Assembly: GCF_003670115.1 (NCBI RefSeq)
Contig: NZ_QQTY01000001.1
Span: forward strand, 682,001-746,000
DNA length: 64,000 bases
Reading direction: 5' to 3'
DNA from: Natronorubrum halophilum
GTDB taxonomy: Archaea; Halobacteriota; Halobacteria; Halobacteriales; Natrialbaceae
The notes beneath the pieces were generated by a model. That model searched no databases. It was not told the DNA's origin and saw only the letters and a list, made by a program, of their open reading frames with translations. This document shows positions 1 to 64,000 of this stretch, one piece after another (the first letter of the stretch is position 1; each line of letters begins with the position of its first letter). The translations under genes were made by a program, and so were the position numbers.

Positions 1-43
1 TCGATCCGGTGGTCGACGAACGGCGGTACCGTAATCGCGGCGC

Positions 44-1255
44 TCAGGCGAGCACGTCGACTTCGTACCCCGAATCCCGGAGATCCGAGAGGAAGGCATC
101 GACGTGATCGGGACCGCGCATCTCGAGTTCGATTTCGACTTCCGTATCGCTCATCTCGACGTCGCGGGAGGTCCGATCGTGGTGGATCGCGTAGATGTTC
201 GCCTGATGGACGGTAAAGATATCCAGCAGGTCCTCGAGCGCGCCCGGGCGATCCTTCAACACCGTCCTGATCTTCAGATAGCGACCGGTCTCGACGAGTC
301 CGCGGACGATGATGTTGGTCAGCGTGTTGAGATCGATGTTACCGCCACAGAGTGCGGGGACGATGACCTCGTCGTCGTCGTACTCGAACGCCTCGAAGAG
401 CACCGCGGCGAGCGGTACCGCACCCGCACCTTCGACGAGGGTCTTCGAGCGCTCGAGGAGGTAGACCAGTGCGACCGCGATCTCCGGATCGGAGACGGTG
501 ACGACCTCGTCGACGTACTTTTGAATGTAGGGGAACGTTCGCTCGCCGACGCTCCGGGTCGCGATCCCATCGGCGATGGTGTCGACGCCGTCGAGCGAGA
601 TTCGCTCGCCTTTCTCGAGCGACCGTGCCGCGCTCGAGGCTCCGTCTGCCTGGACGCCGATAACGCGCGTCTCGGGTTTTTGCTCCTTGATCGCGGTCGC
701 GATACCGCTGATGAGGCCGCCGCCGCCGATCGGGACGACGACGGTCTCGACGTCGGGACAGTCCTCGAGAATCTCGAGGCCGATCGTCCCCTGGCCGGCC
801 ATGATGTCCTCGTCGTCGAAGGCGTGGACGTACGTCCGGCCCTCCTCGCGTTCGATTTCGTGCGCCCGTTCGGCGGCTTCGTTGTAGTCTCGACCCGAGA
901 GGACGACCTCGGCACCGTAGTTTCTCGTCGCCTTGACCTTCGAGATCGGCGCGTGTTTTGGCATAACGATCTTCGAATCGACGCCCGAGCGAGTCGCCGC
1001 GAGCGCGACGCCCTGGGCGTGATTGCCGGCGCTCGCGGTGACGACACCGACGTCTTTCTGCGATTCGGAGAGCGTCGCGATACGGTTCGTCGCTCCGCGA
1101 ATCTTGAACGCACCCGTCCGCTGGAAGTTCTCCAGTTTCAGGCGCACGTCGGCCCCGGTCATCGACGAGTAGGTGTGCGAGCGTTCGAGCGGCGTATGCC
1201 TGGACGTTTCTCGCACCCGCTCGCGCGCCTCGAGAATATCGGAAAGTTCGAGCAT
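44..1255 (-). CDS. ilvA: Threonine ammonia-lyase with C-terminal ACT domain
   Basis: A 403-residue PLP enzyme that deaminates threonine to 2-oxobutanoate, the first committed step towards isoleucine. The PLP lysine is about K51 in FQRTGAFKIRGA, followed by SAGNHAQG near residue 75 and the glycine-rich phosphate loop IGGGGL near 173. An ACT domain starts at YLKIRTVLKDRPGALEDL (about residue 326) and probably carries allosteric control. The start was placed at MLELSDILEARE because the open frame upstream has low-complexity, non-homologous sequence. It is the first gene in the window. The next gene has the same strand, with a 250-base gap between them, so an own promoter is likely. Family assignment is secure; whether the biosynthetic or catabolic role dominates is not shown. 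Confidence 0.95.
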   Translation of the reverse strand: MLELSDILEARERVRETSRHTPLERSHTYSSMTGADVRLKLENFQRTGAFKIRGATNRIATLSESQKDVGVVTASAGNHAQGVALAATRSGVDSKIVMPKHAPISKVKATRNYGAEVVLSGRDYNEAAERAHEIEREEGRTYVHAFDDEDIMAGQGTIGLEILEDCPDVETVVVPIGGGGLISGIATAIKEQKPETRVIGVQADGASSAARSLEKGERISLDGVDTIADGIATRSVGERTFPYIQKYVDEVVTVSDPEIAVALVYLLERSKTLVEGAGAVPLAAVLFEAFEYDDDEVIVPALCGGNIDLNTLTNIIVRGLVETGRYLKIRTVLKDRPGALEDLLDIFTVHQANIYAIHHDRTSRDVEMSDTEVEIELEMRGPDHVDAFLSDLRDSGYEVDVLA

Positions 1256-1508
1256 ACGCTCGACTACTCGGCAGGTATTGTAAGACTGTCGGGGACCCGT
1301 GGGCGCGTCGTTCCGGCCCTCAACTGGTCCCCGACAAGAATGTGCTGCCACGGTGGCAACACGACAGGGAATACAGGGAATGCACGGCGTGTGACGTGCG
1401 AGTGTAGAACAGCACGCAGGGCATATAAATCTCATGCCCCCGCAGTGAAAGTGAAATCGCAGTACGGGAGCCGGATGACGGTGCTGTCTGACGGTCGTCT
1501 GCCGACCG

Positions 1509-1916
1509 TCATTCGTGAGGTAGTACCACGGTCTCAGCTCGCAGAAGATAGGTCTGGAGCGAGTCGCGAAACGACCGTCCCGCCGGCCACGGTGCGTCGG
1601 TATCGACACCGAGTCGCTCCGGGTCACCGACGTAGATCCAGACCGACCGCCCGTCGGCCCGAGGTACCGAAACTCGAGCGTACAACCCGCGGTCGACGCC
1701 CTCGTACCGATCGAGGCGCTCGAGTGCCGGTTCATCGACCGCGAGCAGCCGTCCCTCGACACTCCCACCCGGCACGAGCGTCGGATACCGGCCGTCGACG
1801 CGGTGAAGCCCCTCGAGGGTGGCTCGGCCGACGAACTCGTACTCGCCGGAGCACTCCTCGAGGAGCGCGGCGGCCTGCTTCGGGTCGGTCAACGTCCCGT
1901 AGACGAAGACGAGCAT
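1509..1916 (-). CDS. Gamma-glutamylcyclotransferase-like (AIG2/GGCT) protein
   Basis: A 135-residue protein that opens with MLVFVYGTLTDP, the substrate-binding YGTL signature of the GGCT/AIG2 fold. It continues with GRYPTLVPG and a conserved acidic stretch LDRYEGVDRGLYARV that carries the family's catalytic glutamate. Members cyclise gamma-glutamyl amines to 5-oxoproline; the substrate here is unknown. Halophilic archaea use gamma-glutamylcysteine as a thiol, so a link to thiol turnover is possible but inferred. The start is set at the motif-proximal methionine; the 60 codons upstream look non-coding. Confidence 0.85.
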   Translation of the reverse strand: MLVFVYGTLTDPKQAAALLEECSGEYEFVGRATLEGLHRVDGRYPTLVPGGSVEGRLLAVDEPALERLDRYEGVDRGLYARVSVPRADGRSVWIYVGDPERLGVDTDAPWPAGRSFRDSLQTYLLRAETVVLPHE

Positions 1917-2121
1917 ACGCGCCGTTCGGACGCCAGGGACTTCCTCGTACTGCTTCGAGTCATCTCGCGACAAATCGACACGACGGGGATGTTCGAGTGA
2001 TCCGTAACTCGAATCACCCCACGAGACCGAGCGGCTCACGTCCACCGGCTGCTGACGAACGGCGCTCTCGCTGACGACGGATGCAACGCGTCTCAAAAAC
2101 CGAATCCGCCGGGAACTACCG

Positions 2122-3270
2122 TTACCGCTCCTCGAGCGGGACGAACTCCTGACCTTCGGGACCCGTGTACCGCGAGAGCGGTCGGATGAGTCGGTTATCC
2201 TCCTGGTACTCGAGGACGTGGGCGACCCAGCCGCCCGTGCGGCTCATCGCGAAGATCGGGGTGTACATATCGATCGGGATGCCGAGCTGGTAGTAGACGG
2301 AGCCGGAGTAGAAGTCGACGTTCGGGGCGATGCCCTTCTCCGCGAGTCCTTTCTCCTCGGAGAGGTACTGCTCGATCGTCGTGGTGTAATTGTACCACTT
2401 GTCGTCGCCTTCGGCGGCGAGTTCCTTGCTGCGCTCCTGGAGGATCTTGGCGCGCGGATCCTTGACGTTGTAGACGCGGTGGCCGAATCCGGGGATGCGT
2501 CGGCCTTCCTCGTTCGCTTGCTTGACCCACTCGCGGTGGTCGAGTTCGCTCTCGTCGATCTCGAAGAGGACCTCCATGACGTCCTGATTCGCACCGCCGT
2601 GAAGCGGTCCGGAAAGGGCGCTGACGCCGCCGGTCACGGCGCTGTAGATGTCGGCCATCGTCGAGCCGATCACCATCGAGGTGAACGTCGAGGCGTTCAG
2701 GCCGTGATCCGCGTGCAGGATGAGCGCCTGGTCGAAGGTTTCTGCGTGAATCTCGCTCGGCTCCTCGCCGGTCAGCATGTACAGGAAGTTCGCCGCGAGC
2801 CCCAGGTCAGGGTGGGGGTCGACGGGCTCCTCGTCGAGACGGTAGCGCTCGAAGGCCGCGAGCGCCGTCGGGATCTTGGCGGTGATCCGTCGCCCCTTTC
2901 GGAGCGTCGCCTCGAGATCCTCGGGATCGGCGTCGTCTTCCGGCTCGGACGCCGAGAACATCGAAACCGCAGTCCGGAGTGCGGCCATCGGCTGCTCGTC
3001 GGCTGCCGCGAGGCGTTCCATCGTCGCGCGGACGTCGTCGTCGATCTCGCGTTCCTCGTTGATCGACGCGGTGAACTCCTCAAGTTCGGTCACGGTCGGG
3101 AGGTGGCCGTGCCAGAGGAGATAGACGACTTCCTCGTAGCTCGCGCCACGAGCAAGTTCCTCGATCGGATACCCTCGATAGATCAGCCGGCCTTCGTCGC
3201 CGTTTATCGAGCTGAGTCCGGACTCTGCAACAAGGACTCCCTCCAATCCTTTCTTGAGATCGTCAGCCAT
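2122..3270 (-). CDS. citZ: Citrate synthase
   Basis: A 382-residue citrate synthase that condenses oxaloacetate and acetyl-CoA into citrate. Visible active-site segments are GPLHGGANQDVM (histidine near 215), GFGHRVYNVKDPRA (second histidine, oxaloacetate-binding arginine), and VDFYSGSVYYQLGIP with the catalytic aspartate, followed by the C-terminal MSRTGGWVAHVLEY. Length fits the short prokaryotic/archaeal type. MADDLKKGLEG is chosen over a methionine seven codons upstream because that extension (MGCGSST) is not family-like. It is monocistronic in appearance, with long spacers on both sides. Confidence 0.96.
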   Translation of the reverse strand: MADDLKKGLEGVLVAESGLSSINGDEGRLIYRGYPIEELARGASYEEVVYLLWHGHLPTVTELEEFTASINEEREIDDDVRATMERLAAADEQPMAALRTAVSMFSASEPEDDADPEDLEATLRKGRRITAKIPTALAAFERYRLDEEPVDPHPDLGLAANFLYMLTGEEPSEIHAETFDQALILHADHGLNASTFTSMVIGSTMADIYSAVTGGVSALSGPLHGGANQDVMEVLFEIDESELDHREWVKQANEEGRRIPGFGHRVYNVKDPRAKILQERSKELAAEGDDKWYNYTTTIEQYLSEEKGLAEKGIAPNVDFYSGSVYYQLGIPIDMYTPIFAMSRTGGWVAHVLEYQEDNRLIRPLSRYTGPEGQEFVPLEER

Positions 3271-3654
3271 AGTCGAACTTCCGCACCCCATTGGAAAAGT
3301 ATTGTCGTTTGTTCGCTGTCACGGCCGAACGCGCGTGATGTCACCGTTTAGTTGTGGTTCTGTGAAAACTGAATCGAGTATGCCGACGTTACTCTCGACA
3401 TGTGTACACCGATTAATATGTGAGGTACATTATTTTTCATTAGTTTCGTCGAGACTGTCGGCGATTGTGGCCGCGTCGTTTCCGATTCTCGAGAGGACCG
3501 GATCGCCTCGAGCAACGAACGATAGTACCAACTGAACCGATTCCCACACTGATCGCACGACGGCTGTGCGATCTGGTGTTCATCGACGTTCAGTAGCACT
3601 ATAGCTGACGGCTACCGGTCGCGATACGCTCGGAGAAACGAAAACGAGATCCAG
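3271..3654. other. Intergenic spacer between citZ and sepF
   Basis: Here 384 bases lie between the citrate synthase start and the sepF stop. It holds the citZ promoter region next to 3270, an AT-rich patch near 3415-3445, and one copy of the dispersed inverted-repeat element at 3521-3604. No supported gene was seen. Confidence 0.7.
3521..3604 (-). repeat. Dispersed palindromic intergenic element, copy 1
   Basis: 84 bases whose ends are imperfect inverted repeats: the left end is gatagtaccaactgaa and the right end, read on the other strand, is ctatagtgctactgaa. The centre is a 23-base palindrome-like core at 3551-3573 (arms gatcgcac and gtgcgatc). The reverse complement of this core is identical to the core of the copy at 56150-56172. 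It is intergenic, upstream of citZ. Confidence 0.8.
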
Positions 3655-4017
3655 TTAAGCCCGCTGACCCAGCTTTTCGCGGCTGATCCGGACGCCGGTC
3701 GGCGTGATGATCATCTGATCGTCGCCTTTCCGAACGATATCGCCGTCGACCTCGTGGGCGACCTGTCGGAGTTCGTCGACGATGTGTTCGACGGTACTAT
3801 CTTCGGTGCGGAGGCGCGTGATATCCGCGATGACGATATCGCCGTCGTAGACGGCGTCTTTGATGTCGATCGCATCGGCCTGACCGCTGACCTCTGCGAT
3901 GTGTACTTGCATCGCCGCCTCGGTCGCATTCGCCGACACGTCGTCGAGATCCAGTTCGACGTAATCCTCGGCAGTTCGGGACTGCCCCCCGCCGAGAATT
4001 TTGCTCATAAGTCCCAT
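3655..4017 (-). CDS. sepF: Cell division protein SepF
   Basis: A 120-residue SepF-family protein, the membrane anchor of FtsZ in archaea. The N-terminal MGLMSKILGG is a short amphipathic membrane-targeting segment. A linker follows, then the SepF core domain (about residues 36-115) with DAIDIKDAVYDGDIVIADITRL and the closing MIITPTGVRISREKL. Length matches haloarchaeal SepF. A TATA-like element sits 28 bases before the first ATG, so a leaderless transcript beginning near that ATG fits; M4 is an alternative start. Confidence 0.93.
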   Translation of the reverse strand: MGLMSKILGGGQSRTAEDYVELDLDDVSANATEAAMQVHIAEVSGQADAIDIKDAVYDGDIVIADITRLRTEDSTVEHIVDELRQVAHEVDGDIVRKGDDQMIITPTGVRISREKLGQRA

Positions 4018-4040
4018 TGGCGTACCCCACCGCCGCCGTC

Positions 4041-4050
4041 AGTATAGTTC
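4041..4050 (-). promoter_or_regulatory. TATA-like box of sepF
   Basis: On the minus strand this reads gaactatact, centred about 28 bases before the sepF start codon at 4017. This is the spacing expected for an archaeal leaderless transcript. Confidence 0.5.
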
Positions 4051-4173
4051 TTACGTCAGACGGAATGTCGTCGATTACCGACACGATCGAAGCCGGGACC
4101 CCTCTGCGGCCGGTCGCTCGAGCGCCGCACCGACGGCGACCTTTTTCACCCCTCGGATCATTCCACAGATCAA

Positions 4174-4965
4174 ATGACGTTCAGTATCTGCGCCCACGAG
4201 TCCTATACCAACGGGGACGGCGACGAGCACGATCGATTCGGCGTCGCCGTCACGACCCGCCTTCCGGGCGTCGGCACGCTCTGTCCGTTCGTCAGCGAGA
4301 ACTGCGCCGTCGCAACCCAGAGTCTGGTCAACGTCGAGTTGGGACGCCGGGGGATCGCATACGTCGACGACAGGCTGGCCATCGAAGATGCCCTCGAGGC
4401 GCTGCTCAACGCCGACGACGGCGCGCCCCAGCGGCAACTCCACGGCGTCGACCAGAACGGGGCGTTCGCGTTCTCCGGCGAGGGGTGTGGTGACTGGTAC
4501 GGCCACCGCAGGGGCGATCACTACACGGTCGCGGGGAATCTCCTGACCGGCGAACCGGTGGTCGACGCGACCGCAACAGCCTACGAGGCGAACGCCGTCC
4601 ACGAGACGACCGACGACACCGGCGGCAGTCCGCGAGACGGCACCGGTCCCGATCCGCTGGCAAAGCGCCTGATCGATGCCCTCGCTGCGGGCGATCTCGA
4701 GGGCGGCGACAAACGCGACGGGCTGGCCGTCCAGAGCGCGGCCGTCATCGTCGAGACGACCGAAGCGTACGACGTGACGCCGCCGTACAACAACCTTCGG
4801 GTGGACGCGACGGAGACGCCGATTCCCGACCTCCAAGAGACGTACAACCTCGCAGTCGCCGGGTACGAGGACACGCTCGAGCGATACCGGGAAGCGTACG
4901 AGGAGGATTCGCTGGACGAAACCGCAGTGTCAACGGCAACGAACAACGGTTCGCCGTCGAGTTGA
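4174..4965 (+). CDS. DUF1028 (Ntn-hydrolase-like) family protein
   Basis: A 263-residue protein that matches the DUF1028 pattern. It opens with MTFSICAHESYTNG, then FGVAVTTRLPGVGTLCPFV, then ENCAVATQSLVN, and has GEGCGDWYGHRRGDHYTVAGNLL near residue 105. The family has an Ntn-hydrolase-like fold; its substrate is not established. The C-terminal 60 residues (LERYREAYEEDSLDETAVS...) are charged and probably peripheral. It stands alone between two minus-strand genes. Confidence 0.82.
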   Translation: MTFSICAHESYTNGDGDEHDRFGVAVTTRLPGVGTLCPFVSENCAVATQSLVNVELGRRGIAYVDDRLAIEDALEALLNADDGAPQRQLHGVDQNGAFAFSGEGCGDWYGHRRGDHYTVAGNLLTGEPVVDATATAYEANAVHETTDDTGGSPRDGTGPDPLAKRLIDALAAGDLEGGDKRDGLAVQSAAVIVETTEAYDVTPPYNNLRVDATETPIPDLQETYNLAVAGYEDTLERYREAYEEDSLDETAVSTATNNGSPSS

Positions 4966-5100
4966 CGCTCCGAGACGGGGTTCCGGAAACGAGTGGTGTA
5001 CGATCCGCCGTGACGAGTTCTCGGCACGACCCCGGCCGTCTGCGGTTCCGTCGGACCCGACCGAGAACGGTCCGTATGAGTCGTCGCCCGTCAGGCCCGG

Positions 5101-5580
5101 TTATCCGGAGAATTCGTAGAGATCGTCGCCGACGTGGTGCAAGGAGTCGATGACCTTGCCCTCGGTACCGACCATGTCCGCACCCTCCACGCGAGCGCGG
5201 CCGATGGCGAGCACCTTCCCGTGGGACTCCTCGGCGATGACGACCAGGTCGCCGGGGGAGATGTCGTCGGTGGCCTCAGTGATTCCGGGCCGCATCACGT
5301 CCGCGCCGTCGCTGACGAACGAGACCGCGCCGGCGTCGACCGTGACCAGTTGCTGGTGCGGCTCGTAGGTATTTGCGCCTCTAACCGTCAGGAACGGCTC
5401 TTCCTCGAAGTAAGCGACCTGTGGTTCGCCATCGATGAGGACGACCTCCCAGTCAGTGTCCTCGAACTCGACGCGCTCGTAGGCGTCACCGTCGGGTGAG
5501 ACGCCGAGTTGCTCCTCGAGCGTATCCTCTACGTCCGAGACGGCATCGCTACGGAGATGGTGTCGAGACTTGACCTGCAT
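5101..5580 (-). CDS. PUA-domain RNA-binding protein (MCT-1/Tma20-like)
   Basis: A 159-residue protein with an N-terminal pre-PUA domain (MQVKSRHHLRSDAVSDVEDTL) and a C-terminal PUA domain from about residue 75 (LVTVDAGAVSFVSDGADVMRPGI, then ISPGDLVVIAEESHGKVLAIGRA). Eukaryotic relatives bind the small ribosomal subunit in recycling and re-initiation; the archaeal role is probably translation-linked (inference). The start is set at MQVKSRHH because a clear TATA-like box lies 26 bases upstream of it. Confidence 0.88.
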   Translation of the reverse strand: MQVKSRHHLRSDAVSDVEDTLEEQLGVSPDGDAYERVEFEDTDWEVVLIDGEPQVAYFEEEPFLTVRGANTYEPHQQLVTVDAGAVSFVSDGADVMRPGITEATDDISPGDLVVIAEESHGKVLAIGRARVEGADMVGTEGKVIDSLHHVGDDLYEFSG

Positions 5581-5601
5581 ACCCGTGCTACCGCCCGTAC
5601 G

Positions 5602-5611
5602 CATTTAATAG
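5602..5611 (-). promoter_or_regulatory. TATA-like box of the PUA gene
   Basis: The minus strand reads ctattaaatg, centred 26 bases before the ATG at 5580. This supports a leaderless transcript and the shorter start. Confidence 0.6.
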
Positions 5612-5762
5612 ATTAGATTCGGCGCGACACATCGGTGACTCGCCGAACCGGGTGTGGCCGGAACGGACGCTCGCGGGCGACGTCTCGCTCCGAGCGCGAC
5701 CGTGAACTTCACCCCGAGCGAACCGGGGCAGGATATTCACCCCCTCGAGTGGAGATCCGCGT

Positions 5763-6401
5763 ATGGTGCGGACGCTCGGCGGCGACGACACGGATCGGAT
5801 GGAGGCGCTGAGCGACGGCGTATTCGCGATCGTGCTCACGCTGTTGGTGTTACAGTTCGAGGTGCCGAACGTGTCCACGTCGGAACTCCCCGCAGCGGTG
5901 GCCGACCAGGAGACGCTGCTGGTCAGTTACCTGCTGAGCTTCGTCGTCGTCGGGCTCTACTGGATCATCCACCACAACCTCTTTCGGTACATCGTCGCCC
6001 ACGATCGGCTCCTCCTGTGGCTGAACCTCCTGTTTTTGCTCTCGATCTCGTTTCTCCCCTACCCGACGGAGCTGATGGGCGTCTACGGAACGCGCTTTAC
6101 CTGGTCGCTGTACGCGATCAACTTCGTGCTGGTGGGCGTGCTCATGACCGCCGTCTGGGCCTACGCCGCTCGAGCGGGATTCACCGACGACGAGATCGAC
6201 GATCGAGCCGCGCGATTGATCACGATTCGGGGGCTGATCTCACCGGCGATATTCGTCCTCTCGATCGCTGTCGCCGCCGTAAACCTCACGGTGGCGTACT
6301 TCGTTCCGATACTGATCGGCCCGGCCCAGATGGTGTGGGTCCGGTACTACCAGCGGCTGGCCGACGACGCGAGCGAAGAGCGGCGAGACGAGGATCAGTA
6401 G
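5763..6401 (+). CDS. TMEM175-family potassium channel (DUF1211)
   Basis: A 212-residue integral membrane protein. Near the N-terminus it carries RMEALSDGVFAIVLTLLVLQ, matching the RxxxFSDGVFAI pore-helix signature of the TMEM175/DUF1211 family. Roughly six hydrophobic segments follow (about residues 20-38, 55-75, 85-105, 118-138, 160-180, 182-200). Prokaryotic members are potassium-selective channels assembled from single six-helix units; this length suits one unit. The signature has leucine in place of the usual phenylalanine (ALSDG). It is a plus-strand neighbour of the metallophosphoesterase 88 bases downstream. Confidence 0.88.
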   Translation: MVRTLGGDDTDRMEALSDGVFAIVLTLLVLQFEVPNVSTSELPAAVADQETLLVSYLLSFVVVGLYWIIHHNLFRYIVAHDRLLLWLNLLFLLSISFLPYPTELMGVYGTRFTWSLYAINFVLVGVLMTAVWAYAARAGFTDDEIDDRAARLITIRGLISPAIFVLSIAVAAVNLTVAYFVPILIGPAQMVWVRYYQRLADDASEERRDEDQ

Positions 6402-6489
6402 CCGATCCTCGAGGCGTCGTCGATCAGCCGCTGATAGCCGGGGAAACCACTATCCAACCGTGTGTGGTAGACGGTCGGACTGCGACCCC

Positions 6490-7914
6490 ATGGCCAGCGA
6501 ATACGTCTTCATCAGCGACCTCCACATGGGCGGCGACGAGGAGCTCACGGCACTCGACTTCGAGTCGGAACTCCTCTCCTTCCTCGCGGATCTCGAGGAG
6601 AACGGCGACGACGTCGAACTGATCATCAACGGCGACGCGTTCGGGCTGTGGGAGTACGCCGAAGTGGAGGGACCGGCAAAGCTCGACCGGGTGATCGAGG
6701 ACCACCCGCGCGTTTTCGAACAGCTCCGTGCGACCGGCGAGGAGATCGATATCACCCTCATTCCGGGCAACCACGACTACGACCTCGCGTGCTATCCATC
6801 GCACATCGATCGGCTCGCGGCGTTCAACGTCACGCTCGAGCCGGAAATTTCGATAACCCGCGAGGTCGGCGACGCGCGAATCTGGATCGAGCACGGCCAG
6901 CAACACGACGCGAACAACCGCATGCCCGACTGGGGGAATCCCGACGCGCTCCCGGTCGGTTACTTCGTCGTCCAGCGGATCGTCGCCGCCGCCGGCCGCT
7001 ACTCCGAACAAGCCAGGGGCGACTGGCTGCGCGACATCCAGTCGGTCGCCCCGATGGAAGAGATCCCGCGCTGGCTCCTCTCGAACTACTTCTACCGGGA
7101 GATGAGTCCGTACTTGCGGGCGATCGTCGTCCCGCTATTGGTGTTTTTCAACATCACGATCATCTACCTCTTCGGCACCATTCTCGAGGCCGCGGGGATC
7201 ATCCCCTCCTGGGTGTTCACCGACAATCCGGTGATTCACGCCCTCGGTATCGCCGACATCGTGCTCGAACTCATCATCACGATCAACCTCGTGATCATCG
7301 CCGTCTTACTCCTGCTCGCGATCCCGTTCTGGCTGTTCAGACGCGACCTCGAGCGGACGCTCGAGCGCTTCGGCGTCGTGCTGTCCGGCGTTCGCGTCGG
7401 GCAGGGCGACGAGCCCTTCCTTCGCGCGGCCAGGGAGACGCTCGAGGCGAACCCCGACATCGCCGTCTTCGTCTACGGACACACCCACCGAGCGTCGCTG
7501 ACGAAGTGGGGCGATCGGGTCGTCGTCAACACCGGAACCTGGCTGAAGAAACTCCAGCACGTCGAGACGTGGTTCTCGCGGCTCCCGGGTATCTACGTCC
7601 CCTCGTTTCGGTTGAACTACTTCCGGATCTTCGCTGAGGGCGACCGGGTCGTCGTCGAGTACGAGGAGATCAAAACCGACGAGTCACGGGATCTCACCCG
7701 CTTTCAGCGACTGGCCGTGCGCCGTCCACCGGGGGAGAACCCGATTCCGGCGCGAACGGTGATCGACCCCGACGGAGCCCTCGAGGTACCCGGTTCGGAG
7801 CCCGAGAGCGATTCCGTCTCCGGACGGGAAACTGCGATCACCGACGGAGACGACGGTGAACGAACGACTGACGGACGTTCGGGCGAGGAGGGCGATCGGC
7901 ACGGGTCGTCGTGA
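6490..7914 (+). CDS. Metallophosphoesterase with two membrane helices inserted in the catalytic domain
   Basis: A 474-residue protein with calcineurin-like phosphoesterase motifs: SDLHMGG (D10, H12), NGD (residues 47-49), GNHD (93-96), EHGQQHD (H135, H139) and GHTH (330-333). Between the fourth motif and GHTH are two strong hydrophobic segments (about 208-233 and 256-283), so the two halves of the metal site are separated by a membrane hairpin. The C-terminal 80 residues are acidic and disordered-looking. Because both ends precede or follow an even number of helices, catalytic residues stay on one membrane face, presumably cytoplasmic. The start MASEYVFISD was chosen because the motif begins at once; an upstream start is not family-like. 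Substrate unknown. Confidence 0.88.
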   Translation: MASEYVFISDLHMGGDEELTALDFESELLSFLADLEENGDDVELIINGDAFGLWEYAEVEGPAKLDRVIEDHPRVFEQLRATGEEIDITLIPGNHDYDLACYPSHIDRLAAFNVTLEPEISITREVGDARIWIEHGQQHDANNRMPDWGNPDALPVGYFVVQRIVAAAGRYSEQARGDWLRDIQSVAPMEEIPRWLLSNYFYREMSPYLRAIVVPLLVFFNITIIYLFGTILEAAGIIPSWVFTDNPVIHALGIADIVLELIITINLVIIAVLLLLAIPFWLFRRDLERTLERFGVVLSGVRVGQGDEPFLRAARETLEANPDIAVFVYGHTHRASLTKWGDRVVVNTGTWLKKLQHVETWFSRLPGIYVPSFRLNYFRIFAEGDRVVVEYEEIKTDESRDLTRFQRLAVRRPPGENPIPARTVIDPDGALEVPGSEPESDSVSGRETAITDGDDGERTTDGRSGEEGDRHGSS

Positions 7915-8049
7915 CGGCTGTGATCGTTGGTCGTTTCACGCTCACAAACTGCCCGAATAGCCGTTTCGGCGACCGATCGAGGTGCCTGACAGTCGGCTCT
8001 GTCAACGAATGAGGTAATTGCTAAGTGTTGGCACGGCGTCGTCACAACT

Positions 8050-8343
8050 ATGTGGCCCTCTACGAGCCGCACCGAGACGGTCACGTGCCTCGCCTGCGGC
8101 GATCGGATCGCTCGGTCGATGGCCCGCGAGTACGACAAGCACGGCGATCGCTGGGATCGCGAGGAGAAGGTCTTCGAGTACCTCTGTAAGTCCTGTCACG
8201 GCGATCTGTGTCACCACCCGCGGACCGAACTCGAGGATCTGCTCGTCGAACTCGACGCCGGCAACACGGCGCGGGAGCCGTTTCTCTCGCGGTACCTGGA
8301 AGCGATCGAAGAGCGATACGGGACGCTCGAGGAGGAGTCCTGA
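8050..8343 (+). CDS. Small zinc-ribbon-like protein, function unknown
   Basis: A 97-residue acidic protein with CLACGDR near residue 13 and CKSCHGDLCHH near residue 46. The pair of CxxC motifs should bind one zinc ion. The C-terminal half is a charged helix (LEDLLVELDAGNTAREPFLSRYLEAIEE). It resembles conserved haloarchaeal hypothetical proteins, but I cannot name a characterised family. It stands between the metallophosphoesterase and a converging sensor kinase gene. Confidence 0.72.
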   Translation: MWPSTSRTETVTCLACGDRIARSMAREYDKHGDRWDREEKVFEYLCKSCHGDLCHHPRTELEDLLVELDAGNTAREPFLSRYLEAIEERYGTLEEES

Positions 8344-8449
8344 AGGCGTACTCGATGGTCACCGACGCGGTCGACTCGGCCGTCGGCACGCGCACCGATC
8401 CGATCGTCTCTCGCCGCTCATCGATAGCTGCTCCCTGATCCACCGTCGT

Positions 8450-10489
8450 TCACCGCGGTGTCCCGTCAGTATGAAACTCGAACCGGGCACCTCCGTCGGC
8501 GCCCTCCGTAACCCGAATCGTCCAGTCGTGGCCGTCGGCGATCTGGCTGACGATCGCGAGACCGAATCCGGACCCTGACGCCGTCGTCGTGTGACCGTAC
8601 TCGAAGATCGAATCCCGGTCCTCGATCGGGATTCCCGGGCCATCGTCTTCGACGAAAAATCCGTCGGAGAACGTGCCAACCCGTACGGAAACGGCGTTCC
8701 CACCGTGCTCGACGCTGTTTCGAAACAGGTTCTCGAACAGGCGTAACAACCGATCCTCGTCGGCGACGATCGGTCGGTCGCTCGCGAGCGAAAGTGTCGC
8801 GTCGGCGGTGTTGACGTTCACCCACGCGCGCTCGACGAGACGCTCGAGATCGATCGGTTCGGTGTCGCCGATCGATTGTCCCTCGCGGGCCAGCAACAAC
8901 ACTTCCTCGATGATCGTCTCCATTCGGTCGTGGGCGAGCGCGATATCGGAGAGATACGCACAGTCGACGGACTCGTCGGCCAGGTCGAGATATCCCTGTG
9001 CGACGTTCAGCGGATTGCGAAGGTCGTGGCTGACGACGCTCGCGAACTGCTCCAGTTGCTCGTTCGTTCGACGGATTTCGCGTTCGCGTTTCTTGCGTTC
9101 GGTGATGTCGCGCGTGTTCAAGACGACGCCTTCGACGAACGGGTCATCGAGCAGGTTACTCCCGATCGTTTCGACGTCTCGCCACTGGCCGTCGGCGGTG
9201 CGAAGACGATACTCCGCCCGATCGAGATCGACCGACGCATCGAGTCCGGTCTGAAACCGTTCGATGATCCGCTCTCGATCGTCCGGATGGATAAACTCGA
9301 ACGCCGATCGCCCGACCATTTCCGACGGTTCGAACCCCAGAACGCTCGTACTCGAGGGGCTCTGGTAGCGGATTTCGCCGCTGCCGTCGACCATCGTGAT
9401 GAGGTCGGATGCGTTTTCGATGAACGACTGGTACCGCTGTTCGACGGCGTGCTGTTCGGTGACGTCTCGAAGGAGCAGCAAGCGAATCCCGTCGACGTTC
9501 GAGAGGCGCTGGAGTTGCACGTCGAAGAACCGGCGACCGTCGTCGCCGTCGACGACCATTTCGGTCCGTCCCGTCGGGGCCCCGTCGCGGACGATCGACT
9601 CGATCTCGGGGAAGAGGTCGGTCACGTCCCGACCGACGATCGAATCGGACCCGCGGTCGGTCGTGCGTCGGCGAACAGCGGCGTTGCCGTCCCGGATGCG
9701 GTTGGTTTCGTCGATCACGAGGAAGCCGTCGTGCATGTTCTCGACGACGGCAGTGCGGGCGACGGGGGTGATATCGAGCAAGTGGTGGCGGTAGATGGCG
9801 AGGGCGAACGCGAGTCCGGAGGCGGTAAACGCGACGGGCGTCAGGTCGAGGTTCCCCATCGGTCCGAAACCGAGAAACCACACGACGTTGGCGACAAGCG
9901 GGACGAAAACCGCGACCAGGATTGCGATGGCTTGTTCCCGGTAGACGTGTTGCGATCCGTACACCGTCTTGAGCAAGAACCCGGCACCGACGACGAGGAG
10001 TCCGTACAGGAACAGGACGTGGATGATCCCCATCGGACCGAACGTTCGGTCCAACACGACGAGGTCCGCGACGACGGCGGTATCAGGGGGATACTCGTAC
10101 AGTTGTCGGTACTGCGTCGCGTAGAGGACGAACGCGACGGCGGGTTCGATCGCGAGCAAGAGGACGACTCGCCGGGAGAGCCACTGTTCGTTCCCCGAGT
10201 ACGCGACGGCGAACGAAAAACAGGAGATCGACACCAGAACGGCACCGACGAAGGCGACGCCCAACCAGACGCGCTTCGTCGGTACGGGGCCGCTCAGCAG
10301 CTGCAACGCGTACGCGCCCGACCAGATCGCACACCCGACGTTCAGACCGACGAACGCGCGGACGCTTGGCTCGTCCAGCGCATCCGTTCGTTCGACGACG
10401 GTATAGACGGCTAACGCCCCCGCGATCACCATCGCCAGAAAGAGAACGCCGATATACGGGAGAAGCTGAGTGGTGTACTGCCAGACCAT
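8450..10489 (-). CDS. Membrane sensor histidine kinase (7TM-PAS-PAS-HisKA-HATPase)
   Basis: A 679-residue sensor kinase. The first 220 residues hold about seven transmembrane helices and begin MVWQYTTQLLPYIG, typical of the histidine-kinase 7TM module. Two PAS domains follow: GFLVIDETNRIRDGNAA, and a second with SPSSTSVLGFEPSEMVGRS plus a PAC segment ending RDITERKKRE. The H-box is VVSHDLRNPLNVAQGYL. The ATPase domain shows ENLFRNSVEHGG (N-box), VEDDGPGIP (G1) and GSGFGLAIV (G2). The start is placed at the methionine of MVWQYT; a TTG eleven codons upstream is open but unlike the family. No response regulator gene is adjacent, so its partner must be encoded elsewhere. Confidence 0.92.
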   Translation of the reverse strand: MVWQYTTQLLPYIGVLFLAMVIAGALAVYTVVERTDALDEPSVRAFVGLNVGCAIWSGAYALQLLSGPVPTKRVWLGVAFVGAVLVSISCFSFAVAYSGNEQWLSRRVVLLLAIEPAVAFVLYATQYRQLYEYPPDTAVVADLVVLDRTFGPMGIIHVLFLYGLLVVGAGFLLKTVYGSQHVYREQAIAILVAVFVPLVANVVWFLGFGPMGNLDLTPVAFTASGLAFALAIYRHHLLDITPVARTAVVENMHDGFLVIDETNRIRDGNAAVRRRTTDRGSDSIVGRDVTDLFPEIESIVRDGAPTGRTEMVVDGDDGRRFFDVQLQRLSNVDGIRLLLLRDVTEQHAVEQRYQSFIENASDLITMVDGSGEIRYQSPSSTSVLGFEPSEMVGRSAFEFIHPDDRERIIERFQTGLDASVDLDRAEYRLRTADGQWRDVETIGSNLLDDPFVEGVVLNTRDITERKKREREIRRTNEQLEQFASVVSHDLRNPLNVAQGYLDLADESVDCAYLSDIALAHDRMETIIEEVLLLAREGQSIGDTEPIDLERLVERAWVNVNTADATLSLASDRPIVADEDRLLRLFENLFRNSVEHGGNAVSVRVGTFSDGFFVEDDGPGIPIEDRDSIFEYGHTTTASGSGFGLAIVSQIADGHDWTIRVTEGADGGARFEFHTDGTPR

Positions 10490-10630
10490 ATCGTCGAACG
10501 ATTCGTCTATTTGCCTCGACAACTATACCGGTTCTGGCTGGACCACATATTGGACCGAATGAACCGGGTGAGAGACCGTCCCCGTTCCGATCCCGACACG
10601 ACTTTCACCCTTTCGTCCGTACCCCGCTGT

Positions 10631-11929
10631 ATGAGCGACGACGCACAGGCCGAAGCCGGCACGGCCGAAGGGCAGGGTCCCGTCGAGATTTCCGAGGACC
10701 TCGCACGACATCTGGAGAACAAACGCGACGACCTCTTCGAGAAGTTCGAGATCCGCGACGAGTTCCCGCAGGCGGTGCTCGAGGAAGCCGAGGAACGAAC
10801 CGACGACGTGATCGCGGAGATCGAAGACGAGATCGACGAGCGAACGGACCTCCGCGACCTGACGACGTGGACGACGGACCCCATCGACGCCCAGGACTTC
10901 GACGACGCCATCTCGGTCGAGGAACGCGACGACGAGTACGTGCTCTGGGTTCACATCGCGGACGTTACCCACTACGTCAACCCCGAGACGTCGATGTGGG
11001 ACGAGGCCGTCGAGCGCGGGAACACGGTCTATCTACCGGGATACACCATCCACATGCTGCCGCCCGTACTGGCGGAGACGGTCTGTTCGCTGGTCCCTAA
11101 CGAGGATCGACTCGCCCACACCGTCGAGATGCACCTCGACAAGGAGAACCTCTCCTACGAAACCATCGAGATCTACAAGTCGGTGATCGAGTCCGACGAG
11201 CGCCTGACCTACGCGCAGGCCGAAAAGCGACTCGAGGACCCCGACGCGCCGCTGCACGAGGAGAACACCCTGGTCCACGAACTCGCGGATCGGATGCACG
11301 AACAGCGCAAGGAGGACGGTTCGCTCGTCTTGAATCCCGCTCGAGACCGGGCTCACACCATCATCGAGGAGTGCATGCTGAAGGCCAACAAGGCCGTCAC
11401 GCACACCCTGATGTGGGATCGCGGCGTCGAAGCGATGTACCGCGTCCACCCGCAGCCGAGTCCCGACGAGTGGTCCAAAGCCCTCCGCGAGATTCAGGAC
11501 TTGGACGGCGTCTCGATCCCCGGAAGCACCTGGGAAGACCCCCGAAAAGCCGTCAACGCGACGCTCGAGGACGCGCCGGGTCGCCAACTGGACAAGATCC
11601 AGTGGGCGGTGATGAAGGTGATGCCCCGGGCTCGCTACATGAACGACCCCTTCGGCGGCCACCACGCGCTGAACTTCGAGATCTACGGCCACTTCACCAG
11701 TCCCATCCGCCGGCTCAGCGACCTGATCAACCACTGGATCGTCTACCAAAACGACGTGCCGGAGAACCTCGTCGAGCTTTGCGATCGTGCCAGCGACAAG
11801 CAAAAGGACGCCGAACAGTGCGAGCGCGAGTACAAGAACTTCCTGCAAGAAGTCGGCCTCGATCCGATGGCGGTCAACAACCGCGGGATCGAAGTCGTCG
11901 ACGACGAAGACGCGGACAAAACGCTGTAA
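10631..11929 (+). CDS. rnr: RNB-domain 3'-5' exoribonuclease (RNase R-like)
   Basis: A 432-residue protein that consists almost only of an RNB catalytic domain. The metal-binding aspartates are in DPIDAQDFDDAISVEER near residue 85. Conserved RNB segments follow: LWVHIADVTHYV, TVYLPGYTIHMLPPVLAE, IIEECMLKANKAV, and near the end HFTSPIRRLSDLINHW with its catalytic arginine. Bacterial RNase R is about twice as long, with cold-shock and S1 domains that are absent here; this minimal form is what haloarchaea are known to have. ATG at 10631 is preferred over earlier in-frame codons because the earlier stretch is unlike the family. Confidence 0.93.
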   Translation: MSDDAQAEAGTAEGQGPVEISEDLARHLENKRDDLFEKFEIRDEFPQAVLEEAEERTDDVIAEIEDEIDERTDLRDLTTWTTDPIDAQDFDDAISVEERDDEYVLWVHIADVTHYVNPETSMWDEAVERGNTVYLPGYTIHMLPPVLAETVCSLVPNEDRLAHTVEMHLDKENLSYETIEIYKSVIESDERLTYAQAEKRLEDPDAPLHEENTLVHELADRMHEQRKEDGSLVLNPARDRAHTIIEECMLKANKAVTHTLMWDRGVEAMYRVHPQPSPDEWSKALREIQDLDGVSIPGSTWEDPRKAVNATLEDAPGRQLDKIQWAVMKVMPRARYMNDPFGGHHALNFEIYGHFTSPIRRLSDLINHWIVYQNDVPENLVELCDRASDKQKDAEQCEREYKNFLQEVGLDPMAVNNRGIEVVDDEDADKTL

Positions 11930-11998
11930 CGGCTACGGGACGCCCCGTCGCGCTCGAGCACCGTCGAACGGCCTCGGTGAACCGGTGAGCCGGTGAAC

Positions 11999-12550
11999 TC
12001 ACTGCGAGATTGGTTTTTCGTAGACGTACTCCTCGAGCCCCGACGCCAGGCCGGTCTCGCGGGTCCCGACGCGCTCGAATCCCGCGGACTCGTAGAACGA
12101 GACGCCGATATCGTTGTCCACGAGCACGGACAGCCGAATTCGGTCGAACGACGCCCCGAGTTCGGCCTCGAGTCGCTCGAGCAGTCTGGTCCCCGCACCG
12201 GAGCCCCAGCGCTCGGGGCGGACGTAGAGCCGTGCCAGATACGCGACGGCGGCGTTCTCCGGCCACGGAACGACGTGGGCGAACCCCAGACACCCGCGTT
12301 CGAAGTCGGAGCAAGTCTCCGGCTCTCGATCCGACGGACCCGGCTCCACGACGAGGAAGGCGGCATCGTCGCGGTCGCTCGCGTCGCTGATCGACGACTC
12401 GAGGTCGCCGATCGCGTACCAGTCGTCGACGACGTCGTCGACCGTCTCCGGCCCGATAATCTCGTCGTAGGCGGCGTGCCAGCTCTCGCGGGCCGTCTCG
12501 TGGACGGCCCAGACGTCGTCTGTCGTTGCCCGGCGAACAGCTCGAGTCAC
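11999..12550 (-). CDS. GNAT-family N-acetyltransferase
   Basis: A 183-residue protein with a GNAT fold. It shows RRATTDDVWAVHETARESW at the start (beta1-alpha1) and acyl-CoA-binding motif A at LARLYVRPERWGSGAGTRLLERLEAEL, with the Q/RxxGxG/A signature RWGSGAG. It ends with SVLVDNDIGVSFYESAGFERV. The acceptor substrate is unknown. The only well-placed start is GTG at 12550 (VTRAVRRATTDD). An AT-rich stretch on the minus strand about 30 bases upstream fits a leaderless promoter. The long open frame upstream of it is non-homologous. Confidence 0.85.
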   Translation of the reverse strand: MTRAVRRATTDDVWAVHETARESWHAAYDEIIGPETVDDVVDDWYAIGDLESSISDASDRDDAAFLVVEPGPSDREPETCSDFERGCLGFAHVVPWPENAAVAYLARLYVRPERWGSGAGTRLLERLEAELGASFDRIRLSVLVDNDIGVSFYESAGFERVGTRETGLASGLEEYVYEKPISQ

Positions 12551-12979
12551 GCGTGTCAATACCACGTCCGGCGGGAAAAGTTCGCGGTCAGCCGCTGATC
12601 GGTTACACGGGTTCTGACACGTCTTCGGGGCTCCGCTCGAGATCGAGACGCTGGCTCTGCAGAACGGAAGAAGGAATGTTGAGACACGGCGATCTGCGTT
12701 CTGGAACGCTCGTCGGCGATCCGAACGCGAATCGACCGATTTCTCGACGACAGCCACGGGCAAGCACGAGGGAGTTCGCTCGCTCGACGACGCGGCAAAG
12801 GCTCGCCGAACGCCGCGGTGACGGGCAGCGCGGTCAAAACGGGTCCGGGAGGGAGCCGAAACGGCCGCGTACAAGTCCCAGATTGTAAATAACTAATCCA
12901 CCGATAACATCGAAGCCCCCTACTATCACACATGTCTTCAGACGAATATATAGGCCCCCCGGACTAACTGAAGAACGTA
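12551..12979. other. Spacer between the GNAT gene and the doxX unit
   Basis: 429 bases separate two divergent units. Next to 12550 lies the GNAT promoter area, and near 12945-12952 a TATA box for the plus-strand doxX unit. The middle has open frames on both strands with arginine- and serine-rich translations typical of non-coding high-GC DNA. No supported gene was seen. Confidence 0.6.
12945..12952 (+). promoter_or_regulatory. TATA box ahead of the doxX unit
   Basis: The sequence aatatata stands out in GC-rich surroundings, with its centre about 31 bases before the ATG of the small ORF at 12980. A transcript would begin near 12975. Confidence 0.6.
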
Positions 12980-13057
12980 ATGGAACAACATTTCGGACGT
13001 CGATCCGCACTGCCAGTCCCTAATCAGCGTAGCCGGTTTCGGGGAGTGTCGATCTGA
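12980..13057 (+). CDS. Possible 25-residue leader ORF coupled to doxX
   Basis: ATG at 12980 opens a 25-codon frame (MEQHFGRRSALPVPNQRSRF...) whose stop overlaps the doxX start as TGATG at 13055-13059. It sits at the expected transcription start below a strong TATA box, so ribosomes could load here without a leader and then re-initiate on doxX. Codon content alone cannot prove translation; the peptide resembles no family I know. It could equally be an untranslated leader. Confidence 0.35.
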   Translation: MEQHFGRRSALPVPNQRSRFRGVSI

Positions 13058-13473
13058 TGGCTGTCACCGGACTCGAGGGACTCGCTTTGCTCGTCGGTCG
13101 CGTACTCTTCGGCGGCGTGATCGCCTTTACGGGGCTGAATCACTTCATGCAAACCGAACAGATGACCGGATACGCCCGTCACAAAGGCGTTCCAGCGCCG
13201 AAACTGGGCGTTCTCGCGTCCGGTCTCTTCCTCATCCTCGGCGGTTTCAGCGTCATGCTCGGCGTCTTCCCCAGCCTCGGGGCGGTCGCCATCGCCGGGT
13301 TCCTCATCGTAGCCGCCGTCATGTTCCACGACTTCTGGGCCGTCCCCGAAGACCAACAGCAAACGGAGATGACCCAGTTCCTGAAGAACATCTGCCTGGC
13401 CGGCGGGGCTCTAGTCATCGCGGCGGTCGGGTCACAGGAGTGGGTGTACAGCCTCAACGTCATGCTCTTCTAA
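13057..13473 (+). CDS. DoxX-family membrane protein
   Basis: A 138-residue protein with four hydrophobic helices (about residues 8-26, 50-68, 72-90, 108-126). It carries GRVLFGGVIAFTGLNHFMQ and the family-like ARHKGVPAPKLGVLASGLFLILGG. DoxX-like proteins are small quinone-linked or oxidoreductase-associated membrane subunits; the partner is not shown here. The start codon overlaps the stop of a 25-codon upstream frame (TGATG), which suggests translational coupling. Confidence 0.86.
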   Translation: MAVTGLEGLALLVGRVLFGGVIAFTGLNHFMQTEQMTGYARHKGVPAPKLGVLASGLFLILGGFSVMLGVFPSLGAVAIAGFLIVAAVMFHDFWAVPEDQQQTEMTQFLKNICLAGGALVIAAVGSQEWVYSLNVMLF

Positions 13474-13620
13474 CGGGACAGCGGCGCGAGTTCTCCGTCG
13501 GGGAGTGCGTCTAGGCGCGTTTCGTACAAAAGGGATACCGACGAGCGATTCGACGGAGTCAGCAGCGCAACTCGACATAAATACCCGCTAGCGACGGGCA
13601 GCGGACTCGAGAGCCGGTCG

Positions 13621-14097
13621 CTACTCGATATCGATTCGGTGTCGGTTATCCTCGCGCTCGTCCTCGACGATCGGGAGGTGAACCTCGAGGACGCCGTTGT
13701 GGTAACTCGCCGTGATCTCGTCGGTTACGATCGCCTTGGGGATGGGAACCTGTCGGCCGATTCGGCGCGAGCGGACGGATCGGACGGCGTCGGAGCCCTC
13801 CTCGACATCGGTGTGAGCGCGGATTTCCAGCATTCCGTCGGCGAAGGTGAGGTCGATATCCGCCTTTTCGAAGCCCGGTAAGTCCATGACGTAGACGTAG
13901 GCGTCGCCCTCGTCTTCGAGGGTCGCCGTCGTGTTCCCGCCGACCATCGGGCTGGCGATCGTACTCTCCTCGGACCCGCTCTCGAGAGCGGGACCGACGC
14001 CCGGTGCGCCGAACTCGCTCATCCAGGTCGACCGGAGTTGATCGAAGGCGTGGTCCATCTCGCGAAACATTCGGTTCATATCGTCAAAGGATCTCAT
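13621..14097 (-). CDS. Hsp20/alpha-crystallin small heat-shock protein
   Basis: A 158-residue small heat-shock protein. The variable N-terminus (MRSFDDMNRMFREMDHAFDQL) is followed by the alpha-crystallin domain from about residue 55: EGDAYVYVMDLPGFEKADIDLTFADGMLEIRAH, ending with ITASYHNGVLEVHLPIVEDE, the usual beta8-beta9 A-x-x-x-N-G-V-L-E-V pattern. It would hold unfolding proteins as an ATP-independent chaperone. A TATA-like element on the minus strand near 14128-14140 gives a leader of about 10 bases. Confidence 0.92.
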   Translation of the reverse strand: MRSFDDMNRMFREMDHAFDQLRSTWMSEFGAPGVGPALESGSEESTIASPMVGGNTTATLEDEGDAYVYVMDLPGFEKADIDLTFADGMLEIRAHTDVEEGSDAVRSVRSRRIGRQVPIPKAIVTDEITASYHNGVLEVHLPIVEDEREDNRHRIDIE

Positions 14098-14162
14098 AGA
14101 GAATCAGGACCGTATAGGTCACGACCGGAGATAAGGATTTCTGGATAGGAGATAGCACGCCG

Positions 14163-15653
14163 CTACAGCGCCATATCTCTCGAATCACCGGTTCCGACGC
14201 ACCGTTGGCGCCCCTCGAGTTCGGCGCAGGCCTCCCGGAGGAGCCCGTCGAGGATCTCGGGCGTCGTGGGATGGTACGCCCGTTTTGGGACCTCCCGCAC
14301 GTCGACTTTCATTTCGACGAGAACCTGCATCGTCTTCGCCATCACGTCGGCGTGGAGGTGGAGCCCCTGGAAACCGAGCACCCTGCCGTTCTCGGCGTCG
14401 ACGATCAACGTTGCCCGCCCCTCGGGATGGTTCTTGGTCGCGAAAACGCCGTCCGACGACGCCTTGCGAGTAACGACGAAGGCGTTCATGCCCGATTCGG
14501 CGACCGTCGCGGGCGTGTGCCCGATTCTGGCGAACGGGTAGACGCCGAGTCCGGAGAAGATCACGTGGTGGGGGACGTTGACGTAGGGCTCGAGGTCCTC
14601 GCCTCGGTGCCGGCGAACGATGTTCTCGGCGGCCGCAAAGCCCTGTTCCTTGGCGACGTGTAAGATCGGTTCGCGACCGTTCGCGTCGCCGACGACGAAG
14701 ACGCGCTCGTCGGCTGTCGTCTGCATAGTCGACTCGATCCAGCCGTCTTCGGGCTCGAGTCGCGTCCGCTCGAGCCCCAGTCCGCCGAGATTCGGCCGGC
14801 GGCCGGTAAAGCAGTAGAGTCGGTCGGCTTCGAGCGTTCGCTCCCGCGGATCACTGCCGTCGCTCTCGTCCTCGTCACCGTCCTGTTCGACGACCATACG
14901 AACGCCGCCGTCGTCGATCGGTTCGACGCGTTTTTCGTCGGTGTTCGTCAGCACCTCGATGTCGAACTGGTCGCGGTAGCGTTCGAGAATCGTTTCGCCG
15001 TATTCGGATTCCATCTCGTCGAGCGGATGGTCGTCGTGTTCGACGACGGTGAGGTCGACGCCGCCGACTTCGCTGAGGTAAGGAGCGAGTTCGAGGCCGA
15101 TGTAGCCAAAGCCCATGACGATCCCCGAGTCGGGGAAGGTAGTGGTATCGAGTACGTCCGCGCTGGAATCAAACCCGACTTCGTCGATTCCCGGGAGGTC
15201 GGGCACGTCGAGCACCGAGCCGGTCGCGATGACGACGTAGTCGGGTTCGATCCGTCGGTTCCCGGCCTCGAGAACGCGGTCGTCGACGAACCGAGCCGTT
15301 TCGTGTACGAATTCGACGGATTCGCGCTCGGCCAGATCGTGAACGTGACTCGTACGATGGTCGGCAAACTCCGAGACGTGCTCGTCCTTTCGGGCGACGA
15401 CCGCTTCGGGATCGGCCTCGGGAACGCCCTCGAGTCGGTCGTCGTGGCGCGCCTGATAACGGTGTTGGCCGGCCGAGAGCACGTCCTTGGAGGGCATACA
15501 CCCGCGAAGGATACAGAGCCCGCCGCCGGGCTCACCGTCGTCGAGCAGCGTCACCTCGAGCGGTTCGTCGAACTCCTCGCTCCGCGCCACCAGTTCGTCG
15601 GCGACGGCGACCCCCGCGCTGCCGTAGGCTCCGACGATCGCAACGTGTACCAT
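14163..15653 (-). CDS. Flavoprotein disulfide reductase (lipoamide dehydrogenase/mercuric reductase-like)
   Basis: A 496-residue FAD/NAD(P)-dependent oxidoreductase. The N-terminal dinucleotide fold begins VHVAIVGAYGSAGVAVADEL. The redox-active pair C47-x4-C52 lies in GGGLCILRGCMPSK, matching the GGxCxNxGCxPSK site. FVVGDANGREPILHVA is the second FAD motif. The C-terminal dimer domain has YHPTTPEIL, with the His-x-x-x-x-Glu acid-base pair. Thus all disulfide-reductase machinery is present. Neighbours do not include lipoyl enzymes, so a dedicated role in a 2-oxoacid dehydrogenase is not indicated; the substrate could be a low-molecular-weight disulfide. The first glycine motif (GAYGSAG) is unusual. 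Confidence 0.88.
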   Translation of the reverse strand: MVHVAIVGAYGSAGVAVADELVARSEEFDEPLEVTLLDDGEPGGGLCILRGCMPSKDVLSAGQHRYQARHDDRLEGVPEADPEAVVARKDEHVSEFADHRTSHVHDLAERESVEFVHETARFVDDRVLEAGNRRIEPDYVVIATGSVLDVPDLPGIDEVGFDSSADVLDTTTFPDSGIVMGFGYIGLELAPYLSEVGGVDLTVVEHDDHPLDEMESEYGETILERYRDQFDIEVLTNTDEKRVEPIDDGGVRMVVEQDGDEDESDGSDPRERTLEADRLYCFTGRRPNLGGLGLERTRLEPEDGWIESTMQTTADERVFVVGDANGREPILHVAKEQGFAAAENIVRRHRGEDLEPYVNVPHHVIFSGLGVYPFARIGHTPATVAESGMNAFVVTRKASSDGVFATKNHPEGRATLIVDAENGRVLGFQGLHLHADVMAKTMQVLVEMKVDVREVPKRAYHPTTPEILDGLLREACAELEGRQRCVGTGDSRDMAL

Positions 15654-15732
15654 AACTCCGCTACGGCGTCAGTACAAAAAGGCGTTCTTGCGATCGGGAC
15701 TGTATCGCAAACGAACCGATTCGACGACTGGC

Positions 15733-15819
15733 TTACCGGTGCACTCGAGCGGCGACGGCGACCGTGAGGGTCGCCATCGTGACGAGCATTGCGAGTGAAA
15801 CAGCTGCGATCCTGTTCAT
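15733..15819 (-). CDS. Possible 28-residue single-helix membrane peptide
   Basis: The frame MNRIAAVSLAMLVTMATLTV AVAARVHR is one hydrophobic helix with basic ends, lying between the KDG kinase and the flavoenzyme on their strand. Nothing but its composition supports it; comparable tiny frames occur by chance in GC-rich DNA. Confidence 0.3.
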   Translation of the reverse strand: MNRIAAVSLAMLVTMATLTVAVAARVHR

Positions 15820-15955
15820 TGCCGACCGTCCGGTGACGCTGGGGTATAACAGCGCTTCTGGCAAAGCCGTCCAACTGTGGCTGTCCGTCACACGCGTCGG
15901 AAACGAGACGGACGATCCGCTCGAGTCGCTCGGCTGATTCGAACCTCGCGCAGAA

Positions 15956-16909
15956 TTACCGGGAGATCGATTTCCCGCCCTCTTTGACGACGGCATCGAC
16001 CTCGTCCTTCGAGAGGAGCGCAACGTCGCCGGGGATCGTCCGCTTGAGCGCGGCCGTCGCCGCGGCGTACTCGAGTGCCGTCGGAACATCGTCGCCGTGG
16101 AGTCGGCGAGCGATGAACGCGCCGGTGAAGGCGTCGCCGGTTCCGATCGAGGAGACCGTCTCGGTTTCGTAGGCCTCCTGTTCGTGGACGACGCTGTCGT
16201 GCCACCCGACCGCCCCTTCAGCGCCGCGGGTGACGATGACGGTGGTGAAGTCGTACTGCGAGCCGAGTTTGTGTGCGAGCTGTCGCGGGTCGCCCTCGAA
16301 GCCGAGGACGGTCCGGGCGTCTCGGGCAGCGATGACGAGCACGTCGATCCCCGGAAACAGCCGTGTCAGCGTCTCCTTGGCTTCGTCGGGGGACCAGAGT
16401 TTGTGTCGGTAGTTGAAGTCGAACGCCGTCGTCGTCCCGCCCTGTCTGGCCGCCTTGAGCATGTTCGCCGTCGTCTCGCGCAGCGTCGAGGAGAGTGCAG
16501 GCGTGATGCCGCTCGTAAAGAACACACGAGCATCCTGCACCAGATCGGTGTTCAACTCGCGGGCCTCCGCCGTCGAGATGGCGGTGTGTTCCCGGTCGTA
16601 GATCACGTTCGACCCCCGGGGCTTGCCCGCCTGCTCGAGGTAGTACGTTCCCTGTCGCCCGCGGTGGCTCCAGACGACGTCGGTCTCGATCCCGTGCTGG
16701 CGGAGTTCGCCGACGACGCGTCGTCCCAGCGGCGTCTCCGGAACCTTCGATAGCCACGTCGCCGTCGCCCCCAGCCGATTCGCCGCGATCGCGACGTTGC
16801 TCTCCGCGCCCGCCGCACGGACCTCGAACTCGGCCGCCTCCTCGAGTCGTTCGCTCCCCGGCGGCGACAGCCGAAGCATCGTTTCCCCGAACGTGACGAT
16901 ATCGCTCAC
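15956..16909 (-). CDS. kdgK: 2-keto-3-deoxygluconate kinase (PfkB family)
   Basis: A 317-residue PfkB/ribokinase-family sugar kinase closest in pattern to archaeal KDG kinases. It starts MSDIVTFGETMLRLSPPG, has AAGAESNVAIAANRLG (substrate-binding region) and VFFTSGITPALS, and ends with SSIGTGDAFTGAF, where D258 or so is the catalytic base. The usual GAGD is GTGD here, a tolerated variant. It phosphorylates KDG to KDPG in the semi-phosphorylated Entner-Doudoroff pathway of haloarchaea. The start is GTG at 16909. DHDPS-family lyases elsewhere in the window could supply the aldolase step (inference). Confidence 0.88.
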   Translation of the reverse strand: MSDIVTFGETMLRLSPPGSERLEEAAEFEVRAAGAESNVAIAANRLGATATWLSKVPETPLGRRVVGELRQHGIETDVVWSHRGRQGTYYLEQAGKPRGSNVIYDREHTAISTAEARELNTDLVQDARVFFTSGITPALSSTLRETTANMLKAARQGGTTTAFDFNYRHKLWSPDEAKETLTRLFPGIDVLVIAARDARTVLGFEGDPRQLAHKLGSQYDFTTVIVTRGAEGAVGWHDSVVHEQEAYETETVSSIGTGDAFTGAFIARRLHGDDVPTALEYAAATAALKRTIPGDVALLSKDEVDAVVKEGGKSISR

Positions 16910-17073
16910 GGGTCGATCCCCCAGACCGGCCCACTGCTCGTGTGTTCGTCGATCATACTCGGAGCAACGAACGGCTGTGACATAAGTTGTGGCCTTCTGT
17001 CGATTTCCCGCAATTACTGAACCGAGTTAGACGGCGGATGAACGACGGTTGTTCGCTGGGTGCGTCCGTCGGT

Positions 17074-18291
17074 TCAGTCGGGACGAGCGGCTTCGACCGT
17101 CGACTCGACCGAGACGATCGCGGGTACGTCCGAGCCTTCGCGTTCGTCGCTCCCCTCCTTCTCCCGATCGTTACCCACGGCCTCGTGATCGCTGTCGGCC
17201 CCGTCCTCGGTCTCGAGAGCGATCTTCGCACCGAACTCGGCGAGCAACGCACGGCTCGCCACGACGTGGTCCGTGACGGCGGGTACCCGAACGCGTCCGC
17301 CGGCGAGCGCGAGAAAGACGAGTAGCTGATCCGCCATGTGTCGATCGACCGGCGGTGATCGGTCGTCTTCACCACCCCGCTCGAGAAAGTGGTTCGCCGC
17401 ATCGGCGGCCTCCTCGCCGACGCGCTCGGCCGGCTTGCCTCGCTCGCCGAGGGCGGAAAAGCCCGCGACTCCCGTCCCGTGATCGAGTCGGAGGACGATC
17501 GCCGAGCCGGGGGACGGACTCGCCGCAGTCGTCTCGCAGCGCTCGATAACCTCGAGCACCGTCCCAGATTCGCTTCCGATTTCGGCGCGCTCGAGCGCCA
17601 GCCGTTCGAGCGCGCCCTCGACCTGCCGAAACGCCACGTCGCTGTCCGCGAGCGAGGCGGACTCCGTCGAGTAGAGTCGGACGCCGTGGAGCGGACCGCG
17701 CTCTACGAGGTCGATCGACTCGGGTTCCGAGGGGGCGAGGTGCAGCGTCGCACGGCCGCCCCCGTCGGGGTAGAATCCGCGGCGGTCGACCGCACAGGTC
17801 GCCGCCAGTCCGAACCGGCGGAGCAGCGGGAGTTTGACGCGGCGAACGTACTCGAGCGGCGGCGACCAGGCGACGTCCGTTCCGCCGGTAACCGTCACCG
17901 AGAGCCGGGACTCGAGCACCGACGCGAGCGGCAAGAGCGCGTCGAACAGCAGCGTCACGCTGCCGGCGGTTCCGATATCGACCTCGTACCTCCCGCCGGC
18001 GAGGCGGCCACGTCCCTGACCGCTCCAGCCGATCGCCCCCTCGCTGGACTCGAGGGAGGGATCGAACTCGATCGTCTCGGATCCGAGTTCGGCCCCCTCG
18101 ACATCGGCGTCGCAGAGGTCGGCCATCGTCTCGAGCACCGCGAGGTGCTGGTGTCGAAGGCCGGGTGTGGAACGATTCCCGCGGACGTTCTCGATGCGGA
18201 CGGGTTCGTTCTCCAGTACCGACAGGGTGAGCGCGCTCCGGAGGTACTGTCCGCCCGCGTTCGCGCCGTCGAGTTCGTGCGCGGTAACCAT
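17074..18291 (-). CDS. rtcA: RNA 3'-terminal phosphate cyclase
   Basis: A 405-residue RtcA-type enzyme that converts RNA 3'-phosphate to a 2',3'-cyclic phosphate via an adenylated histidine. Family marks are LDGANAGGQYLRSALTLS at the N-terminus, VRGNRSTPGLRHQHL, the signature GFYPDGGGRATL near residue 175, and DRHMADQLLVFLALAGG with the catalytic histidine near 318. The final 45 residues are a highly charged acidic tail that goes beyond the usual length of about 340-360. Upstream is an AT-rich stretch (about 18437-18520) that also flanks the stop of the next gene. Confidence 0.9.
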   Translation of the reverse strand: MVTAHELDGANAGGQYLRSALTLSVLENEPVRIENVRGNRSTPGLRHQHLAVLETMADLCDADVEGAELGSETIEFDPSLESSEGAIGWSGQGRGRLAGGRYEVDIGTAGSVTLLFDALLPLASVLESRLSVTVTGGTDVAWSPPLEYVRRVKLPLLRRFGLAATCAVDRRGFYPDGGGRATLHLAPSEPESIDLVERGPLHGVRLYSTESASLADSDVAFRQVEGALERLALERAEIGSESGTVLEVIERCETTAASPSPGSAIVLRLDHGTGVAGFSALGERGKPAERVGEEAADAANHFLERGGEDDRSPPVDRHMADQLLVFLALAGGRVRVPAVTDHVVASRALLAEFGAKIALETEDGADSDHEAVGNDREKEGSDEREGSDVPAIVSVESTVEAARPD

Positions 18292-18513
18292 GAGCGTGAG
18301 TGGGATTTAGGCCTCGAGCGCCGTACCTGTGATGGTACGAGGCGCGTCGATTACGTGCCGTCGTCGGTTCCGGAACCGGACGAGGGCGGCGAACAAAACA
18401 ACCGTTCGACGGAACGTTCGGAGAGAGATCCGTTCGAACGTGATACAATCAAGACTATAAATATGATTAGAAGTAAAGTTAGAATTGGTTTTTATATTCT
18501 GGAATGAATAATA

Positions 18514-20142
18514 TTAACTGAATCGATACGTCCGATACCGCCGGACAGTGACCCGATATGCCGCCGCCGAAACGACGGCGGCGACGAGTATCGCGAGGCC
18601 GAGGAAGCCGATTCGGACGGTCGCGACCGACACTCCGACCGTCGCGACGCGCTTGTACACCGCCGAAACGTTCCCCACGAACGCCGGGGAGACGACGATC
18701 GTCACGCCCGCGAAGAGCCCACCCAGTCGGAGAAACGACCCTCGACCCATCTGCGCGTACACCGGCGTGTCGGTGAAGAAAAACGGCACGGGAACGAGTT
18801 CATCGCGGTCGACGTCCAACTCGACAGCGAGAACGACCGCCGTGGTACAGACGCAGACTGCAACACCGAAGAGCACGAGCGCCGTCGTCTCCACGATGCT
18901 GGCGGGGCTCGCGACGCCGATCGGAGCGACGACGACCGTGACGAGCGGAACGCCGACGGCGGTCGCCGCCAAGACGTGACCGCCCACGAACTGCGGTCCG
19001 CCAACCGTCGTCAGGAGCATCGGCAGGGTTCGGTAGTGGACGCCGACCGGTTCGGAACCGACGCCGACGCCGGCCGCGAGTCCGAGAGCGAACGCGAACA
19101 GTAACAACAGCGGCACGCCGACGATGCTGAACACCGGAAGCACGACGAACACGACGAACACGAGAACGTATGCCGTAGACAGCAGCCCCCGTGGAACGCG
19201 GCGTTCGACGAGCAATCGTCCCCGAGCGACGGTGAGCGTCGGCTCCGAGACGCGACCCTCGAGCATCCGTTCTAGCGGACCCGTTCCGACGAAAGAGTGT
19301 GAACCGGACGTTCGGGTCGAACTGGCCGACTCGCGTTCCCAGACTCGCCGGGCGAGGACCGTACCGGTGGCCACGAGAGCCGGTATCGCGAGCGAGAGGA
19401 CGCCGAACGTTGCCAGCGCGCGGCGGGCTTCGACGTCGATCCGATCCCCCGCACCCAAAAACGCGAGATCGACGAGCCACGCCGGCGACGGGAGGTCGTC
19501 CCACGCGTCCAGCGCGACGACCGACACCACGCGGTCTCCGAGGAGGATCACCGTGACGACGAGCGCCGTCCAGCCGAATACGAACAGCACGTCCCTGTAG
19601 AACCGACCGCGAGCGATCCGCATGCCGACGAGCTGGACGGCGAGCCTGCCTGCAACGCCGATCCCGACGGCGAACGCCGACGCCCACGCGACTGCGACGA
19701 TGATCGTGATCGCGGCTGCTGGCGATCCGATTCCGAGCGCAACCCCGACCGCGACGGCGATCGCGGGCACGGCGAGGACGGCCGCGACTCGAGCGAACAC
19801 GAACAGGTGCAGTCCCAGAGCCGCCGTGGGTGCCGTGACGGTCGTCAGGAGCATATCGCTGTGCAGTTGCTCGAATCGAGCGTGCGTCAGCGCCGAACTT
19901 CGCAAGACGACGCCGACGAACGCAGCAACGACGAGTCCCGTCACCTCGGCCGCGCCCGTTTCCGTTCCCGTCGACGCGAGGTCGCGCCCGATCGAGTAGG
20001 CGACCGCACCGAGTGCGATCCCGACGAGTCCCGCGACGAGTCGGAGCCACCTTCGAGGCCACGATCGATCGAGTTCGCGGCGGTGGCGAATCCACTCGAT
20101 TCGCGCGATACGCACGCTGTCTCGGAGTTTCGCTCCGTTCAT
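18514..20142 (-). CDS. Polytopic membrane protein, ABC-2 permease-like
   Basis: A 542-residue protein with about twelve hydrophobic segments and an N-terminal cytoplasmic stretch (MNGAKLRDSVRIARIEWIRHRRELDRSW) like that of ABC-2 type exporter permeases. A long soluble loop lies in the middle (about residues 265-310: RRVWERESASSTRTSGSHSF). No ATP-binding subunit lies next to it, so an ABC role remains inferred. The start ATG at 20142 is preferred over one 16 codons upstream because the intervening sequence contains a perfect inverted repeat and begins at the likely transcription start. Confidence 0.68.
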   Translation of the reverse strand: MNGAKLRDSVRIARIEWIRHRRELDRSWPRRWLRLVAGLVGIALGAVAYSIGRDLASTGTETGAAEVTGLVVAAFVGVVLRSSALTHARFEQLHSDMLLTTVTAPTAALGLHLFVFARVAAVLAVPAIAVAVGVALGIGSPAAAITIIVAVAWASAFAVGIGVAGRLAVQLVGMRIARGRFYRDVLFVFGWTALVVTVILLGDRVVSVVALDAWDDLPSPAWLVDLAFLGAGDRIDVEARRALATFGVLSLAIPALVATGTVLARRVWERESASSTRTSGSHSFVGTGPLERMLEGRVSEPTLTVARGRLLVERRVPRGLLSTAYVLVFVVFVVLPVFSIVGVPLLLLFAFALGLAAGVGVGSEPVGVHYRTLPMLLTTVGGPQFVGGHVLAATAVGVPLVTVVVAPIGVASPASIVETTALVLFGVAVCVCTTAVVLAVELDVDRDELVPVPFFFTDTPVYAQMGRGSFLRLGGLFAGVTIVVSPAFVGNVSAVYKRVATVGVSVATVRIGFLGLAILVAAVVSAAAYRVTVRRYRTYRFS

Positions 20143-20522
20143 GTGTGATTGGAGACGGACGGCGTGATCGAGCCGTCCGTTGATTATCAACTGAAACCGT
20201 CCCGTAATATTTGTTTTCCATCAGTCGGAGTAGAAACCATTAGGATAATCGAGAGGAGGCGCGGGTATCGAGCGACGGGGAACTGAGAGGCGCTGTGGCC
20301 CTATCGTTACGATCGATCTCGCGAGTCGCACGAGCCAGTCTCCGGACGTCCGCGGCACGGTCGGCCCCAACACGCCACGCTATCAGCCCCGGCCCGTCAC
20401 GCTCCTCGAGACGGATCAGTCGTCTCGAGTGTCAGGGAGAACTGGCGTAAAACAGACGTACAGGACCGATGGCAGCCGTTGCAGGCCAGCAGGTTACAAC
20501 GACTGGACGCCAGAGTGTGACC
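20143..20522. other. Spacer between two divergent membrane-protein genes
   Basis: A 380-base divergent spacer. It holds the inverted repeat at 20155-20180, a TATA-like box (minus strand, 20204-20213), and otherwise GC-rich sequence without a convincing gene. Confidence 0.6.
20155..20180. promoter_or_regulatory. Perfect 9-bp inverted repeat in the leader of the ABC-2-like gene
   Basis: Arms acggacggc (20155-20163) and gccgtccgt (20172-20180) are perfect complements separated by 8 bases. It lies 13 bases before the ATG at 20142 and just downstream of the start point predicted from the TATA-like box at 20204-20213. It could be an operator or an RNA hairpin over the ribosome entry site. Confidence 0.6.
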
Positions 20523-20753
20523 ATGAACCAACTCAGTGATCGGCTCCTCATCCTCGTCATCGCAGCGACCGGATTCCTGGTGTTGGTCGCCGGCTGGGCG
20601 GGCGGCCTCGTCGAAGCGGAGGCACCGATCGGGTGGGAACTCGCGCTGATCGGCGGGCTCATCCTCCTCGTCCTCGTCGTCCTGATCGGCTTCTGGACGG
20701 AGTTCAGCCTGGTCGATCGGGATCGAGAGCAGAATCAGGATCGGCCGAATTGA
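20523..20753 (+). CDS. Small two-helix membrane protein, function unknown
   Basis: A 76-residue protein with two hydrophobic helices (about residues 7-27 and 36-56) joined by a short acidic loop (EAEAPIGW). It ends with a charged tail VDRDREQNQDRPN. No family is recognisable. The methionine of MNQLSDRLL is chosen; 18 further codons upstream are open but not hydrophobic or otherwise informative. It converges with mutL 34 bases downstream. Confidence 0.6.
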   Translation: MNQLSDRLLILVIAATGFLVLVAGWAGGLVEAEAPIGWELALIGGLILLVLVVLIGFWTEFSLVDRDREQNQDRPN

Positions 20754-20787
20754 CCCGAATCGAACGCCGAGATCGGTCGAAACGCCC

Positions 20788-22989
20788 TCAGCCGTGGTGG
20801 CCGGGATAGTCGCGTTCGAACCGGTCCTCGATCTCGGTCTCGTCGAAGCGAACGATCACTGGTCGGCCGTGCGGGCAGGCGTAGGGATTTTCGCAGTCGT
20901 CCAGTGCGGCGAGCAGGTCGACCACCGTTCCCTCCGTCAGCGACGTGTTCCCCGTAATCGACGGATAACACGCCAGATCGCCGAGGAACTCGTCGGCCAG
21001 CGCGTCGACCGTCTCGGCACCCGACTCCCGGTCGCCGTCGACGAACGAGGCGAGAACGTCGCGCAGGCGTTCGGGCTCGAGCGTCTTCTCCAACACCGCC
21101 GGGACGGTCGTCACGGAGACCGTCCGGTCGCCGGTTCGGTCGGCGTAGAAGCCGAGCCTCGAGAGCGCCTCGCGGTAGCTCTCGAAGGCCGCCGCCTCGG
21201 CGGCCGTCAGCTCGAGTTCGACGGGCGAGGCCAGCGCCTGGGCGGCGGGATCGTCCGCGAACGCTTCCGTGAGGCGTTCGTAGTTCACCCGTTCGTCGGC
21301 GGCGTGCTGGTCGATCAGAACGAGCCCGTCGGGTGCCTCACAGACGAGGTAGGTATCCGTGTACTGGCCGAGCACGCGTAACGGCGGCAGCGAGTCGAAC
21401 TCGGTGCCGTCTCCCGTTGCGGTCTCGCCCGCGAGCGTCCGCTGTTCGGTTGCGGCGTCGAACTTGCGTTCAGGTTCGCGGTCGTGGCTCGAGTCAGCCG
21501 AGGCACTGGTACCCGAGTCCGTCGCCGTCCCAGGGATCGAGTCGGGCGAAACGCTGACACTCGAGTCCGATGACGCGTTGGCGTTCGGCTCCGACGGTGT
21601 GCCGGTTCCCGAATCGGCTGCGGAGGGAGAGTCAGGTTCCGCCAGCCCGCCGGTTCCAGCGCCGGCTGGCGACTGAGGATCCGGCGATCCGCTTCCCGTC
21701 GCCTCGTCGCTCGAGTCATCGCCGCGGTTCCGCGGGTTCGAGGGGGAGCGTACCGAGTCGGCTCTTCCCCGAGAGTCCGCGGTCGTCCCCTCCGCAGCCG
21801 TTTCATCGGTCGTCGACGACGGCTCATCGTCGTCAGATGACGCGCTATCCTCGGCGGACTCGTGTCCCGTGACTCGAGCGGTTCCGGGCTCGAGACGCGC
21901 CTCGTCGGGAGCCGACCGACCGCGGGGGGCCCGCGAGCGGAGGAGTCCGTGCTCGAGCAGCGCGGACTCCGCGGCGGCGTCGACCTGCCGGCGGACGGCG
22001 TCGTCGTCGTCGAAGCGCACCTCCCGTTTTCGGGGGTGGACGTTCACGTCGACGGCGTCGCCTGGCGCTTCGAGAAAGAGGGTGACGAAGGGGTAGCGGT
22101 CGCCGCCGAGCTGGGTGCCGTAGGCCCCCATGATTCCCTCGCGGATGGCGTCAGCCGTCACCGCGCGGCCGTTCACGTAGGTGGCGAGGTACTCCCGACT
22201 CGAGCGGTTGGTTTCGGGGTGGGAGACGAGTCCGGAGACGCTCTCGAGGGGACCGGGCGGGAGGTCGTCCGCACCGACGTCGACGGGAATCATCGCGGCG
22301 GCGACCTCCCGGCCGTACACGGCGAGGACGGCGGCCTGTAGATCATCCTGTCCCGTCGTCGCGAACACCTCGCGGCCGTCGTGGGTAAGCGAGACGGCGA
22401 CGTCCGGGTTCGCGAGCGCGTAGCGCGTCACGATGCGGTTGACGTGGGCGAACTCCGTCGCCGTCGTCTTGAGGAATTTGCGTCGCGCCGGCGTGTTGTA
22501 AAAGAGGTCGTCGACCTCGACGATCGTCCCCGCGGGACAGCCCGTGGGCTCGACGGTCGTCACCTCGCCGCCCTCGTAGACGAGTTTCGTCCCCGCACCG
22601 TCGGTAGCAGCGTCTCGCGGGCGCGACTCGATCGTCAGCCGCGAGACCGAGCCGATGGTGTGCAGCGCCTCACCCCGGAAGCCGAGCGTCGCGACGCCGG
22701 ACTCCAGATCCTCGAGACCCTGAATCTTGCTCGTCGTGTGCTGGCGAACGGCAGCACGGACGTCAGACTCGGACATGCCGTCGCCGTCGTCCGCGACCCG
22801 GATCAGTTCGGTGCCGCCCTCCTCGATGGCGATGTCGACGGTTTCGGCGTCGGCGTCGAGGCTGTTCTCGAGGAGTTCTTTGACCGCGCTGGCGGGGCGT
22901 TCGACGACCTCGCCGGCGGCGATTCGGGCGACGGTATCCTCGTCTAGCTGGCGGATGTCGGTGTCCTGTGATGGGTGGGTGTCGGTCAT
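20788..22989 (-). CDS. mutL: DNA mismatch repair protein MutL, endonuclease type
   Basis: A 733-residue MutL. The N-terminal GHKL ATPase shows IRQLDEDTVARIAAGEVVER, DDGDGM, TLGFRGEALHTI and a KFLKTTATEF motif. Between about residues 345 and 515 lies a long serine/glycine/acidic linker. The C-terminal dimer domain contains DQHAADERVNYE near residue 580, which fits the DQHA(x)2E(x)4E endonuclease motif, and CPHGRPVIVRF near the end, the second nuclease-associated motif. So it should nick DNA itself, as expected where MutH is absent. mutS lies upstream on the same strand, separated by two metabolic genes. Confidence 0.96.
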   Translation of the reverse strand: MTDTHPSQDTDIRQLDEDTVARIAAGEVVERPASAVKELLENSLDADAETVDIAIEEGGTELIRVADDGDGMSESDVRAAVRQHTTSKIQGLEDLESGVATLGFRGEALHTIGSVSRLTIESRPRDAATDGAGTKLVYEGGEVTTVEPTGCPAGTIVEVDDLFYNTPARRKFLKTTATEFAHVNRIVTRYALANPDVAVSLTHDGREVFATTGQDDLQAAVLAVYGREVAAAMIPVDVGADDLPPGPLESVSGLVSHPETNRSSREYLATYVNGRAVTADAIREGIMGAYGTQLGGDRYPFVTLFLEAPGDAVDVNVHPRKREVRFDDDDAVRRQVDAAAESALLEHGLLRSRAPRGRSAPDEARLEPGTARVTGHESAEDSASSDDDEPSSTTDETAAEGTTADSRGRADSVRSPSNPRNRGDDSSDEATGSGSPDPQSPAGAGTGGLAEPDSPSAADSGTGTPSEPNANASSDSSVSVSPDSIPGTATDSGTSASADSSHDREPERKFDAATEQRTLAGETATGDGTEFDSLPPLRVLGQYTDTYLVCEAPDGLVLIDQHAADERVNYERLTEAFADDPAAQALASPVELELTAAEAAAFESYREALSRLGFYADRTGDRTVSVTTVPAVLEKTLEPERLRDVLASFVDGDRESGAETVDALADEFLGDLACYPSITGNTSLTEGTVVDLLAALDDCENPYACPHGRPVIVRFDETEIEDRFERDYPGHHG

Positions 22990-23248
22990 AGCTCCGTCTG
23001 CCGGCGCTCGTACTCGTCGGACTCGAGAGTCGAGCCCGCACGGTTAACCCGTAACGGATCGCACTCGATTCCGTTCGCTCGGCTCATGGATTGTACTCGT
23101 ACTCGAGCGTGGTTAAGCTGTGGGTTGGTGACCGATCCGGCCGACGCGGCCGCTCGAGCGCGCCGGCAGCCGTCGGTTCGTCGACGGCCCGTCGGCGCGG
23201 ATACGGCTTCACCGCGCGCGCCATCGATCGTCGACGGCCGGCCGCGTG

Positions 23249-24145
23249 TTAACGTGAGGACTCGAGCAAGCCGTCTACGCCGGACGCGATCGATTCCCGG
23301 CCGTCCTCGCCGACCTCGACGAGCGGCGGTCGGACGGCGTCCGAGGGGATCACGTCGCGATACTCGAGGGCGGCCTTCGTCGCCGGTGCAAAGCCGTCGT
23401 TCGCGCAGGATTCGAACAGCGGGACGATGGCGTCCTGTACGGTCTCGCCGCGGTCGCCGTCGGCAGTGTCGTACAGTTCGGCGTACCGCTCGGGAGCGGC
23501 GTTCGACAGCGCGTTCACGCCGCCGTCGGCACCCATCCGGAGCGCCGGCAGGAGCAACGCGTCGTACCCCTGCAACGTGAGGAAGTCGTCGGGCGTCCGT
23601 CGCATGACCGACAGGAAGTACTCGAGGTCGCCGCTCGAGTCCTTCAGCCCGATCACGTTGTCGTGGGCGGCGACGGCCGCGAGGGTTTCGGGCTCGAGTC
23701 GCCCGCCGGTACAGACCGGGATGTTGTAGAGGAGGAGGGGCAGCGGCGACCGGTCGGCGACCCGTTCGACGAAGCGCTGGTTGCCTTCGGGGGCGTTGGC
23801 CGCGTGGAAGTACGGCGGCGTGATGACCGCGGCGTCAGCACCGGTTTCGGCCGCCGTTTCCGTGTGGGCAACCGCGTCGTGGACGCTCGTCGCCGCCGCG
23901 CCCGCGAGGACGGGGACGCGACCGCTGACGTGTTCGACCGCGAGTTCGACGACGCGGGCGTGCTCCTCGCGCGAGAGGCTGGCGAACTCGCCCGTCGTTC
24001 CGCAGGGAAAGACCGCGTCGATGCCGCCCTCGAGGAGGTGGCCGAGGAGCGTCGCGAATGCGTCGTCGTCGACGTCACCCGAGTCGGGGTCGAAGGGGGT
24101 GACGAGCGGACAGGTGATTCCCTGGAGTTCCTGGTGGAGCGTCAT
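23249..24145 (-). CDS. DHDPS/N-acetylneuraminate-lyase family aldolase (candidate KDG/KDPG aldolase)
   Basis: A 298-residue class I aldolase of the DapA superfamily. Present are VTPFDPDSGDVDDDAF, CGTTGEFASLS near residue 50, the catalytic tyrosine in LLLYNIPVCTGG (about 139), and the Schiff-base lysine in VIGLKDSSGDLEY (about 167). The family includes dihydrodipicolinate synthase, KDG aldolase and sialic-acid lyase; the dapA substrate arginine is not obvious, so a sugar-acid aldolase is more likely (inference). It lies downstream of an SDR gene and a KDG kinase gene is elsewhere in the window, which fits sugar-acid catabolism. Confidence 0.8.
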   Translation of the reverse strand: MTLHQELQGITCPLVTPFDPDSGDVDDDAFATLLGHLLEGGIDAVFPCGTTGEFASLSREEHARVVELAVEHVSGRVPVLAGAAATSVHDAVAHTETAAETGADAAVITPPYFHAANAPEGNQRFVERVADRSPLPLLLYNIPVCTGGRLEPETLAAVAAHDNVIGLKDSSGDLEYFLSVMRRTPDDFLTLQGYDALLLPALRMGADGGVNALSNAAPERYAELYDTADGDRGETVQDAIVPLFESCANDGFAPATKAALEYRDVIPSDAVRPPLVEVGEDGRESIASGVDGLLESSR

Positions 24146-24500
24146 ACGTTGTCATTCCGCGGCGACTGCAAAAACGTACCTGCTCCGGTGACTCGCCCGT
24201 CATCGGAAGCGTTGCAGCGACGGGTGCCGTCGGTGTCGGAATAGCAAGTGTACCGAGTATCGAAGTAGCGAGTCTCCCGAGTATCGAAGTAGCGAGTGTA
24301 CCAAGGCGAGTTCGCTGCGCACGTAGACACGACGACTCCACGTCCTCCCCAGCCGACTCGCTCGTTCACGAGTTCACTCGCTCGTCCCTCACGCGACTGT
24401 AGAGCGCGGATTCGCTATTCGCTCACCGCGCTCCAGCGCGCGCCACCGCGAGACGGCGTCCGGGCCGTGCCGTCAGTCGTGGGCAACCGAACGAGTCGCG
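24146..24500. other. Spacer between the aldolase and SDR genes
   Basis: 355 bases. It contains a degenerate 24-base tandem repeat (24229-24297). The rest is GC-rich with repeated tcgctcg-like runs and no supported gene. A continuous open frame on the minus strand merely translates the repeat. Confidence 0.6.
24229..24297. repeat. Short tandem repeat with 24-base period
   Basis: Two identical 21-base blocks (24253-24273 and 24277-24297, each containing gagtatcgaagtagcgagt) are spaced at a 24-base period, preceded by a third degenerate copy at about 24229-24249. Confidence 0.75.
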
Positions 24501-25298
24501 TTACTCGAGCCCCAGATCCTGCGACAGCGAGTTTCCGGCGCGCGGAACGCCCTTGACGGTCACCGTCTCGCCGTTCATGAACGAGGCGGCGGGACTCGAG
24601 AGGAACTGGGCGACGTCGGCGATCTCTTCTGCGTGTCCGATGCGGCGGTCGGTCTTCTCGCGGGGCGGCATGGCCTCGCTGTCGATGCCGAGCGTCTCGG
24701 CGACGCCGGGCGTCTGGACGAGGCCGGGGGCGATACAGTTGACGCGGATGCCGTCGTCGGCCCACTCGACGGCGAGCGTCTCGGTGAGGCGGATGATCGC
24801 CGCCTTCGACGCGCCGTAGTGGCTCTCGCCGGGCGCGGCGTGTTGGCCGTTGACCGAAGAGAGGTTGATGATGACGCCGCCGTCGCCCTCGCGCATGACC
24901 TCGCCGGCGAGTTGGGTGCAGTGGACCGTACTGGTGAGGTTGAGGTCGACGATGGTTTCCCAGCCGTTGGCCGAGATGTCCTCGAAGTTCGCGACGAACT
25001 CGCCGCCGGCGTTGTTGACCAGAATGTCGATATCGCCGAACTCCGCGACGGTTTCGTCGACGAGGTTCTGGACCTGCTCGCGCTCGCGAACGTTGCATTC
25101 GACGGCGAGCGCGTCGCCCGCGTCTTCGGCCCCGTCGATCCCGTCGGCGACCGGCCCGACGCGGTCCATCGACCGCGAACAGATCGCGACGTTCGCGCCG
25201 CTCGCGGCGAGCGTCTCCGCGATCGCCTGCCCGATTCCCTGGCTCGCGCCGGTGACGATCGCCGTTTTGTCCGAAACGTCGAAATCCGGTTCGTGCAT
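24501..25298 (-). CDS. Short-chain dehydrogenase/reductase (SDR)
   Basis: A 265-residue classical SDR. The cofactor motif is TGASQGIG near residue 17, then DILVNNAGGEF near 92, the catalytic serine at NLSSVNG near 145, and YGASKAA (Y-x-x-x-K) near 160. IRVNCIAPGLVQTPG follows. CSRSMDRV after beta2 suggests NADP preference (inference). Substrate unknown; the adjacent aldolase-family gene on the same strand hints at a sugar or sugar-acid, but the 355-base spacer argues for separate promoters. Confidence 0.88.
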   Translation of the reverse strand: MHEPDFDVSDKTAIVTGASQGIGQAIAETLAASGANVAICSRSMDRVGPVADGIDGAEDAGDALAVECNVREREQVQNLVDETVAEFGDIDILVNNAGGEFVANFEDISANGWETIVDLNLTSTVHCTQLAGEVMREGDGGVIINLSSVNGQHAAPGESHYGASKAAIIRLTETLAVEWADDGIRVNCIAPGLVQTPGVAETLGIDSEAMPPREKTDRRIGHAEEIADVAQFLSSPAASFMNGETVTVKGVPRAGNSLSQDLGLE

Positions 25299-25352
25299 CG
25301 TGTTCTCTTGCCTCCCACCGAGGCATAGTATTTCCGATACGACAGGCTCGTC

Positions 25353-28046
25353 TCACTCCGCGTCCTCGAGTCGCCGCTGTAGCTCCTGGATCTCCGAGAC
25401 CAGTTCGATCGGCGGCGTCGTGTTCACGTCGATCCCTTCGAGGGCCTCGAGTACGGCTTTCGTCTCGGGATCGAGCGACTCGTCCTGGTCGGTCGATTCC
25501 GGCTCCTCGTCGTCGGGATCGGCCGACCCGCGGAACTGACCGCTCGAGACGTCGAACACCGCCTGAACCGGGTCGCTCGAACTCCCGCCTTTGGCCTCGA
25601 TGGCTTTCTCCTCGCGCAAGCGCTCGAGGACGTCCCTCGAGCGGTCGACGACGGGGTCCGGAACCCCCGCGAGGTCGGCGACGTGAACCCCGTAGGAGCG
25701 GTCGGTCGGCCCGTCTCGAACCGTGCGAAGGAAGGTGACGTCGCCATCGCGTCCGTCCGCCGAGCGGGACGACGCCCCGCTGGACGACGACTCCGGGTCG
25801 CCGGCGACCGCGATGTGGACGTTCGCGACGCGGGGGAGCTTCTCGGCGAGACCGGTCAACTCGTGGTAGTGGGTGGCGAACAGGGTCTTGGCCTGCACTT
25901 CGTTGTGCAGATACTCCGTTGCGGCCCAGGCGATCGAGATCCCGTCGTACGTCGCGGTTCCCCGCCCCACCTCGTCCAGAATGACCAGCGACTCGTCGGT
26001 CGCGGTGTGGAGGATGTGCGAAAGTTCGCTCATCTCGACCATGAAGGTCGAACGGCCCTGTGCGAGTTCGTCGAGCGCGCCGACGCGGGTGAAGATGCCG
26101 TCGACCAGCCCGATCTCGGCCTCTTTCGCCGGGACGAAACTGCCGATCTGTGCGAGCAGGACGATACAGGCGACCTGACGCATGTACGTCGATTTTCCGG
26201 ACATGTTCGGACCGGTGACGACCAGAAACTCGCGGTCCTCCTCCAGCCGCACGTCGTTCGGCACGAACTCCGTCGTCTGCTCGACGACCGGGTGGCGTCC
26301 CTGCTCGAGGACGAGGCCGTCGCCTCGATGCAACGCCGGCTGGACCCACCGGTTCTCCGCGGCGTGCGTCGCCAGACTCGAGAGCGCGTCGACGGTCGCC
26401 AGCGTCCGGCCGACGTCCTGAAGCAGTTCGGCGCGGGCGGCGACGGTCTCCCGAAGCTCCTCGAAGAGTTCGTACTCGAGTTCGCCGCGTCGCTCCTCGA
26501 GACGGAGGATCTCGCGCTCTTTCCCCTCGAGTTCGTCGGTCGTGAACCGCTTCGAGTTCTTGAGGGTCTTGATCTCCTCGTAGTGATCGGGGACGCCGTC
26601 CGCAGCCGATTTGCCGACCTGGACGTAGTAGCCGTCGGTCTTGTTCCGGTCGACCGTGACGTGTGAGAGGCCGTACTGCTGTTTCTCCCGGTCCGCGAGC
26701 GTCTCGAGCCACCGCTTGACCTCGTCGTGGCGCTCGATCACCTCGTCCAACTCGTCGTCGTACCCCCGCTGGAGGAGTTCGCCCTGTCGCACCGTCGACG
26801 GCGGATCGGCGGCGATGGCGTCCTCGAGGGACTCCCGCAGCGCTCGGGCGGCGTCCCGGTCCGGTCGGTCGACGATCGACGACAGGGGGGAGTCGGTCAG
26901 GTCCGGGTTCGACGCGACGACGTCGGCCAGCGCGGGGAGAATCGCCAGCGTCTCCTGGACGGATTGGAGGTCTCGAGCGTCGGCGCTGCCGTGGGTCGCC
27001 TTCGACGCCAGTCGCGCCAGATCGTAGGCGTCGTCGAGGGTGTCCTGTATCCGGTCGCGCGCCAGCGCCGCCGCCGAGAGTGCGGCGACGCTCTCCTGAC
27101 GCCGCTCGAGCACCTCGAGCGATCGTCGCGGGCGCTGGAGCCACTCCTTCAACAGGCGGCCGCCGGCGCTCGTCTCGGTGTGGTCGATCGTCTCGAACAG
27201 CGAGCCGTCGGCGTCGCCCTGCATCGTCTCGGTGAGTTCGAGGTTTCGCTGCGTGGTCGCGTCGAGGGTGACGTGATCGTCGCCGTGGTGGGCCTGAATG
27301 CGAGTCATCGAGGCGAGCACGCCGGTGCCGGTCTCCTCGACGTAGGCGAGGATCGCGCCGGCGGCCGAGATGGCGGGCTCGCCGACCGACAGCCGCCCGA
27401 CGGTCTCCTCGCCGAACTGCTCGCGGACCGTGTGTGCGGCTCGTTTCGGCGCGAACGCCTCCGTCTCGTGAATCGTGAGCGCCGCGTCGCTCCGTTTGCG
27501 GATCAGGTTCAACAGGTCGTCGTCGCTTCGCGCCGCCGGACCGGGCAACACCTCGACGGGATCGAACCGGTACAGTTCCGTCAGCGCGTCGTCCGCATCA
27601 TCGGCTTCCGCGACGAGGAACCGACCGGTCGTCACGTCGGCGAACGCGAGGCCGTACGCGTCGCTCTCGCCACCGTCTACCACCGCCGCGAGATACTGCG
27701 CGTCCGCGTCGGTCGTCTCGAGCAGCGTGCCGGGCGTCACGACGCGCACGATCTCGCGAGCGTGACCCGAGTCGGTTTCGTACTGGTCGGCGACGGCGAC
27801 GCGGTAGCCGCGCTCGACCAGCGCCTTGAGATAGGGTGTGAGTTCGGTGAGCGGGACGCCGGCCATGGGGTACGACGAGCCGTGGGAGGACTTCTGGGAA
27901 ACCTTGAGATCGAGTTCGTCGCTGACCAACTCGGCGTCCTCGCCGAAAAACTCGTAGAAGTCGCCACACTGCATCGCCAGCACGTCGGCGTCGGTGCCCT
28001 CCTTGAGCGAGAAGAACTCCCCGACGATACCCGTCGCCTCTGTCAT
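25353..28046 (-). CDS. mutS: DNA mismatch repair protein MutS
   Basis: An 897-residue MutS1-type protein. The mismatch-reading Phe-x-Glu is in MQCGDFYEFFGEDAEL near residue 30. Connector, lever and clamp domains follow. The ATPase has Walker A GPNMSGKSTYM near residue 620 and Walker B LVILDEVGRGTATYDG, then FATHYHELTGL. An acidic, low-complexity insert (ESSSSGASSRSADGRDG) sits between the ATPase strands. It works with the MutL encoded about 2.4 kb downstream on the same strand. Confidence 0.96.
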   Translation of the reverse strand: MTEATGIVGEFFSLKEGTDADVLAMQCGDFYEFFGEDAELVSDELDLKVSQKSSHGSSYPMAGVPLTELTPYLKALVERGYRVAVADQYETDSGHAREIVRVVTPGTLLETTDADAQYLAAVVDGGESDAYGLAFADVTTGRFLVAEADDADDALTELYRFDPVEVLPGPAARSDDDLLNLIRKRSDAALTIHETEAFAPKRAAHTVREQFGEETVGRLSVGEPAISAAGAILAYVEETGTGVLASMTRIQAHHGDDHVTLDATTQRNLELTETMQGDADGSLFETIDHTETSAGGRLLKEWLQRPRRSLEVLERRQESVAALSAAALARDRIQDTLDDAYDLARLASKATHGSADARDLQSVQETLAILPALADVVASNPDLTDSPLSSIVDRPDRDAARALRESLEDAIAADPPSTVRQGELLQRGYDDELDEVIERHDEVKRWLETLADREKQQYGLSHVTVDRNKTDGYYVQVGKSAADGVPDHYEEIKTLKNSKRFTTDELEGKEREILRLEERRGELEYELFEELRETVAARAELLQDVGRTLATVDALSSLATHAAENRWVQPALHRGDGLVLEQGRHPVVEQTTEFVPNDVRLEEDREFLVVTGPNMSGKSTYMRQVACIVLLAQIGSFVPAKEAEIGLVDGIFTRVGALDELAQGRSTFMVEMSELSHILHTATDESLVILDEVGRGTATYDGISIAWAATEYLHNEVQAKTLFATHYHELTGLAEKLPRVANVHIAVAGDPESSSSGASSRSADGRDGDVTFLRTVRDGPTDRSYGVHVADLAGVPDPVVDRSRDVLERLREEKAIEAKGGSSSDPVQAVFDVSSGQFRGSADPDDEEPESTDQDESLDPETKAVLEALEGIDVNTTPPIELVSEIQELQRRLEDAE

Positions 28047-28222
28047 ACCCGGTGACTATCCTTCCACCGCAAAAACCCTGCGGGATCCGCAGTGGAAGTG
28101 ATCGGGGTCGCGTTCGAGTGCCGGCGGCACCCCACCGACGGGATCGGCAACCCGCTGATAGGAGCGGCGACTGACTGGCGGGGCTATAATACGCTCACCG
28201 TGGTAGGGGGATGGCGTCCCCA

Positions 28223-28972
28223 GCCATGGTTTCGCCCCGCGATCATCGCGTATTGATTCCGATCGACGTACTCGAGGGAGAGTCCGTTCCGTCGACGGTC
28301 GTCGACGCCTTCGCATCGATCCCGGTCGTTCTGCTCGGCTACCGCGAGATACCCGACCAGACCGCCCCGGAGCAGGCGCGCGATCAGTACGGCGACCGCG
28401 TGCGAGCCGAACTCGAGGAGCTTCGAACGGTGTTCGAAGAGGACGGCTGTGACGTGACGACGCGACTCGCCTTCACCCACAATCGGCTGCAGACGTTCGA
28501 ACGCGTCGCCGTAGACGAATCGTGTGACGCCGTCCTGTTGCTCAATCCGGCACCCGTCCTCGAGACCGTCCTCGTCGCGCTCCGGAGCGAAGTCAACGTG
28601 GACTACATCGCCCAGCTACTCCGGACGGTTCTCGACGGAACGGACCTTGAGGTGATGCTCTTCCACGTCGCCGCGGACGAATCTCGTCGGGAGGCGGGCG
28701 CGGAACTGCTCGAGACGGCACGCACCGCGCTGGTCAACGAAGGGGTCGCCGGCGATCGGATCGATAGCAGAGTCGTCGTCGACGGCTCGCCCACGGACGC
28801 CATTCTCGAGGCCGCGATCGACCACGACATGCTGGTCGTCGGCGAGAGTCGCCCGTCGGTCCGTCGCTACGTGTTCCGGGATCGCGCCGAGCGGCTGGCC
28901 AAACGGACGGTCGATCCGGTCCTCGTGATTCGTGGCGAATATCTCGAGGCGGCGACCGACGAATCCTCGTAG
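28223..28972 (+). CDS. UspA-like two-domain protein, paralogue of the converging gene
   Basis: About 249-253 residues; the frame is open from 28211, and M5 (28223) is used here because it lies nearest the conserved VLIPIDVLEGES. The N-terminal part is a degenerate Usp-like domain (ASIPVVLLGYREIPDQTAPEQARDQY), and the C-terminal half a Usp domain with VVVDGSPTDAILEAAIDHDMLVVGESRPS. It shares clear blocks with the minus-strand gene that ends 80 bases away: VLEGES, LGY, DQ/EQT-PDQAR-QY. Such double-domain Usp proteins are commonly linked to transporters in haloarchaea; a regulatory role is inferred. Confidence 0.78.
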   Translation, partial: AMVSPRDHRVLIPIDVLEGESVPSTVVDAFASIPVVLLGYREIPDQTAPEQARDQYGDRVRAELEELRTVFEEDGCDVTTRLAFTHNRLQTFERVAVDESCDAVLLLNPAPVLETVLVALRSEVNVDYIAQLLRTVLDGTDLEVMLFHVAADESRREAGAELLETARTALVNEGVAGDRIDSRVVVDGSPTDAILEAAIDHDMLVVGESRPSVRRYVFRDRAERLAKRTVDPVLVIRGEYLEAATDESS

Positions 28973-29053
28973 CTTCGTTCACGACCGAACCGGATGTCCC
29001 CTCTCGATACGGACGTTCGGTTCCGGGTCGGTCGCAGCTACGAGTCAGCCCGG

Positions 29054-29764
29054 TCACGAATCGTCCGCGGTGGACGTCTCGTCAATGTTTCGAACGACGA
29101 GCACCGGTGCGACCGACTCGACGGCGAGCCGTTCGGTTTCCTCGCCGAAGAGGAACGACCGAAGCGAGGGAGCCCGCTCGCCCACGACGATCGCATCGTG
29201 GGTGGCCGCAGCCTCGAGGAGCGCCTCGAACGGCGGCGCGTCGACGACGAGTTCGGTTGTCACGTCGATCCCGCGCGCCGAGAGCCCGCTGGCGGCCGCC
29301 TCGAGCAACGCCCGGCCGCCAACCTCGTCGTCGGTCGCAAGAAAGAGCGTGACGCCGATACCGTGGTTGCCGATCAGTTCGCCGACGAACGAGCGGATTC
29401 GATCGACGGCAACGTCGCCCGTCAGCGCCACGAGGAGACGATCGACCTGCCCGCTCGCACCCGGAATCGCGTAGGCGTCCGCCGCCGTTTCGTCGGCGAT
29501 TCGGTCGATCGTCTGCTCTCGGTCGTGAGTGAAGACGAGTCGGTGATCGGCGCGGCCGCCGCCGACCCGAAGCGTCGCGACGAGGTCCTCGAGGGCGTCG
29601 GTCGCTCGCTCCTCGTACTGCACTCGCGCCTGATCGGGCGGCGTCTGTTCGGGCAGAACGTGGTAGCCGAGTACGGTCACGTCGACCGGACCCAACAGCG
29701 TCGTCAATCCGGGGGAGATCGATTCGCCCTCGAGGATCGCCAGCGGAACGAGTATTCGAGTCAT
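29054..29764 (-). CDS. UspA-like two-domain protein linked to APC transporter
   Basis: A 236-residue protein that starts MTRILVPLAILEGESISPG and continues VTVLGYHVLPEQTPPDQARVQYEERA. A second half contains the Usp-like ELVVDAPPFEALLEAAATHDAIVVGERAPSLRSFLFGEE. Its ATG overlaps the transporter stop as TGATG at 29762-29766, so the two are translationally coupled. That fits a nucleotide-sensing regulatory partner of the transporter (inference). It is a paralogue of the plus-strand gene with which it converges. Confidence 0.82.
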   Translation of the reverse strand: MTRILVPLAILEGESISPGLTTLLGPVDVTVLGYHVLPEQTPPDQARVQYEERATDALEDLVATLRVGGGRADHRLVFTHDREQTIDRIADETAADAYAIPGASGQVDRLLVALTGDVAVDRIRSFVGELIGNHGIGVTLFLATDDEVGGRALLEAAASGLSARGIDVTTELVVDAPPFEALLEAAATHDAIVVGERAPSLRSFLFGEETERLAVESVAPVLVVRNIDETSTADDS

Positions 29765-31185
29765 CAGCGTGCCCCCTTGAGACTCACGTCCCGGGCGTAA
29801 TAGGCGTACCACCCGGCGGTCGTGATCATGATCGCGATGCCGACGACCTGTGAGGCGGGCTGCATGAACCCGATCAGGGCGAAACTACAGACCGCACCGA
29901 GCGCCGGCACGACGGGGTACCCGGGCACCCGGAACTCCGGATCGTACCACTCCGGTTCGTTGCGACGCAGTGTGAGCAACGCGACGCAGATCAGGCCGTA
30001 CATGATCAGATGCAAGAACGAGGCGACTTCGGCCAGCAACTCGACGCGTCCCGTCGCGGTCAACACGAGAATCGGTCCGCCGGCCAACCCGAGCGCGACG
30101 TGTGGCGTGCCATACCGGAGGTTGATCCGGCTCGCCCGCCGGGGCAACAGGGCGTCCCTCGAGACGGCGTAAATGGCCCGCGACGTGCTAAGCACCGACG
30201 CGTTGGCGCTGGACATCGTCGCGAGGAGTCCGCCGAAGACGATCGCGAACGCACCGACGGCACCGAGGTAGTGGCGACCGACTTCGACCATCGCCGTCTC
30301 GCCGAAGTCCGCGAGCGCCTCGCTCCCGAACGCGCTCGTCGCGACGAAGATCGTCACCACGTAGAGGACCCCGACGATGAGCACCGAACCGACCATCGCC
30401 AGCGGCAGGTTTCGCTCGGGATCTTTCATCTCTCCGGCGACGGTCGCCACCTGCGCGAAGCCGAGGTACGAGGTGAATACGAGCGCCGCCGTCGTCAACA
30501 CCGGCATCCCACCGAAGGGGGCGAACTGCTCGGAGGCCCCCGGTTCGCCCACGAGCCCGACCGAATCGAGGCCGCCGTAGGCGAGGAACGCGACGAGGAT
30601 CGAGAGCAACAACGCGACGATCCCGTTCTGGAGCTTCGCCGCGTTCTCCGTCCCCGTCACGTTGAGTACGGTAAAGCCCGCACCGAACAGCAACGCGATC
30701 GGGATGACGAATCCTGCGCCGATCGTGACGCCGAGCTCAGTGAGCGTGTCAACGGCGTAGTAGCCGAAGCCGACGAGGTAAAACGCCGTCGCGAACACCA
30801 GGCCGAACCACAACGACAGGCCGACGACGGTCCCGGCCAGCGTGCCCAGCCCGCGCGAGATGAAGTAGTAGCCACCGCCGCTCTTTGGCATCGCCGTCGC
30901 GAGTTCGGAGGTCGGCAGCGCCACGAGCAGGGCGACGGCGGCCCCGATGGCGAACGATCCCGCTGCGGCAGGTCCCGCCCGTCCGGCCGCCAGCCCCGGG
31001 AAGACGAAAATACCGGCACCGATCATCGTCCCGATTCCGATCGCGAGGCCGCCGGAGAGTCCAAGCGTGCGCTCGAGTTCGGCGTCGTCGGTGATCGTCG
31101 CCTCGTCGGTTTCGACCGTGGGTTCGGCCTGGGGCGACTCGCCCTCGATGTTGGTCCCTTCGGCCGGTGGCGGTTCGCCACCCAT
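29764..31185 (-). CDS. APC-family amino-acid/polyamine transporter
   Basis: A 473-residue permease with about twelve helices. The N-terminus is an acidic cytosolic tail of about 50 residues. The first helix has the APC signature SGGLAIGIGTMIGAGIFVFPGLAAGRAG; the SSANASVLSTSRAIYAVSRDALLPRRASRI segment matches the conserved loop of helices 8-9. Substrate probably an amino acid, with cotransport of protons or sodium (family knowledge). MGGEPPPAEG is chosen as start; 19 further codons upstream are open. It is translated together with the downstream Usp-like gene. Confidence 0.9.
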   Translation of the reverse strand: MGGEPPPAEGTNIEGESPQAEPTVETDEATITDDAELERTLGLSGGLAIGIGTMIGAGIFVFPGLAAGRAGPAAAGSFAIGAAVALLVALPTSELATAMPKSGGGYYFISRGLGTLAGTVVGLSLWFGLVFATAFYLVGFGYYAVDTLTELGVTIGAGFVIPIALLFGAGFTVLNVTGTENAAKLQNGIVALLLSILVAFLAYGGLDSVGLVGEPGASEQFAPFGGMPVLTTAALVFTSYLGFAQVATVAGEMKDPERNLPLAMVGSVLIVGVLYVVTIFVATSAFGSEALADFGETAMVEVGRHYLGAVGAFAIVFGGLLATMSSANASVLSTSRAIYAVSRDALLPRRASRINLRYGTPHVALGLAGGPILVLTATGRVELLAEVASFLHLIMYGLICVALLTLRRNEPEWYDPEFRVPGYPVVPALGAVCSFALIGFMQPASQVVGIAIMITTAGWYAYYARDVSLKGAR

Positions 31186-31263
31186 AGTGCTCGTGACGGT
31201 TTCCGGACAGATATCACTACTGTCACGCTTTCCGAGTATCACCGACTCGTGACGGTCGCCGGA

Positions 31264-31593
31264 TCAGAACAGCAGGCCGCCGAGCGGGACGTCTTCGTCC
31301 GGTTCCACGAGAACCGGATACTCCTCCTCTCCGGGGACGCAGACGGTCAGCGCCTCGGATTTGAAGCCGGCAATCCGGACCGAGCCCAGAGTGGTCGCAC
31401 ATAGCACCTGCCGTCCCTCGAGTTCCGCCGGATCGTAGTGGTGATCTAACTGTGCCGCGGACTGGATTTCGCCGTGTTCCTCGCCGAGGTCGATCCACAG
31501 CTTGGTCATCTTCGGCTTGTTCGCCTCGGGGAACGCTTCCGCCTCCAACACTTCGCCGACGCGAATCTCGACATCGAACGGATTCTCGACCAT
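31264..31593 (-). CDS. tRNA-binding OB-fold protein (CsaA/MetRS beta-like)
   Basis: A 109-residue protein formed by one EMAP/tRNA-binding OB domain: FDVEIRVGEVLEAEAFPEANKPKMTKLWIDLG, then IQSAAQLDHHYDPAELEGRQVLCATTLGSVRIAGFKSEALTV. This matches stand-alone proteins like CsaA and the C-terminal domain of methionyl-tRNA synthetase. Role is probably tRNA or chaperone-linked; no synthetase gene is adjacent. Confidence 0.88.
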   Translation of the reverse strand: MVENPFDVEIRVGEVLEAEAFPEANKPKMTKLWIDLGEEHGEIQSAAQLDHHYDPAELEGRQVLCATTLGSVRIAGFKSEALTVCVPGEEEYPVLVEPDEDVPLGGLLF

Positions 31594-31851
31594 GTGGCTC
31601 GTATCGCCGGCCTCGAGAAAGAGCGTTCGGGTTCCGGTGCCGTACCGATATCGGCACAGTCGGTGTCACATCCGTTTGATCTTCGACAAAGAGGCGTTTC
31701 GACAGCGCGTTCGTCGGTGAGAGCTCACGACCGAGCCGCGTTGTGCGAACGAAAGAGAACCAGCGTCCAACATCGATACCGACGGATGCTCGTCTTTCGT
31801 TCACCGGAGTAGGAACTGATTTACTGATAGAATGCTTACCCGAAACTATCG

Positions 31852-33090
31852 ATGGTCGAAGCTGCCGGTATCGATCTTCTCAACCTTCTGCTGGTGATCA
31901 CGCTCGCATGGATATTCGGGACGCTGGTGGAGCGTATCGGCTATCCCGCACTCATGGGGGAAATCCTCGCGGGGATCCTCTTCGGCCCGGCGTTGTTGGG
32001 CCTCTTACACCCGAGTGAAACGCTCGATATCTTCGCGGAGTTCGGGGTTTTTCTGCTGATGATCTACGTCGGGATGGAGGTGGATATTCACGACCTGTTC
32101 GAACTGGGACCTCAGTCGCTGATGGTCGCGTTCGGCGGCTTCGCCGTCCCGTTTGCGCTCGGATACCTTGTCGGCGGCGTCATCGGCGTGACGGTCGAAC
32201 AGGCGTTGTTCATCGGGATCGCAATGGCGGCTACCTCGCTGGCGACGAAATCCCGAATCCTCGTCGATCTCGACGTCCTCGATACGCGGGTCGCCGGCGT
32301 CCTCCTCGGCGGAGCACTGCTGTCCGACGTGGGCGTGATGGTCGTGTTCACCGGAGTCATGGGCTTCGTCGAAACCGGCGACCTGACGCTCCTGGGTATC
32401 GGATTGGTCGCGGGGGAGGCGCTGTTGTACTTCGTAGCGGCGCTCGTATTCGGCGATCGATTCCTGCCGTACATCTGGACTCAACTGGAAGACTGGATGG
32501 AGCGCCACGAGTACGTGGACAAGACGTCGGCGTTTACGGTCGCACTCGTCGTCGCGCTCGTGTTCGCGTTCTTCGCAGCGGTCGTCGATCTCCACATGAT
32601 CATCGGCGGCTTCATCGCCGGCCTGTTTCTCCGCCAGGCCCAACTCGATCCAGACATCTACAATCACATGTACGACGTGATGTACGACCTGGCGATGGGC
32701 CTGTTCGCGCCGATCTTTTTCGTCACCGTCGCGTTCGAACTCACGCTCAACGTGTTCACGGAAAGCCTGGGACTTCTCGTGTTGATCGTGGTGACCGCGT
32801 TCGTGAGCAAGATCCTCGGAAGCTGGCTGTTCACCGTTCCGACGAAGCTCTCCTCGCGGGAAGGCCTCGTCATCGGGTTCGGGATGAACGGACGCGGAAC
32901 CGTCGAAATCGTGATCGTCTCCATCGCCCTCTCGGCTGGCGTTATCGGCCAGGAGTTGTTCTCGATTCTCGTCTTCACGGCGATTTTCACCACCGCACTC
33001 GTCCCGCCGACCGTCAAGTGGGGCATCGACTGGCTCAGGCAGTCGGGCGACCTCGTCTTGATGAGGGACGCGGAATTCGAGGGCGATTGA
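31852..33090 (+). CDS. CPA2-family cation:proton antiporter
   Basis: A 412-residue membrane protein with about twelve helices, matching Na+/H+ exchanger domain proteins of the KefB type. It has GEILAGILFGPALLGLLHPSE, a GMEVDIHDLFELGPQSL loop, TSLATKSRILVDLDVLDTRVA near the conserved ion-site region, and GFGMNGRGTVEIVIV near the end. It lacks a TrkA-N/RCK regulatory domain. Sodium or potassium exchange for protons is expected in a halophile; ion choice cannot be read from sequence. Confidence 0.92.
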   Translation: MVEAAGIDLLNLLLVITLAWIFGTLVERIGYPALMGEILAGILFGPALLGLLHPSETLDIFAEFGVFLLMIYVGMEVDIHDLFELGPQSLMVAFGGFAVPFALGYLVGGVIGVTVEQALFIGIAMAATSLATKSRILVDLDVLDTRVAGVLLGGALLSDVGVMVVFTGVMGFVETGDLTLLGIGLVAGEALLYFVAALVFGDRFLPYIWTQLEDWMERHEYVDKTSAFTVALVVALVFAFFAAVVDLHMIIGGFIAGLFLRQAQLDPDIYNHMYDVMYDLAMGLFAPIFFVTVAFELTLNVFTESLGLLVLIVVTAFVSKILGSWLFTVPTKLSSREGLVIGFGMNGRGTVEIVIVSIALSAGVIGQELFSILVFTAIFTTALVPPTVKWGIDWLRQSGDLVLMRDAEFEGD

Positions 33091-33136
33091 GCAATTCCGA
33101 CCGCCGCCCGATCGACTCGACCTCGTCGTATTTCGA

Positions 33137-34108
33137 TTACGCCAGTTCCTCGGCTATCAACGAGAGGCTCTCGTCCCCACCGTCGGTCGCGTTCGGGAGT
33201 ACGAGCATGATCTCTTCGATGCCGACCTCGCCGTAGTCGGCCAGTCGATCTCGCACCTCGGCCGGCGTCCCCGTCGGTGCCGTCTCGAGGTACCCCGCGA
33301 GGAAGAACTCGCGGGGCTCGCTCGGCTCGTCGGGCAGCATCTCGTCGGCGAACCGCTCGCGTTTCGCCTCGGCCTCGTCGGTCGTCTCGCCGACGAAGAC
33401 GAACAGTTCGGCGGATTTCCGGATCTCGTCGTATCTGGCCTCGCTCTCGCAGTGGTCTCGCAGGACCGCGAGCTTCTCTGCGAACCCCTCAGGCTCGAGA
33501 GTCCCGTAGTTCCAGCCGTCGGCCAGTTCGGCGGCGTACCGGAGGGTGAACGCCTCGCCACCGCCGCCGATCCAGATCGGCGGGTGGGGGTCCTGGATCG
33601 GTTGGGGTTCGCAGAACGCGTTCTCGAGGTCGATCTCGAGGTGTTCGCCCGCGTGGCTGTACGTCTCGTTGGTCCAGAGCCCCTGCAGGATTCCGACGGT
33701 CTCGGCGAGCCGGCGGAGCCGCTCTGCGGGCGGCTCCCGGAACTCGTAGCCGAAGCGCTCGTACTCCTCGGCGTACCAGCCCGCGCCGAGGCCGAGTTCG
33801 AGGCGGCCGTCGCTGAGCCGGTCGACCGTCGCCGCCATCTTCGCCAGTAGCGCGGGGTGGCGGTAGGATTGGCTCGTCACGAGCGTCCCGAGTCGGATCT
33901 CGTCCGTCGCCTCGGCGAGCGCACCGAGGGTCGTCCAGGGTTCGTGGGCTCCGCGGCGCGGGTCGCCGATCCACGACTGGAAGTGATCCTCGAGCCAGAC
34001 CGCGTCGTAACCCAGCGATTCGGCCTCGAGTGCCGTCTCGCGAACGGTTCCGATGGCGGTACCGTACTGCGGGAGGACGATACCGACCTCGAGATCGGCT
34101 GCGCTCAC
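33137..34108 (-). CDS. LLM-class F420-dependent oxidoreductase
   Basis: A 323-residue luciferase-like TIM barrel. The N-terminus is EVGIVLPQYGTAIGTVRETALEAESLGYDAVWLEDHF, then EIRLGTLVTSQSYRHPALLAKMAATVDRLSDGRLELGLGAGW, the LLM core signature. Archaeal members mostly use coenzyme F420; the substrate is unknown. It begins with GTG whose GTGA overlaps the stop of the thiD-thiN gene, so the two are translated together. A role beside thiamine synthesis is possible but unproven. Confidence 0.9.
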   Translation of the reverse strand: MSAADLEVGIVLPQYGTAIGTVRETALEAESLGYDAVWLEDHFQSWIGDPRRGAHEPWTTLGALAEATDEIRLGTLVTSQSYRHPALLAKMAATVDRLSDGRLELGLGAGWYAEEYERFGYEFREPPAERLRRLAETVGILQGLWTNETYSHAGEHLEIDLENAFCEPQPIQDPHPPIWIGGGGEAFTLRYAAELADGWNYGTLEPEGFAEKLAVLRDHCESEARYDEIRKSAELFVFVGETTDEAEAKRERFADEMLPDEPSEPREFFLAGYLETAPTGTPAEVRDRLADYGEVGIEEIMLVLPNATDGGDESLSLIAEELA

Positions 34109-35496
34109 GGACGTCCCTCGCCCTCGAGTGCCGCGTCGGTTCCGAGCTCATCCTCGAGCGCCAGCACGCGATCCGCGAGCGTCTCCGGATCGCTCGCGAC
34201 GAGTTTCGTCATCGCCTCCTTCCCGACGTCGCCGCGGTCGATCACGGCTTCCGGCGGCTCCTCGCGGTCCCCGAAGGCCTGCCGGGCCCCCCAGCCCATC
34301 GTACTTCCCTCCGTCTCCTTGACGGCCGCGGGTTCCTCGGCCCGGTCGTACTCCGCGAGCGACCACTCGAGCGACTCGAGCGCGTCCTCGACGTCCGGTC
34401 CGAACCGGCAGTTGACGGCAAAGCGCAGGTCCGGGTGGAACTCGCGGGCCGACAGCAGGAATCGAGCCATGTGACTCGAGGCACCGAATCGGACGCCGCG
34501 GTTCGGCTGGACGCCGGAGAGGGTACGGGTGATTCGGCCCTCGACGGCCGCCGTCTCCCCGACGGACTCGGCATGAGGCGTCGCGCCGACGACGTTCATC
34601 CCGACCTCGGGAACGAGTACGGAGACGTCGCGCTCGACGAATCGGTCGACGATAGCCTGGACGTCCTCGGCGGCGAGATTTCGACCGGCCTCGTTTCGCA
34701 GGTCGACGGCGTGGTTGACCGCGCCGTGGCCCCGACCCACGTCGTAGTGGTATCGCACCGCCCGCGCGAGGAAGTCCGTCGCGCCTTCGACCGCCGTCTC
34801 GAGCGAGTCGCCCGTCGCGAGTCGAGCCGTAATCGCCGCGGCCAGCGTACAGCCGGAGCCGTGGGTCGCCTCGGTGTCGATCCGCGGGTGTTCGAACGTC
34901 CGAACTCCGTCCTCGGTGACGAGCACGTCCCTAACGTGGTCGCCCGGAATATGTCCGCCCTTCACCAACACCGCGTCGACGCCCGTCTCGAGGATCGCCG
35001 CGCCGGCTTCGCGGGCGCTCTCCTCGTCGACGACCGCGATATCGGTCAGCACCTCGGCCTCGTCGGCGTTGGGCGTCGCCAGCGTCGCCTCGCCGAGCAG
35101 GTCCTCGTAGGCGCGTTCGGCTTCCGGCTCGAGCAGGCGGTCGCCGGAGGTCGCGACCATCACGGGGTCGACGACCAGCGGAAAGTCGAACGCGCCGGCG
35201 CGGTCGGCGACGAACTGAACGATTTCCGTCGTCGCGAGCATTCCCGTCTTCGCGGCCCCGACGTCGAAATCGCTCGTGACCGCCTCGAGTTGGGCCCGGA
35301 TCTCCTCGAGCGGCAGGACGAACGAGGACTCGACGCCGCGGGTGTGTTGGGCGGTGACGGCGGTGATCGCGGACGTCCCGAAGACGCCGTGGGCGGTCAT
35401 CGTCGCGAGGTCGGCCTGGATCCCGGCCCCGCCGCCGGAGTCACTGCCGGCGATCGTCAGTCCGACCGGGCGGCTGTCGGGTGCTGGCGTTCTCAT
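34105..35496 (-). CDS. thiDN: HMP/HMP-P kinase fused to thiamine-phosphate synthase (ThiD-ThiN)
   Basis: A 463-residue bifunctional enzyme. Residues 1-260 form Thi[39 protein letters not shown], the [19 protein letters not shown] segment, and [15 protein letters not shown] with the catalytic cysteine. Residues about 290-460 form Thi[48 protein letters not shown]. It phosphorylates hydroxymethylpyrimidine twice and joins it to the thiazole phosphate. This fusion replaces bacterial ThiE in archaea. A TATA-like box lies 23-25 bases before ATG, so the mRNA is probably leaderless. An LLM oxidoreductase gene overlaps its end. Confidence 0.94.
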
Positions 35497-35513
35497 GTAA
35501 GTGTGTATTTCCC

Positions 35514-35525
35514 GGTTATACTAAG
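35514..35525 (-). promoter_or_regulatory. TATA-like box of thiDN
   Basis: The minus strand reads cttagtataacc, centred about 23 bases before the start codon. No leader long enough for a TPP riboswitch follows. Confidence 0.5.
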
Positions 35526-35701
35526 CGGTCATGGTCAGCGAACCTGAGACTCGCGTGGGTATCGATTTCTGCCAGATTTTCCACGCCTGCTGCGGCGGCG
35601 CGTGCTGTGTCGCGGTGAGTGATATACGAACCGCGACGCAGATTCGCGCGAGGGGTGAGCGAACGACTGCGGAGTGAGCGATATTCACTCGCTCATCCAC
35701 A

Positions 35702-35722
35702 GGAAGACGCGGAGCGTCTTCC
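35702..35722. repeat. Perfect 9-bp hairpin
   Basis: Arms ggaagacgc (35702-35710) and gcgtcttcc (35714-35722) flank a 3-base loop. It lies about 170 bases downstream of the AIR-synthase-like stop on the minus strand. No T-run marks it as a clear terminator. Confidence 0.6.
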
Positions 35723-35895
35723 ACGCTGTCACTCACTTCGTTCGCGACAACCTCGCGCGGTATCGAGCGCGACTCGCTAGATCGCTCGTCGCGGCTCCGC
35801 ACGCGCCACCGCAGAGAAACGGAACACCGCTTTTTGGGCCCTCGAGCACCCGAATATTCGATCACGGGCGAACGACGGCACGAACCAAACTCACG

Positions 35896-36924
35896 CTACT
35901 CGGTCGCCGCGTCGGCTAACTCGGCGTACGCTCGCCACGACGGATCGACGCTCGGGTGCTCGAGTCGCTCGCCGTCGACGACCACCCCCTCGTCGACCTC
36001 ATCGCCAGCCTCGACGCGGCCGATTTCGGCGACGACGGTGCCCCGCTCCTCGAGTGCGCTGTAAACGTCGTCGACGCCCGCGGGATCGACCGCGATGAGC
36101 AGCGATCCGCTGCTGGTCGCCGCCCAGGGATCCATCTCGAGGGCCACACAGACCTCCCGAACGCCGGGGCGCATCGGAACGGCGTCGCCGTCGATCGAGA
36201 ATCGAGCCTCCGCCCCGTCGGCCATTTCGTTGAGCGCACCCGCGAGTCCGCCTTCGGTCACGTCGTGCATCGCCGTCACGGGACCCGCAGCGGCCGCCGT
36301 GAGGGCGTCGCGAACGCAGTAGACCTCCTCGAGGCGGTCTCGCGCGTCCCCAACAACGCCATCGGGGAGATCCAGTTGGTCGCCGAAGAGGGTACTCAAC
36401 AGGCCGACCGATTCCACGGCGGGACCGGTCGTCAGGAGCAGCCGATCACCCTCGCTGGCACCGTCCGGGCGGACGATCTCGTCGTGGTCGCCGACGCCCA
36501 TCGCGGTCGCCGCGCCGACCCAGGGATGGGACGGATCCGAGTACCGGGCCGTATGGCCGGTCACCACGGCCACGCCGAGGTCGGCACACTCCGCGTGAAT
36601 CGTCTCCCAGACGGTCGCGAACTGCTCGTCGGTCATCGACTCGGGGAGCGTAAAACAGATCGAGAGGTGCGACGGCGCGACGCCGCTGACGGCGACGTCC
36701 GCGAGCACGAGGTCGAGGGCGAACCGACCCGCCCGTTCGAACCCCAGCGCCGGGAGGATCGAGAGAGGGTCGGTCGCGGTCACCAGCGCCTGCCCGCCGA
36801 TATCGATGACGCCGAAATCGACGCCGTGTCGGGGTCCGAGCGCGACGTCGCTGCGATCCGCGCCGAGGTTCGGCGCGATCCGCCGGTCGAAGAACTGCCG
36901 ATCGATTTTGCCGAGGTCGCTCAC
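35896..36924 (-). CDS. AIR-synthase-related protein (PurM/HypE/ThiL fold)
   Basis: A 342-residue protein of the PurM superfamily. The N-terminal half has GVIDIGGQALVTATDPLS, with the metal/ATP-binding aspartate, and LDLVLADVAVSGVAPSHLSI. The C-terminal half has MHDVTEGGLAGALNEMADG and ATSSGSLLIAV, typical of the AIRS_C domain. The family binds ATP and includes HypE, SelD and ThiL; the substrate here cannot be told. The start is GTG at 36924 (VSDLGKIDRQFF); the open frame continues upstream only because it is antisense to the neighbouring DHDPS-family gene. The two genes diverge from a very short interval. Confidence 0.84.
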   Translation of the reverse strand: MSDLGKIDRQFFDRRIAPNLGADRSDVALGPRHGVDFGVIDIGGQALVTATDPLSILPALGFERAGRFALDLVLADVAVSGVAPSHLSICFTLPESMTDEQFATVWETIHAECADLGVAVVTGHTARYSDPSHPWVGAATAMGVGDHDEIVRPDGASEGDRLLLTTGPAVESVGLLSTLFGDQLDLPDGVVGDARDRLEEVYCVRDALTAAAAGPVTAMHDVTEGGLAGALNEMADGAEARFSIDGDAVPMRPGVREVCVALEMDPWAATSSGSLLIAVDPAGVDDVYSALEERGTVVAEIGRVEAGDEVDEGVVVDGERLEHPSVDPSWRAYAELADAATE

Positions 36925-36955
36925 GCTCGAGTAGTCCGATCGGGCGGTCTTAGGC

Positions 36956-37836
36956 GTGCTGATTACCGGAGCGTCGCTCGGTCCGCCAACGACGGTGCCG
37001 GAGCGGTCGATCACGGCCAACTCGCGACGATTACCGACTGGCTCGAGGGGAGCGGTGTCGACTTTCTGGTACCCTGCGGATCGACCGGCGAGGCACCGCT
37101 GTTGACGCCCGACGAGCGTATTCGGGTCGCCGAAACCATCGCGGAGACGACCGATCTTCCCGTCCTCGTCGGAACGGGCCACGAGGGATACGAGCCGACG
37201 CTCGATACTACCGAGCGAGCCGCCGAGGCGGGTGCCGACGCCGCGCTCGTGATCACGCCCTCCTACTACGGATCGGACGACGACGCCCTCGAATCGTACT
37301 ACCGCGACCTGGCCGATGAATCGCCGATCCCGGTGTTTCTGTATAGCGTTCCGAAGTTTACCGGCCGCGCGCTCTCCCCCGAAACCGCCGCCTCGCTCGC
37401 CGCCCACGAGAACGTCGCCGGGATCAAGGACTCGAGCGGGAGCCTCGAGTCCCTCCAGCGACTCGTCGCCCGAACCGAAACCGAAGCGTTCTCGGTGCTG
37501 GTCGGCAGCGGTAGCGTCTACGCAGCGGGGCTCGCGACCGGCGCTGACGGCGGTGTGCTCGCGGTGGCGAACGCTGTGCCCGCGCGTGCGAGCGAGATCT
37601 ATCGCCAACACGAGGGCGGTCGAGCCGACGTGGCCCGCGAACAGAACGCCGCTCTCGTCGAACTCAACCGGGCCGTCACGGCGGAGTACGGTGTTCCCGG
37701 AATCAAAGCCGCCCTCGAACTGCGCGGCCAGCCGGCTGGTAACCCCCGACGACCGCTCCGCTCACTCGACGGCAACGACCGATCGACGCTCGAGTCGATC
37801 CTCGAAGACACCCTCGAGTCGACGATCGCCCGATGA
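36956..37836 (+). pseudogene. DHDPS/NAL-family lyase with no usable start codon
   Basis: From about 36991 the frame encodes a good DapA-superfamily enzyme: PCGSTGEAPLLTPDE, catalytic tyrosine in VFLYSVPKFTG, Schiff-base lysine in VAGIKDSSGSLES, and VGSGSVYAAGLATGADGG. But no ATG, GTG or TTG lies in frame before this core: codons upstream read ADYRSVARSANDG, where the family has a VTPF motif before the acidic turn. The nearest GTG (36956) is in another frame. So the N-terminus is degraded, shifted by an indel, or uses an unusual start. The catalytic core itself is intact. The divergent AIR-synthase-like gene begins at 36924. Confidence 0.6.
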
Positions 37837-37959
37837 CGACTCGACGAGGTCGATCCACGGCCGACGCGACGTAACCGAATTACCCATCGAACGACGGGTA
37901 TCGAAACCGATCGAAATTACAGACAACAGTGAAGTGTTCGCCTGCCATAGCGGGCGTAG

Positions 37960-39060
37960 ATGGCGTACTCGTCCGGTACTGCGACCGAGTCCGACCTCGA
38001 GTTCTCGACATCCGAACTGACGGGTGCGCTAGGTGATTCGGTTACGGTCCTGCCGCTGGTGGTCGCCCTCGCGGCGACGACGAGCGTCTCCCTGCCTCAC
38101 GTCCTCGTCGGCTTCGGCGTGTTCCAGATCGTCTGGGGAGTGTATTACGGGATGCCGCTCTCCGTCGAGCCGATGAAAGCCCTGATCGGGCTGGCGATCG
38201 TCGGCTCCCTCTCCTACCCCGAACTCGCCGCCGCCGGATTGCTCGCGGGCGGCGTCTTACTCGCGGTGGGAAAGCTGGGTCTGGTCGGTCGACTCCAGCG
38301 CGTAGTCGGCGAACCCGTGATTCGAGGCGTCCAGTTCGCCGTCGCCTTACTCCTCCTCGAGGCGGCCGTCGGACTCTCGGTCGGGAACCTCTCCGTCGCC
38401 GCCGCCGGGCTCGCAATCGTGGGCCTCCTGGCGCTCGTCGGCTACCGACACTCGAGCGTACTGCTCGTCCTCGGGGTCGGTGGACTCGTCGCGCTCGCGA
38501 CGACGGGGGTCCCGACACCTCGCCTCCCCGAACTCGCCCTCTTTCCGGCGGGGACGCCGACGACGTCCGGGGCAGCGCTCGAGGGAACCGTCGCCCAACT
38601 CGGGATGACGGTCGGCAACGCCGCGATCGCGACCGCACTGCTCTGTGGTGACCTCTACGACCGGGATATCTCCGCGGATTCGCTCTCGAAAAGCATGGGC
38701 GTGACCTGTCTCGCGGCAGTTCCCCTCGGGGGCGTCCCAATGTGTCACGGCAGCGGCGGGCTGGCAGGGAAGTACGCCTTCGGCGCTCGCACCGGGGGTG
38801 CGAACGTCATTCTCGGGGTCGGCTACCTCGCGCTGGCACTCATCGCAACCGGTGCCCTCCTCGCCGCGTTTCCGCTGGCGCTGCTTGGCGTCTTGCTCGT
38901 GGTCGTCTCGCTCGAGTTGGCTCGAGCCGCGTTCGAACCCGTGACCGATATTCGGTCACTCGGGCTCGTCGTTGGCGTTGGTGTGGTCGGGCTCGCGGTC
39001 AACGTCGGCGTCGCGTTCGTGCTCGGGGCCGTCGCGTGGGCGGTCGCTCGAGGCGAGTGA
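37960..39060 (+). CDS. MOT1-type molybdate/sulfate transporter-like protein
   Basis: A 366-residue polytopic membrane protein with about ten helices. It begins with the family-like ELTGALGDSVTVLPLVVALAA, followed by GVYYGMPLSVEPMKALIG (the MOT1 P-x-Q/E-P-M-K-A motif) and GGVPMCHGSGGLAGKYAFGARTGGAN, the second MOT1 signature. Eukaryotic homologues carry molybdate; bacterial and archaeal ones are usually annotated putative sulfate/molybdate transporters. No molybdopterin genes are adjacent. Confidence 0.9.
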   Translation: MAYSSGTATESDLEFSTSELTGALGDSVTVLPLVVALAATTSVSLPHVLVGFGVFQIVWGVYYGMPLSVEPMKALIGLAIVGSLSYPELAAAGLLAGGVLLAVGKLGLVGRLQRVVGEPVIRGVQFAVALLLLEAAVGLSVGNLSVAAAGLAIVGLLALVGYRHSSVLLVLGVGGLVALATTGVPTPRLPELALFPAGTPTTSGAALEGTVAQLGMTVGNAAIATALLCGDLYDRDISADSLSKSMGVTCLAAVPLGGVPMCHGSGGLAGKYAFGARTGGANVILGVGYLALALIATGALLAAFPLALLGVLLVVVSLELARAAFEPVTDIRSLGLVVGVGVVGLAVNVGVAFVLGAVAWAVARGE

Positions 39061-39504
39061 GGCCGAAATACGGTGTTCCCAGCTCGACAACCGACGATTC
39101 CGGCGAGTACTCTCTCTTGATCGGTTCGACAGTTGAACGGCCGAATTCGGACTGTATACTCGATACCGCTATAGGAAATCGGGTCCTGTCGGATGTGAAA
39201 GCCGCGGTACTGCAGCGGGGTCCACGGCCAGTCGCGTCTCTCGGCGGCTCCCTCGAGCCGGAGCGGTAGTCGACCGCGTTGGACAACTCGGCTCCGGCCC
39301 TGAACTGTGTCGTCCGAGGGGCACGCATCGGCAAGGGGGATAACTGGCGCGCCTACCGCCAGCACAATCGTCTCCGGTGGTTCGCCGTCGTCCAGTAGCG
39401 TCTGCTACCGCCCAGCCGCCACCGCCCAGCCGTCCGCCACAACGGCGTCCGTAGCGTCGCGCGGACGCGCACCGTTTTTCTCCCCGGACTGCGAAGCATC
39501 GCCG
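39061..39504. other. Spacer between the MOT1-like gene and the small-ORF/PIN-like pair
   Basis: 444 bases with open frames on both strands but no family resemblance. The patch 39155-39180 is AT-richer (tgtatactcg, gctatagg). I see no gene, repeat copy or RNA here. Confidence 0.55.
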
Positions 39505-39624
39505 ATGACAGCGACCTGGGCCGATTGCTTCGACCGCGCTGTGGAGTACGACGTCACGCTCGAGGACCTCCGAGCGGCGACCAATTCGTCCTCGACCATC
39601 GGAGGAGAGGGCAACGATGGCTGA
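39505..39624 (+). CDS. 39-residue protein overlapping a PIN-like gene
   Basis: A short acidic protein (MTATWADCFDRAVEYDVTLE followed by DLRAATNSSSTIGGEGNDG). Its last codons overlap the ATG of the next gene by 8 bases, which implies translational coupling. Size, acidity and placement directly ahead of a PIN-like protein resemble an antitoxin or an accessory subunit; no DNA-binding motif is visible. Function unknown. Confidence 0.55.
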   Translation: MTATWADCFDRAVEYDVTLEDLRAATNSSSTIGGEGNDG

Positions 39625-40090
39625 GCGACCGAACCCCGCCCGCGTCGTCGCCGACGCCGACGTGCTCGCGGCCGACCTGCTCGTCGGTGGCGAGGCACGC
39701 AAAGCCCTCGATCACGTCCGCAGTCACTCCTGGGTCGAACTCGTGGCGAGCGATCCGCTGCTCGAGCGGACCGAACGTCTCGTGACGGAACTCGCGGATC
39801 CCGAACTGGCGGCCGACCACCGGGCGCGACTCGAGGCCGAACGGGTCGCCGTCGATCACCCGGACGGAGACCATCCGGCGCTCGCGTCGGCCTATCGCGG
39901 ACAGGCGGCGCACCTGCTCACCTACGACGAGGCGCTGGGATCGGCGGAAGCAGGCCTGTCGCTACAGTCTCGCGTTTCGGTCAGCATCCGTCCACCCGAC
40001 GCCTTCGCGCGGCTGTTCGACCCCGCCAGTCTCTACAAGGCGGTCGAAGGTGGGGAATATCCGGGGCCGGATCGAGATCCTCGAGCGTAA
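39617..40090 (+). CDS. PIN-domain-like protein
   Basis: A 157-residue protein that starts like a PIN nuclease: ARVVADADVLAADLLVGG with acidic residues D13 and D15. Later acidic positions include LVTELADPELAADH, VDHPDGDHPALASAYRGQAAHLLTYDEALGSAE; the last resembles the ALTxD segment of PIN folds. A metal-dependent RNase is plausible. The ending FARLFDPASLYKAVEGGEYPGPD is conserved-looking. It overlaps the upstream 39-codon frame by 8 bases. It might be a toxin, or a house-keeping RNA-processing factor. Confidence 0.65.
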   Translation: MAERPNPARVVADADVLAADLLVGGEARKALDHVRSHSWVELVASDPLLERTERLVTELADPELAADHRARLEAERVAVDHPDGDHPALASAYRGQAAHLLTYDEALGSAEAGLSLQSRVSVSIRPPDAFARLFDPASLYKAVEGGEYPGPDRDPRA

Positions 40091-40097
40091 ACGCAGG

Positions 40098-40877
40098 TTA
40101 CGTCGGTTTTCTCGCTTCGATCCGCGCGGAGACGATCGGCAGGTCGTCGTCCCACTCGCCCTCGACGGTGATCGACCCGTCGACGAAACCGGCGTCCGCG
40201 AGCCACGTTTCCAGTTCGTCGATCGTCGCGGCTCCGCCGACGCAGGCGTTGATAGCATCGGGATTCTTGCGGATTTCCTCGGGTAACGGCTCGGTCGCGA
40301 CGAGATCCGAAATCGCGAGGGTGCCGCCCGGCCGCAAGACCCTGAACGCCTCGTCGAGCACCCGTCGTTTGTCGGGCGAGAGGTTGACGACGCAGTTCGA
40401 GATGATTGTATCGACGGTCGCGTCGGCGACCGGGAGGTGCTCGATCTCGCCCAGTCGGAACTCGACGTTGTCGAACTCGCTGTCGACAGCGTTGGATCGG
40501 GCTCGCTCGAGCATCTCCGGGGTCATATCCACGCCGACGACGCGTCCCTCGGACCCGACCTCGCGGGCCGCGAGGAAGCAGTCGAACCCACCGCCGGAAC
40601 CCAGGTCGAGGACCGTTTCGCCGGCCTCGAGGTTCGAAATCGCGACCGGGTTCCCACAGCCGAGGCCGAGGTTCGACTCGTCGGGCGCGTTCTCGAGGTC
40701 GTCGGGATCGTATCCGAGCGCCAGCGTCTGCGACGGATCGGCCTCGACGTCGGCGTCGTCGTCGGCGGTATCACAGCACGAACTGCCGGTCGTGGCGATG
40801 GTGCCGTATCTGTCGCGGACGTGCGTTCGCTGGTCGTTCGCCGTCGTGTCGTTCGATGAGGAATCAGTGTCGGTCAT
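40098..40877 (-). CDS. arsM: Arsenite S-adenosylmethionine methyltransferase
   Basis: A 259-residue ArsM. The SAM-binding motif is VLDLGSGGGFDCFLAA near residue 90. Conserved cysteines that bind As(III) are C74 (NLGLGCGNPVAIS), C162 (IISNCVVNLSPDK) and C212 (INACVGGA); an extra C34-C35 pair lies in the N-terminal segment. It methylates arsenite to volatile or less toxic species. It is 24 bases downstream of an ArsR-type regulator gene on the same strand, so the two form an arsenic-responsive operon. Confidence 0.94.
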   Translation of the reverse strand: MTDTDSSSNDTTANDQRTHVRDRYGTIATTGSSCCDTADDDADVEADPSQTLALGYDPDDLENAPDESNLGLGCGNPVAISNLEAGETVLDLGSGGGFDCFLAAREVGSEGRVVGVDMTPEMLERARSNAVDSEFDNVEFRLGEIEHLPVADATVDTIISNCVVNLSPDKRRVLDEAFRVLRPGGTLAISDLVATEPLPEEIRKNPDAINACVGGAATIDELETWLADAGFVDGSITVEGEWDDDLPIVSARIEARKPT

Positions 40878-40901
40878 TGTTGGGGTGTGTAATCGCGGAA
40901 T

Positions 40902-41294
40902 TCATCGGTCGTCGGCCGGGACATCAACCGCAGCGCCGATATCCAGCAGTTCGAAAACCGCCGTATCGGCGATTCGATAGTAGGACCACTTGCCCTTCTT
41001 GCGGCTCTTGATCAACCCGGCCTCCCGGAGCGTTCGGAGGTGGGTCGCGACCGTCGATTGGGGCGCGTCGAGGACGACCTGGAGTTCGCAGACGCACAGC
41101 TCGCCCTCCCGGAGCGCTTCCAGGATTCGCACTCGGTGTTCGTTCGCGAGCGCGCCGAAGACGGTCGCCTGTGTCGCGGCTCGCTCGTCGGTTGGCCGGC
41201 GGTTCTCGAGGACGGTGACGGTCTCTTCGACGTCGTCACAGACTCCCTCGAGCGCGTGACGGGCCTCCTCGAGCACATCACTACGCGAGTTCAT
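40902..41294 (-). CDS. arsR: ArsR/SmtB-family regulator with CxC metal site
   Basis: A 130-residue winged-helix repressor. The HTH core is VFGALANEHRVRILEALREGELCVCELQVVLDAPQSTVATHLRTLREAGLIKSRKKGKWSYY, with wing RKKGKWSYYRI. C67 and C69 in ELCVCEL match the As(III)-sensing site of ArsR; C19 might be a third ligand. Arsenite binding would release DNA and allow arsM expression. Start MNSRSD is used; an in-frame ATG at 41339 lies 15 codons earlier and is also compatible with the TATA box at 41374-41384. Confidence 0.9.
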   Translation of the reverse strand: MNSRSDVLEEARHALEGVCDDVEETVTVLENRRPTDERAATQATVFGALANEHRVRILEALREGELCVCELQVVLDAPQSTVATHLRTLREAGLIKSRKKGKWSYYRIADTAVFELLDIGAAVDVPADDR

Positions 41295-41373
41295 ATCGGG
41301 ACTATTCGATTTGTGATGAGGTTCGGAGCCGATTCGCATTCGTCCATACTACGTGAAACAGATCGCACTCGAC

Positions 41374-41384
41374 CGATATAAAGG
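41374..41384 (-). promoter_or_regulatory. TATA box of the arsR-arsM operon
   Basis: On the minus strand cctttatatcg is centred near 41379; transcription would start near 41353, about 60 bases before the chosen arsR ATG. Confidence 0.55.
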
Positions 41385-41491
41385 TCTAGCACGGCGAAGG
41401 TCGTTCGCTACTGGGTCGCTAAAATGGACGATACCGGCCCAGAGGGAAGTAAGCCGGAAGATAGAAATCGGAAATAATCGATTCGTCTACG

Positions 41492-42043
41492 TCACTCCTC
41501 GCGGTCGGCGTACCACTCCACGAATTCGGCGAGCGCTCTCCCTCGGTGACTGATCGCGTTTTTCTCCTCGGTATTCATCTCGGCCAGCGTCTGTCCGTTG
41601 TACTCGAAGATCGGATCGTAGCCGAACCCACCCTTGCCGCGCGGGGCGACGAGGGTTCCGGCGACCGATCCCTCGAACGTTTCGGTGCCGTCCTCGTCCG
41701 CATAGGCGAGTACGGTCCGGAAGTGCGCCCGCCTGTTGTCCTCCGCGCTCGCGAGACGCCACAGTCGCTCGACACCGACGGTGTCCTCGACGTACGCCGA
41801 GTACGGTCCCGGAAACCCACCCAGCGCGTCGACGAACAGCCCCGTGTCGTCGACGATCACCGGGTCGTCGCTTCCGAGCGCCTCGAACGTCTCGCGGGCT
41901 CCGGAGATTGCGATGTCCTCGAGCGAGTCGCTCTGAATCTCCGTGTAGTCGTACTGGACCTGTTCGACGGACTCGATGCCGTCGAAGTACTCGCGCGCCT
42001 CGCGAACCTTCCCCTCGTTTCCCGTCACGAATCGAATGGCCAT
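41492..42043 (-). CDS. rdgB: Non-canonical purine NTP pyrophosphatase (RdgB/HAM1)
   Basis: A 183-residue HAM1-family enzyme that hydrolyses ITP, dITP and XTP to monophosphates and so keeps deaminated purines out of nucleic acids. Motifs: IRFVTGNEGKVREAREY at the N-terminus, VIVDDTGLFVDALGGFPGPYSAYV with the catalytic aspartates, GKGGFGYDPIFEYNGQTLAEM, and the closing SHRGRALAEFV. It is the last gene of the S24e-S27ae-Kae1/Bud32 strand cluster, an arrangement also typical for haloarchaea. Confidence 0.95.
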   Translation of the reverse strand: MAIRFVTGNEGKVREAREYFDGIESVEQVQYDYTEIQSDSLEDIAISGARETFEALGSDDPVIVDDTGLFVDALGGFPGPYSAYVEDTVGVERLWRLASAEDNRRAHFRTVLAYADEDGTETFEGSVAGTLVAPRGKGGFGYDPIFEYNGQTLAEMNTEEKNAISHRGRALAEFVEWYADREE

Positions 42044-42173
42044 GTGCGTTGGACGTCGCGGCGGCGGCAAAGCGTCGTCGGTTGCGTTTCGATCCGAACG
42101 GGACGCTCTCGAGTCCGTATGTGAGAGCGGGAGATCACGAACGGCGAAAAACAGCAAGCGAATCGCTGGAACG

Positions 42174-42452
42174 CTATTCGTCGTCGACGATGACTTCGAC
42201 GGGTTCGTCTTCATCCGCGCGGCTCTGCTCGGCCGTACCCTGCTCTTGCTGCCAGAGGAGTGCGCCGGCGACGAGCACGACGACCCACGAGCGCCAGTTC
42301 GCGAGGTTCAGGGTGTAGCCGACGCCGAACGGCTTTTCGACGAGCATCCCCTCTCCGGGTTGCCAGTACGACGAAATCATGCGGCCCATGCTGGGTCGTT
42401 CGAAGTTGTACGGTACTCCGAGAATCTCTCCGGAAGTCGGTTTGTCTGCCAT
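42174..42452 (-). CDS. DUF5808-like small membrane-associated protein
   Basis: A 92-residue protein with SGEILGVPYNFERPSMGRMISSYWQPGEGMLVEKPFGVGYTLNLANWRSW, which follows the DUF5808 pattern (G-x-x-P-Y/F-D-x-R-x-P ... K-x-F-G-x-G-x-T/x-N). A hydrophobic segment WVVVLVAGALLW near residues 55-67 may touch the membrane, followed by an acidic tail. Function unknown. Confidence 0.75.
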   Translation of the reverse strand: MADKPTSGEILGVPYNFERPSMGRMISSYWQPGEGMLVEKPFGVGYTLNLANWRSWVVVLVAGALLWQQEQGTAEQSRADEDEPVEVIVDDE

Positions 42453-42531
42453 GCGGGAACGTACGTCCTCCCCCGATATGAGTATTGGGTGCTCGTCTCC
42501 GCGTCCGCGAGGCGCTCGAGCGCGATCTGCG

Positions 42532-44247
42532 CTACTCGTTCACGTACCGGCCGCGACCCTCCACGTCCGCGAGGCGCTCGAGCACGCGCTCGTCGCCGAC
42601 CTCGAGATATCCCTCTCGGACCGCCTCGCGCAGCGGCTCCGGGTCGTCGGCGGTGCCGACGAGGCTCTGATCGAAGACGTGGACGTCCATCGCGTAGTCC
42701 TCGACGTGGTCGGTGTGGTAGCCGAGTCCGAAGTCGATGAGGTGGGTGCGCTCCGCACGCCGCTCGCGGCCCTCGGCCGCTCGCTCGTTCGGCGGCGCGT
42801 CGCCTCCCGCACGCCCGACTCGCACGTTCCGCGTCGTCGGATCGCCGTGGACGAACCCGGCCTCGTGCAGCCGCGCGAGGTGACGACCGACGTCGCGAGC
42901 GCGCTCGAGCGTGAGTCCCTCGCGAAGATCGGTCTCGCCGACGTACTCGAGTTCGAGGCGGGACTCGACGGGATCGACGTCGTAGAGCACCGGCGCGGGA
43001 ACGCCCTCGCGACGCGCGAGACTCATCAGTCTGGCCTCGAGCGTCGTGCGCTCCCGTCGAAGCCGGTCGTCGAGATCCGGATGGCGGTACGTCTTCGGCT
43101 TTCGGCGCTTCGTGACGCGGCCCGCAACAGGGTCGAGATCGACGAGCGCTTCGGCACCGCGGACCTGCGTCTCGTCGTCGTATCCGAGTTTCAGGTCGGG
43201 TTCGTCGGAGCGCTCGCGGTCCGCGCTACGCTCGGACCTCGCACGCCACGTCACGGGCACCTGATCGGGCCGGTAGTTCGGGTCGACGCGGGAGTCCTCG
43301 AGCGCCAGCGTATCGCCCGCATCGTACATCTTCGCACCCAACACCGCGATCATGCCCGCGTTGTCCCGCAGGAATCTGGATTCGGGGGCGTGAAAATCGG
43401 CTCCGCGCTGGTCGCACATCTCCTGTAACATCTCACGCAGGCGCGCGTTCTGCCCGACGCCGCCGCCGAGGACGAGTTCGTCGCTGCCGGTCAGCGACAG
43501 GGCCCGCTCGGAGACCTCGGTCAGCATGCCGAAAACGTTCTCCTGCAGCGAGTAACAGATGTCCTCGACGGGAACACCGTCGTCGTAACGCTGCTTCGCG
43601 GCGCTCATGATCCCCGAAAACGAGAAGTCCATCCCCTTGACGATGTAGGGGAGATCGACGTACTCACCGTCCGCCGCGGCCGCCTCGACCTTCGGCCCGC
43701 CGGGATGGGACCAGCCGACGTGGCGCGTGAACTTGTCGATGGCGTTGCCGACGCCGGTGTCCATCGTCTCGCCGAGGACGCGATAGCGGCCGTTTCGATA
43801 CGCCAGCAGGTGGGCGTTCGCCCCGCTCGCGTTCAGACAGACGGGGGAGTCGAAGCCCGAGGTGTGGCGACCGACCTCGAGGTGGGCGACCATGTGATTG
43901 ACGCCGACGAGAGGAACCTCCAGGGCCTGACTCAGCGCACGCGCGGCCGTTCCGACGACGCGCAGACAGGGGCCGAGACCGGGGCCTCGGGAGAACGCCA
44001 CCGCATCGATCGGCGGTTCGGATTCGGGGCCGGCAAACGTGGAGCGAGCGTGCTCGAGCGCGCGCTCGACGACGCGCGGGATCGCATCGTGCATGTGTTC
44101 GGCTGCTTCGCGCGGATGAATGCCGCCGCTTTCGGGCTCGTAGGCGTCGCTCTCGATGAATACGTCGTCGGTTGCGGAATCGTACACCGCCGCGCTGGCC
44201 GCCCACGCGGTGCCTTCGATTCCGAGAATTCGGGTATCAGAACTCAC
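42532..44247 (-). CDS. kae1-bud32: Fused Kae1-Bud32 (KEOPS t6A synthase catalytic subunit and its kinase)
   Basis: A 571-residue fusion. Residues about 1-325 are Kae1/TsaD: LGIEGTAWAASAAV, FSRGPGLGPCLRV, VNHMVAHLEVG with the metal-binding H-x3-H, and ELVLGGGVGQNARLREML. Residues about 345-571 are Bud32: ELEYVGETDLREGL, AGFVHGDPTTRNVRV and HLIDFGLGYHTDH (kinase catalytic and DFG loops). KEOPS adds threonylcarbamoyl to A37 of ANN-reading tRNAs; Bud32 regulates by ATP hydrolysis. The start codon is GTG. S27ae and S24e precede it on the same strand, spaced 62 bases. Confidence 0.96.
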   Translation of the reverse strand: MSSDTRILGIEGTAWAASAAVYDSATDDVFIESDAYEPESGGIHPREAAEHMHDAIPRVVERALEHARSTFAGPESEPPIDAVAFSRGPGLGPCLRVVGTAARALSQALEVPLVGVNHMVAHLEVGRHTSGFDSPVCLNASGANAHLLAYRNGRYRVLGETMDTGVGNAIDKFTRHVGWSHPGGPKVEAAAADGEYVDLPYIVKGMDFSFSGIMSAAKQRYDDGVPVEDICYSLQENVFGMLTEVSERALSLTGSDELVLGGGVGQNARLREMLQEMCDQRGADFHAPESRFLRDNAGMIAVLGAKMYDAGDTLALEDSRVDPNYRPDQVPVTWRARSERSADRERSDEPDLKLGYDDETQVRGAEALVDLDPVAGRVTKRRKPKTYRHPDLDDRLRRERTTLEARLMSLARREGVPAPVLYDVDPVESRLELEYVGETDLREGLTLERARDVGRHLARLHEAGFVHGDPTTRNVRVGRAGGDAPPNERAAEGRERRAERTHLIDFGLGYHTDHVEDYAMDVHVFDQSLVGTADDPEPLREAVREGYLEVGDERVLERLADVEGRGRYVNE

Positions 44248-44309
44248 GTGTCGTGATTACCGCGTCTGCACGGTCGCGACGTGGCGAGTGCAGACACAAC
44301 GCAGTACCG

Positions 44310-44444
44310 TTATTCCCACTCGGTGTAGCCGCACTTGCCACAGTGCATGCGGTCGCCGTGGTCGGCGAGGAAGGCGTCTCCACAGCGAGGGCACTGGTCA
44401 CGGTCGGTGGTGCCGTCGTCGTTGTAGAGTTTGTGACGAGCCAT
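44310..44444 (-). CDS. rps27ae: 30S ribosomal protein S27ae
   Basis: A 44-residue zinc-ribbon ribosomal protein: [10 protein letters not shown], then [27 protein letters not shown] with two CxxC pairs for zinc. It starts one base after the S24e stop. A GGAGG ribosome-binding site lies inside the S24e end (minus strand, about 44453-44457). Confidence 0.96.
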
Positions 44445-44445
44445 C

Positions 44446-44769
44446 TCAGGCCTCCTCCGGTTCCGCTTCGGCTTCGGCCTCAGCGTCTTCGGCACCGATC
44501 TTGTTTCGCTCGAGCATGTGGTCTTGCTCGACGTCGCGGGCGTTGTCGGCCGTATCGTAGACCTTTGCCTGACCGACGGTCTTTCGCATCCCGAACTTGG
44601 TGTCGAGTTTGCGAACGACGACCTCGTCGGCGTCCTTGTTCAGTTTGGCCGCGAGACTGTCTCGAACCTGCAGACGCGACGGCGTCGCGTCCTCGTGGGT
44701 TAGTTCGAAGGTCACGTCCGTTCGATGCAACATGGGGTTCTCCGTTTCGGAGATGATGTCGACGTCCAT
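44446..44769 (-). CDS. rps24e: 30S ribosomal protein S24e
   Basis: A 107-residue S24e: [40 protein letters not shown], then [23 protein letters not shown]. The acidic, Glu-Ala-repeating tail ([14 protein letters not shown]) is typical of haloarchaea. It leads the cluster S24e-S27ae-Kae1/Bud32. A TATA-like box on the minus strand at 44806-44815 suggests a leader of about 16 bases. Confidence 0.96.
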
Positions 44770-44974
44770 GATATCACTCAGTTACACTACTATCCCCGTG
44801 TAGCGCCTAAAAGGATTTCGAAGCATGCAGCCGATTGCACGGACACTCGAGTCGGTCTCCCCGTCGACCGGCGAGAACGCCGCTCGGCCGAGTACGTCGA
44901 AGCGGACGGCCGCCGTTGAATTCGTCCCGAACTAATGAGAGTGTTTACATGTTCCGTGGACGAACCGTTCGGTG

Positions 44975-45093
44975 ATGCCCTCCAGACGACACGTACTCGC
45001 CGGTGGCGGCTCCGCCCTCGCGGGCCTCGCTGGCGGCGTCCGGTTCCTGGACGGACCGATATCGGTCGCGAGTACATTGGTCGTCGGTGGCTA
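44975..45093 (+). pseudogene. Tat-signal remnant of a lost exported protein
   Basis: ATG at 44975 begins MPSRRHVLAGGGSALAGLAG followed by GVRFLDGPISVASTLVVGG, a textbook twin-arginine signal (SRRHVLA, hydrophobic core). After about 35 residues the frame runs into DNA antisense to the end of the BNR gene and ends at 45226 with low-complexity sequence. The mature part is missing, so this looks like the 5' end of a broken gene. No Cys lipobox follows. Confidence 0.55.
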
Positions 45094-46125
45094 TTATAAG
45101 TCGTCGAGAACGACCAGACCACGGGGCGCCTGCGTCTCGAGCCCCTCGTCCCAGTCGATGTCGACGGGTTCCCATCGGCCGCCGAAGTCCTCGGTGACGA
45201 ACAGACCCCTGTTGTTCAGCCCGTAAACGACGCCGGCCTCGTCGGTCGCGTCGAAGACTGCGCGAACGACGCCGTCGCCCATCGGAAGCCCGCGGTCGTC
45301 GAGGCGCTCCCAGGGATCGCCACCTGTTCGGCGGTAGACGTACGACTCGGCCCGCCCGGCCGTGTGCGCACTCGAGGCACCGCCGGCGCTCGAGAGGATG
45401 ACCGAGTCCGGATCGCCCGCGTCGGGGACGACGCCCCAGCAGTAGGTGTGCTCGAGGCCGTCCTGTGGCTGGTGCCACGATTCGCCGCCGTCGTCGCTTT
45501 CCGCGTAGCCGTCGCCGGCCGCCGAGTAGACGCGACCGTTGCGGTCGGGGTGGACGGCCAGCGTGTGGTTGTCCCGGCGTGATCCCTCGGGTCGTTCCTG
45601 CCACGTCTCGCCGCCGTCCGTGCTCAGGATGAACGCACCCGCCTCGACGCCGACGTAGAGCCGATCGGGATCGAACGGATCGACCTCGAGCCAGCGAACG
45701 TGGTGAGTGTGGGGCCGCGGCGGAAAGTACCACTCGTCTTCGGAGGGCAGGTCGATCAGTCCCGAAAGGTGGGTCCAGGAGTCGCCGCCGTCCGTCGAGC
45801 GATAGACGCGGCTCGGTTCGGTCCCGGCGTAGATCACGTCCGGGTCGTGCGGACTGATCGCGAGCGACATCACCGCGTCGCTGACGAAGTCGGTTTCGAG
45901 GCGTTCGAACGACACGCCCCCACGCTCGTCGGCCGACTCTCGAGCGCGAAAGAGGCCGTCTTCGAAGGTGCCGACGAAAATCCGTTTCGGTGCTCCGGGC
46001 GAGGCGGCGACGCACTCGAGGGTACGACCCTCGAGCCGGGTTGTCGTCGTCCACTCTTGGCTGTCGATATCGGTACTCGTACAGACGAGGAGGCGGTCTC
46101 GAAGCGCCGCGTAGGTAGTCGGCAT
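45094..46125 (-). CDS. BNR/sialidase-like beta-propeller repeat protein
   Basis: A 343-residue protein with repeated Asp-box (S-x-D-G-G-x-x-W) motifs: YRSTDGGDSWTHLSG, ILSTDGGETWQERPEG, AESDDGGESWHQPQDG and FVTEDFGGRWEPVDID. Each unit also has a D-P-D-x-I/L-Y-x-G strand, giving a five- to seven-bladed beta-propeller. There is no signal peptide, so it probably stays in the cytoplasm. Such proteins resemble WD40/YVTN/BNR-like glycosyl-hydrolase folds; enzymatic residues are not evident. Its stop abuts the plus-strand Tat-signal remnant. Confidence 0.82.
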   Translation of the reverse strand: MPTTYAALRDRLLVCTSTDIDSQEWTTTTRLEGRTLECVAASPGAPKRIFVGTFEDGLFRARESADERGGVSFERLETDFVSDAVMSLAISPHDPDVIYAGTEPSRVYRSTDGGDSWTHLSGLIDLPSEDEWYFPPRPHTHHVRWLEVDPFDPDRLYVGVEAGAFILSTDGGETWQERPEGSRRDNHTLAVHPDRNGRVYSAAGDGYAESDDGGESWHQPQDGLEHTYCWGVVPDAGDPDSVILSSAGGASSAHTAGRAESYVYRRTGGDPWERLDDRGLPMGDGVVRAVFDATDEAGVVYGLNNRGLFVTEDFGGRWEPVDIDWDEGLETQAPRGLVVLDDL

Positions 46126-46149
46126 ACTAAACTAAACGGTCGCCAGCCA

Positions 46150-46233
46150 CTATAGTAGCCACTACGGTCACTGCACACCCGATCGTACAGCGGCTGTGCG
46201 ATCGGTGTGTAAATCGTTGCAGTTGCTACGATA
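46150..46233 (-). repeat. Dispersed palindromic intergenic element, copy 2
   Basis: 84 bases between the BNR gene and the HTH-10 gene. The ends ctatagtagccact and agttgctacgata are imperfect inverted repeats; the core 46181-46203 has arms gatcgtac and gtgcgatc. Orientation is as in copy 1. Confidence 0.8.
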
Positions 46234-46294
46234 ACGGTTCGGGGAACGAACTGAGCGGAGCCTCGGCGGGGATGTGGAATGGCCTTCACGGAGC

Positions 46295-47021
46295 TCATCG
46301 ACCCGACGGCGGCTGCGTCTCCGAGTTTCCACTCGATCCTGATCCGGGTGCGGCCGTTGAACCGCCGGTGATCACCGTCGACATGAGCCGAGACTCGATT
46401 CGACGAAGGTGCTGACCGACGGTTCCCGCGGAACAACCGAGTCGATCGGCGAGTTCTCGATAGGTTACTTCGCGCGGCACCTGGTAATAGCCCTCCTCGA
46501 TCGCGACGGACAACACCTCTCGCTGGCGGTCAGTCAGGTCGACGAAGGGGCGACCGTCCGACGGATCGTACCTCCCGAGACGTTCGATTTCGAGGTCGAC
46601 GAGCGATCGAGTGTCCGAGATCAACGACCGAAGTTCTCCCTCGAAACCGATCTGAGAGACGCGAAGACTTCCGTTTTCCGACCCGGTGTACTCCATCGGA
46701 TAATCGAGTATCACCGCGTGTCGGCGGTGAGTCTCGAGTAACTGCGTCGTCAGTTCGCTGGGCTGGTAGTGCAGTTGCAGTAGCGTATTGCCGTCGACGT
46801 CGCTGAGCAGATAGTCGACGGTGTTCGAATCCGGGTGGTCGAGTGCGCGCGTAACGTGCCTCTCGATCACCCCGAACCATTCGTCTCGTGACGACCGTGC
46901 CGTCAGCGAGATACTCCGTGTCCTGAATCGTTACGGGAGTGACACCGCTCTCACGCAACAGCCGTTCCCCGGGATCGAAGTACCCCTGTGGGGGAGTGAG
47001 AACGTATGTCACGAATCGCAT
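46295..47021 (-). pseudogene. HTH-10 (Bat-type) regulator split by a +1 frameshift
   Basis: The first 50 codons (MRFVTYVLTPPQGYFDPGER followed by LLRESGVTPVTIQDTEYLADGTVVTRR) and the rest (DEWFGVIERHVTRALDHPDS onward) together make a full HTH-10 regulator, but they lie in different frames. The shift falls near 46880; the total 727 bases has one extra base relative to whole codons. The C-terminal HTH is DLTDRQREVLSVAIEEGYYQVPREVTYRELADRLGCSAGTVGQHLRR. The simplest view is a one-base insertion, a sequencing error, or programmed shifting. A TACAC-TG-GTGTA inverted repeat lies 40 bases upstream at 47061-47072. Confidence 0.7.
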
Positions 47022-47320
47022 GATTGATACTATTCTCCGCCAACAAATAATAATTTCGTTTACACTGGTGTAGAAGTAAGTATGTAGCATAAAATCGTAA
47101 TAGAGTGCGATAGTGCGCGTCACTCGGGGCGGACGATCCGGCACCGATAGCCGACAGCCGCTGCTCGAAGTAGTGGATCGAAAGCGGTCGTCGGCACTAC
47201 GGCGAGCCGCCGTCACACGCCCGGATACGGCCGACAGGTACTATCGCTCCCAACGGTAGTCATGGGGAGAAGACTTCCGTAGCGATTAATACTCTTCGAG
47301 CGACAACCACCGCTTCGAGT
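47022..47320. other. Divergent spacer, AT-rich
   Basis: About 300 bases between the frameshifted HTH-10 gene and the plus-strand 105-residue gene. The left third is AT-rich, with a small inverted repeat tacac-tg-gtgta at 47061-47072 that may be an operator. The right side has a TATA-like box at 47284-47293. No gene is supported. Confidence 0.6.
47284..47293 (+). promoter_or_regulatory. TATA-like box of the 105-residue gene
   Basis: gattaatact is centred about 32 bases before the ATG at 47321, fitting a nearly leaderless start. Confidence 0.5.
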
Positions 47321-47638
47321 ATGACCGACCGGCCGCCCTCCCCACCGACGCCAACAGCTCTCCCCGCGATCAGTGACGGCGAAGATCGTATTACGGCGAC
47401 GACACCCCAACTCGTCACTCGTCTCGAGGAGTCGTTCAACTGCAGCCTCGACGAGGCCACGCTCGAGGACGTTCTGCTCGAGTTAGATCACGGTGCGTAC
47501 GTCGAGTGGGTAACAATCACCCGTGACGGCGACTACGTCTGGGACCTCACCGACGCACCCGACCGAATCGCCGACGCCGTGGCGACGGCTGTCGTCGAGC
47601 GGTTCGAGGGATGGCTCGAGAACCGGACCGGTAACTGA
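47321..47638 (+). CDS. Haloarchaeal hypothetical protein, 105 residues
   Basis: Acidic protein with a proline-rich start (MTDRPPSPPTPTALPAI) and a folded-looking rest: ATTPQLVTRLEESFNCSLDEATLEDVLLELDHGAYVEWVTITRDGDYVWDLTDAPDRIADAVATAVVERF. I recognise no family. The arrangement of two helices followed by short strands could be a small winged-helix, which is speculative. It is preceded by a plausible promoter. Confidence 0.65.
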   Translation: MTDRPPSPPTPTALPAISDGEDRITATTPQLVTRLEESFNCSLDEATLEDVLLELDHGAYVEWVTITRDGDYVWDLTDAPDRIADAVATAVVERFEGWLENRTGN

Positions 47639-47955
47639 GCCACACCCGCCTCGCCAGACGGCAGCGATCCCCGGCGCCCGATTCGTAAGACGAGTCTCGA
47701 GTGTATGACCGCTGTCGGTTCGTGTCCGCTCCGACGCTGCAACGAGTTCCCCCTCGAGTTGACTGCCGCCGATTGGAACGGACCGGCATGACCGTGGGCG
47801 GGATGAGTTCACGGATTACAGCGAGCAGGCTCACGGCTATCGATCCGCTTCCAGACCGTCCCCGATCGACGATGTGGGAAGCTCACGCGGTGTTTGCGCG
47901 ACCAAATTACCTGGGGGGGCAGACTGATACGGAATACGTTTGTACCCTACTTGCG
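47639..47955. other. Spacer between two small plus-strand genes
   Basis: 317 bases; an open frame continues upstream of the next gene (from 47701), but its translation is arginine-rich and unlike haloarchaeal proteins. Nothing else was identified. Confidence 0.5.
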
Positions 47956-48084
47956 ATGAACGCTCGATGTCCGGAATGCGGCGGCGGGCTCGGGGAGCTA
48001 CTCACAAAGTACGCGACTGACGACGGCGTGATCGCGGATTTCAGATGTTCGGACTGCGATCACGAGTGGCCGAAACCGCTGTGA
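47956..48084 (+). CDS. 42-residue zinc-ribbon protein
   Basis: Tiny protein MNARCPECGGGLGELLTKYA followed by TDDGVIADFRCSDCDHEWPKPL. The two CxxC pairs (C5-C8 and C31-C34) make a classical zinc ribbon, the only feature that argues for it being real. Function unknown. Confidence 0.6.
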   Translation: MNARCPECGGGLGELLTKYATDDGVIADFRCSDCDHEWPKPL

Positions 48085-48174
48085 GCGGGTAACTGGTTTC
48101 CCGACCGGTTACTGGATATCGTCGGGCTCGAGTGACAGCGTGGTAACTCTCGACGTCGTCCTCGAAACACAAGC

Positions 48175-48182
48175 TACAAATA
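48175..48182 (+). promoter_or_regulatory. TATA-like box of tRNA-Ala
   Basis: tacaaata is centred about 28 bases before the first base of the tRNA. Confidence 0.5.
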
Positions 48183-48206
48183 GAAACCGAGGTTAGGAAC
48201 GGTCGA

Positions 48207-48278
48207 GGGCTCGTAGATCAGCGGTAGATCGCTTCCTTCGCAAGGAAGAGGCCTCGGGTTCAAATCCCGACGAGTCCA
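48207..48278 (+). tRNA. tRNA-Ala (anticodon CGC)
   Basis: 72 bases fold into a clean cloverleaf: acceptor gggctcg pairs with cgagtcc, D arm gatc-agcggta-gatc, anticodon stem cttcc/ggaag around loop ttcgcaa (anticodon CGC, reads GCG), T arm tcggg-ttcaaat-cccga, discriminator A. The third acceptor pair is G-U, the alanine identity element. CCA is not encoded, and no intron is present. Confidence 0.97.
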
Positions 48279-48469
48279 TCAGAACTTTGTAACGTTTCGA
48301 GTTACCCCGATAGTCGCTGCCTTAGCGACTGACTCAGAATTATGCAGTAGCGATTCGCACGTAGAAACCCCCTCTCAAAACCGAGTGATTGCTGATGCGG
48401 GATTCGGGTCCGCGCTATCACGCGATTACAGCGAAAGAAAACGGAGACGTTTCACCATCCCGACGGTCG

Positions 48470-49141
48470 CTATGTCACGTGCAACACTCGAGCGCGTCCG
48501 GCGAGTAATCCGATGAGAAAGCCGGTGAAGTGCGCGAGGAGCGCGACACCCGGTGCAGCCGTCGCTACCGTCACGGCGACTGCGAGTACGAGAAAGACGA
48601 GCGCCGCGAGCCACTGCGGGACGTCGACGAACGAGGCCACGCCGGCCGACAACCGGTTCGAAGCGACGAGATAGCCCAGGAGTGCGAAGACGGCTCCGCT
48701 GGCGCCGAGAACGCCCCCAGTAGCGGCGACCGCAAGTAGCGGTACCGAGGCCGCAACGTTCGTGAGAACGATCTGGGAAAGGCCGGCGATCGCCCCCGTC
48801 ACGAGGAAGAACGTGTGAAAGCGTACCCGCGTCGTCGCTCGAGCGACGGGCCACCCGAACACGATCAACGCGAGGCTGTTCGAGAGCAGGTGGCCGACGC
48901 TGCCGTGGGCGTAGACGCTAGTTACGATCGTCCACGGGTTGGTCGTCAGCGGTGGCGCGAGGACGAACAGGCCGACCATCACACCGAGCAGCGCCGTGAC
49001 CTGTTGAATCACGAAGACGGCGACGAAGACTACGAGAAGCTCGAAAATCGGGCTACTCGAACCGTCAGTAGCCGTTTTAGCGCCCGATTGCGCTCCCGGT
49101 CGTGTTCCGATTCTCGGCCGAGAGTGCGAGCGGTCCGCCAT
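48470..49141 (-). CDS. Rhomboid-family intramembrane serine protease
   Basis: A 223-residue membrane protein with about six helices after a short polar N-terminus. It has WTIVTSVYAHGSVGHLLSNSLALIVFG (the H-x-x-x-N-x-x region of the oxyanion site), the catalytic serine in GVLGASGAVFALLGY (G-A-S-G), and the catalytic histidine in LLAHFTGFLIGLLAGR. Thus all rhomboid residues are present. The substrate is unknown. MADRSHSRP is the chosen start; nine codons upstream are also open. Confidence 0.9.
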   Translation of the reverse strand: MADRSHSRPRIGTRPGAQSGAKTATDGSSSPIFELLVVFVAVFVIQQVTALLGVMVGLFVLAPPLTTNPWTIVTSVYAHGSVGHLLSNSLALIVFGWPVARATTRVRFHTFFLVTGAIAGLSQIVLTNVAASVPLLAVAATGGVLGASGAVFALLGYLVASNRLSAGVASFVDVPQWLAALVFLVLAVAVTVATAAPGVALLAHFTGFLIGLLAGRARVLHVT

Positions 49142-49273
49142 GACGAGTACTGAGAGGGCGAGTACCAAAAGTCCTCACGACGGGCCGTACGGAAGGAAAC
49201 GAGACGAGAGCCGTAGCTGGCCCTGTAGCGGGCAGAAAAACGGTGAAAACCGTACACCGACCGTGATCGGCCG

Positions 49274-49582
49274 TTAATCTTCGAGGACGATCTCGATCGA
49301 GACGTCGTTCGGTACCTGGATGCGCATGAGCTGACGGAGTGCGCGTTCGTCGGCGTCCAGATCGATCAGGCGCTTGTGGACGCGCATTTCCCAGTGCTCC
49401 CACGTGGCGGTACCCTCGCCGTCAGGCGATTTCCGGGTCGGCACCTCGAGGGTCTTCGTCGGCAGGGGGATCGGACCGCTCAGGTTGACGCCGGTGTTGT
49501 TCGCGATCTCGCGGACGTCGTCACAGATGTTGTCGAGGTCATCCGGACTCGTGCCCGCGAGTCGAACGCGTGCCTGCTGCAT
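49274..49582 (-). CDS. rpsJ: 30S ribosomal protein S10
   Basis: A 102-residue archaeal S10: [45 protein letters not shown], then [42 protein letters not shown]. Its ATG directly abuts the stop codon of EF-1alpha, the classical archaeal tuf-rpsJ order. Confidence 0.97.
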
Positions 49583-50848
49583 TTATTGTTTCTCGTGAAC
49601 TTCGAGGACCTTGCCAGCGGCAATGGTCTGACCCATGTCACGGATGGCGAAGCTCCCGAGTTCGGGGATCTCGCTCGATGGCTCGATGCTGAGTGGCTTT
49701 TGTGGTCGGATGGTGACCACGGCAGCGTCGCCCGACTGGATGAAGTCGGGGTTCTCCTCGGCGACCTCGCCGCTTGCTGGGTCCATTTTCTTGTCGATGG
49801 ACTCGATCGTACAGGCGACCTGAGCCGTGTGCGCGTGGAAGACCGGCGTGTAACCGGCCGTGATCACGGACGGGTGCTGCATGACGACGATCTGGGCCTG
49901 GAACGTCTCGGCGACGCTCGGTGGGTCGTCGGCCGGACCACAGACGTCGCCGCGGCGGATGTCGTCCTTGCCGAGGCCGCGGACGTTGAATCCGACGTTG
50001 TCGCCGGGCTCAGCTTTCGGCACCTCTTCGTGGTGCATCTCGATCGTCTTCACTTCGCCGCCCACGTCGCTGGGCTGGAAGGAGACGTTGTCGCCGATGT
50101 TCATGATACCGGTCTCGATACGTCCGACTGGGACGGTACCGATACCCGAAATCGTGTAGACGTCCTGAATCGGGAGTCGGAGCGGCGCGTCCGTCGGTGG
50201 CTCCGGTGCTGGCAGGTTGTTCAGCGCCTCGAGCAGTGTTTCGCCGTCGTACCACGGCGTGTTGTCGGACTTCTCGGCGATGTTGTCGCCTTCGAACGCC
50301 GAAATCGGGATGAACGAGGCGTCGTCGGTCTTGAACTGAACCTGCTTGAGCAGCTGGTTGACCTCGTCGACGACGTCGTCGAAGGTGTCCTCCTTGTAGT
50401 CGACGATGTCCATCTTGTTGATGCCGATGATGAGTTCGTCGATACCGAGGGTTCGGGCCAGGAAGACGTGCTCCTGGGTCTGGGGCGCGACACCGTCGTC
50501 GGCCGCAACGACGAGGACCGCGTTGTCCGCCTGGCTCGCGCCAGTGATCATATTCTTGACGAAGTCCCGGTGGCCGGGACAGTCGACGATGGTGAAGTCG
50601 TAGGCGTCCGTCGAGAACTCCTGATGAGCGATGTCGATGGTGACACCGCGCTCTCGCTCTTCGGCGAGGTTGTCCATGACGTAGGCGAATTCGAATCCAC
50701 CCTTGCCTTTCTCTTCTGCTTCTTCGCGGTGCTGTTCGATGACGTGCTCTGGTACGCTCCCCGTCTCGTAGAGGAGGCGTCCCACGAGCGTGCTCTTCCC
50801 GTGGTCAACGTGGCCGATAATGGCCAGGTTCTGGTGTTGTTCGCTCAT
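49583..50848 (-). CDS. tuf: Translation elongation factor EF-1 alpha
   Basis: A 421-residue GTPase that brings aminoacyl-tRNA to the ribosome. G1 GHVDHGKST near residue 13, G2 effector around ERGVTID, G3 [12 protein letters not shown]4 NKMD near 147, then two beta-barrel domains ([19 protein letters not shown]). Length fits archaeal EF-1alpha. A TATA box lies 29 bases before ATG, pointing to a leaderless mRNA. It is followed without gap by S10. Confidence 0.98.
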
Positions 50849-50871
50849 TGTTGTAGCTCACGCGCAGAGGC

Positions 50872-50882
50872 GCTTATATCGG
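50872..50882 (-). promoter_or_regulatory. TATA box of tuf-rpsJ
   Basis: On the minus strand ccgatataagc is centred about 29 bases before the tuf ATG, in agreement with a strong leaderless promoter. Confidence 0.65.
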
Positions 50883-51017
50883 TCTCTTTTGCTCGTTGCG
50901 GTTAAAACCATTTCGAAAGCGTATTCAGCCGATCGCGTCGCCTTCTTGCGGTTTGTCTAGTACTCACACGACACAGGCTTCGGTCGGGAGTGGACCTGCC
51001 CCCGAGACGGACAAAGA

Positions 51018-51101
51018 GGCGGAATGGCTGGAACGGTGTACACACCGATCGTACAGCTGTCGTGCGATCGGGTGTGCAGTGACTGTCAGCGGCTACCATC
51101 G
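51018..51101 (+). repeat. Dispersed palindromic intergenic element, copy 3
   Basis: Core at 51047-51069 with arms gatcgtac and gtgcgatc. The right flank (gtgtgcagtgactgtcagcg, gctaccatc) closely matches the copies at 46.2 and 56.1 kb; the left end is more diverged. Confidence 0.75.
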
Positions 51102-51226
51102 CAGCGGAATCGTCCTGATCGGACGATTCGCTCGAGACAGGAGCAAAGATTCGCTCGAGGCGGGATACGAAATCTGGAAACCAAATCTGGAAGATCTCAC
51201 GCACGTGCGTGGGTGCATAATCGGTT

Positions 51227-51268
51227 ATCGGTTGCACCTGCAGTAGCATCGGTTGCATCTGCAGTAGC
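51227..51268. repeat. Tandem 21-base duplication
   Basis: The two units (51227-51247 and 51248-51268, each starting atcggttgca and ending ctgcagtagc) differ by one base. Each is divisible by three, but no supported gene covers them. Confidence 0.75.
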
Positions 51269-51347
51269 CGGGGAACAGGAAAGCAACGAGAATCGGTCGC
51301 ATCTCGGCAACGAGGCACCTGACGAGTTCAGTTCAGACGACTCGAAG

Positions 51348-52295
51348 CTACAGCGGGGGAAGACGGCCAACGTCCGAAAGTACCGCGGTCGCCGTCTCCG
51401 GACCGCCCGCACCGCGGCCGCTCGAGTGCAGCGAACCGGCGTTTCGGGTTTCGATCTGGACGATGTTTCGCGTGCCGGTCACGGCCAGCGGGCCGTTCTC
51501 GGGGACGAGTCGTGGACCCACGCGGATGCCCTCGCGGGTCGCCTCGCCGATGAGTCGAATCGTTCGGCCGTCCTCCGCGGCGAGGTCGAGTGCGCTGCCG
51601 GGAATCGACTGGATGCCGTCGACCGTCGCGTCCTCGAGGGAGAAGCCGCCGTCGGCGAGCACGTTCGAGAGGATGACAAACTTGAGTGCGGCGTCGGTAC
51701 CGTCGACGTCGAAGGTTGGGTCGGCTTCCGCGACGCCGAGATCCTGGGCCTCCGCGAGGACGTGTTCGTAGTCGAGTCCCTCGGCGGCCATCCGCGTGAG
51801 GATGAAGTTTGCGGTGCCGTTGAGGACGCCTCGCACGGCCGTCACGGCCTGTGGCGTGGAGTCTTCGATCGTCGACAGGACCGGAATCGCGCCGCCGACC
51901 GTGGCCTCGAACCGGATCGAGCCGGCGCTGTCGGCCTCGAGCGCGCGCAGTTCCTCGTAGCGTTCCGCCACGGGACCCTTGTTCGCCAACACGACGTGGC
52001 GGTCGGCCTCGAGTGCGCGTTTCACGTGCGAGAAGCCGGGTTCGGCGTCGCCCAGCGTGGTCGGCGTCGCCTCGACGAGGACGTCGTAGTCGGCTTCGAA
52101 GACGGCTTCGGGAGTTTTCGGACCGAGACGCTCGTCGCCGACCTTGCGCTCGAGGGCGCTCGCGATGTCGATACCATCGGGATCGACCGTCGCAGTGGTG
52201 GAGTCGGCGAGCGCGACGACATCGTGATCGTATTCGCCGGCGAGGTCGGCGACCGAGCGGCCGACGTCACCGGCACCGAGAATTGCGAGTTTCAT
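51348..52295 (-). CDS. hom: Homoserine dehydrogenase
   Basis: A 315-residue enzyme reducing aspartate semialdehyde to homoserine, precursor of threonine and methionine. It begins MKLAILGAGDVGRSVADL (NAD(P) fold), has VLANKGPVAERYEEL, FEATVGGAIPVLSTIE and RGVLNGTANFILTRMAAEGLDYEHVLAEAQDLGVAEADPTFDVDGTDAALK with the catalytic lysine and aspartate. No ACT domain is fused; the partner gene upstream supplies one. Its ATG overlaps the ACT gene's stop by 4 bases, with a strong Shine-Dalgarno before it. Confidence 0.95.
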   Translation of the reverse strand: MKLAILGAGDVGRSVADLAGEYDHDVVALADSTTATVDPDGIDIASALERKVGDERLGPKTPEAVFEADYDVLVEATPTTLGDAEPGFSHVKRALEADRHVVLANKGPVAERYEELRALEADSAGSIRFEATVGGAIPVLSTIEDSTPQAVTAVRGVLNGTANFILTRMAAEGLDYEHVLAEAQDLGVAEADPTFDVDGTDAALKFVILSNVLADGGFSLEDATVDGIQSIPGSALDLAAEDGRTIRLIGEATREGIRVGPRLVPENGPLAVTGTRNIVQIETRNAGSLHSSGRGAGGPETATAVLSDVGRLPPL

Positions 52296-52852
52296 GGGGA
52301 ATCACCTCCGAGGAGGGGCTCGACGATAGTGAGGTCCTTGTCCGAGCCGATCGATCGAACCGCGGCGAGCGCCGCGTCCGTCTGACCCGAGTCGATCGCG
52401 AGTCGGATTCGGACGCTCGAGACGGCCTCGGTGCCGTTGGGTGCGGCCAGCGAGAGATCGCGGACGACCGCGCTGGCTTCGTCTTCGATCCGCGACAAGG
52501 TATTCGAGAGATCGGTTTCGACGAGGTTGCCGACCAACACGACGCTGATCTCCTCGCCGTAGTGCTCGGCACCGGCCTGAATAACGTTGACGCCGGCGTC
52601 GCGGAGCGCGTCGACGATGCCGTCGAATCGGTCCGGGGGACACTCGAGGTCGACCTCGACGGGGATGTGCCCGCGAGGGGTCATGTTGCCGCGTTCGTGG
52701 TGAATGCTCAGGAGGTTCCCGCCGCTGTCGGAGATGGGTGCGAGCGCGCGAAGTAACTCGCCCGGCTCGTCGACGAGTTCGAGACGAACGGTAAAGGCAC
52801 GAACACCACCGTCTGTCTCAGCGTCGCCCGTCTCGGCGGATTCGTCACTCAT
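52292..52852 (-). CDS. ACT-domain regulatory protein of homoserine dehydrogenase
   Basis: A 186-residue protein with an N-terminal acidic tail, then ACT-type sequence VRAFTVRLELVDEPGELLRALAPISDSGGNLLSIHHERGNMTPRGHIPVEVDLECPPDRFDGIVDALRDAGVNVIQ, and a second, more divergent ACT-like half. It directly precedes hom with a 4-base overlap, so it likely confers allosteric control by threonine on Hom (inference). The start MSDESAETG is fixed by a perfect GGAGGTGA site six bases upstream; an ATG ten codons earlier lies beyond that site. Confidence 0.88.
   Translation of the reverse strand: MSDESAETGDAETDGGVRAFTVRLELVDEPGELLRALAPISDSGGNLLSIHHERGNMTPRGHIPVEVDLECPPDRFDGIVDALRDAGVNVIQAGAEHYGEEISVVLVGNLVETDLSNTLSRIEDEASAVVRDLSLAAPNGTEAVSSVRIRLAIDSGQTDAALAAVRSIGSDKDLTIVEPLLGGDSP
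52302..52309 (-). promoter_or_regulatory. Shine-Dalgarno of hom
   Basis: Minus-strand ggaggtga, exact complement to the 16S 3' end, six bases before the hom ATG and inside the ACT gene. It is notable in a genome where most genes lack leaders. Confidence 0.75.
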
Positions 52853-52857
52853 TGCCG

Positions 52858-52865
52858 TCACCTCC
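52858..52865 (-). promoter_or_regulatory. Shine-Dalgarno of the ACT gene
   Basis: Minus-strand ggaggtga, five bases before the ATG at 52852; it decides that start over the ATG at 52882. Confidence 0.75.
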
Positions 52866-53088
52866 TGGTCGCTGGCGTCCACGCATCGTCATGGTGTACG
52901 ACTCCGTAACGGGTGCGTAAAAGGATATAGGACTTCCCAAAACTCTCCGGCCCTGTTATCGTTACGCACAGTGAGTCGGTCGGCTCGCCAGGATTGAGCA
53001 AATCCGAAGGGGTTGCGATGTTCGACGGGTCCGTTGACTGGAGCGAACGGAAGAAGCGGACGGAAGTGGACCCGTCGGGAGTCCGTAT

Positions 53089-53472
53089 TCAGAGGTGGTC
53101 TTTCCCCGGATTCGAGGAACCCCAGTCGCCCCGACCGCCTTCGGTTCGGTCGACGCCCATGATCGATTCGGCCTGCTCCGGGCCGCCGAGGCTCTCGCGG
53201 GCGTCGGGAACGCGAACGGTGACGTCGTCGACCTCGGGCCATTTGAGGAGTTCGGCCTGGATGTTGCCCGTCGTGACGTCGCTGACCGAACAGCCCTTGC
53301 AGCCGCCGCCGAGTTCGATGATGACCTCGCCGGTCTCCGGATCCGCCTCCCGAACGGCGCTGGTCCCGCCGTGCATCTGGATGATCGGCATCTCTCGGCT
53401 GAGCCACGTCTCGACGCGCTCGCGGAGCGGCGATTCGGACTCGGGGTCGGATATCGCATCGGAATCTCTCAT
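53089..53472 (-). CDS. NifU-like Fe-S scaffold protein
   Basis: A 127-residue protein containing one NifU C-terminal domain: RVETWLSREMPIIQMHGGTSAVREADPETGEVIIELGGGCKGCSVSDVTTGNIQAELL. C58 and C61 in GGGCKGC are the cluster ligands. The C-terminal 25 residues (QAESIMGVDRTEGGRG...) are glycine-rich and likely flexible. It probably carries and delivers Fe-S clusters. It is about 240 bases upstream of the ACT-hom operon on the same strand. Confidence 0.92.
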   Translation of the reverse strand: MRDSDAISDPESESPLRERVETWLSREMPIIQMHGGTSAVREADPETGEVIIELGGGCKGCSVSDVTTGNIQAELLKWPEVDDVTVRVPDARESLGGPEQAESIMGVDRTEGGRGDWGSSNPGKDHL

Positions 53473-53527
53473 TACTCGAGCTAGGGATTCGAGCGGTGAA
53501 TAAGGTTTTGACAGCTGCTACCATCCA

Positions 53528-54943
53528 TCAGGATCGATCCTGACGGTTACGCGAGTCGCCGTCGCGGCGGCGCAGCCACTCGAGTGCGACGGCCCCCCCG
53601 GCGAGGCCGGCAGCGCCCGTGACACCGGTGAAGCCGGGGATCGGATCGAGGAGCCCCTCGTCCGTCTCGGTCTCGCCGTCGGGATCCACCGGAAACGTGT
53701 ACAGCGCGCCCTCGGTCCCCGAACCGGGGATCAGCGGCGTGCTGCTCGCGACGAACGTCTCGCCGGGTTCGGCGACGCGCGCTGTCCAGAATCCCGCGAC
53801 GTCTGAATCGTACCAGTGGGCGCGTTCCTCGGGCGCGGTCGGATCGCTCACGTCGTGGATTTTGACGCCCCCCTGATACCACGACGAGTAGAGGCGGTCG
53901 TCGCGCAACTCGAAGTTGTGTGAGGTCGTCCACTCTTCGCCGTAGTAGGACGCGTCGTCGGCCTCGGGCGCGTCGATCGTCGCCTGAAACTCGGGTTCGG
54001 CGGGATCGCTCACGTCGTAGAGGTCGATCCCGCCCGGTCCGTCGGGTTCGTCGCCGCCCGTCGCCCAGGCCTCCCGGCCGACCGCGAGGAGGTCACCGGT
54101 ATCGTCGACCGCCGAGTAGTGATCGTTGCCCGGCAACCCCATCTGGGCCTCTTCGCCCTCGAGACCGCGTTGCTCCTCGAGGTCGGTGTTCATCACCCGC
54201 GAGATGTACGCCGGCTCCGTCGGATCGCTGACGTCGATCAGATAGGTGCCGGCGTCCCAGTGAGCGAGATAGGCGATCTCCTCGTGAACGTACACGTCGT
54301 GGAGGTAGCGAGCGAGCCAGAAGAGTTCCTCCCACTCCGGTTCGTGCTCGAGGAGCGACCAGCGACCGATCTCTTCTATCGCGTCGTCGCTCACGTCGTA
54401 GATGACGAGCGGGTTTTCGTCCTCGTCGTTGGCGACTACGTAGAGCAACTCGTCCGCGAGAAAGCAGTTGTGGATGTGGAAGCCGGTTTCGTAGGGCTCA
54501 CCGACGGCGACCGGATCGGCGGGGTCGCTGACGTCGTACAGTACGAACCCGTGAAACACGTCGTCAGCCGCGTCGTCAGGCGGTACGTTCGCCGGTCCGG
54601 CGACGACCAGTCGATCGCCGTCGACTTTTACGTCGAGGATTTCGTCGAACAGAGCGCCGTCGACCTCGAGAGCGGGGCGGTCAGCGAGAACGGCGGGCTC
54701 GGCCGGGTCGCTGATATCGACGGTCGCGAACCCGGTCGTCGTGGCGAGATACGCCGTCTCGCCGCCGTCGCCGACGACGGCCTCGGCAGCGCCATCGACG
54801 GCGACCCGACCGAGCGGTTCGTACGTCTCCGGATTAGCGCCGGTGTCGAGCGACGCGGCTGTGGACGATGCCGCGACGGATTTCGGGAGGGACAGGGCGA
54901 CTCCGGTGGACCCGACCGCCCGGAGGAACGATCTCCGTTGCAT
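53528..54943 (-). CDS. Tat-exported LVIVD-repeat beta-propeller protein
   Basis: A 471-residue secreted protein. It begins with a twin-arginine signal (MQRRSFLRAVGSTGVALSLP). Repeated units read VVDISDPAEP, LYDVSDPADPVAVGEPYE, LIDVSDPTEPAYISR, LYDVSDPAEPEFQAT and IHDVSDPTAPEERAH, which is the LVIVD repeat that folds as a beta-propeller. Near the end PGFTGVTGAAGLAGGAVALEWLRRR is a hydrophobic helix plus arginines, giving a C-terminal membrane anchor. It should sit on the outer face of the membrane. MQRRSF is the start because the signal begins there. Confidence 0.88.
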   Translation of the reverse strand: MQRRSFLRAVGSTGVALSLPKSVAASSTAASLDTGANPETYEPLGRVAVDGAAEAVVGDGGETAYLATTTGFATVDISDPAEPAVLADRPALEVDGALFDEILDVKVDGDRLVVAGPANVPPDDAADDVFHGFVLYDVSDPADPVAVGEPYETGFHIHNCFLADELLYVVANDEDENPLVIYDVSDDAIEEIGRWSLLEHEPEWEELFWLARYLHDVYVHEEIAYLAHWDAGTYLIDVSDPTEPAYISRVMNTDLEEQRGLEGEEAQMGLPGNDHYSAVDDTGDLLAVGREAWATGGDEPDGPGGIDLYDVSDPAEPEFQATIDAPEADDASYYGEEWTTSHNFELRDDRLYSSWYQGGVKIHDVSDPTAPEERAHWYDSDVAGFWTARVAEPGETFVASSTPLIPGSGTEGALYTFPVDPDGETETDEGLLDPIPGFTGVTGAAGLAGGAVALEWLRRRDGDSRNRQDRS

Positions 54944-55033
54944 ACGCTCACCAGCGTCCGGGGGGCCAAGTAAGGCACGCTGTTCAACAGCGCGTGACAC
55001 TCGAGCGAAGTGAACGAGGGGGACTCGAGCGCG

Positions 55034-56005
55034 TTACAGTCGCCGACGGTCGCCCGTTCCTCCCGTCAGGGCGCTGGCGAGCGCTCCCTCGACGACGACG
55101 TCGTCGCCGAGATCGGTGACACGAATTTCGGGAACGTTGGTCATCACCATCTCCGAGACGCGTTCCCGAATGGGGTCGACGACCAGCTCCTCGTTGTGAA
55201 GGGCGACGGCACCGCCGAAGGAGACGACGATGGGCGCAAACGCGTGGACGACGTTCGTCACGCCGATGGCGTTCCAGTGGGCGAGTTGCTCGATGACGTA
55301 ATCGGCCAGTTCGTCCTCGCCGGCCAGATCGAAGACGTCCTTCGCCGTGAAATCCGGCCCCTCGAGGGGGAGGGCGGTCGTAATCGTCGGGTCGTCCTCG
55401 GCGAGCAACTGGGCGTAGTCGGGGATTGCGTTACCCGAGCAGTAGGCTTCCCAGTGGCCCTCGCGGCCACAACCGCAGGTCAGGCGACCGCGCGGATCGA
55501 CGACGTAGTGGCCGACCTCGCCGGCGTTGCCGTCCCAGCCGTCCATCACCTTGCCGTCACAGCAGACGCCGGCACCGACTCCCGAGGAGATCGTAATGTA
55601 AGCCATATCGTCGGGGTTGCTGGCGGCGTGAAACCGCTCGCCGATAACGCCGGCGTTGGTGTCGTTGTGGAGGTGAACATCGTCGCTGTCGATCAGCTTT
55701 CTGATGGGCCCGGTGAGGGGAATTCGGTCGATCGAATCGGGCAAGTTCGCGGGATCGATCACCGCCCCTTCCGCGAGGTCGAACGGTCCGATGGAGCCGA
55801 TTCCCGCCGCAACGACCGCTTCGGGAGCGATACCAGCGTCGCCACAGGCATTCCGAAGTGTCCGAAGAACGCCCTCCGTGACGTCGATTCCTGTTGGTCC
55901 GCGCGGTGTGGGCCGACGGTCGACGCCGATCGTCGTCCCGTCGTCCGTCGCGACGACGGCACGAACGTTCGTCGCGCCGAGATCGACGCCCGCATAGTAG
56001 TCCAT
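55034..56005 (-). CDS. ROK-family sugar kinase (glucokinase-like)
   Basis: A 323-residue ROK kinase. It has the ATP-binding start YYAGVDLGATNVRAVVATDDG, the HNDTNAGVIGERF segment with the catalytic aspartate, GVGAGVCCDGKVMDGWDGNAGEVGHYVV and the zinc site CGCGREGHWEAYCSG (H-x-C-x-C-G-x-x-G-H/C-type). Glucose or a related hexose is expected to be phosphorylated with ATP. It is monocistronic; an element of the dispersed repeat family lies upstream. Confidence 0.9.
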   Translation of the reverse strand: MDYYAGVDLGATNVRAVVATDDGTTIGVDRRPTPRGPTGIDVTEGVLRTLRNACGDAGIAPEAVVAAGIGSIGPFDLAEGAVIDPANLPDSIDRIPLTGPIRKLIDSDDVHLHNDTNAGVIGERFHAASNPDDMAYITISSGVGAGVCCDGKVMDGWDGNAGEVGHYVVDPRGRLTCGCGREGHWEAYCSGNAIPDYAQLLAEDDPTITTALPLEGPDFTAKDVFDLAGEDELADYVIEQLAHWNAIGVTNVVHAFAPIVVSFGGAVALHNEELVVDPIRERVSEMVMTNVPEIRVTDLGDDVVVEGALASALTGGTGDRRRL

Positions 56006-56120
56006 CCTGTCCTAGGGACGGCCGTCCCGATACTTAACTACACAGATCGTACTCGATCACGAGTAGTATTCGGCAGAAATCATTCGCAAAGAACGGCCGA
56101 GAGCGAACGGAGCGCCGCAC

Positions 56121-56204
56121 GTATAGTAACAACTGAAACGATTACACTTGATCGCACAGCCGTCGTGCGATCAGGTGTACAGTGACTGTCAGTGGGTACG
56201 ATAG
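56121..56204 (+). repeat. Dispersed palindromic intergenic element, copy 4 (reference copy)
   Basis: 84 bases beginning gtatagtaacaactgaaacg and ending agtgggtacgatag. The central palindrome (56150-56172) has arms gatcgcac and gtgcgatc around an imperfect centre. Used here as the reference for strand and alignment of the other four copies. Confidence 0.82.
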
Positions 56205-56253
56205 GTGGAACCGTTCAGTACGCGGGAGTGAGCGAGGCGACGAACGACGGTGG

Positions 56254-56718
56254 CTACTCCATAACGTCCAGATCGCGGAAGTAGGTGACCGGACAGGGCG
56301 CTTGCAGGATGATTTCCTGCGAAACGGAGCCGAGAACGGCCTTCTCCGCCGGCGAGCGCCGTCGACCGCCGACGATCATCCGATCCGCATCGACGTCGAT
56401 GGCCATGTCGACGACCTCGCTGCTAACCTCGCCGAGCGCACCGCGAACCTCGTAGTCGACGCCGGCATCCGTGAATATCTCCACGAGATCGCCGACCGGC
56501 GCGCGTCGGGCGGCGACCGCGTCGGGGTCGACGTCCGCAGCGCGGGCCTCGAGTCCGAGGTCGTCGTGGATATCCTCGTACTCGTCTTCCGTGAAGGCGT
56601 GCCCGATCACGACCGTCGCACCGAGTGGCTCCGCGATCTCGAGGGCGGTATCCGCGAGTTCCTCGGCCCGGACGGTATCCATCGGCCCGACGGCGAGCAG
56701 GATCGTATCGATCGTCAT
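56254..56718 (-). CDS. Universal stress protein (UspA), first of a tandem pair
   Basis: A 154-residue Usp domain. It begins MTIDTILLAVGPMDTVRAEEL and has VVIGHAFTEDEYEDIHDDLG, VDYEVRGALGEVSSEVVDMAIDVDADRMIVGGRRRSPAEKAVLGSVSQEIILQAPCPVTYFR. The end is the ATP-binding G-x2-G-x9-G-S/T-like motif. Its neighbour on the same strand (56848-57312) is nearly collinear (DADRMIVGGRRRSP against DADRVVVGGRRRSP), so the two arose by duplication. Confidence 0.9.
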   Translation of the reverse strand: MTIDTILLAVGPMDTVRAEELADTALEIAEPLGATVVIGHAFTEDEYEDIHDDLGLEARAADVDPDAVAARRAPVGDLVEIFTDAGVDYEVRGALGEVSSEVVDMAIDVDADRMIVGGRRRSPAEKAVLGSVSQEIILQAPCPVTYFRDLDVME

Positions 56719-56847
56719 GCCAGCACTGTGGTAGTGCCATCCGCTTAAGTATTCTCGTCGTCGCAGTATTGCGAGGGCCGACGAGACTACCGGTCGGCGT
56801 CCGCCACGGCCCCGGTTTTGAAATCGGCGCTCGGAACGCGAGACCGG

Positions 56848-57312
56848 TCAGTCGTCGTAATCGTCACTCCGAACGAACGTCACGGGACACGGGGACGAGA
56901 GCAAGACCTCCTGTGCCGTCGACCCGAAGACCGCCTTACCGGTCGGCGATCGTCGCCGCCCGCCGACGACGACCCGATCGGCGTCGGTGCTGGTTGCGAG
57001 GTCGACGATGGCCGGTCCGTGCTCGCCGATCGCACCCCTGATCTCGTAGTCGATGTCGTACTCCTCGAGCGCCTGCTTGAGGTCGATGATCGTCGAGTGT
57101 CGCCGGGCGACTTCGTCGGGTTTGATCTCTTCTTCGGTGCGGTCGAACTCGAGTTCGGTGAGTACGTCCTCGTACTCGCTGCTGGTGAAGACGTGGGCGA
57201 GCACGACCGTCGTCTCGATTGGGTGCGCTACTTCGGCGACCGTTTTGGCCAGTTCGTCGCTTCGGTCGGCGTCGCCCGGACCAACGGCCAGCAACACGGT
57301 TTCCAAGTTCAT
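56848..57312 (-). CDS. Universal stress protein (UspA), second of a tandem pair
   Basis: A 154-residue Usp domain. It begins MNLETVLLAVGPGDADRSDEL and ends VVVGGRRRSPTGKAVFGSTAQEVLLSSPCPVTFVRSDD, which contains the nucleotide-binding loop. Same length and order as its downstream paralogue. It is divergent from an SDR gene 107 bases away. Start MNLETV is preferred over one 27 codons upstream, which lacks homology. Confidence 0.9.
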   Translation of the reverse strand: MNLETVLLAVGPGDADRSDELAKTVAEVAHPIETTVVLAHVFTSSEYEDVLTELEFDRTEEEIKPDEVARRHSTIIDLKQALEEYDIDYEIRGAIGEHGPAIVDLATSTDADRVVVGGRRRSPTGKAVFGSTAQEVLLSSPCPVTFVRSDDYDD

Positions 57313-57419
57313 ATCAGCGACTAATCCGCTGCAGTACTGTAAATCTACGTTTTCGGGACCGCGATCGGTCGTCGTTCCGGGTGTTTTTTCCACGCAGTCG
57401 TCGACGGGGAAGACAACGC

Positions 57420-58160
57420 ATGGACGGACCAGACCTCTCGGACCGGACGGTACTCGTCACGGGAAGCGCGAAGGGCGTCGGTCGCGAACTCCTGCTCGCG
57501 ACGGCCGACTGCGGGGCGAAGACGGCCGTCCACTACCACACGAGCGCCGACGCGGCGCGCGAGGTGGCCGACGAAGCGACGGCGCGCGGCGCGAGCGAGG
57601 CGATGACGATTCAGGGCGACGTCACCGATCCCGAAAGCGTCGACGGCCTCTTCGGGGCCATCGAGTCGGAACTCGGGGCCGTCGACGTGCTCGTAAACAA
57701 CGTCGGCGACTTCGCCCCCGACCACTGGACCGACCTCGAGTTCGAGACCTGGAACCGCGTGCTCGAGACGAACCTCAACGCGACCTACCTCTGTTCGAAA
57801 CGGGCGCTGCCGGCCATGCGCGAGGCGGAGTACGGCCGGATCGTGAACGTCGGCTACGCCTCGAGCGAGAAGGGACTCGTGAGCCCGACGAACTTCCCCT
57901 ACTTCGTCGCCAAGGCCGGCGTCCTGATGTTCACGCGGATGCTCGCCAACGACACGCAGGACGACGAGATCACCGTCAACGCGATTTCGCCGTACGTCGT
58001 CGAGAACTCCGACGAGTTCCCCGAGAAGCTACCCCGCGATCGGCCCGCGAGTTTCGAGGACCTGATCCAGCCGCTGTACTTCTTCCTCGATCCGGAGTCG
58101 GGGTACGTTAGCGGGGAGAATCTCGAGGTCGACGGCGGCTGGCTGCCCGAGTCGGTGTGA
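57420..58160 (+). CDS. SDR-family oxidoreductase
   Basis: A 246-residue SDR, MDGPDLSDRTVLVTGSAKGVGRELL, with the cofactor loop TGSAKGVG. DVLVNNVGDF follows. In place of the usual catalytic serine there is RIVNVGYAS, and the Tyr-x-x-x-Lys pair is YFVAKAG (NFPYFVAKAGV). It ends with ESGYVSGENLEVDGGW. So the fold is intact while the serine position reads GYASSE; the following serines could serve. Substrate unknown. It lies directly before the MOSC gene on the same strand. Confidence 0.86.
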   Translation: MDGPDLSDRTVLVTGSAKGVGRELLLATADCGAKTAVHYHTSADAAREVADEATARGASEAMTIQGDVTDPESVDGLFGAIESELGAVDVLVNNVGDFAPDHWTDLEFETWNRVLETNLNATYLCSKRALPAMREAEYGRIVNVGYASSEKGLVSPTNFPYFVAKAGVLMFTRMLANDTQDDEITVNAISPYVVENSDEFPEKLPRDRPASFEDLIQPLYFFLDPESGYVSGENLEVDGGWLPESV

Positions 58161-58221
58161 TCGGTCCGGGTCACCGGCGGACAGCGAACCGTATAACTCG
58201 AGTCGCTTCGTTGGAGCCCGC

Positions 58222-58680
58222 ATGACGGGTCACGTTCGGGCGATCCACATCGCGCCGGAACAGGGTGCACCGATGGAACGCGTCGAGCGGGTACCCGCAG
58301 TCGCCGGCCGGGGTCTCGAGGGCGACCGATACTACGACACCGAAGGCACGTTCGCCGAGCGGAGCGGCAGCGATCTCACGCTCATCGCCGCGGAGGCGCT
58401 CGCCGCGGTCGAACGCGACTACGACGTCGCGCTCGAGTCGGGAGTCCACCGACGAAACGTGACGACCGACGGCGTCGCGCTGAATCACCTCGCCGGAGAG
58501 CAGTTCCGGATCGGGGACGTCGTCTGCGAGGGCGTGGAACTCTGCGAGCCGTGTTCGTACCTCGAGGCCAACCTCGAGAAGCGAGGGGGTCGCGAGGCGC
58601 TGGTTCACCGCGGCGGACTTCGAGCGCGGATTCTCGAGGGAGGTATCCTCGCGACGGACGATAGAATAGAGCGTGTTTGA
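58222..58680 (+). CDS. MOSC-domain protein
   Basis: A 152-residue MOSC domain: GHVRAIHIAPEQGAPMERVERV, VAGRGLEGDRYYDTEG, SGVHRRNVTTDGVALNHLAGEQFRIGDVVCEGVELCEPCSYLE. Single-domain MOSC proteins often bind molybdenum cofactor or carry sulfur; the cysteine in CEPCSYLE is the likely site. Adjacent to the SDR gene, 61 bases after it. Confidence 0.88.
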   Translation: MTGHVRAIHIAPEQGAPMERVERVPAVAGRGLEGDRYYDTEGTFAERSGSDLTLIAAEALAAVERDYDVALESGVHRRNVTTDGVALNHLAGEQFRIGDVVCEGVELCEPCSYLEANLEKRGGREALVHRGGLRARILEGGILATDDRIERV

Positions 58681-58771
58681 GGGAGTTTGAGGAATAAACA
58701 CCCGATTGTTCATCTTTTCCACCTCCTCGAGAATATAAACATACTTCTTTGCGAAGGACGAGAGGGAACGT

Positions 58772-59569
58772 ATGAACGAGCCGGGTATCCAGTCGCTGAT
58801 GGATCAGGAGACGCTCGATCGACGGGTCCGCGACGGCGAGACTCCCGAGTGGGTCGTCGATCACTGGGAGTCCTTCCGGGACGGGCTGCTCGGCGAGCGG
58901 AACGGGACGCCGTTCCCGTGTTTCTTCGGTGCGGAGTCGCTCCAGCAGGGCGATCCGTTGTACACCGCAGTGCCGTCGATGAGCGACGCGGACGCGCTGT
59001 TGACCCTTCGTGATCGGATTCTCGAGTATCTCGAGGTGTACCGGACGCACTCGAAACGGGCGTCGCTCGTCACCTTCTTCAAGCCGCCCGAGACGCCACT
59101 CTCCGAGCGAACGTATCACGAAACGCTCTGGCACGTTCTGCAGACGCTGCACCTCCACGACCCCGAGCCGTGGCCCGAAGATATCCCCACCGATCCGGAC
59201 GAACCTCACTGGGAGTTCTGTCTCGGCGGCGAGCCGATGTTCCCGACCTGTCGAGCGCCGTTCTACGAGCAGCGCAAGAGTCGGTACTGTCCGGTCGGCC
59301 TCGAGATCACCTTCCAGCCGCGGGCGCTGTTCGAGGGACTCGGCGTCACGGCGGAGACGGACGCCGGCCAACACGCTCGCGAGGTCATCCAGGACCGACT
59401 CGAGGAGTACGACGGCGTCTGCCCCCACGCCGATCTCGGGGACTGGGGCGTCGAAACCGACCGCGAGTGGCCCCAGTACCTGTTTTCGGAGGACGAGGCG
59501 CAAGCGCCGTCGACGTGCCCGATCACGATCACCCGAACCCACCCCAAACCCGCGGCTCGGCTGCCATGA
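58772..59569 (+). CDS. YqcI/YcgG-family protein
   Basis: A 265-residue protein that fits the YqcI/YcgG family: [23 protein letters not shown], then [73 protein letters not shown]. Several cysteines and histidines are conserved within it. The family occurs with heme or Fe-dependent chemistries; the activity of this one is not known. Its stop overlaps the next gene's start as ATGA, so they are co-translated. Confidence 0.8.
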
Positions 59570-60150
59570 CGGACGCCGATAGCGGTTTCGCGGACCGGAA
59601 CCGAAATCGGCTCGGGGACGCCGTGCTCCTGTTGGTCGACTTTCAGCGAGGGTTCGACGATCCCTCGTGGGGCGTCCGAAACAATCCCGACGCCGAAACG
59701 CAGGCCGCGCGCCTGCTCGAGCGCTGGCGGGAGACGGATCGACCGATCGTCCACGTCCGCCACGATTCTACGGAACCCGACTCGCCCTTGCGGGGCGACG
59801 CGGACGGCTTCGCGTTCAAACCGGAGCCGGCACCGCTCGAGGGCGAAGCGACGATGGCGAAGTCCGTCAACAGCGCGTTCATCGGGACGGAACTCGAGGC
59901 GTGGCTTCGCGAGCACGGATACGAGACGCTCGTCGTCGCGGGACTGACGACTGACCACTGCGTCTCGACGACGACTCGCATGGCCGAGAACCTCGGGTTC
60001 GATCCGATCGTCGTCGCCGACGCGACCGCGACGTTCGAGCGGCGCTTCGACGGCGAGGCGTTCGACGCGGAGACGGTCCACCGCACCGCACTGGCCCACC
60101 TCGAGGGGGAGTTCGCGACGGTGGTGACGACCGACGCGTTGCTCGAGTGA
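59566..60150 (+). CDS. Isochorismatase-family cysteine hydrolase
   Basis: A 194-residue protein with the catalytic triad D25 ([10 protein letters not shown]), K99 (MAKSVNSAF) and C132 ([16 protein letters not shown]). It hydrolyses amide or vinyl-ether bonds; the natural substrate could be a nicotinamide-like compound or another amide. Translationally coupled to the YqcI/YcgG gene upstream (ATGA overlap), so the two probably act on the same pathway. Confidence 0.88.
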
Positions 60151-60258
60151 CGGGGACGGAGCGGCGGCCGGTCCGTCTCGGATCGGCGGATCGCCACGCG
60201 AGTTCAGCAGTCGAGAGAACGTGACACACCTATGGCGCTCGCCGTTGCGGGGAGTCGT

Positions 60259-60726
60259 ATGTACGTCGCAGTCGCCGGGACGTTCGGCCCCGTACACGAC
60301 GGTCATCGAACCCTCTTCGAGCACGCGCTCCAGTTCGGTGACGACGGCGTCGTCGTCGCGCTGACGAGCGACGAACTCGCCGTCGAAACCCGTCTCGAGT
60401 CCCGCGAGATCCCCGCGTTCGACGAGCGCGTCCGGGCGGTGACCGACGCCATCGCCGAAATCGATCGGTGGGACCGCGACGTCGAGGTTCGGGAACTCAC
60501 GAGCGAGTACGGCATCGCCGACGACGACCCGAGGATCGACGCCCTCGTGGTCTCACCGGAGACCGCGCCCGAACTCGAGACCATCAACGACCGGCGCCGG
60601 GATCGCGGCCTCGAGCCGATCTCCGGAATCGTCGCCCCCTACGTCCTCGCCGCGGACGGCGAGCGCATCTCGTCGACGCGGATGGTCGAAGGGGAGATCG
60701 ACGAGCACGGGGCCGTCCTCGAATGA
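60259..60726 (+). CDS. coaD: Phosphopantetheine adenylyltransferase (archaeal type)
   Basis: A 155-residue nucleotidyltransferase: MYVAVAGTFGPVHDGHRTLF (HIGH-type HxGH) and the second motif ISSTRMVEGEI. It adenylates 4'-phosphopantetheine, the next-to-last step to coenzyme A. MYVAV is the preferred start, nine codons after an earlier in-frame ATG. A membrane protein gene overlaps its end by 4 bases. Confidence 0.92.
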   Translation: MYVAVAGTFGPVHDGHRTLFEHALQFGDDGVVVALTSDELAVETRLESREIPAFDERVRAVTDAIAEIDRWDRDVEVRELTSEYGIADDDPRIDALVVSPETAPELETINDRRRDRGLEPISGIVAPYVLAADGERISSTRMVEGEIDEHGAVLE

Positions 60727-61136
60727 GCGCGTCGAACGCGGATCGGCGACCGCTGCTGTTCGTCCTCCTCGCCGGCGCGGTGCTCGTGACGCTGGGGATT
60801 CACCTCTCGCTCGTTCCGCGACGGTATCCGGACGACGTGTTCTCGACCGGGTTGGCGCTCGTCGGGGGCTGGCTGACGTACGCGCTCGCCTTCTACGCGG
60901 TGGGTCGGATCGGACCCCAGCCGCGGGAACTCCCCAGCATGCGCGTTGGGGATATCGGTCTCGCGCTCTTTTTGCTCTCGGTACTGCTCGCGGCGGCGCT
61001 CAACGCGTTCGGATTCACTCCCGAGTTGCTCCTCGAGGCGTACGTGCTGCCCGCGCTCGGGGTCTACGTCGGCCTCGCGTTGCTGGGCTGGTCGATCGGC
61101 CGTCGGACCGAGGCGATCAACGAGATCGTTCGGTGA
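60723..61136 (+). CDS. Four-helix membrane protein, function unknown
   Basis: A 137-residue protein with four hydrophobic helices (about residues 10-28, 45-63, 80-99, 107-127). Its ATG overlaps the coaD stop as ATGA, so it is translated with coaD. No domain is recognised. The overlap with coaD says nothing certain about function. Confidence 0.78.
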   Translation: MSASNADRRPLLFVLLAGAVLVTLGIHLSLVPRRYPDDVFSTGLALVGGWLTYALAFYAVGRIGPQPRELPSMRVGDIGLALFLLSVLLAAALNAFGFTPELLLEAYVLPALGVYVGLALLGWSIGRRTEAINEIVR

Positions 61137-61244
61137 GGGGTGGTACAGCGCTCGCCGCTGGATGTGGAGCCGACGAGCCGCTCGCTTCGGCGTTCGATCA
61201 GGTGGTGGCGACATCCTAAAGCGCTCGATCGGTGGTGGGGTAGT

Positions 61245-61688
61245 TCACTCCGATCGTGCGCCCGAGTTCGCGACCAAAACGGGGACGTCGCCGAACCGAA
61301 CGACGTGGTCCGTGACGCTCCCCAGCGCCATCCGGTGGACGCCGCCCCGACCGCGGGTGGCCATCACGACGAGATCGGCGTCGACGGCGTCGGCGTACTC
61401 GAGCAACTCGTGTTCCGGCGGCCCCTCGAGAACCGTTCCCGTGGCCTCGACTCCGGCGGCGGCGGCCCGTTCGACGATGGCGTCGACGAACTCCCGGGCT
61501 CGCTCGCGCATCGCGTCTTCGGCGCTTGCAGCGTCGCCGGGGAGCCTGAGGTCGCTCAGTGGACCGGTGTCGGCGACACAGACGACGTGAACCGCCCCAC
61601 CGTGGACGGCTGCGAGCTCGAGGCCGGTTTCGGCGGCGGCCGCGGCGTGGTCGCTGCCATCGGTCGGGAGCAAGATCGTCTCGAACAT
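61245..61688 (-). CDS. Universal stress protein (UspA)
   Basis: A 147-residue Usp domain: MFETILLPTDGSDHAAAAAE, VHVVCVADTGPLSDLRLPGD, ATGTVLEGPPEHELLEYADAVDADLVVMATRGRGGVHRMALGSVTDHVVRFGDVPVLVA with the full ATP-binding G-x2-G-x9-G-S/T pattern (GRGGVHRMALGS). It is more typical than the pair at 56-57 kb. Confidence 0.94.
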   Translation of the reverse strand: MFETILLPTDGSDHAAAAAETGLELAAVHGGAVHVVCVADTGPLSDLRLPGDAASAEDAMRERAREFVDAIVERAAAAGVEATGTVLEGPPEHELLEYADAVDADLVVMATRGRGGVHRMALGSVTDHVVRFGDVPVLVANSGARSE

Positions 61689-61739
61689 CGTGTCCGTGGC
61701 TACAACGAGAACGGTGAAATTCCTGCCGGGTGGTATCCG

Positions 61740-61813
61740 GTATCGTAGCCGCTACGCACCTGAGCGCACGATGGCTTGCGACGGGTGTGTAACTCGTTGC
61801 AGTGGGTACGATC
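61740..61813 (-). repeat. Dispersed palindromic intergenic element, copy 5 (diverged)
   Basis: About 74 bases. The ends gtatcgtagccgctacg and gcagtgggtacgat match the ends of the other copies; the core (gagcgcacgatggcttgcga) is eroded. It lies in the orientation of copies 1 and 2. Confidence 0.65.
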
Positions 61814-61987
61814 TCTCGGTGCGACCCTCCGCCGTGTCGAACCCGTTCGATTGTGACATCTCGCAGAGAAGTATCTTCACTCGAGCGGTATCGAACCGTA
61901 CAGGTGGCCCTCGCGGGACCAGTGTGTACTCGCTGAAACGCGACGGGCGTGGGCGAACGTGACGGGAGAGTGATAGCGAGTAGCAAG

Positions 61988-61998
61988 GGTTTATTTGG
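61988..61998 (+). promoter_or_regulatory. TATA-like box of the multi-PAS kinase
   Basis: ggtttatttgg is centred 27 bases before the ATG at 62020, fitting a leaderless transcript. Confidence 0.6.
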
Positions 61999-62019
61999 CT
62001 CACACGCTACTACGGTCCA

Positions 62020-64000
62020 ATGGGTGAACGGCAGGGAGCGACGAAGGCAAACTACTGGGCGGATGCAGCGGACGGCGTCGCATTCCAGCGCTTCCAGACG
62101 CTCGTCAACACCATCGACGACGGGATCTACCAGCTCGATTCGACTGGGAACATCGTCGCAGTCAACGACGCAATCGTCGGTGCAACGGGGTACTCCCGCG
62201 ACGAACTGCTGGGTGCACACGTTTCACTGGTTCTTGCCGACAACGACATCGCTCGTATCGAAGACGAGATTCGGACGTCCCTCGCGACGACCGGAGAGAC
62301 GCGTCCGACGCTCGAGATCACGGTCGAGTCGGCCACTGGCGGGAACATTCCATGCGAGTTGCGCTTCAATCCGCTCGTCGAAGACGGCGAGTTTCAGGGT
62401 ACCGTCGGCGTGCTCCGCGATATCAGTACGGCCGCCAAAGAGGCGACGTGGATGCAAACGCTGTCGGAGTACGAGACGATCCTCGAGGCGGTCGACGACG
62501 GGATCTACGTCCTCGACGAGGCGTATCGGTTTACCGCGGTGAACCAGACCTACGTCGAGATGACCGGCTACTCGCGCGAGGAACTCCTCGGCGCTCACTG
62601 CTCGCTCGTCGTCGACGACGAGGTCTCCGCCGAAGCGGCCGCACGGTCGATGGATCTCGCAGAGACCGGCGAGGAAGCGGTGACCATCGAAGCCGAACTG
62701 CTGCGACGCGATGGAACGCGGCTGCCGGCCGAGAGTAAATTCACGGCGCGACTGTCGGACGACGGGGCGTACGAAGGGACGATCGGCGTCGTGCGCGACA
62801 TCTCCGATCGTAAAGCCCGCGAGCGAGAGCTACGAAAGTACGAAACGATCGTCGAAACCGTCGAAGACGGAATCTACGTCGTCGATGAGGACGGCCGGTT
62901 TTCGATGGTCAATCGAAGTTTCGCGGACATGCTGGGCTACGCGGCCGACGAACTGGTCGGGTCACACGTATCGCTGGTCGTCGACGAGCAGATCCACCGG
63001 CGCGCAGCGGAGATGGAAGAAGCGATCGTCAGGGATAGCGTTGACAACCCGTCCATGGAAGCGGCGATCAAAACCGCTTCGGGAGACCGCATCCCTTCCG
63101 AAGCGACGTTTGCGGTGTTACCCAGCGACGGGGATGCGCGTGAACGCGTCGGCGTGGTCAGAGACGTTACCGAACGGAAAGCCCGGGAACGAGCCATCGA
63201 GGAGAGCGAACAACGGTACCGGGCGCTGGTCGATCACTTCCCGGGTGCCGTCGGCCTGTACGACGAGAACTTTCGGTACACGGTAGCCGGGGGCGAACTG
63301 TTCGAGTCGCTCGACGTGTCACAGGACGACGTCGTCGGCGCGACCATCTACGAGCGCTATCCGGACGATCTCATCGAGCGGATCGAGCCGTACTTCCGGG
63401 CCGTGTTCGAGGGCGAATCCAACACGTTCGAGGAACGGTATCTCGGTCGCGATCTGTGGGCGCACACGCTCCCCGTTCGGAACGGCGCTGGCGAGATATT
63501 CGCGGGCGTCTTGCTGGTACAGGATATCACCGAGCGCAAAGCCTACCAGCGTCAGATCGAGGCCTCCAACGAGCGCTTGGAGCAGTTCGCGTACGCCGCC
63601 TCTCACGATCTCCAAGAACCGCTCCGGATGATCTCGAGTTACCTGCAACTCGTCGACCGTCGCTACAGCGACGAACTCGACGAGGACGGGCGGGAGTTCA
63701 TCGAATTCGCCGTCGACGGAGCGGATCGAATGCAGGAGATGATCGAGGGGTTGCTCCAGTACTCGCGCGTCGAGACGCAGGGCGATTCGTTCGAGCCGAT
63801 CGCGCTGGATTCGGTGTTCGAAAACGCGCGTGCGGATCTCGCGATGACGATCGACGAATCCGCCGCCGAGATCACGGCAACGTCGTTACCGCGCGTCCAC
63901 GGCGACGCGGGACAGCTTCGACAGGTGTTCCAGAACCTCCTGAGCAACGCGGTGACGTACTGCGGCGATGAGCGACCACGGATACGCGTCGCCGCCGAGA
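62020..64000 (+). CDS. Multi-PAS sensor histidine kinase, cut by the window end
   Basis: At least 660 residues, with no transmembrane helix and so probably cytosolic. Four PAS units follow each other: FQTLVNTIDDGIYQLDSTGNIVAVNDAIVGATGYS, ETILEAVDDGIYVLDEAYRFTAVNQTYVEMTGYS, ETIVETVEDGIYVVDEDGRFSMVNRSFADMLGY and YRALVDHFPGAVGLYDENFRY. The first three are alike, suggesting internal duplication. The phosphoacceptor box is FAYAASHDLQEPLRMISSYL, typical of phytochrome-type kinases. The ATPase domain begins with QVFQNLLSNAVTY and is interrupted by the window end. Signal unknown; no chromophore cysteine is evident. Confidence 0.94.
   Translation, partial: MGERQGATKANYWADAADGVAFQRFQTLVNTIDDGIYQLDSTGNIVAVNDAIVGATGYSRDELLGAHVSLVLADNDIARIEDEIRTSLATTGETRPTLEITVESATGGNIPCELRFNPLVEDGEFQGTVGVLRDISTAAKEATWMQTLSEYETILEAVDDGIYVLDEAYRFTAVNQTYVEMTGYSREELLGAHCSLVVDDEVSAEAAARSMDLAETGEEAVTIEAELLRRDGTRLPAESKFTARLSDDGAYEGTIGVVRDISDRKARERELRKYETIVETVEDGIYVVDEDGRFSMVNRSFADMLGYAADELVGSHVSLVVDEQIHRRAAEMEEAIVRDSVDNPSMEAAIKTASGDRIPSEATFAVLPSDGDARERVGVVRDVTERKARERAIEESEQRYRALVDHFPGAVGLYDENFRYTVAGGELFESLDVSQDDVVGATIYERYPDDLIERIEPYFRAVFEGESNTFEERYLGRDLWAHTLPVRNGAGEIFAGVLLVQDITERKAYQRQIEASNERLEQFAYAASHDLQEPLRMISSYLQLVDRRYSDELDEDGREFIEFAVDGADRMQEMIEGLLQYSRVETQGDSFEPIALDSVFENARADLAMTIDESAAEITATSLPRVHGDAGQLRQVFQNLLSNAVTYCGDERPRIRVAAE

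Follow-up and report, generated by a model that had tools for sequence, protein, structure and literature searches.

A DHDPS/NAL-family aldolase gene of Natronorubrum that was very probably beheaded by a deletion beside a divergent AIR-synthase gene

We found that a DHDPS/NAL-family aldolase gene in a Natronorubrum genome lacks its start codon and 5' end while intact orthologues are present at the same locus, and it is very probable that a deletion beheaded the gene and left an ordinary young pseudogene. The gene lies in the window, by which we mean the whole 64,000-nucleotide stretch of DNA that was analysed (G000:C1:682001-746000). The deletion, which we take to be a single event, would have fused the upstream region of a divergent AIR-synthase-related gene to codon 13 of the aldolase, and would have removed the aldolase promoter, the start codon and the first 12 codons, which include a conserved GVPLVTPF stretch that probably forms the first barrel strand. 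It appears to have ended just outside the apparent promoter of the AIR-synthase gene. Since there is no normal start codon near the beginning of the frame and an essential part would be missing, the gene is best read as a young pseudogene that has presumably lost its function. A deletion would account for what otherwise looks like an enzyme without a start, and recognising it would keep annotators from forcing an internal start codon onto the frame and so calling a false gene.

The AIR-synthase-related gene is intact (35896-36924, - strand), starts with GTG at 36924-36922 and scored above the cut-offs of PF02769 and PF00586. Its upstream region (36925-36980, - strand), an ungapped match to the congener G006, contains a block at 36948-36963 which, read on the + strand, consists of CTTAG and TRnTGRT. 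CTTAG was found at an equal distance from the AIR-synthase start in 16 genomes (17 rows, one genome appearing twice) and was followed by TRnTGRT, one base farther on in two rows; the place of this block suggests that it is a promoter element. The next ten bases (36981-36990) fitted neither flank well when identity was read position by position, and they form the deletion junction, after which the truncated aldolase body runs on the + strand from codon 13 to the stop (36991-37836), without a start codon and with no frameshift seen. A gene on the + strand at 37960-39060, which we take to encode a SulP-like transporter, is the downstream synteny anchor, and only about 120 bases separate it from the aldolase stop in the window. 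A long open frame also covers 35956-36990 on the + strand, antisense to the AIR-synthase gene and in frame with the aldolase body; over the AIR-synthase gene it looks like a high-GC shadow frame.

An earlier note on this DNA had stated that the aldolase frame has no in-frame start between the AIR-synthase GTG at 36924 and the first conserved residues at about 36991, that the VTPF-type motif of the family is missing and that the catalytic regions are intact, and all of this held on closer reading. The frame read-out gave no in-frame ATG, GTG or TTG between a GTG at 36826, which sits inside the AIR-synthase gene in antisense, and a TTG at 37102. From 36925 the codons of frame 1 read ARVVRSGGLRRADYRSVARSANDGAGAVDH, and the first 12 codons of the orthologues (MHGTGVPLVTPF) are missing before 36991, from the other frames as well as from this one; 36991 is paired in the alignment with the 13th codon of the G007 gene, which is intact. 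GSTGE, PSYYG, LYSVP and GIKDSSG, which we assume to represent the catalytic regions, are all in frame. That so long a stretch lacks a start is presumably unremarkable by itself, and the telling point is the missing N-terminal motif when compared with many intact relatives, as the relatives that were read have it.

In a family search with the intact G007 protein, 50 of 125 genomes were matched at E 1e-70, and in 48 of these 50 the alignment begins at residue 1 or 2 of that protein, the G000 match beginning at residue 12 and the G130 match at residue 101. Loci of 30 of the matched genomes were covered and, with the window's own set aside, the starts read in the 29 others included 27 ATG and 1 GTG at residue 1. 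An in-frame ATG was present 45-90 nt ahead of the match start in all 25 other matched loci read for it (L002-L026), two of which, L025 and L026, are only distantly related and could be paralogues. Two candidates for a similar condition were rejected: G139, considered as an ATG-less relative, has an ATG six codons upstream, and G130, considered as a second truncation, has its N-terminus together with an assembly gap. The DHDPS gene of G130 is broken at positions 1027-1053 of L117 by Ns and adapter-like sequence, presumably a transposase adapter, which is an assembly fault.

The body passed the gathering cut-off of PF00701 (DHDPS/NAL superfamily) with 178 bits against 22.1, over model positions 14-287 of 289. 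The alignment of the intact G007 orthologue to this model starts at position 6, and the complete N-terminal part of the superfamily fold, with its VTPF-type stretch, is not present in the window's gene. Scores were below the equivalog cut-offs for dapA (TIGR00674; 167 bits against 206) and for KDG/KDPG aldolase (NF040954; 96 bits against 390), as were those of the intact G007 orthologue (190 and 113 bits, respectively). A second DHDPS-family gene in the window (23255-24127) is 37-38% identical and lies just below the dapA cut-off (198 against 206).

The place at which the AIR-synthase flank meets the aldolase body was located by blastn, with 36865-37055 as the query against the nine other genus genomes and G026. 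Positions 36865-36980 gave an 85% ungapped match to G006, in which 36925-36980 is colinear and gap-free (46 of 56 bases identical) and 36967-36980 has 13 of 14 bases identical, and the DHDPS genes of G005, G007 and G009 match only from 36990 or 36991 on. At 36981-36990, identity was 3/10 to G006 on the AIR-synthase side and 3-5/10 to G005, G007 and G009 on the DHDPS side, and at 36991-37000 it was 7-8/10 to the DHDPS genes of the same three genomes. Some matches were less clean: that to the AIR-synthase upstream region of G002 extends to 36985 (80%), that of G008 reaches 37001 (75%, gapped), and the match to the 5' end of the G026 DHDPS gene begins at 36965 (62%, E 0.016). A few matches fell at unrelated places, with E values of 0.002 to 0.8. 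When 36880-37060 was searched against 125 family genomes, with six candidates scored per genome, the left and the right side each found matches, but there was no other instance of AIR-synthase upstream sequence joined to a DHDPS gene as in the window. The match in G084 (72%) covers 36883-36988 and ends before the DHDPS part, and a 25-base match in G141 over 36972-36996 lies 479 kb away from the DHDPS gene of that genome and is probably due to chance. A possible junction microhomology, CGCTCG, was rejected because the next ten bases give it no clean placement.

The earlier note had also offered the option that the true N-terminus lies in another frame and is joined to the body by an indel, and had proposed a DNA-level alignment with orthologues to locate that indel. 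The comparison with congeners showed a deletion junction instead. Neither of the other frames has MHGTGVPLVTPF-type sequence, and the congeners share the interval as upstream sequence of their AIR-synthase genes. When 36941-36991 was compared with the DHDPS 5' ends of ten orthologues, nine gave no convincing alignment, with 51-487 of 500 simple base shuffles scoring at least as high. In favour of a displaced N-terminus, the comparison with the tenth (G016) was equalled by only 5 of 500 shuffles, and an out-of-frame GTG at 36956 reads MLITGASLGPP, which is faintly like MHGTGVPLVTP; this GTG was dropped as a diverged start after alignment of the AIR-synthase upstream regions. We regard an N-terminus in another frame, joined by an indel or frameshift, as almost certainly wrong.

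Computed from coordinates, about 115 nt are missing relative to the G007 layout and about 660 nt, including an intervening GNAT gene (PF00583), relative to the G005 layout. Among 29 oriented loci, the AIR-synthase and DHDPS genes are directly adjacent in 9, with 94-162 nt between their starts, and in 3 a GNAT gene lies in a long gap of 681-763 nt between them; the remaining 17 loci showed no AIR-synthase start, and 6 of these have a GNAT gene. The layout that was cut may have been either one, with or without the GNAT gene: in the joint tree G000 lies near G005, G003 and G006 with weak support (0.688 and 0.448), and in a tree of SulP alone it groups with G001 and G004 (0.498).

A degenerate pattern for the lost 5' end, which allowed no mismatch, had no match in the same genome, and no close copy of the GNAT gene was found there either (the best-scoring match has 33% identity and no match exceeds 46%). 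Both results argue against an assembly misjoin, in which the gene of the strain would be intact and the assembly would have dropped the segment. A misjoin would suit a body that looks functional, but the junction lies within a 1.26-Mb contig of an 8-contig assembly which is 99.99% complete, and the gene is missing or broken in 6 of the 9 other genus genomes; we therefore consider this explanation unlikely.

No sign of decay was seen in the body itself. Among 13 aligned sequences, the window is changed at 2 of the 97 columns that are invariant in the other 12, both times conservatively (V to I and A to V), and the other sequences depart at 0 to 13 such columns. Values of pN/pS to G005, G007 and G009 were 0.26-0.30, compared with 0.13-0.41 for intact pairs, and in five branch comparisons the nonsynonymous and synonymous counts did not differ from those of the sister (p = 0.59, 0.83, 0.11, 0.26 and 0.87). 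Neither relaxed selection nor lesions of the kind that mark a pseudogene were found in the body, which has no frameshift and an ordinary pN/pS. A recent loss would be expected to leave such a body, so either the loss happened recently compared with the split from G005 or the body is still used.

Continued use would mean that translation of the truncated frame begins at a non-standard codon, or at the GTG at 36826 to give a fusion over the antisense strand of the AIR-synthase gene, and we think this very unlikely. The 56 bases ahead of the junction are AIR-synthase upstream region with no DHDPS coding homology, the DHDPS upstream sequence is gone, and the product would be without the VTPF-type stretch. 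Constraint on the body is ordinary and frame 1 stays open as far back as 35956 and further, both of which agree with continued translation, but the resemblance of that frame to a high-GC shadow frame weighs against it. It would likewise be very surprising if the beheaded enzyme were still made by initiation at a codon other than AUG, GUG or UUG, with the AIR-synthase promoter region working in both directions; such initiation, if true, would account for the unrelaxed body. Given the missing start codon, upstream sequence and likely barrel strand, we favour recent loss over continued use, and the loss of the 5' end is probably recent. The suggestion in the earlier note that decay has just begun gains support here, with the 5' end gone, the body intact, and a remnant or no trace of the gene in 6 of the 10 genus genomes.

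The AIR-synthase gene was found in all 10 genus genomes. Of these genomes, 3 have an intact DHDPS gene (G005, G007 and G009, the two genes lying on different contigs in G009), 1 has a 5'-truncated one (G000) and 2 retain decayed remnants with internal loss (G003 and G006). For G001, G002, G004 and G008, tblastn (E 0.01) gave no trace of the gene between the flanking genes, in stretches of 7.8-8.6 kb beside the AIR-synthase gene. The locus is a small loss series of one gene in one genus: intact, beheaded, remnant and gone. Each of the three trees makes G003 the sister of G006, so their losses may be one event, distinct from that in the window. Directly after the DHDPS remnant, L049 (G006) and L052 (G003) carry an ORF starting MHGIILKTLQAFVVDTYGEDAWL, which we take to be heme-NO-binding-like. 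L052 also contains two SulP-like pieces (4583-5263 and 7051-8034), which suggests a duplication or an insertion.

In a literature search, no title or abstract opening pointed to a report on this locus. We take kdgA to belong to the DHDPS family. The same placement is given in PMC8305020, in which a haloarchaeal kdgA candidate is 36% identical to dapA, and the haloarchaeal dapA and kdgA-type proteins described there belong to the same broad family as the gene studied here. The haloarchaeal dapA is encoded in G000 by another gene than the truncated one, namely a separate gene at G000:C2 which reached 335 bits against the cut-off of 206. Among proteins of solved structure, human 4-hydroxy-2-oxoglutarate aldolase (3s5n, 3s5o) is closest in sequence to the intact G007 orthologue, and it is distant from the haloarchaeal enzyme. 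That orthologue, from Natronorubrum bangense (G007 / NZ_CP031305), resembles the window's gene in being divergent from the AIR-synthase gene, in having a SulP-like gene downstream and in its identity of about 78% over the body; it differs in that ATG and MHGTGVPLVTPFDD are present, the two start codons are 135 nt apart and about 2.5 kb lie between the DHDPS gene and the SulP-like gene. The remnants in G006 and G003 likewise represent loss of the gene at the same locus beside the AIR-synthase gene, but these remnants keep parts of the N-terminus and have lost most of the interior, with a GNAT gene still there, and their loss was apparently separate from that in the window and older.
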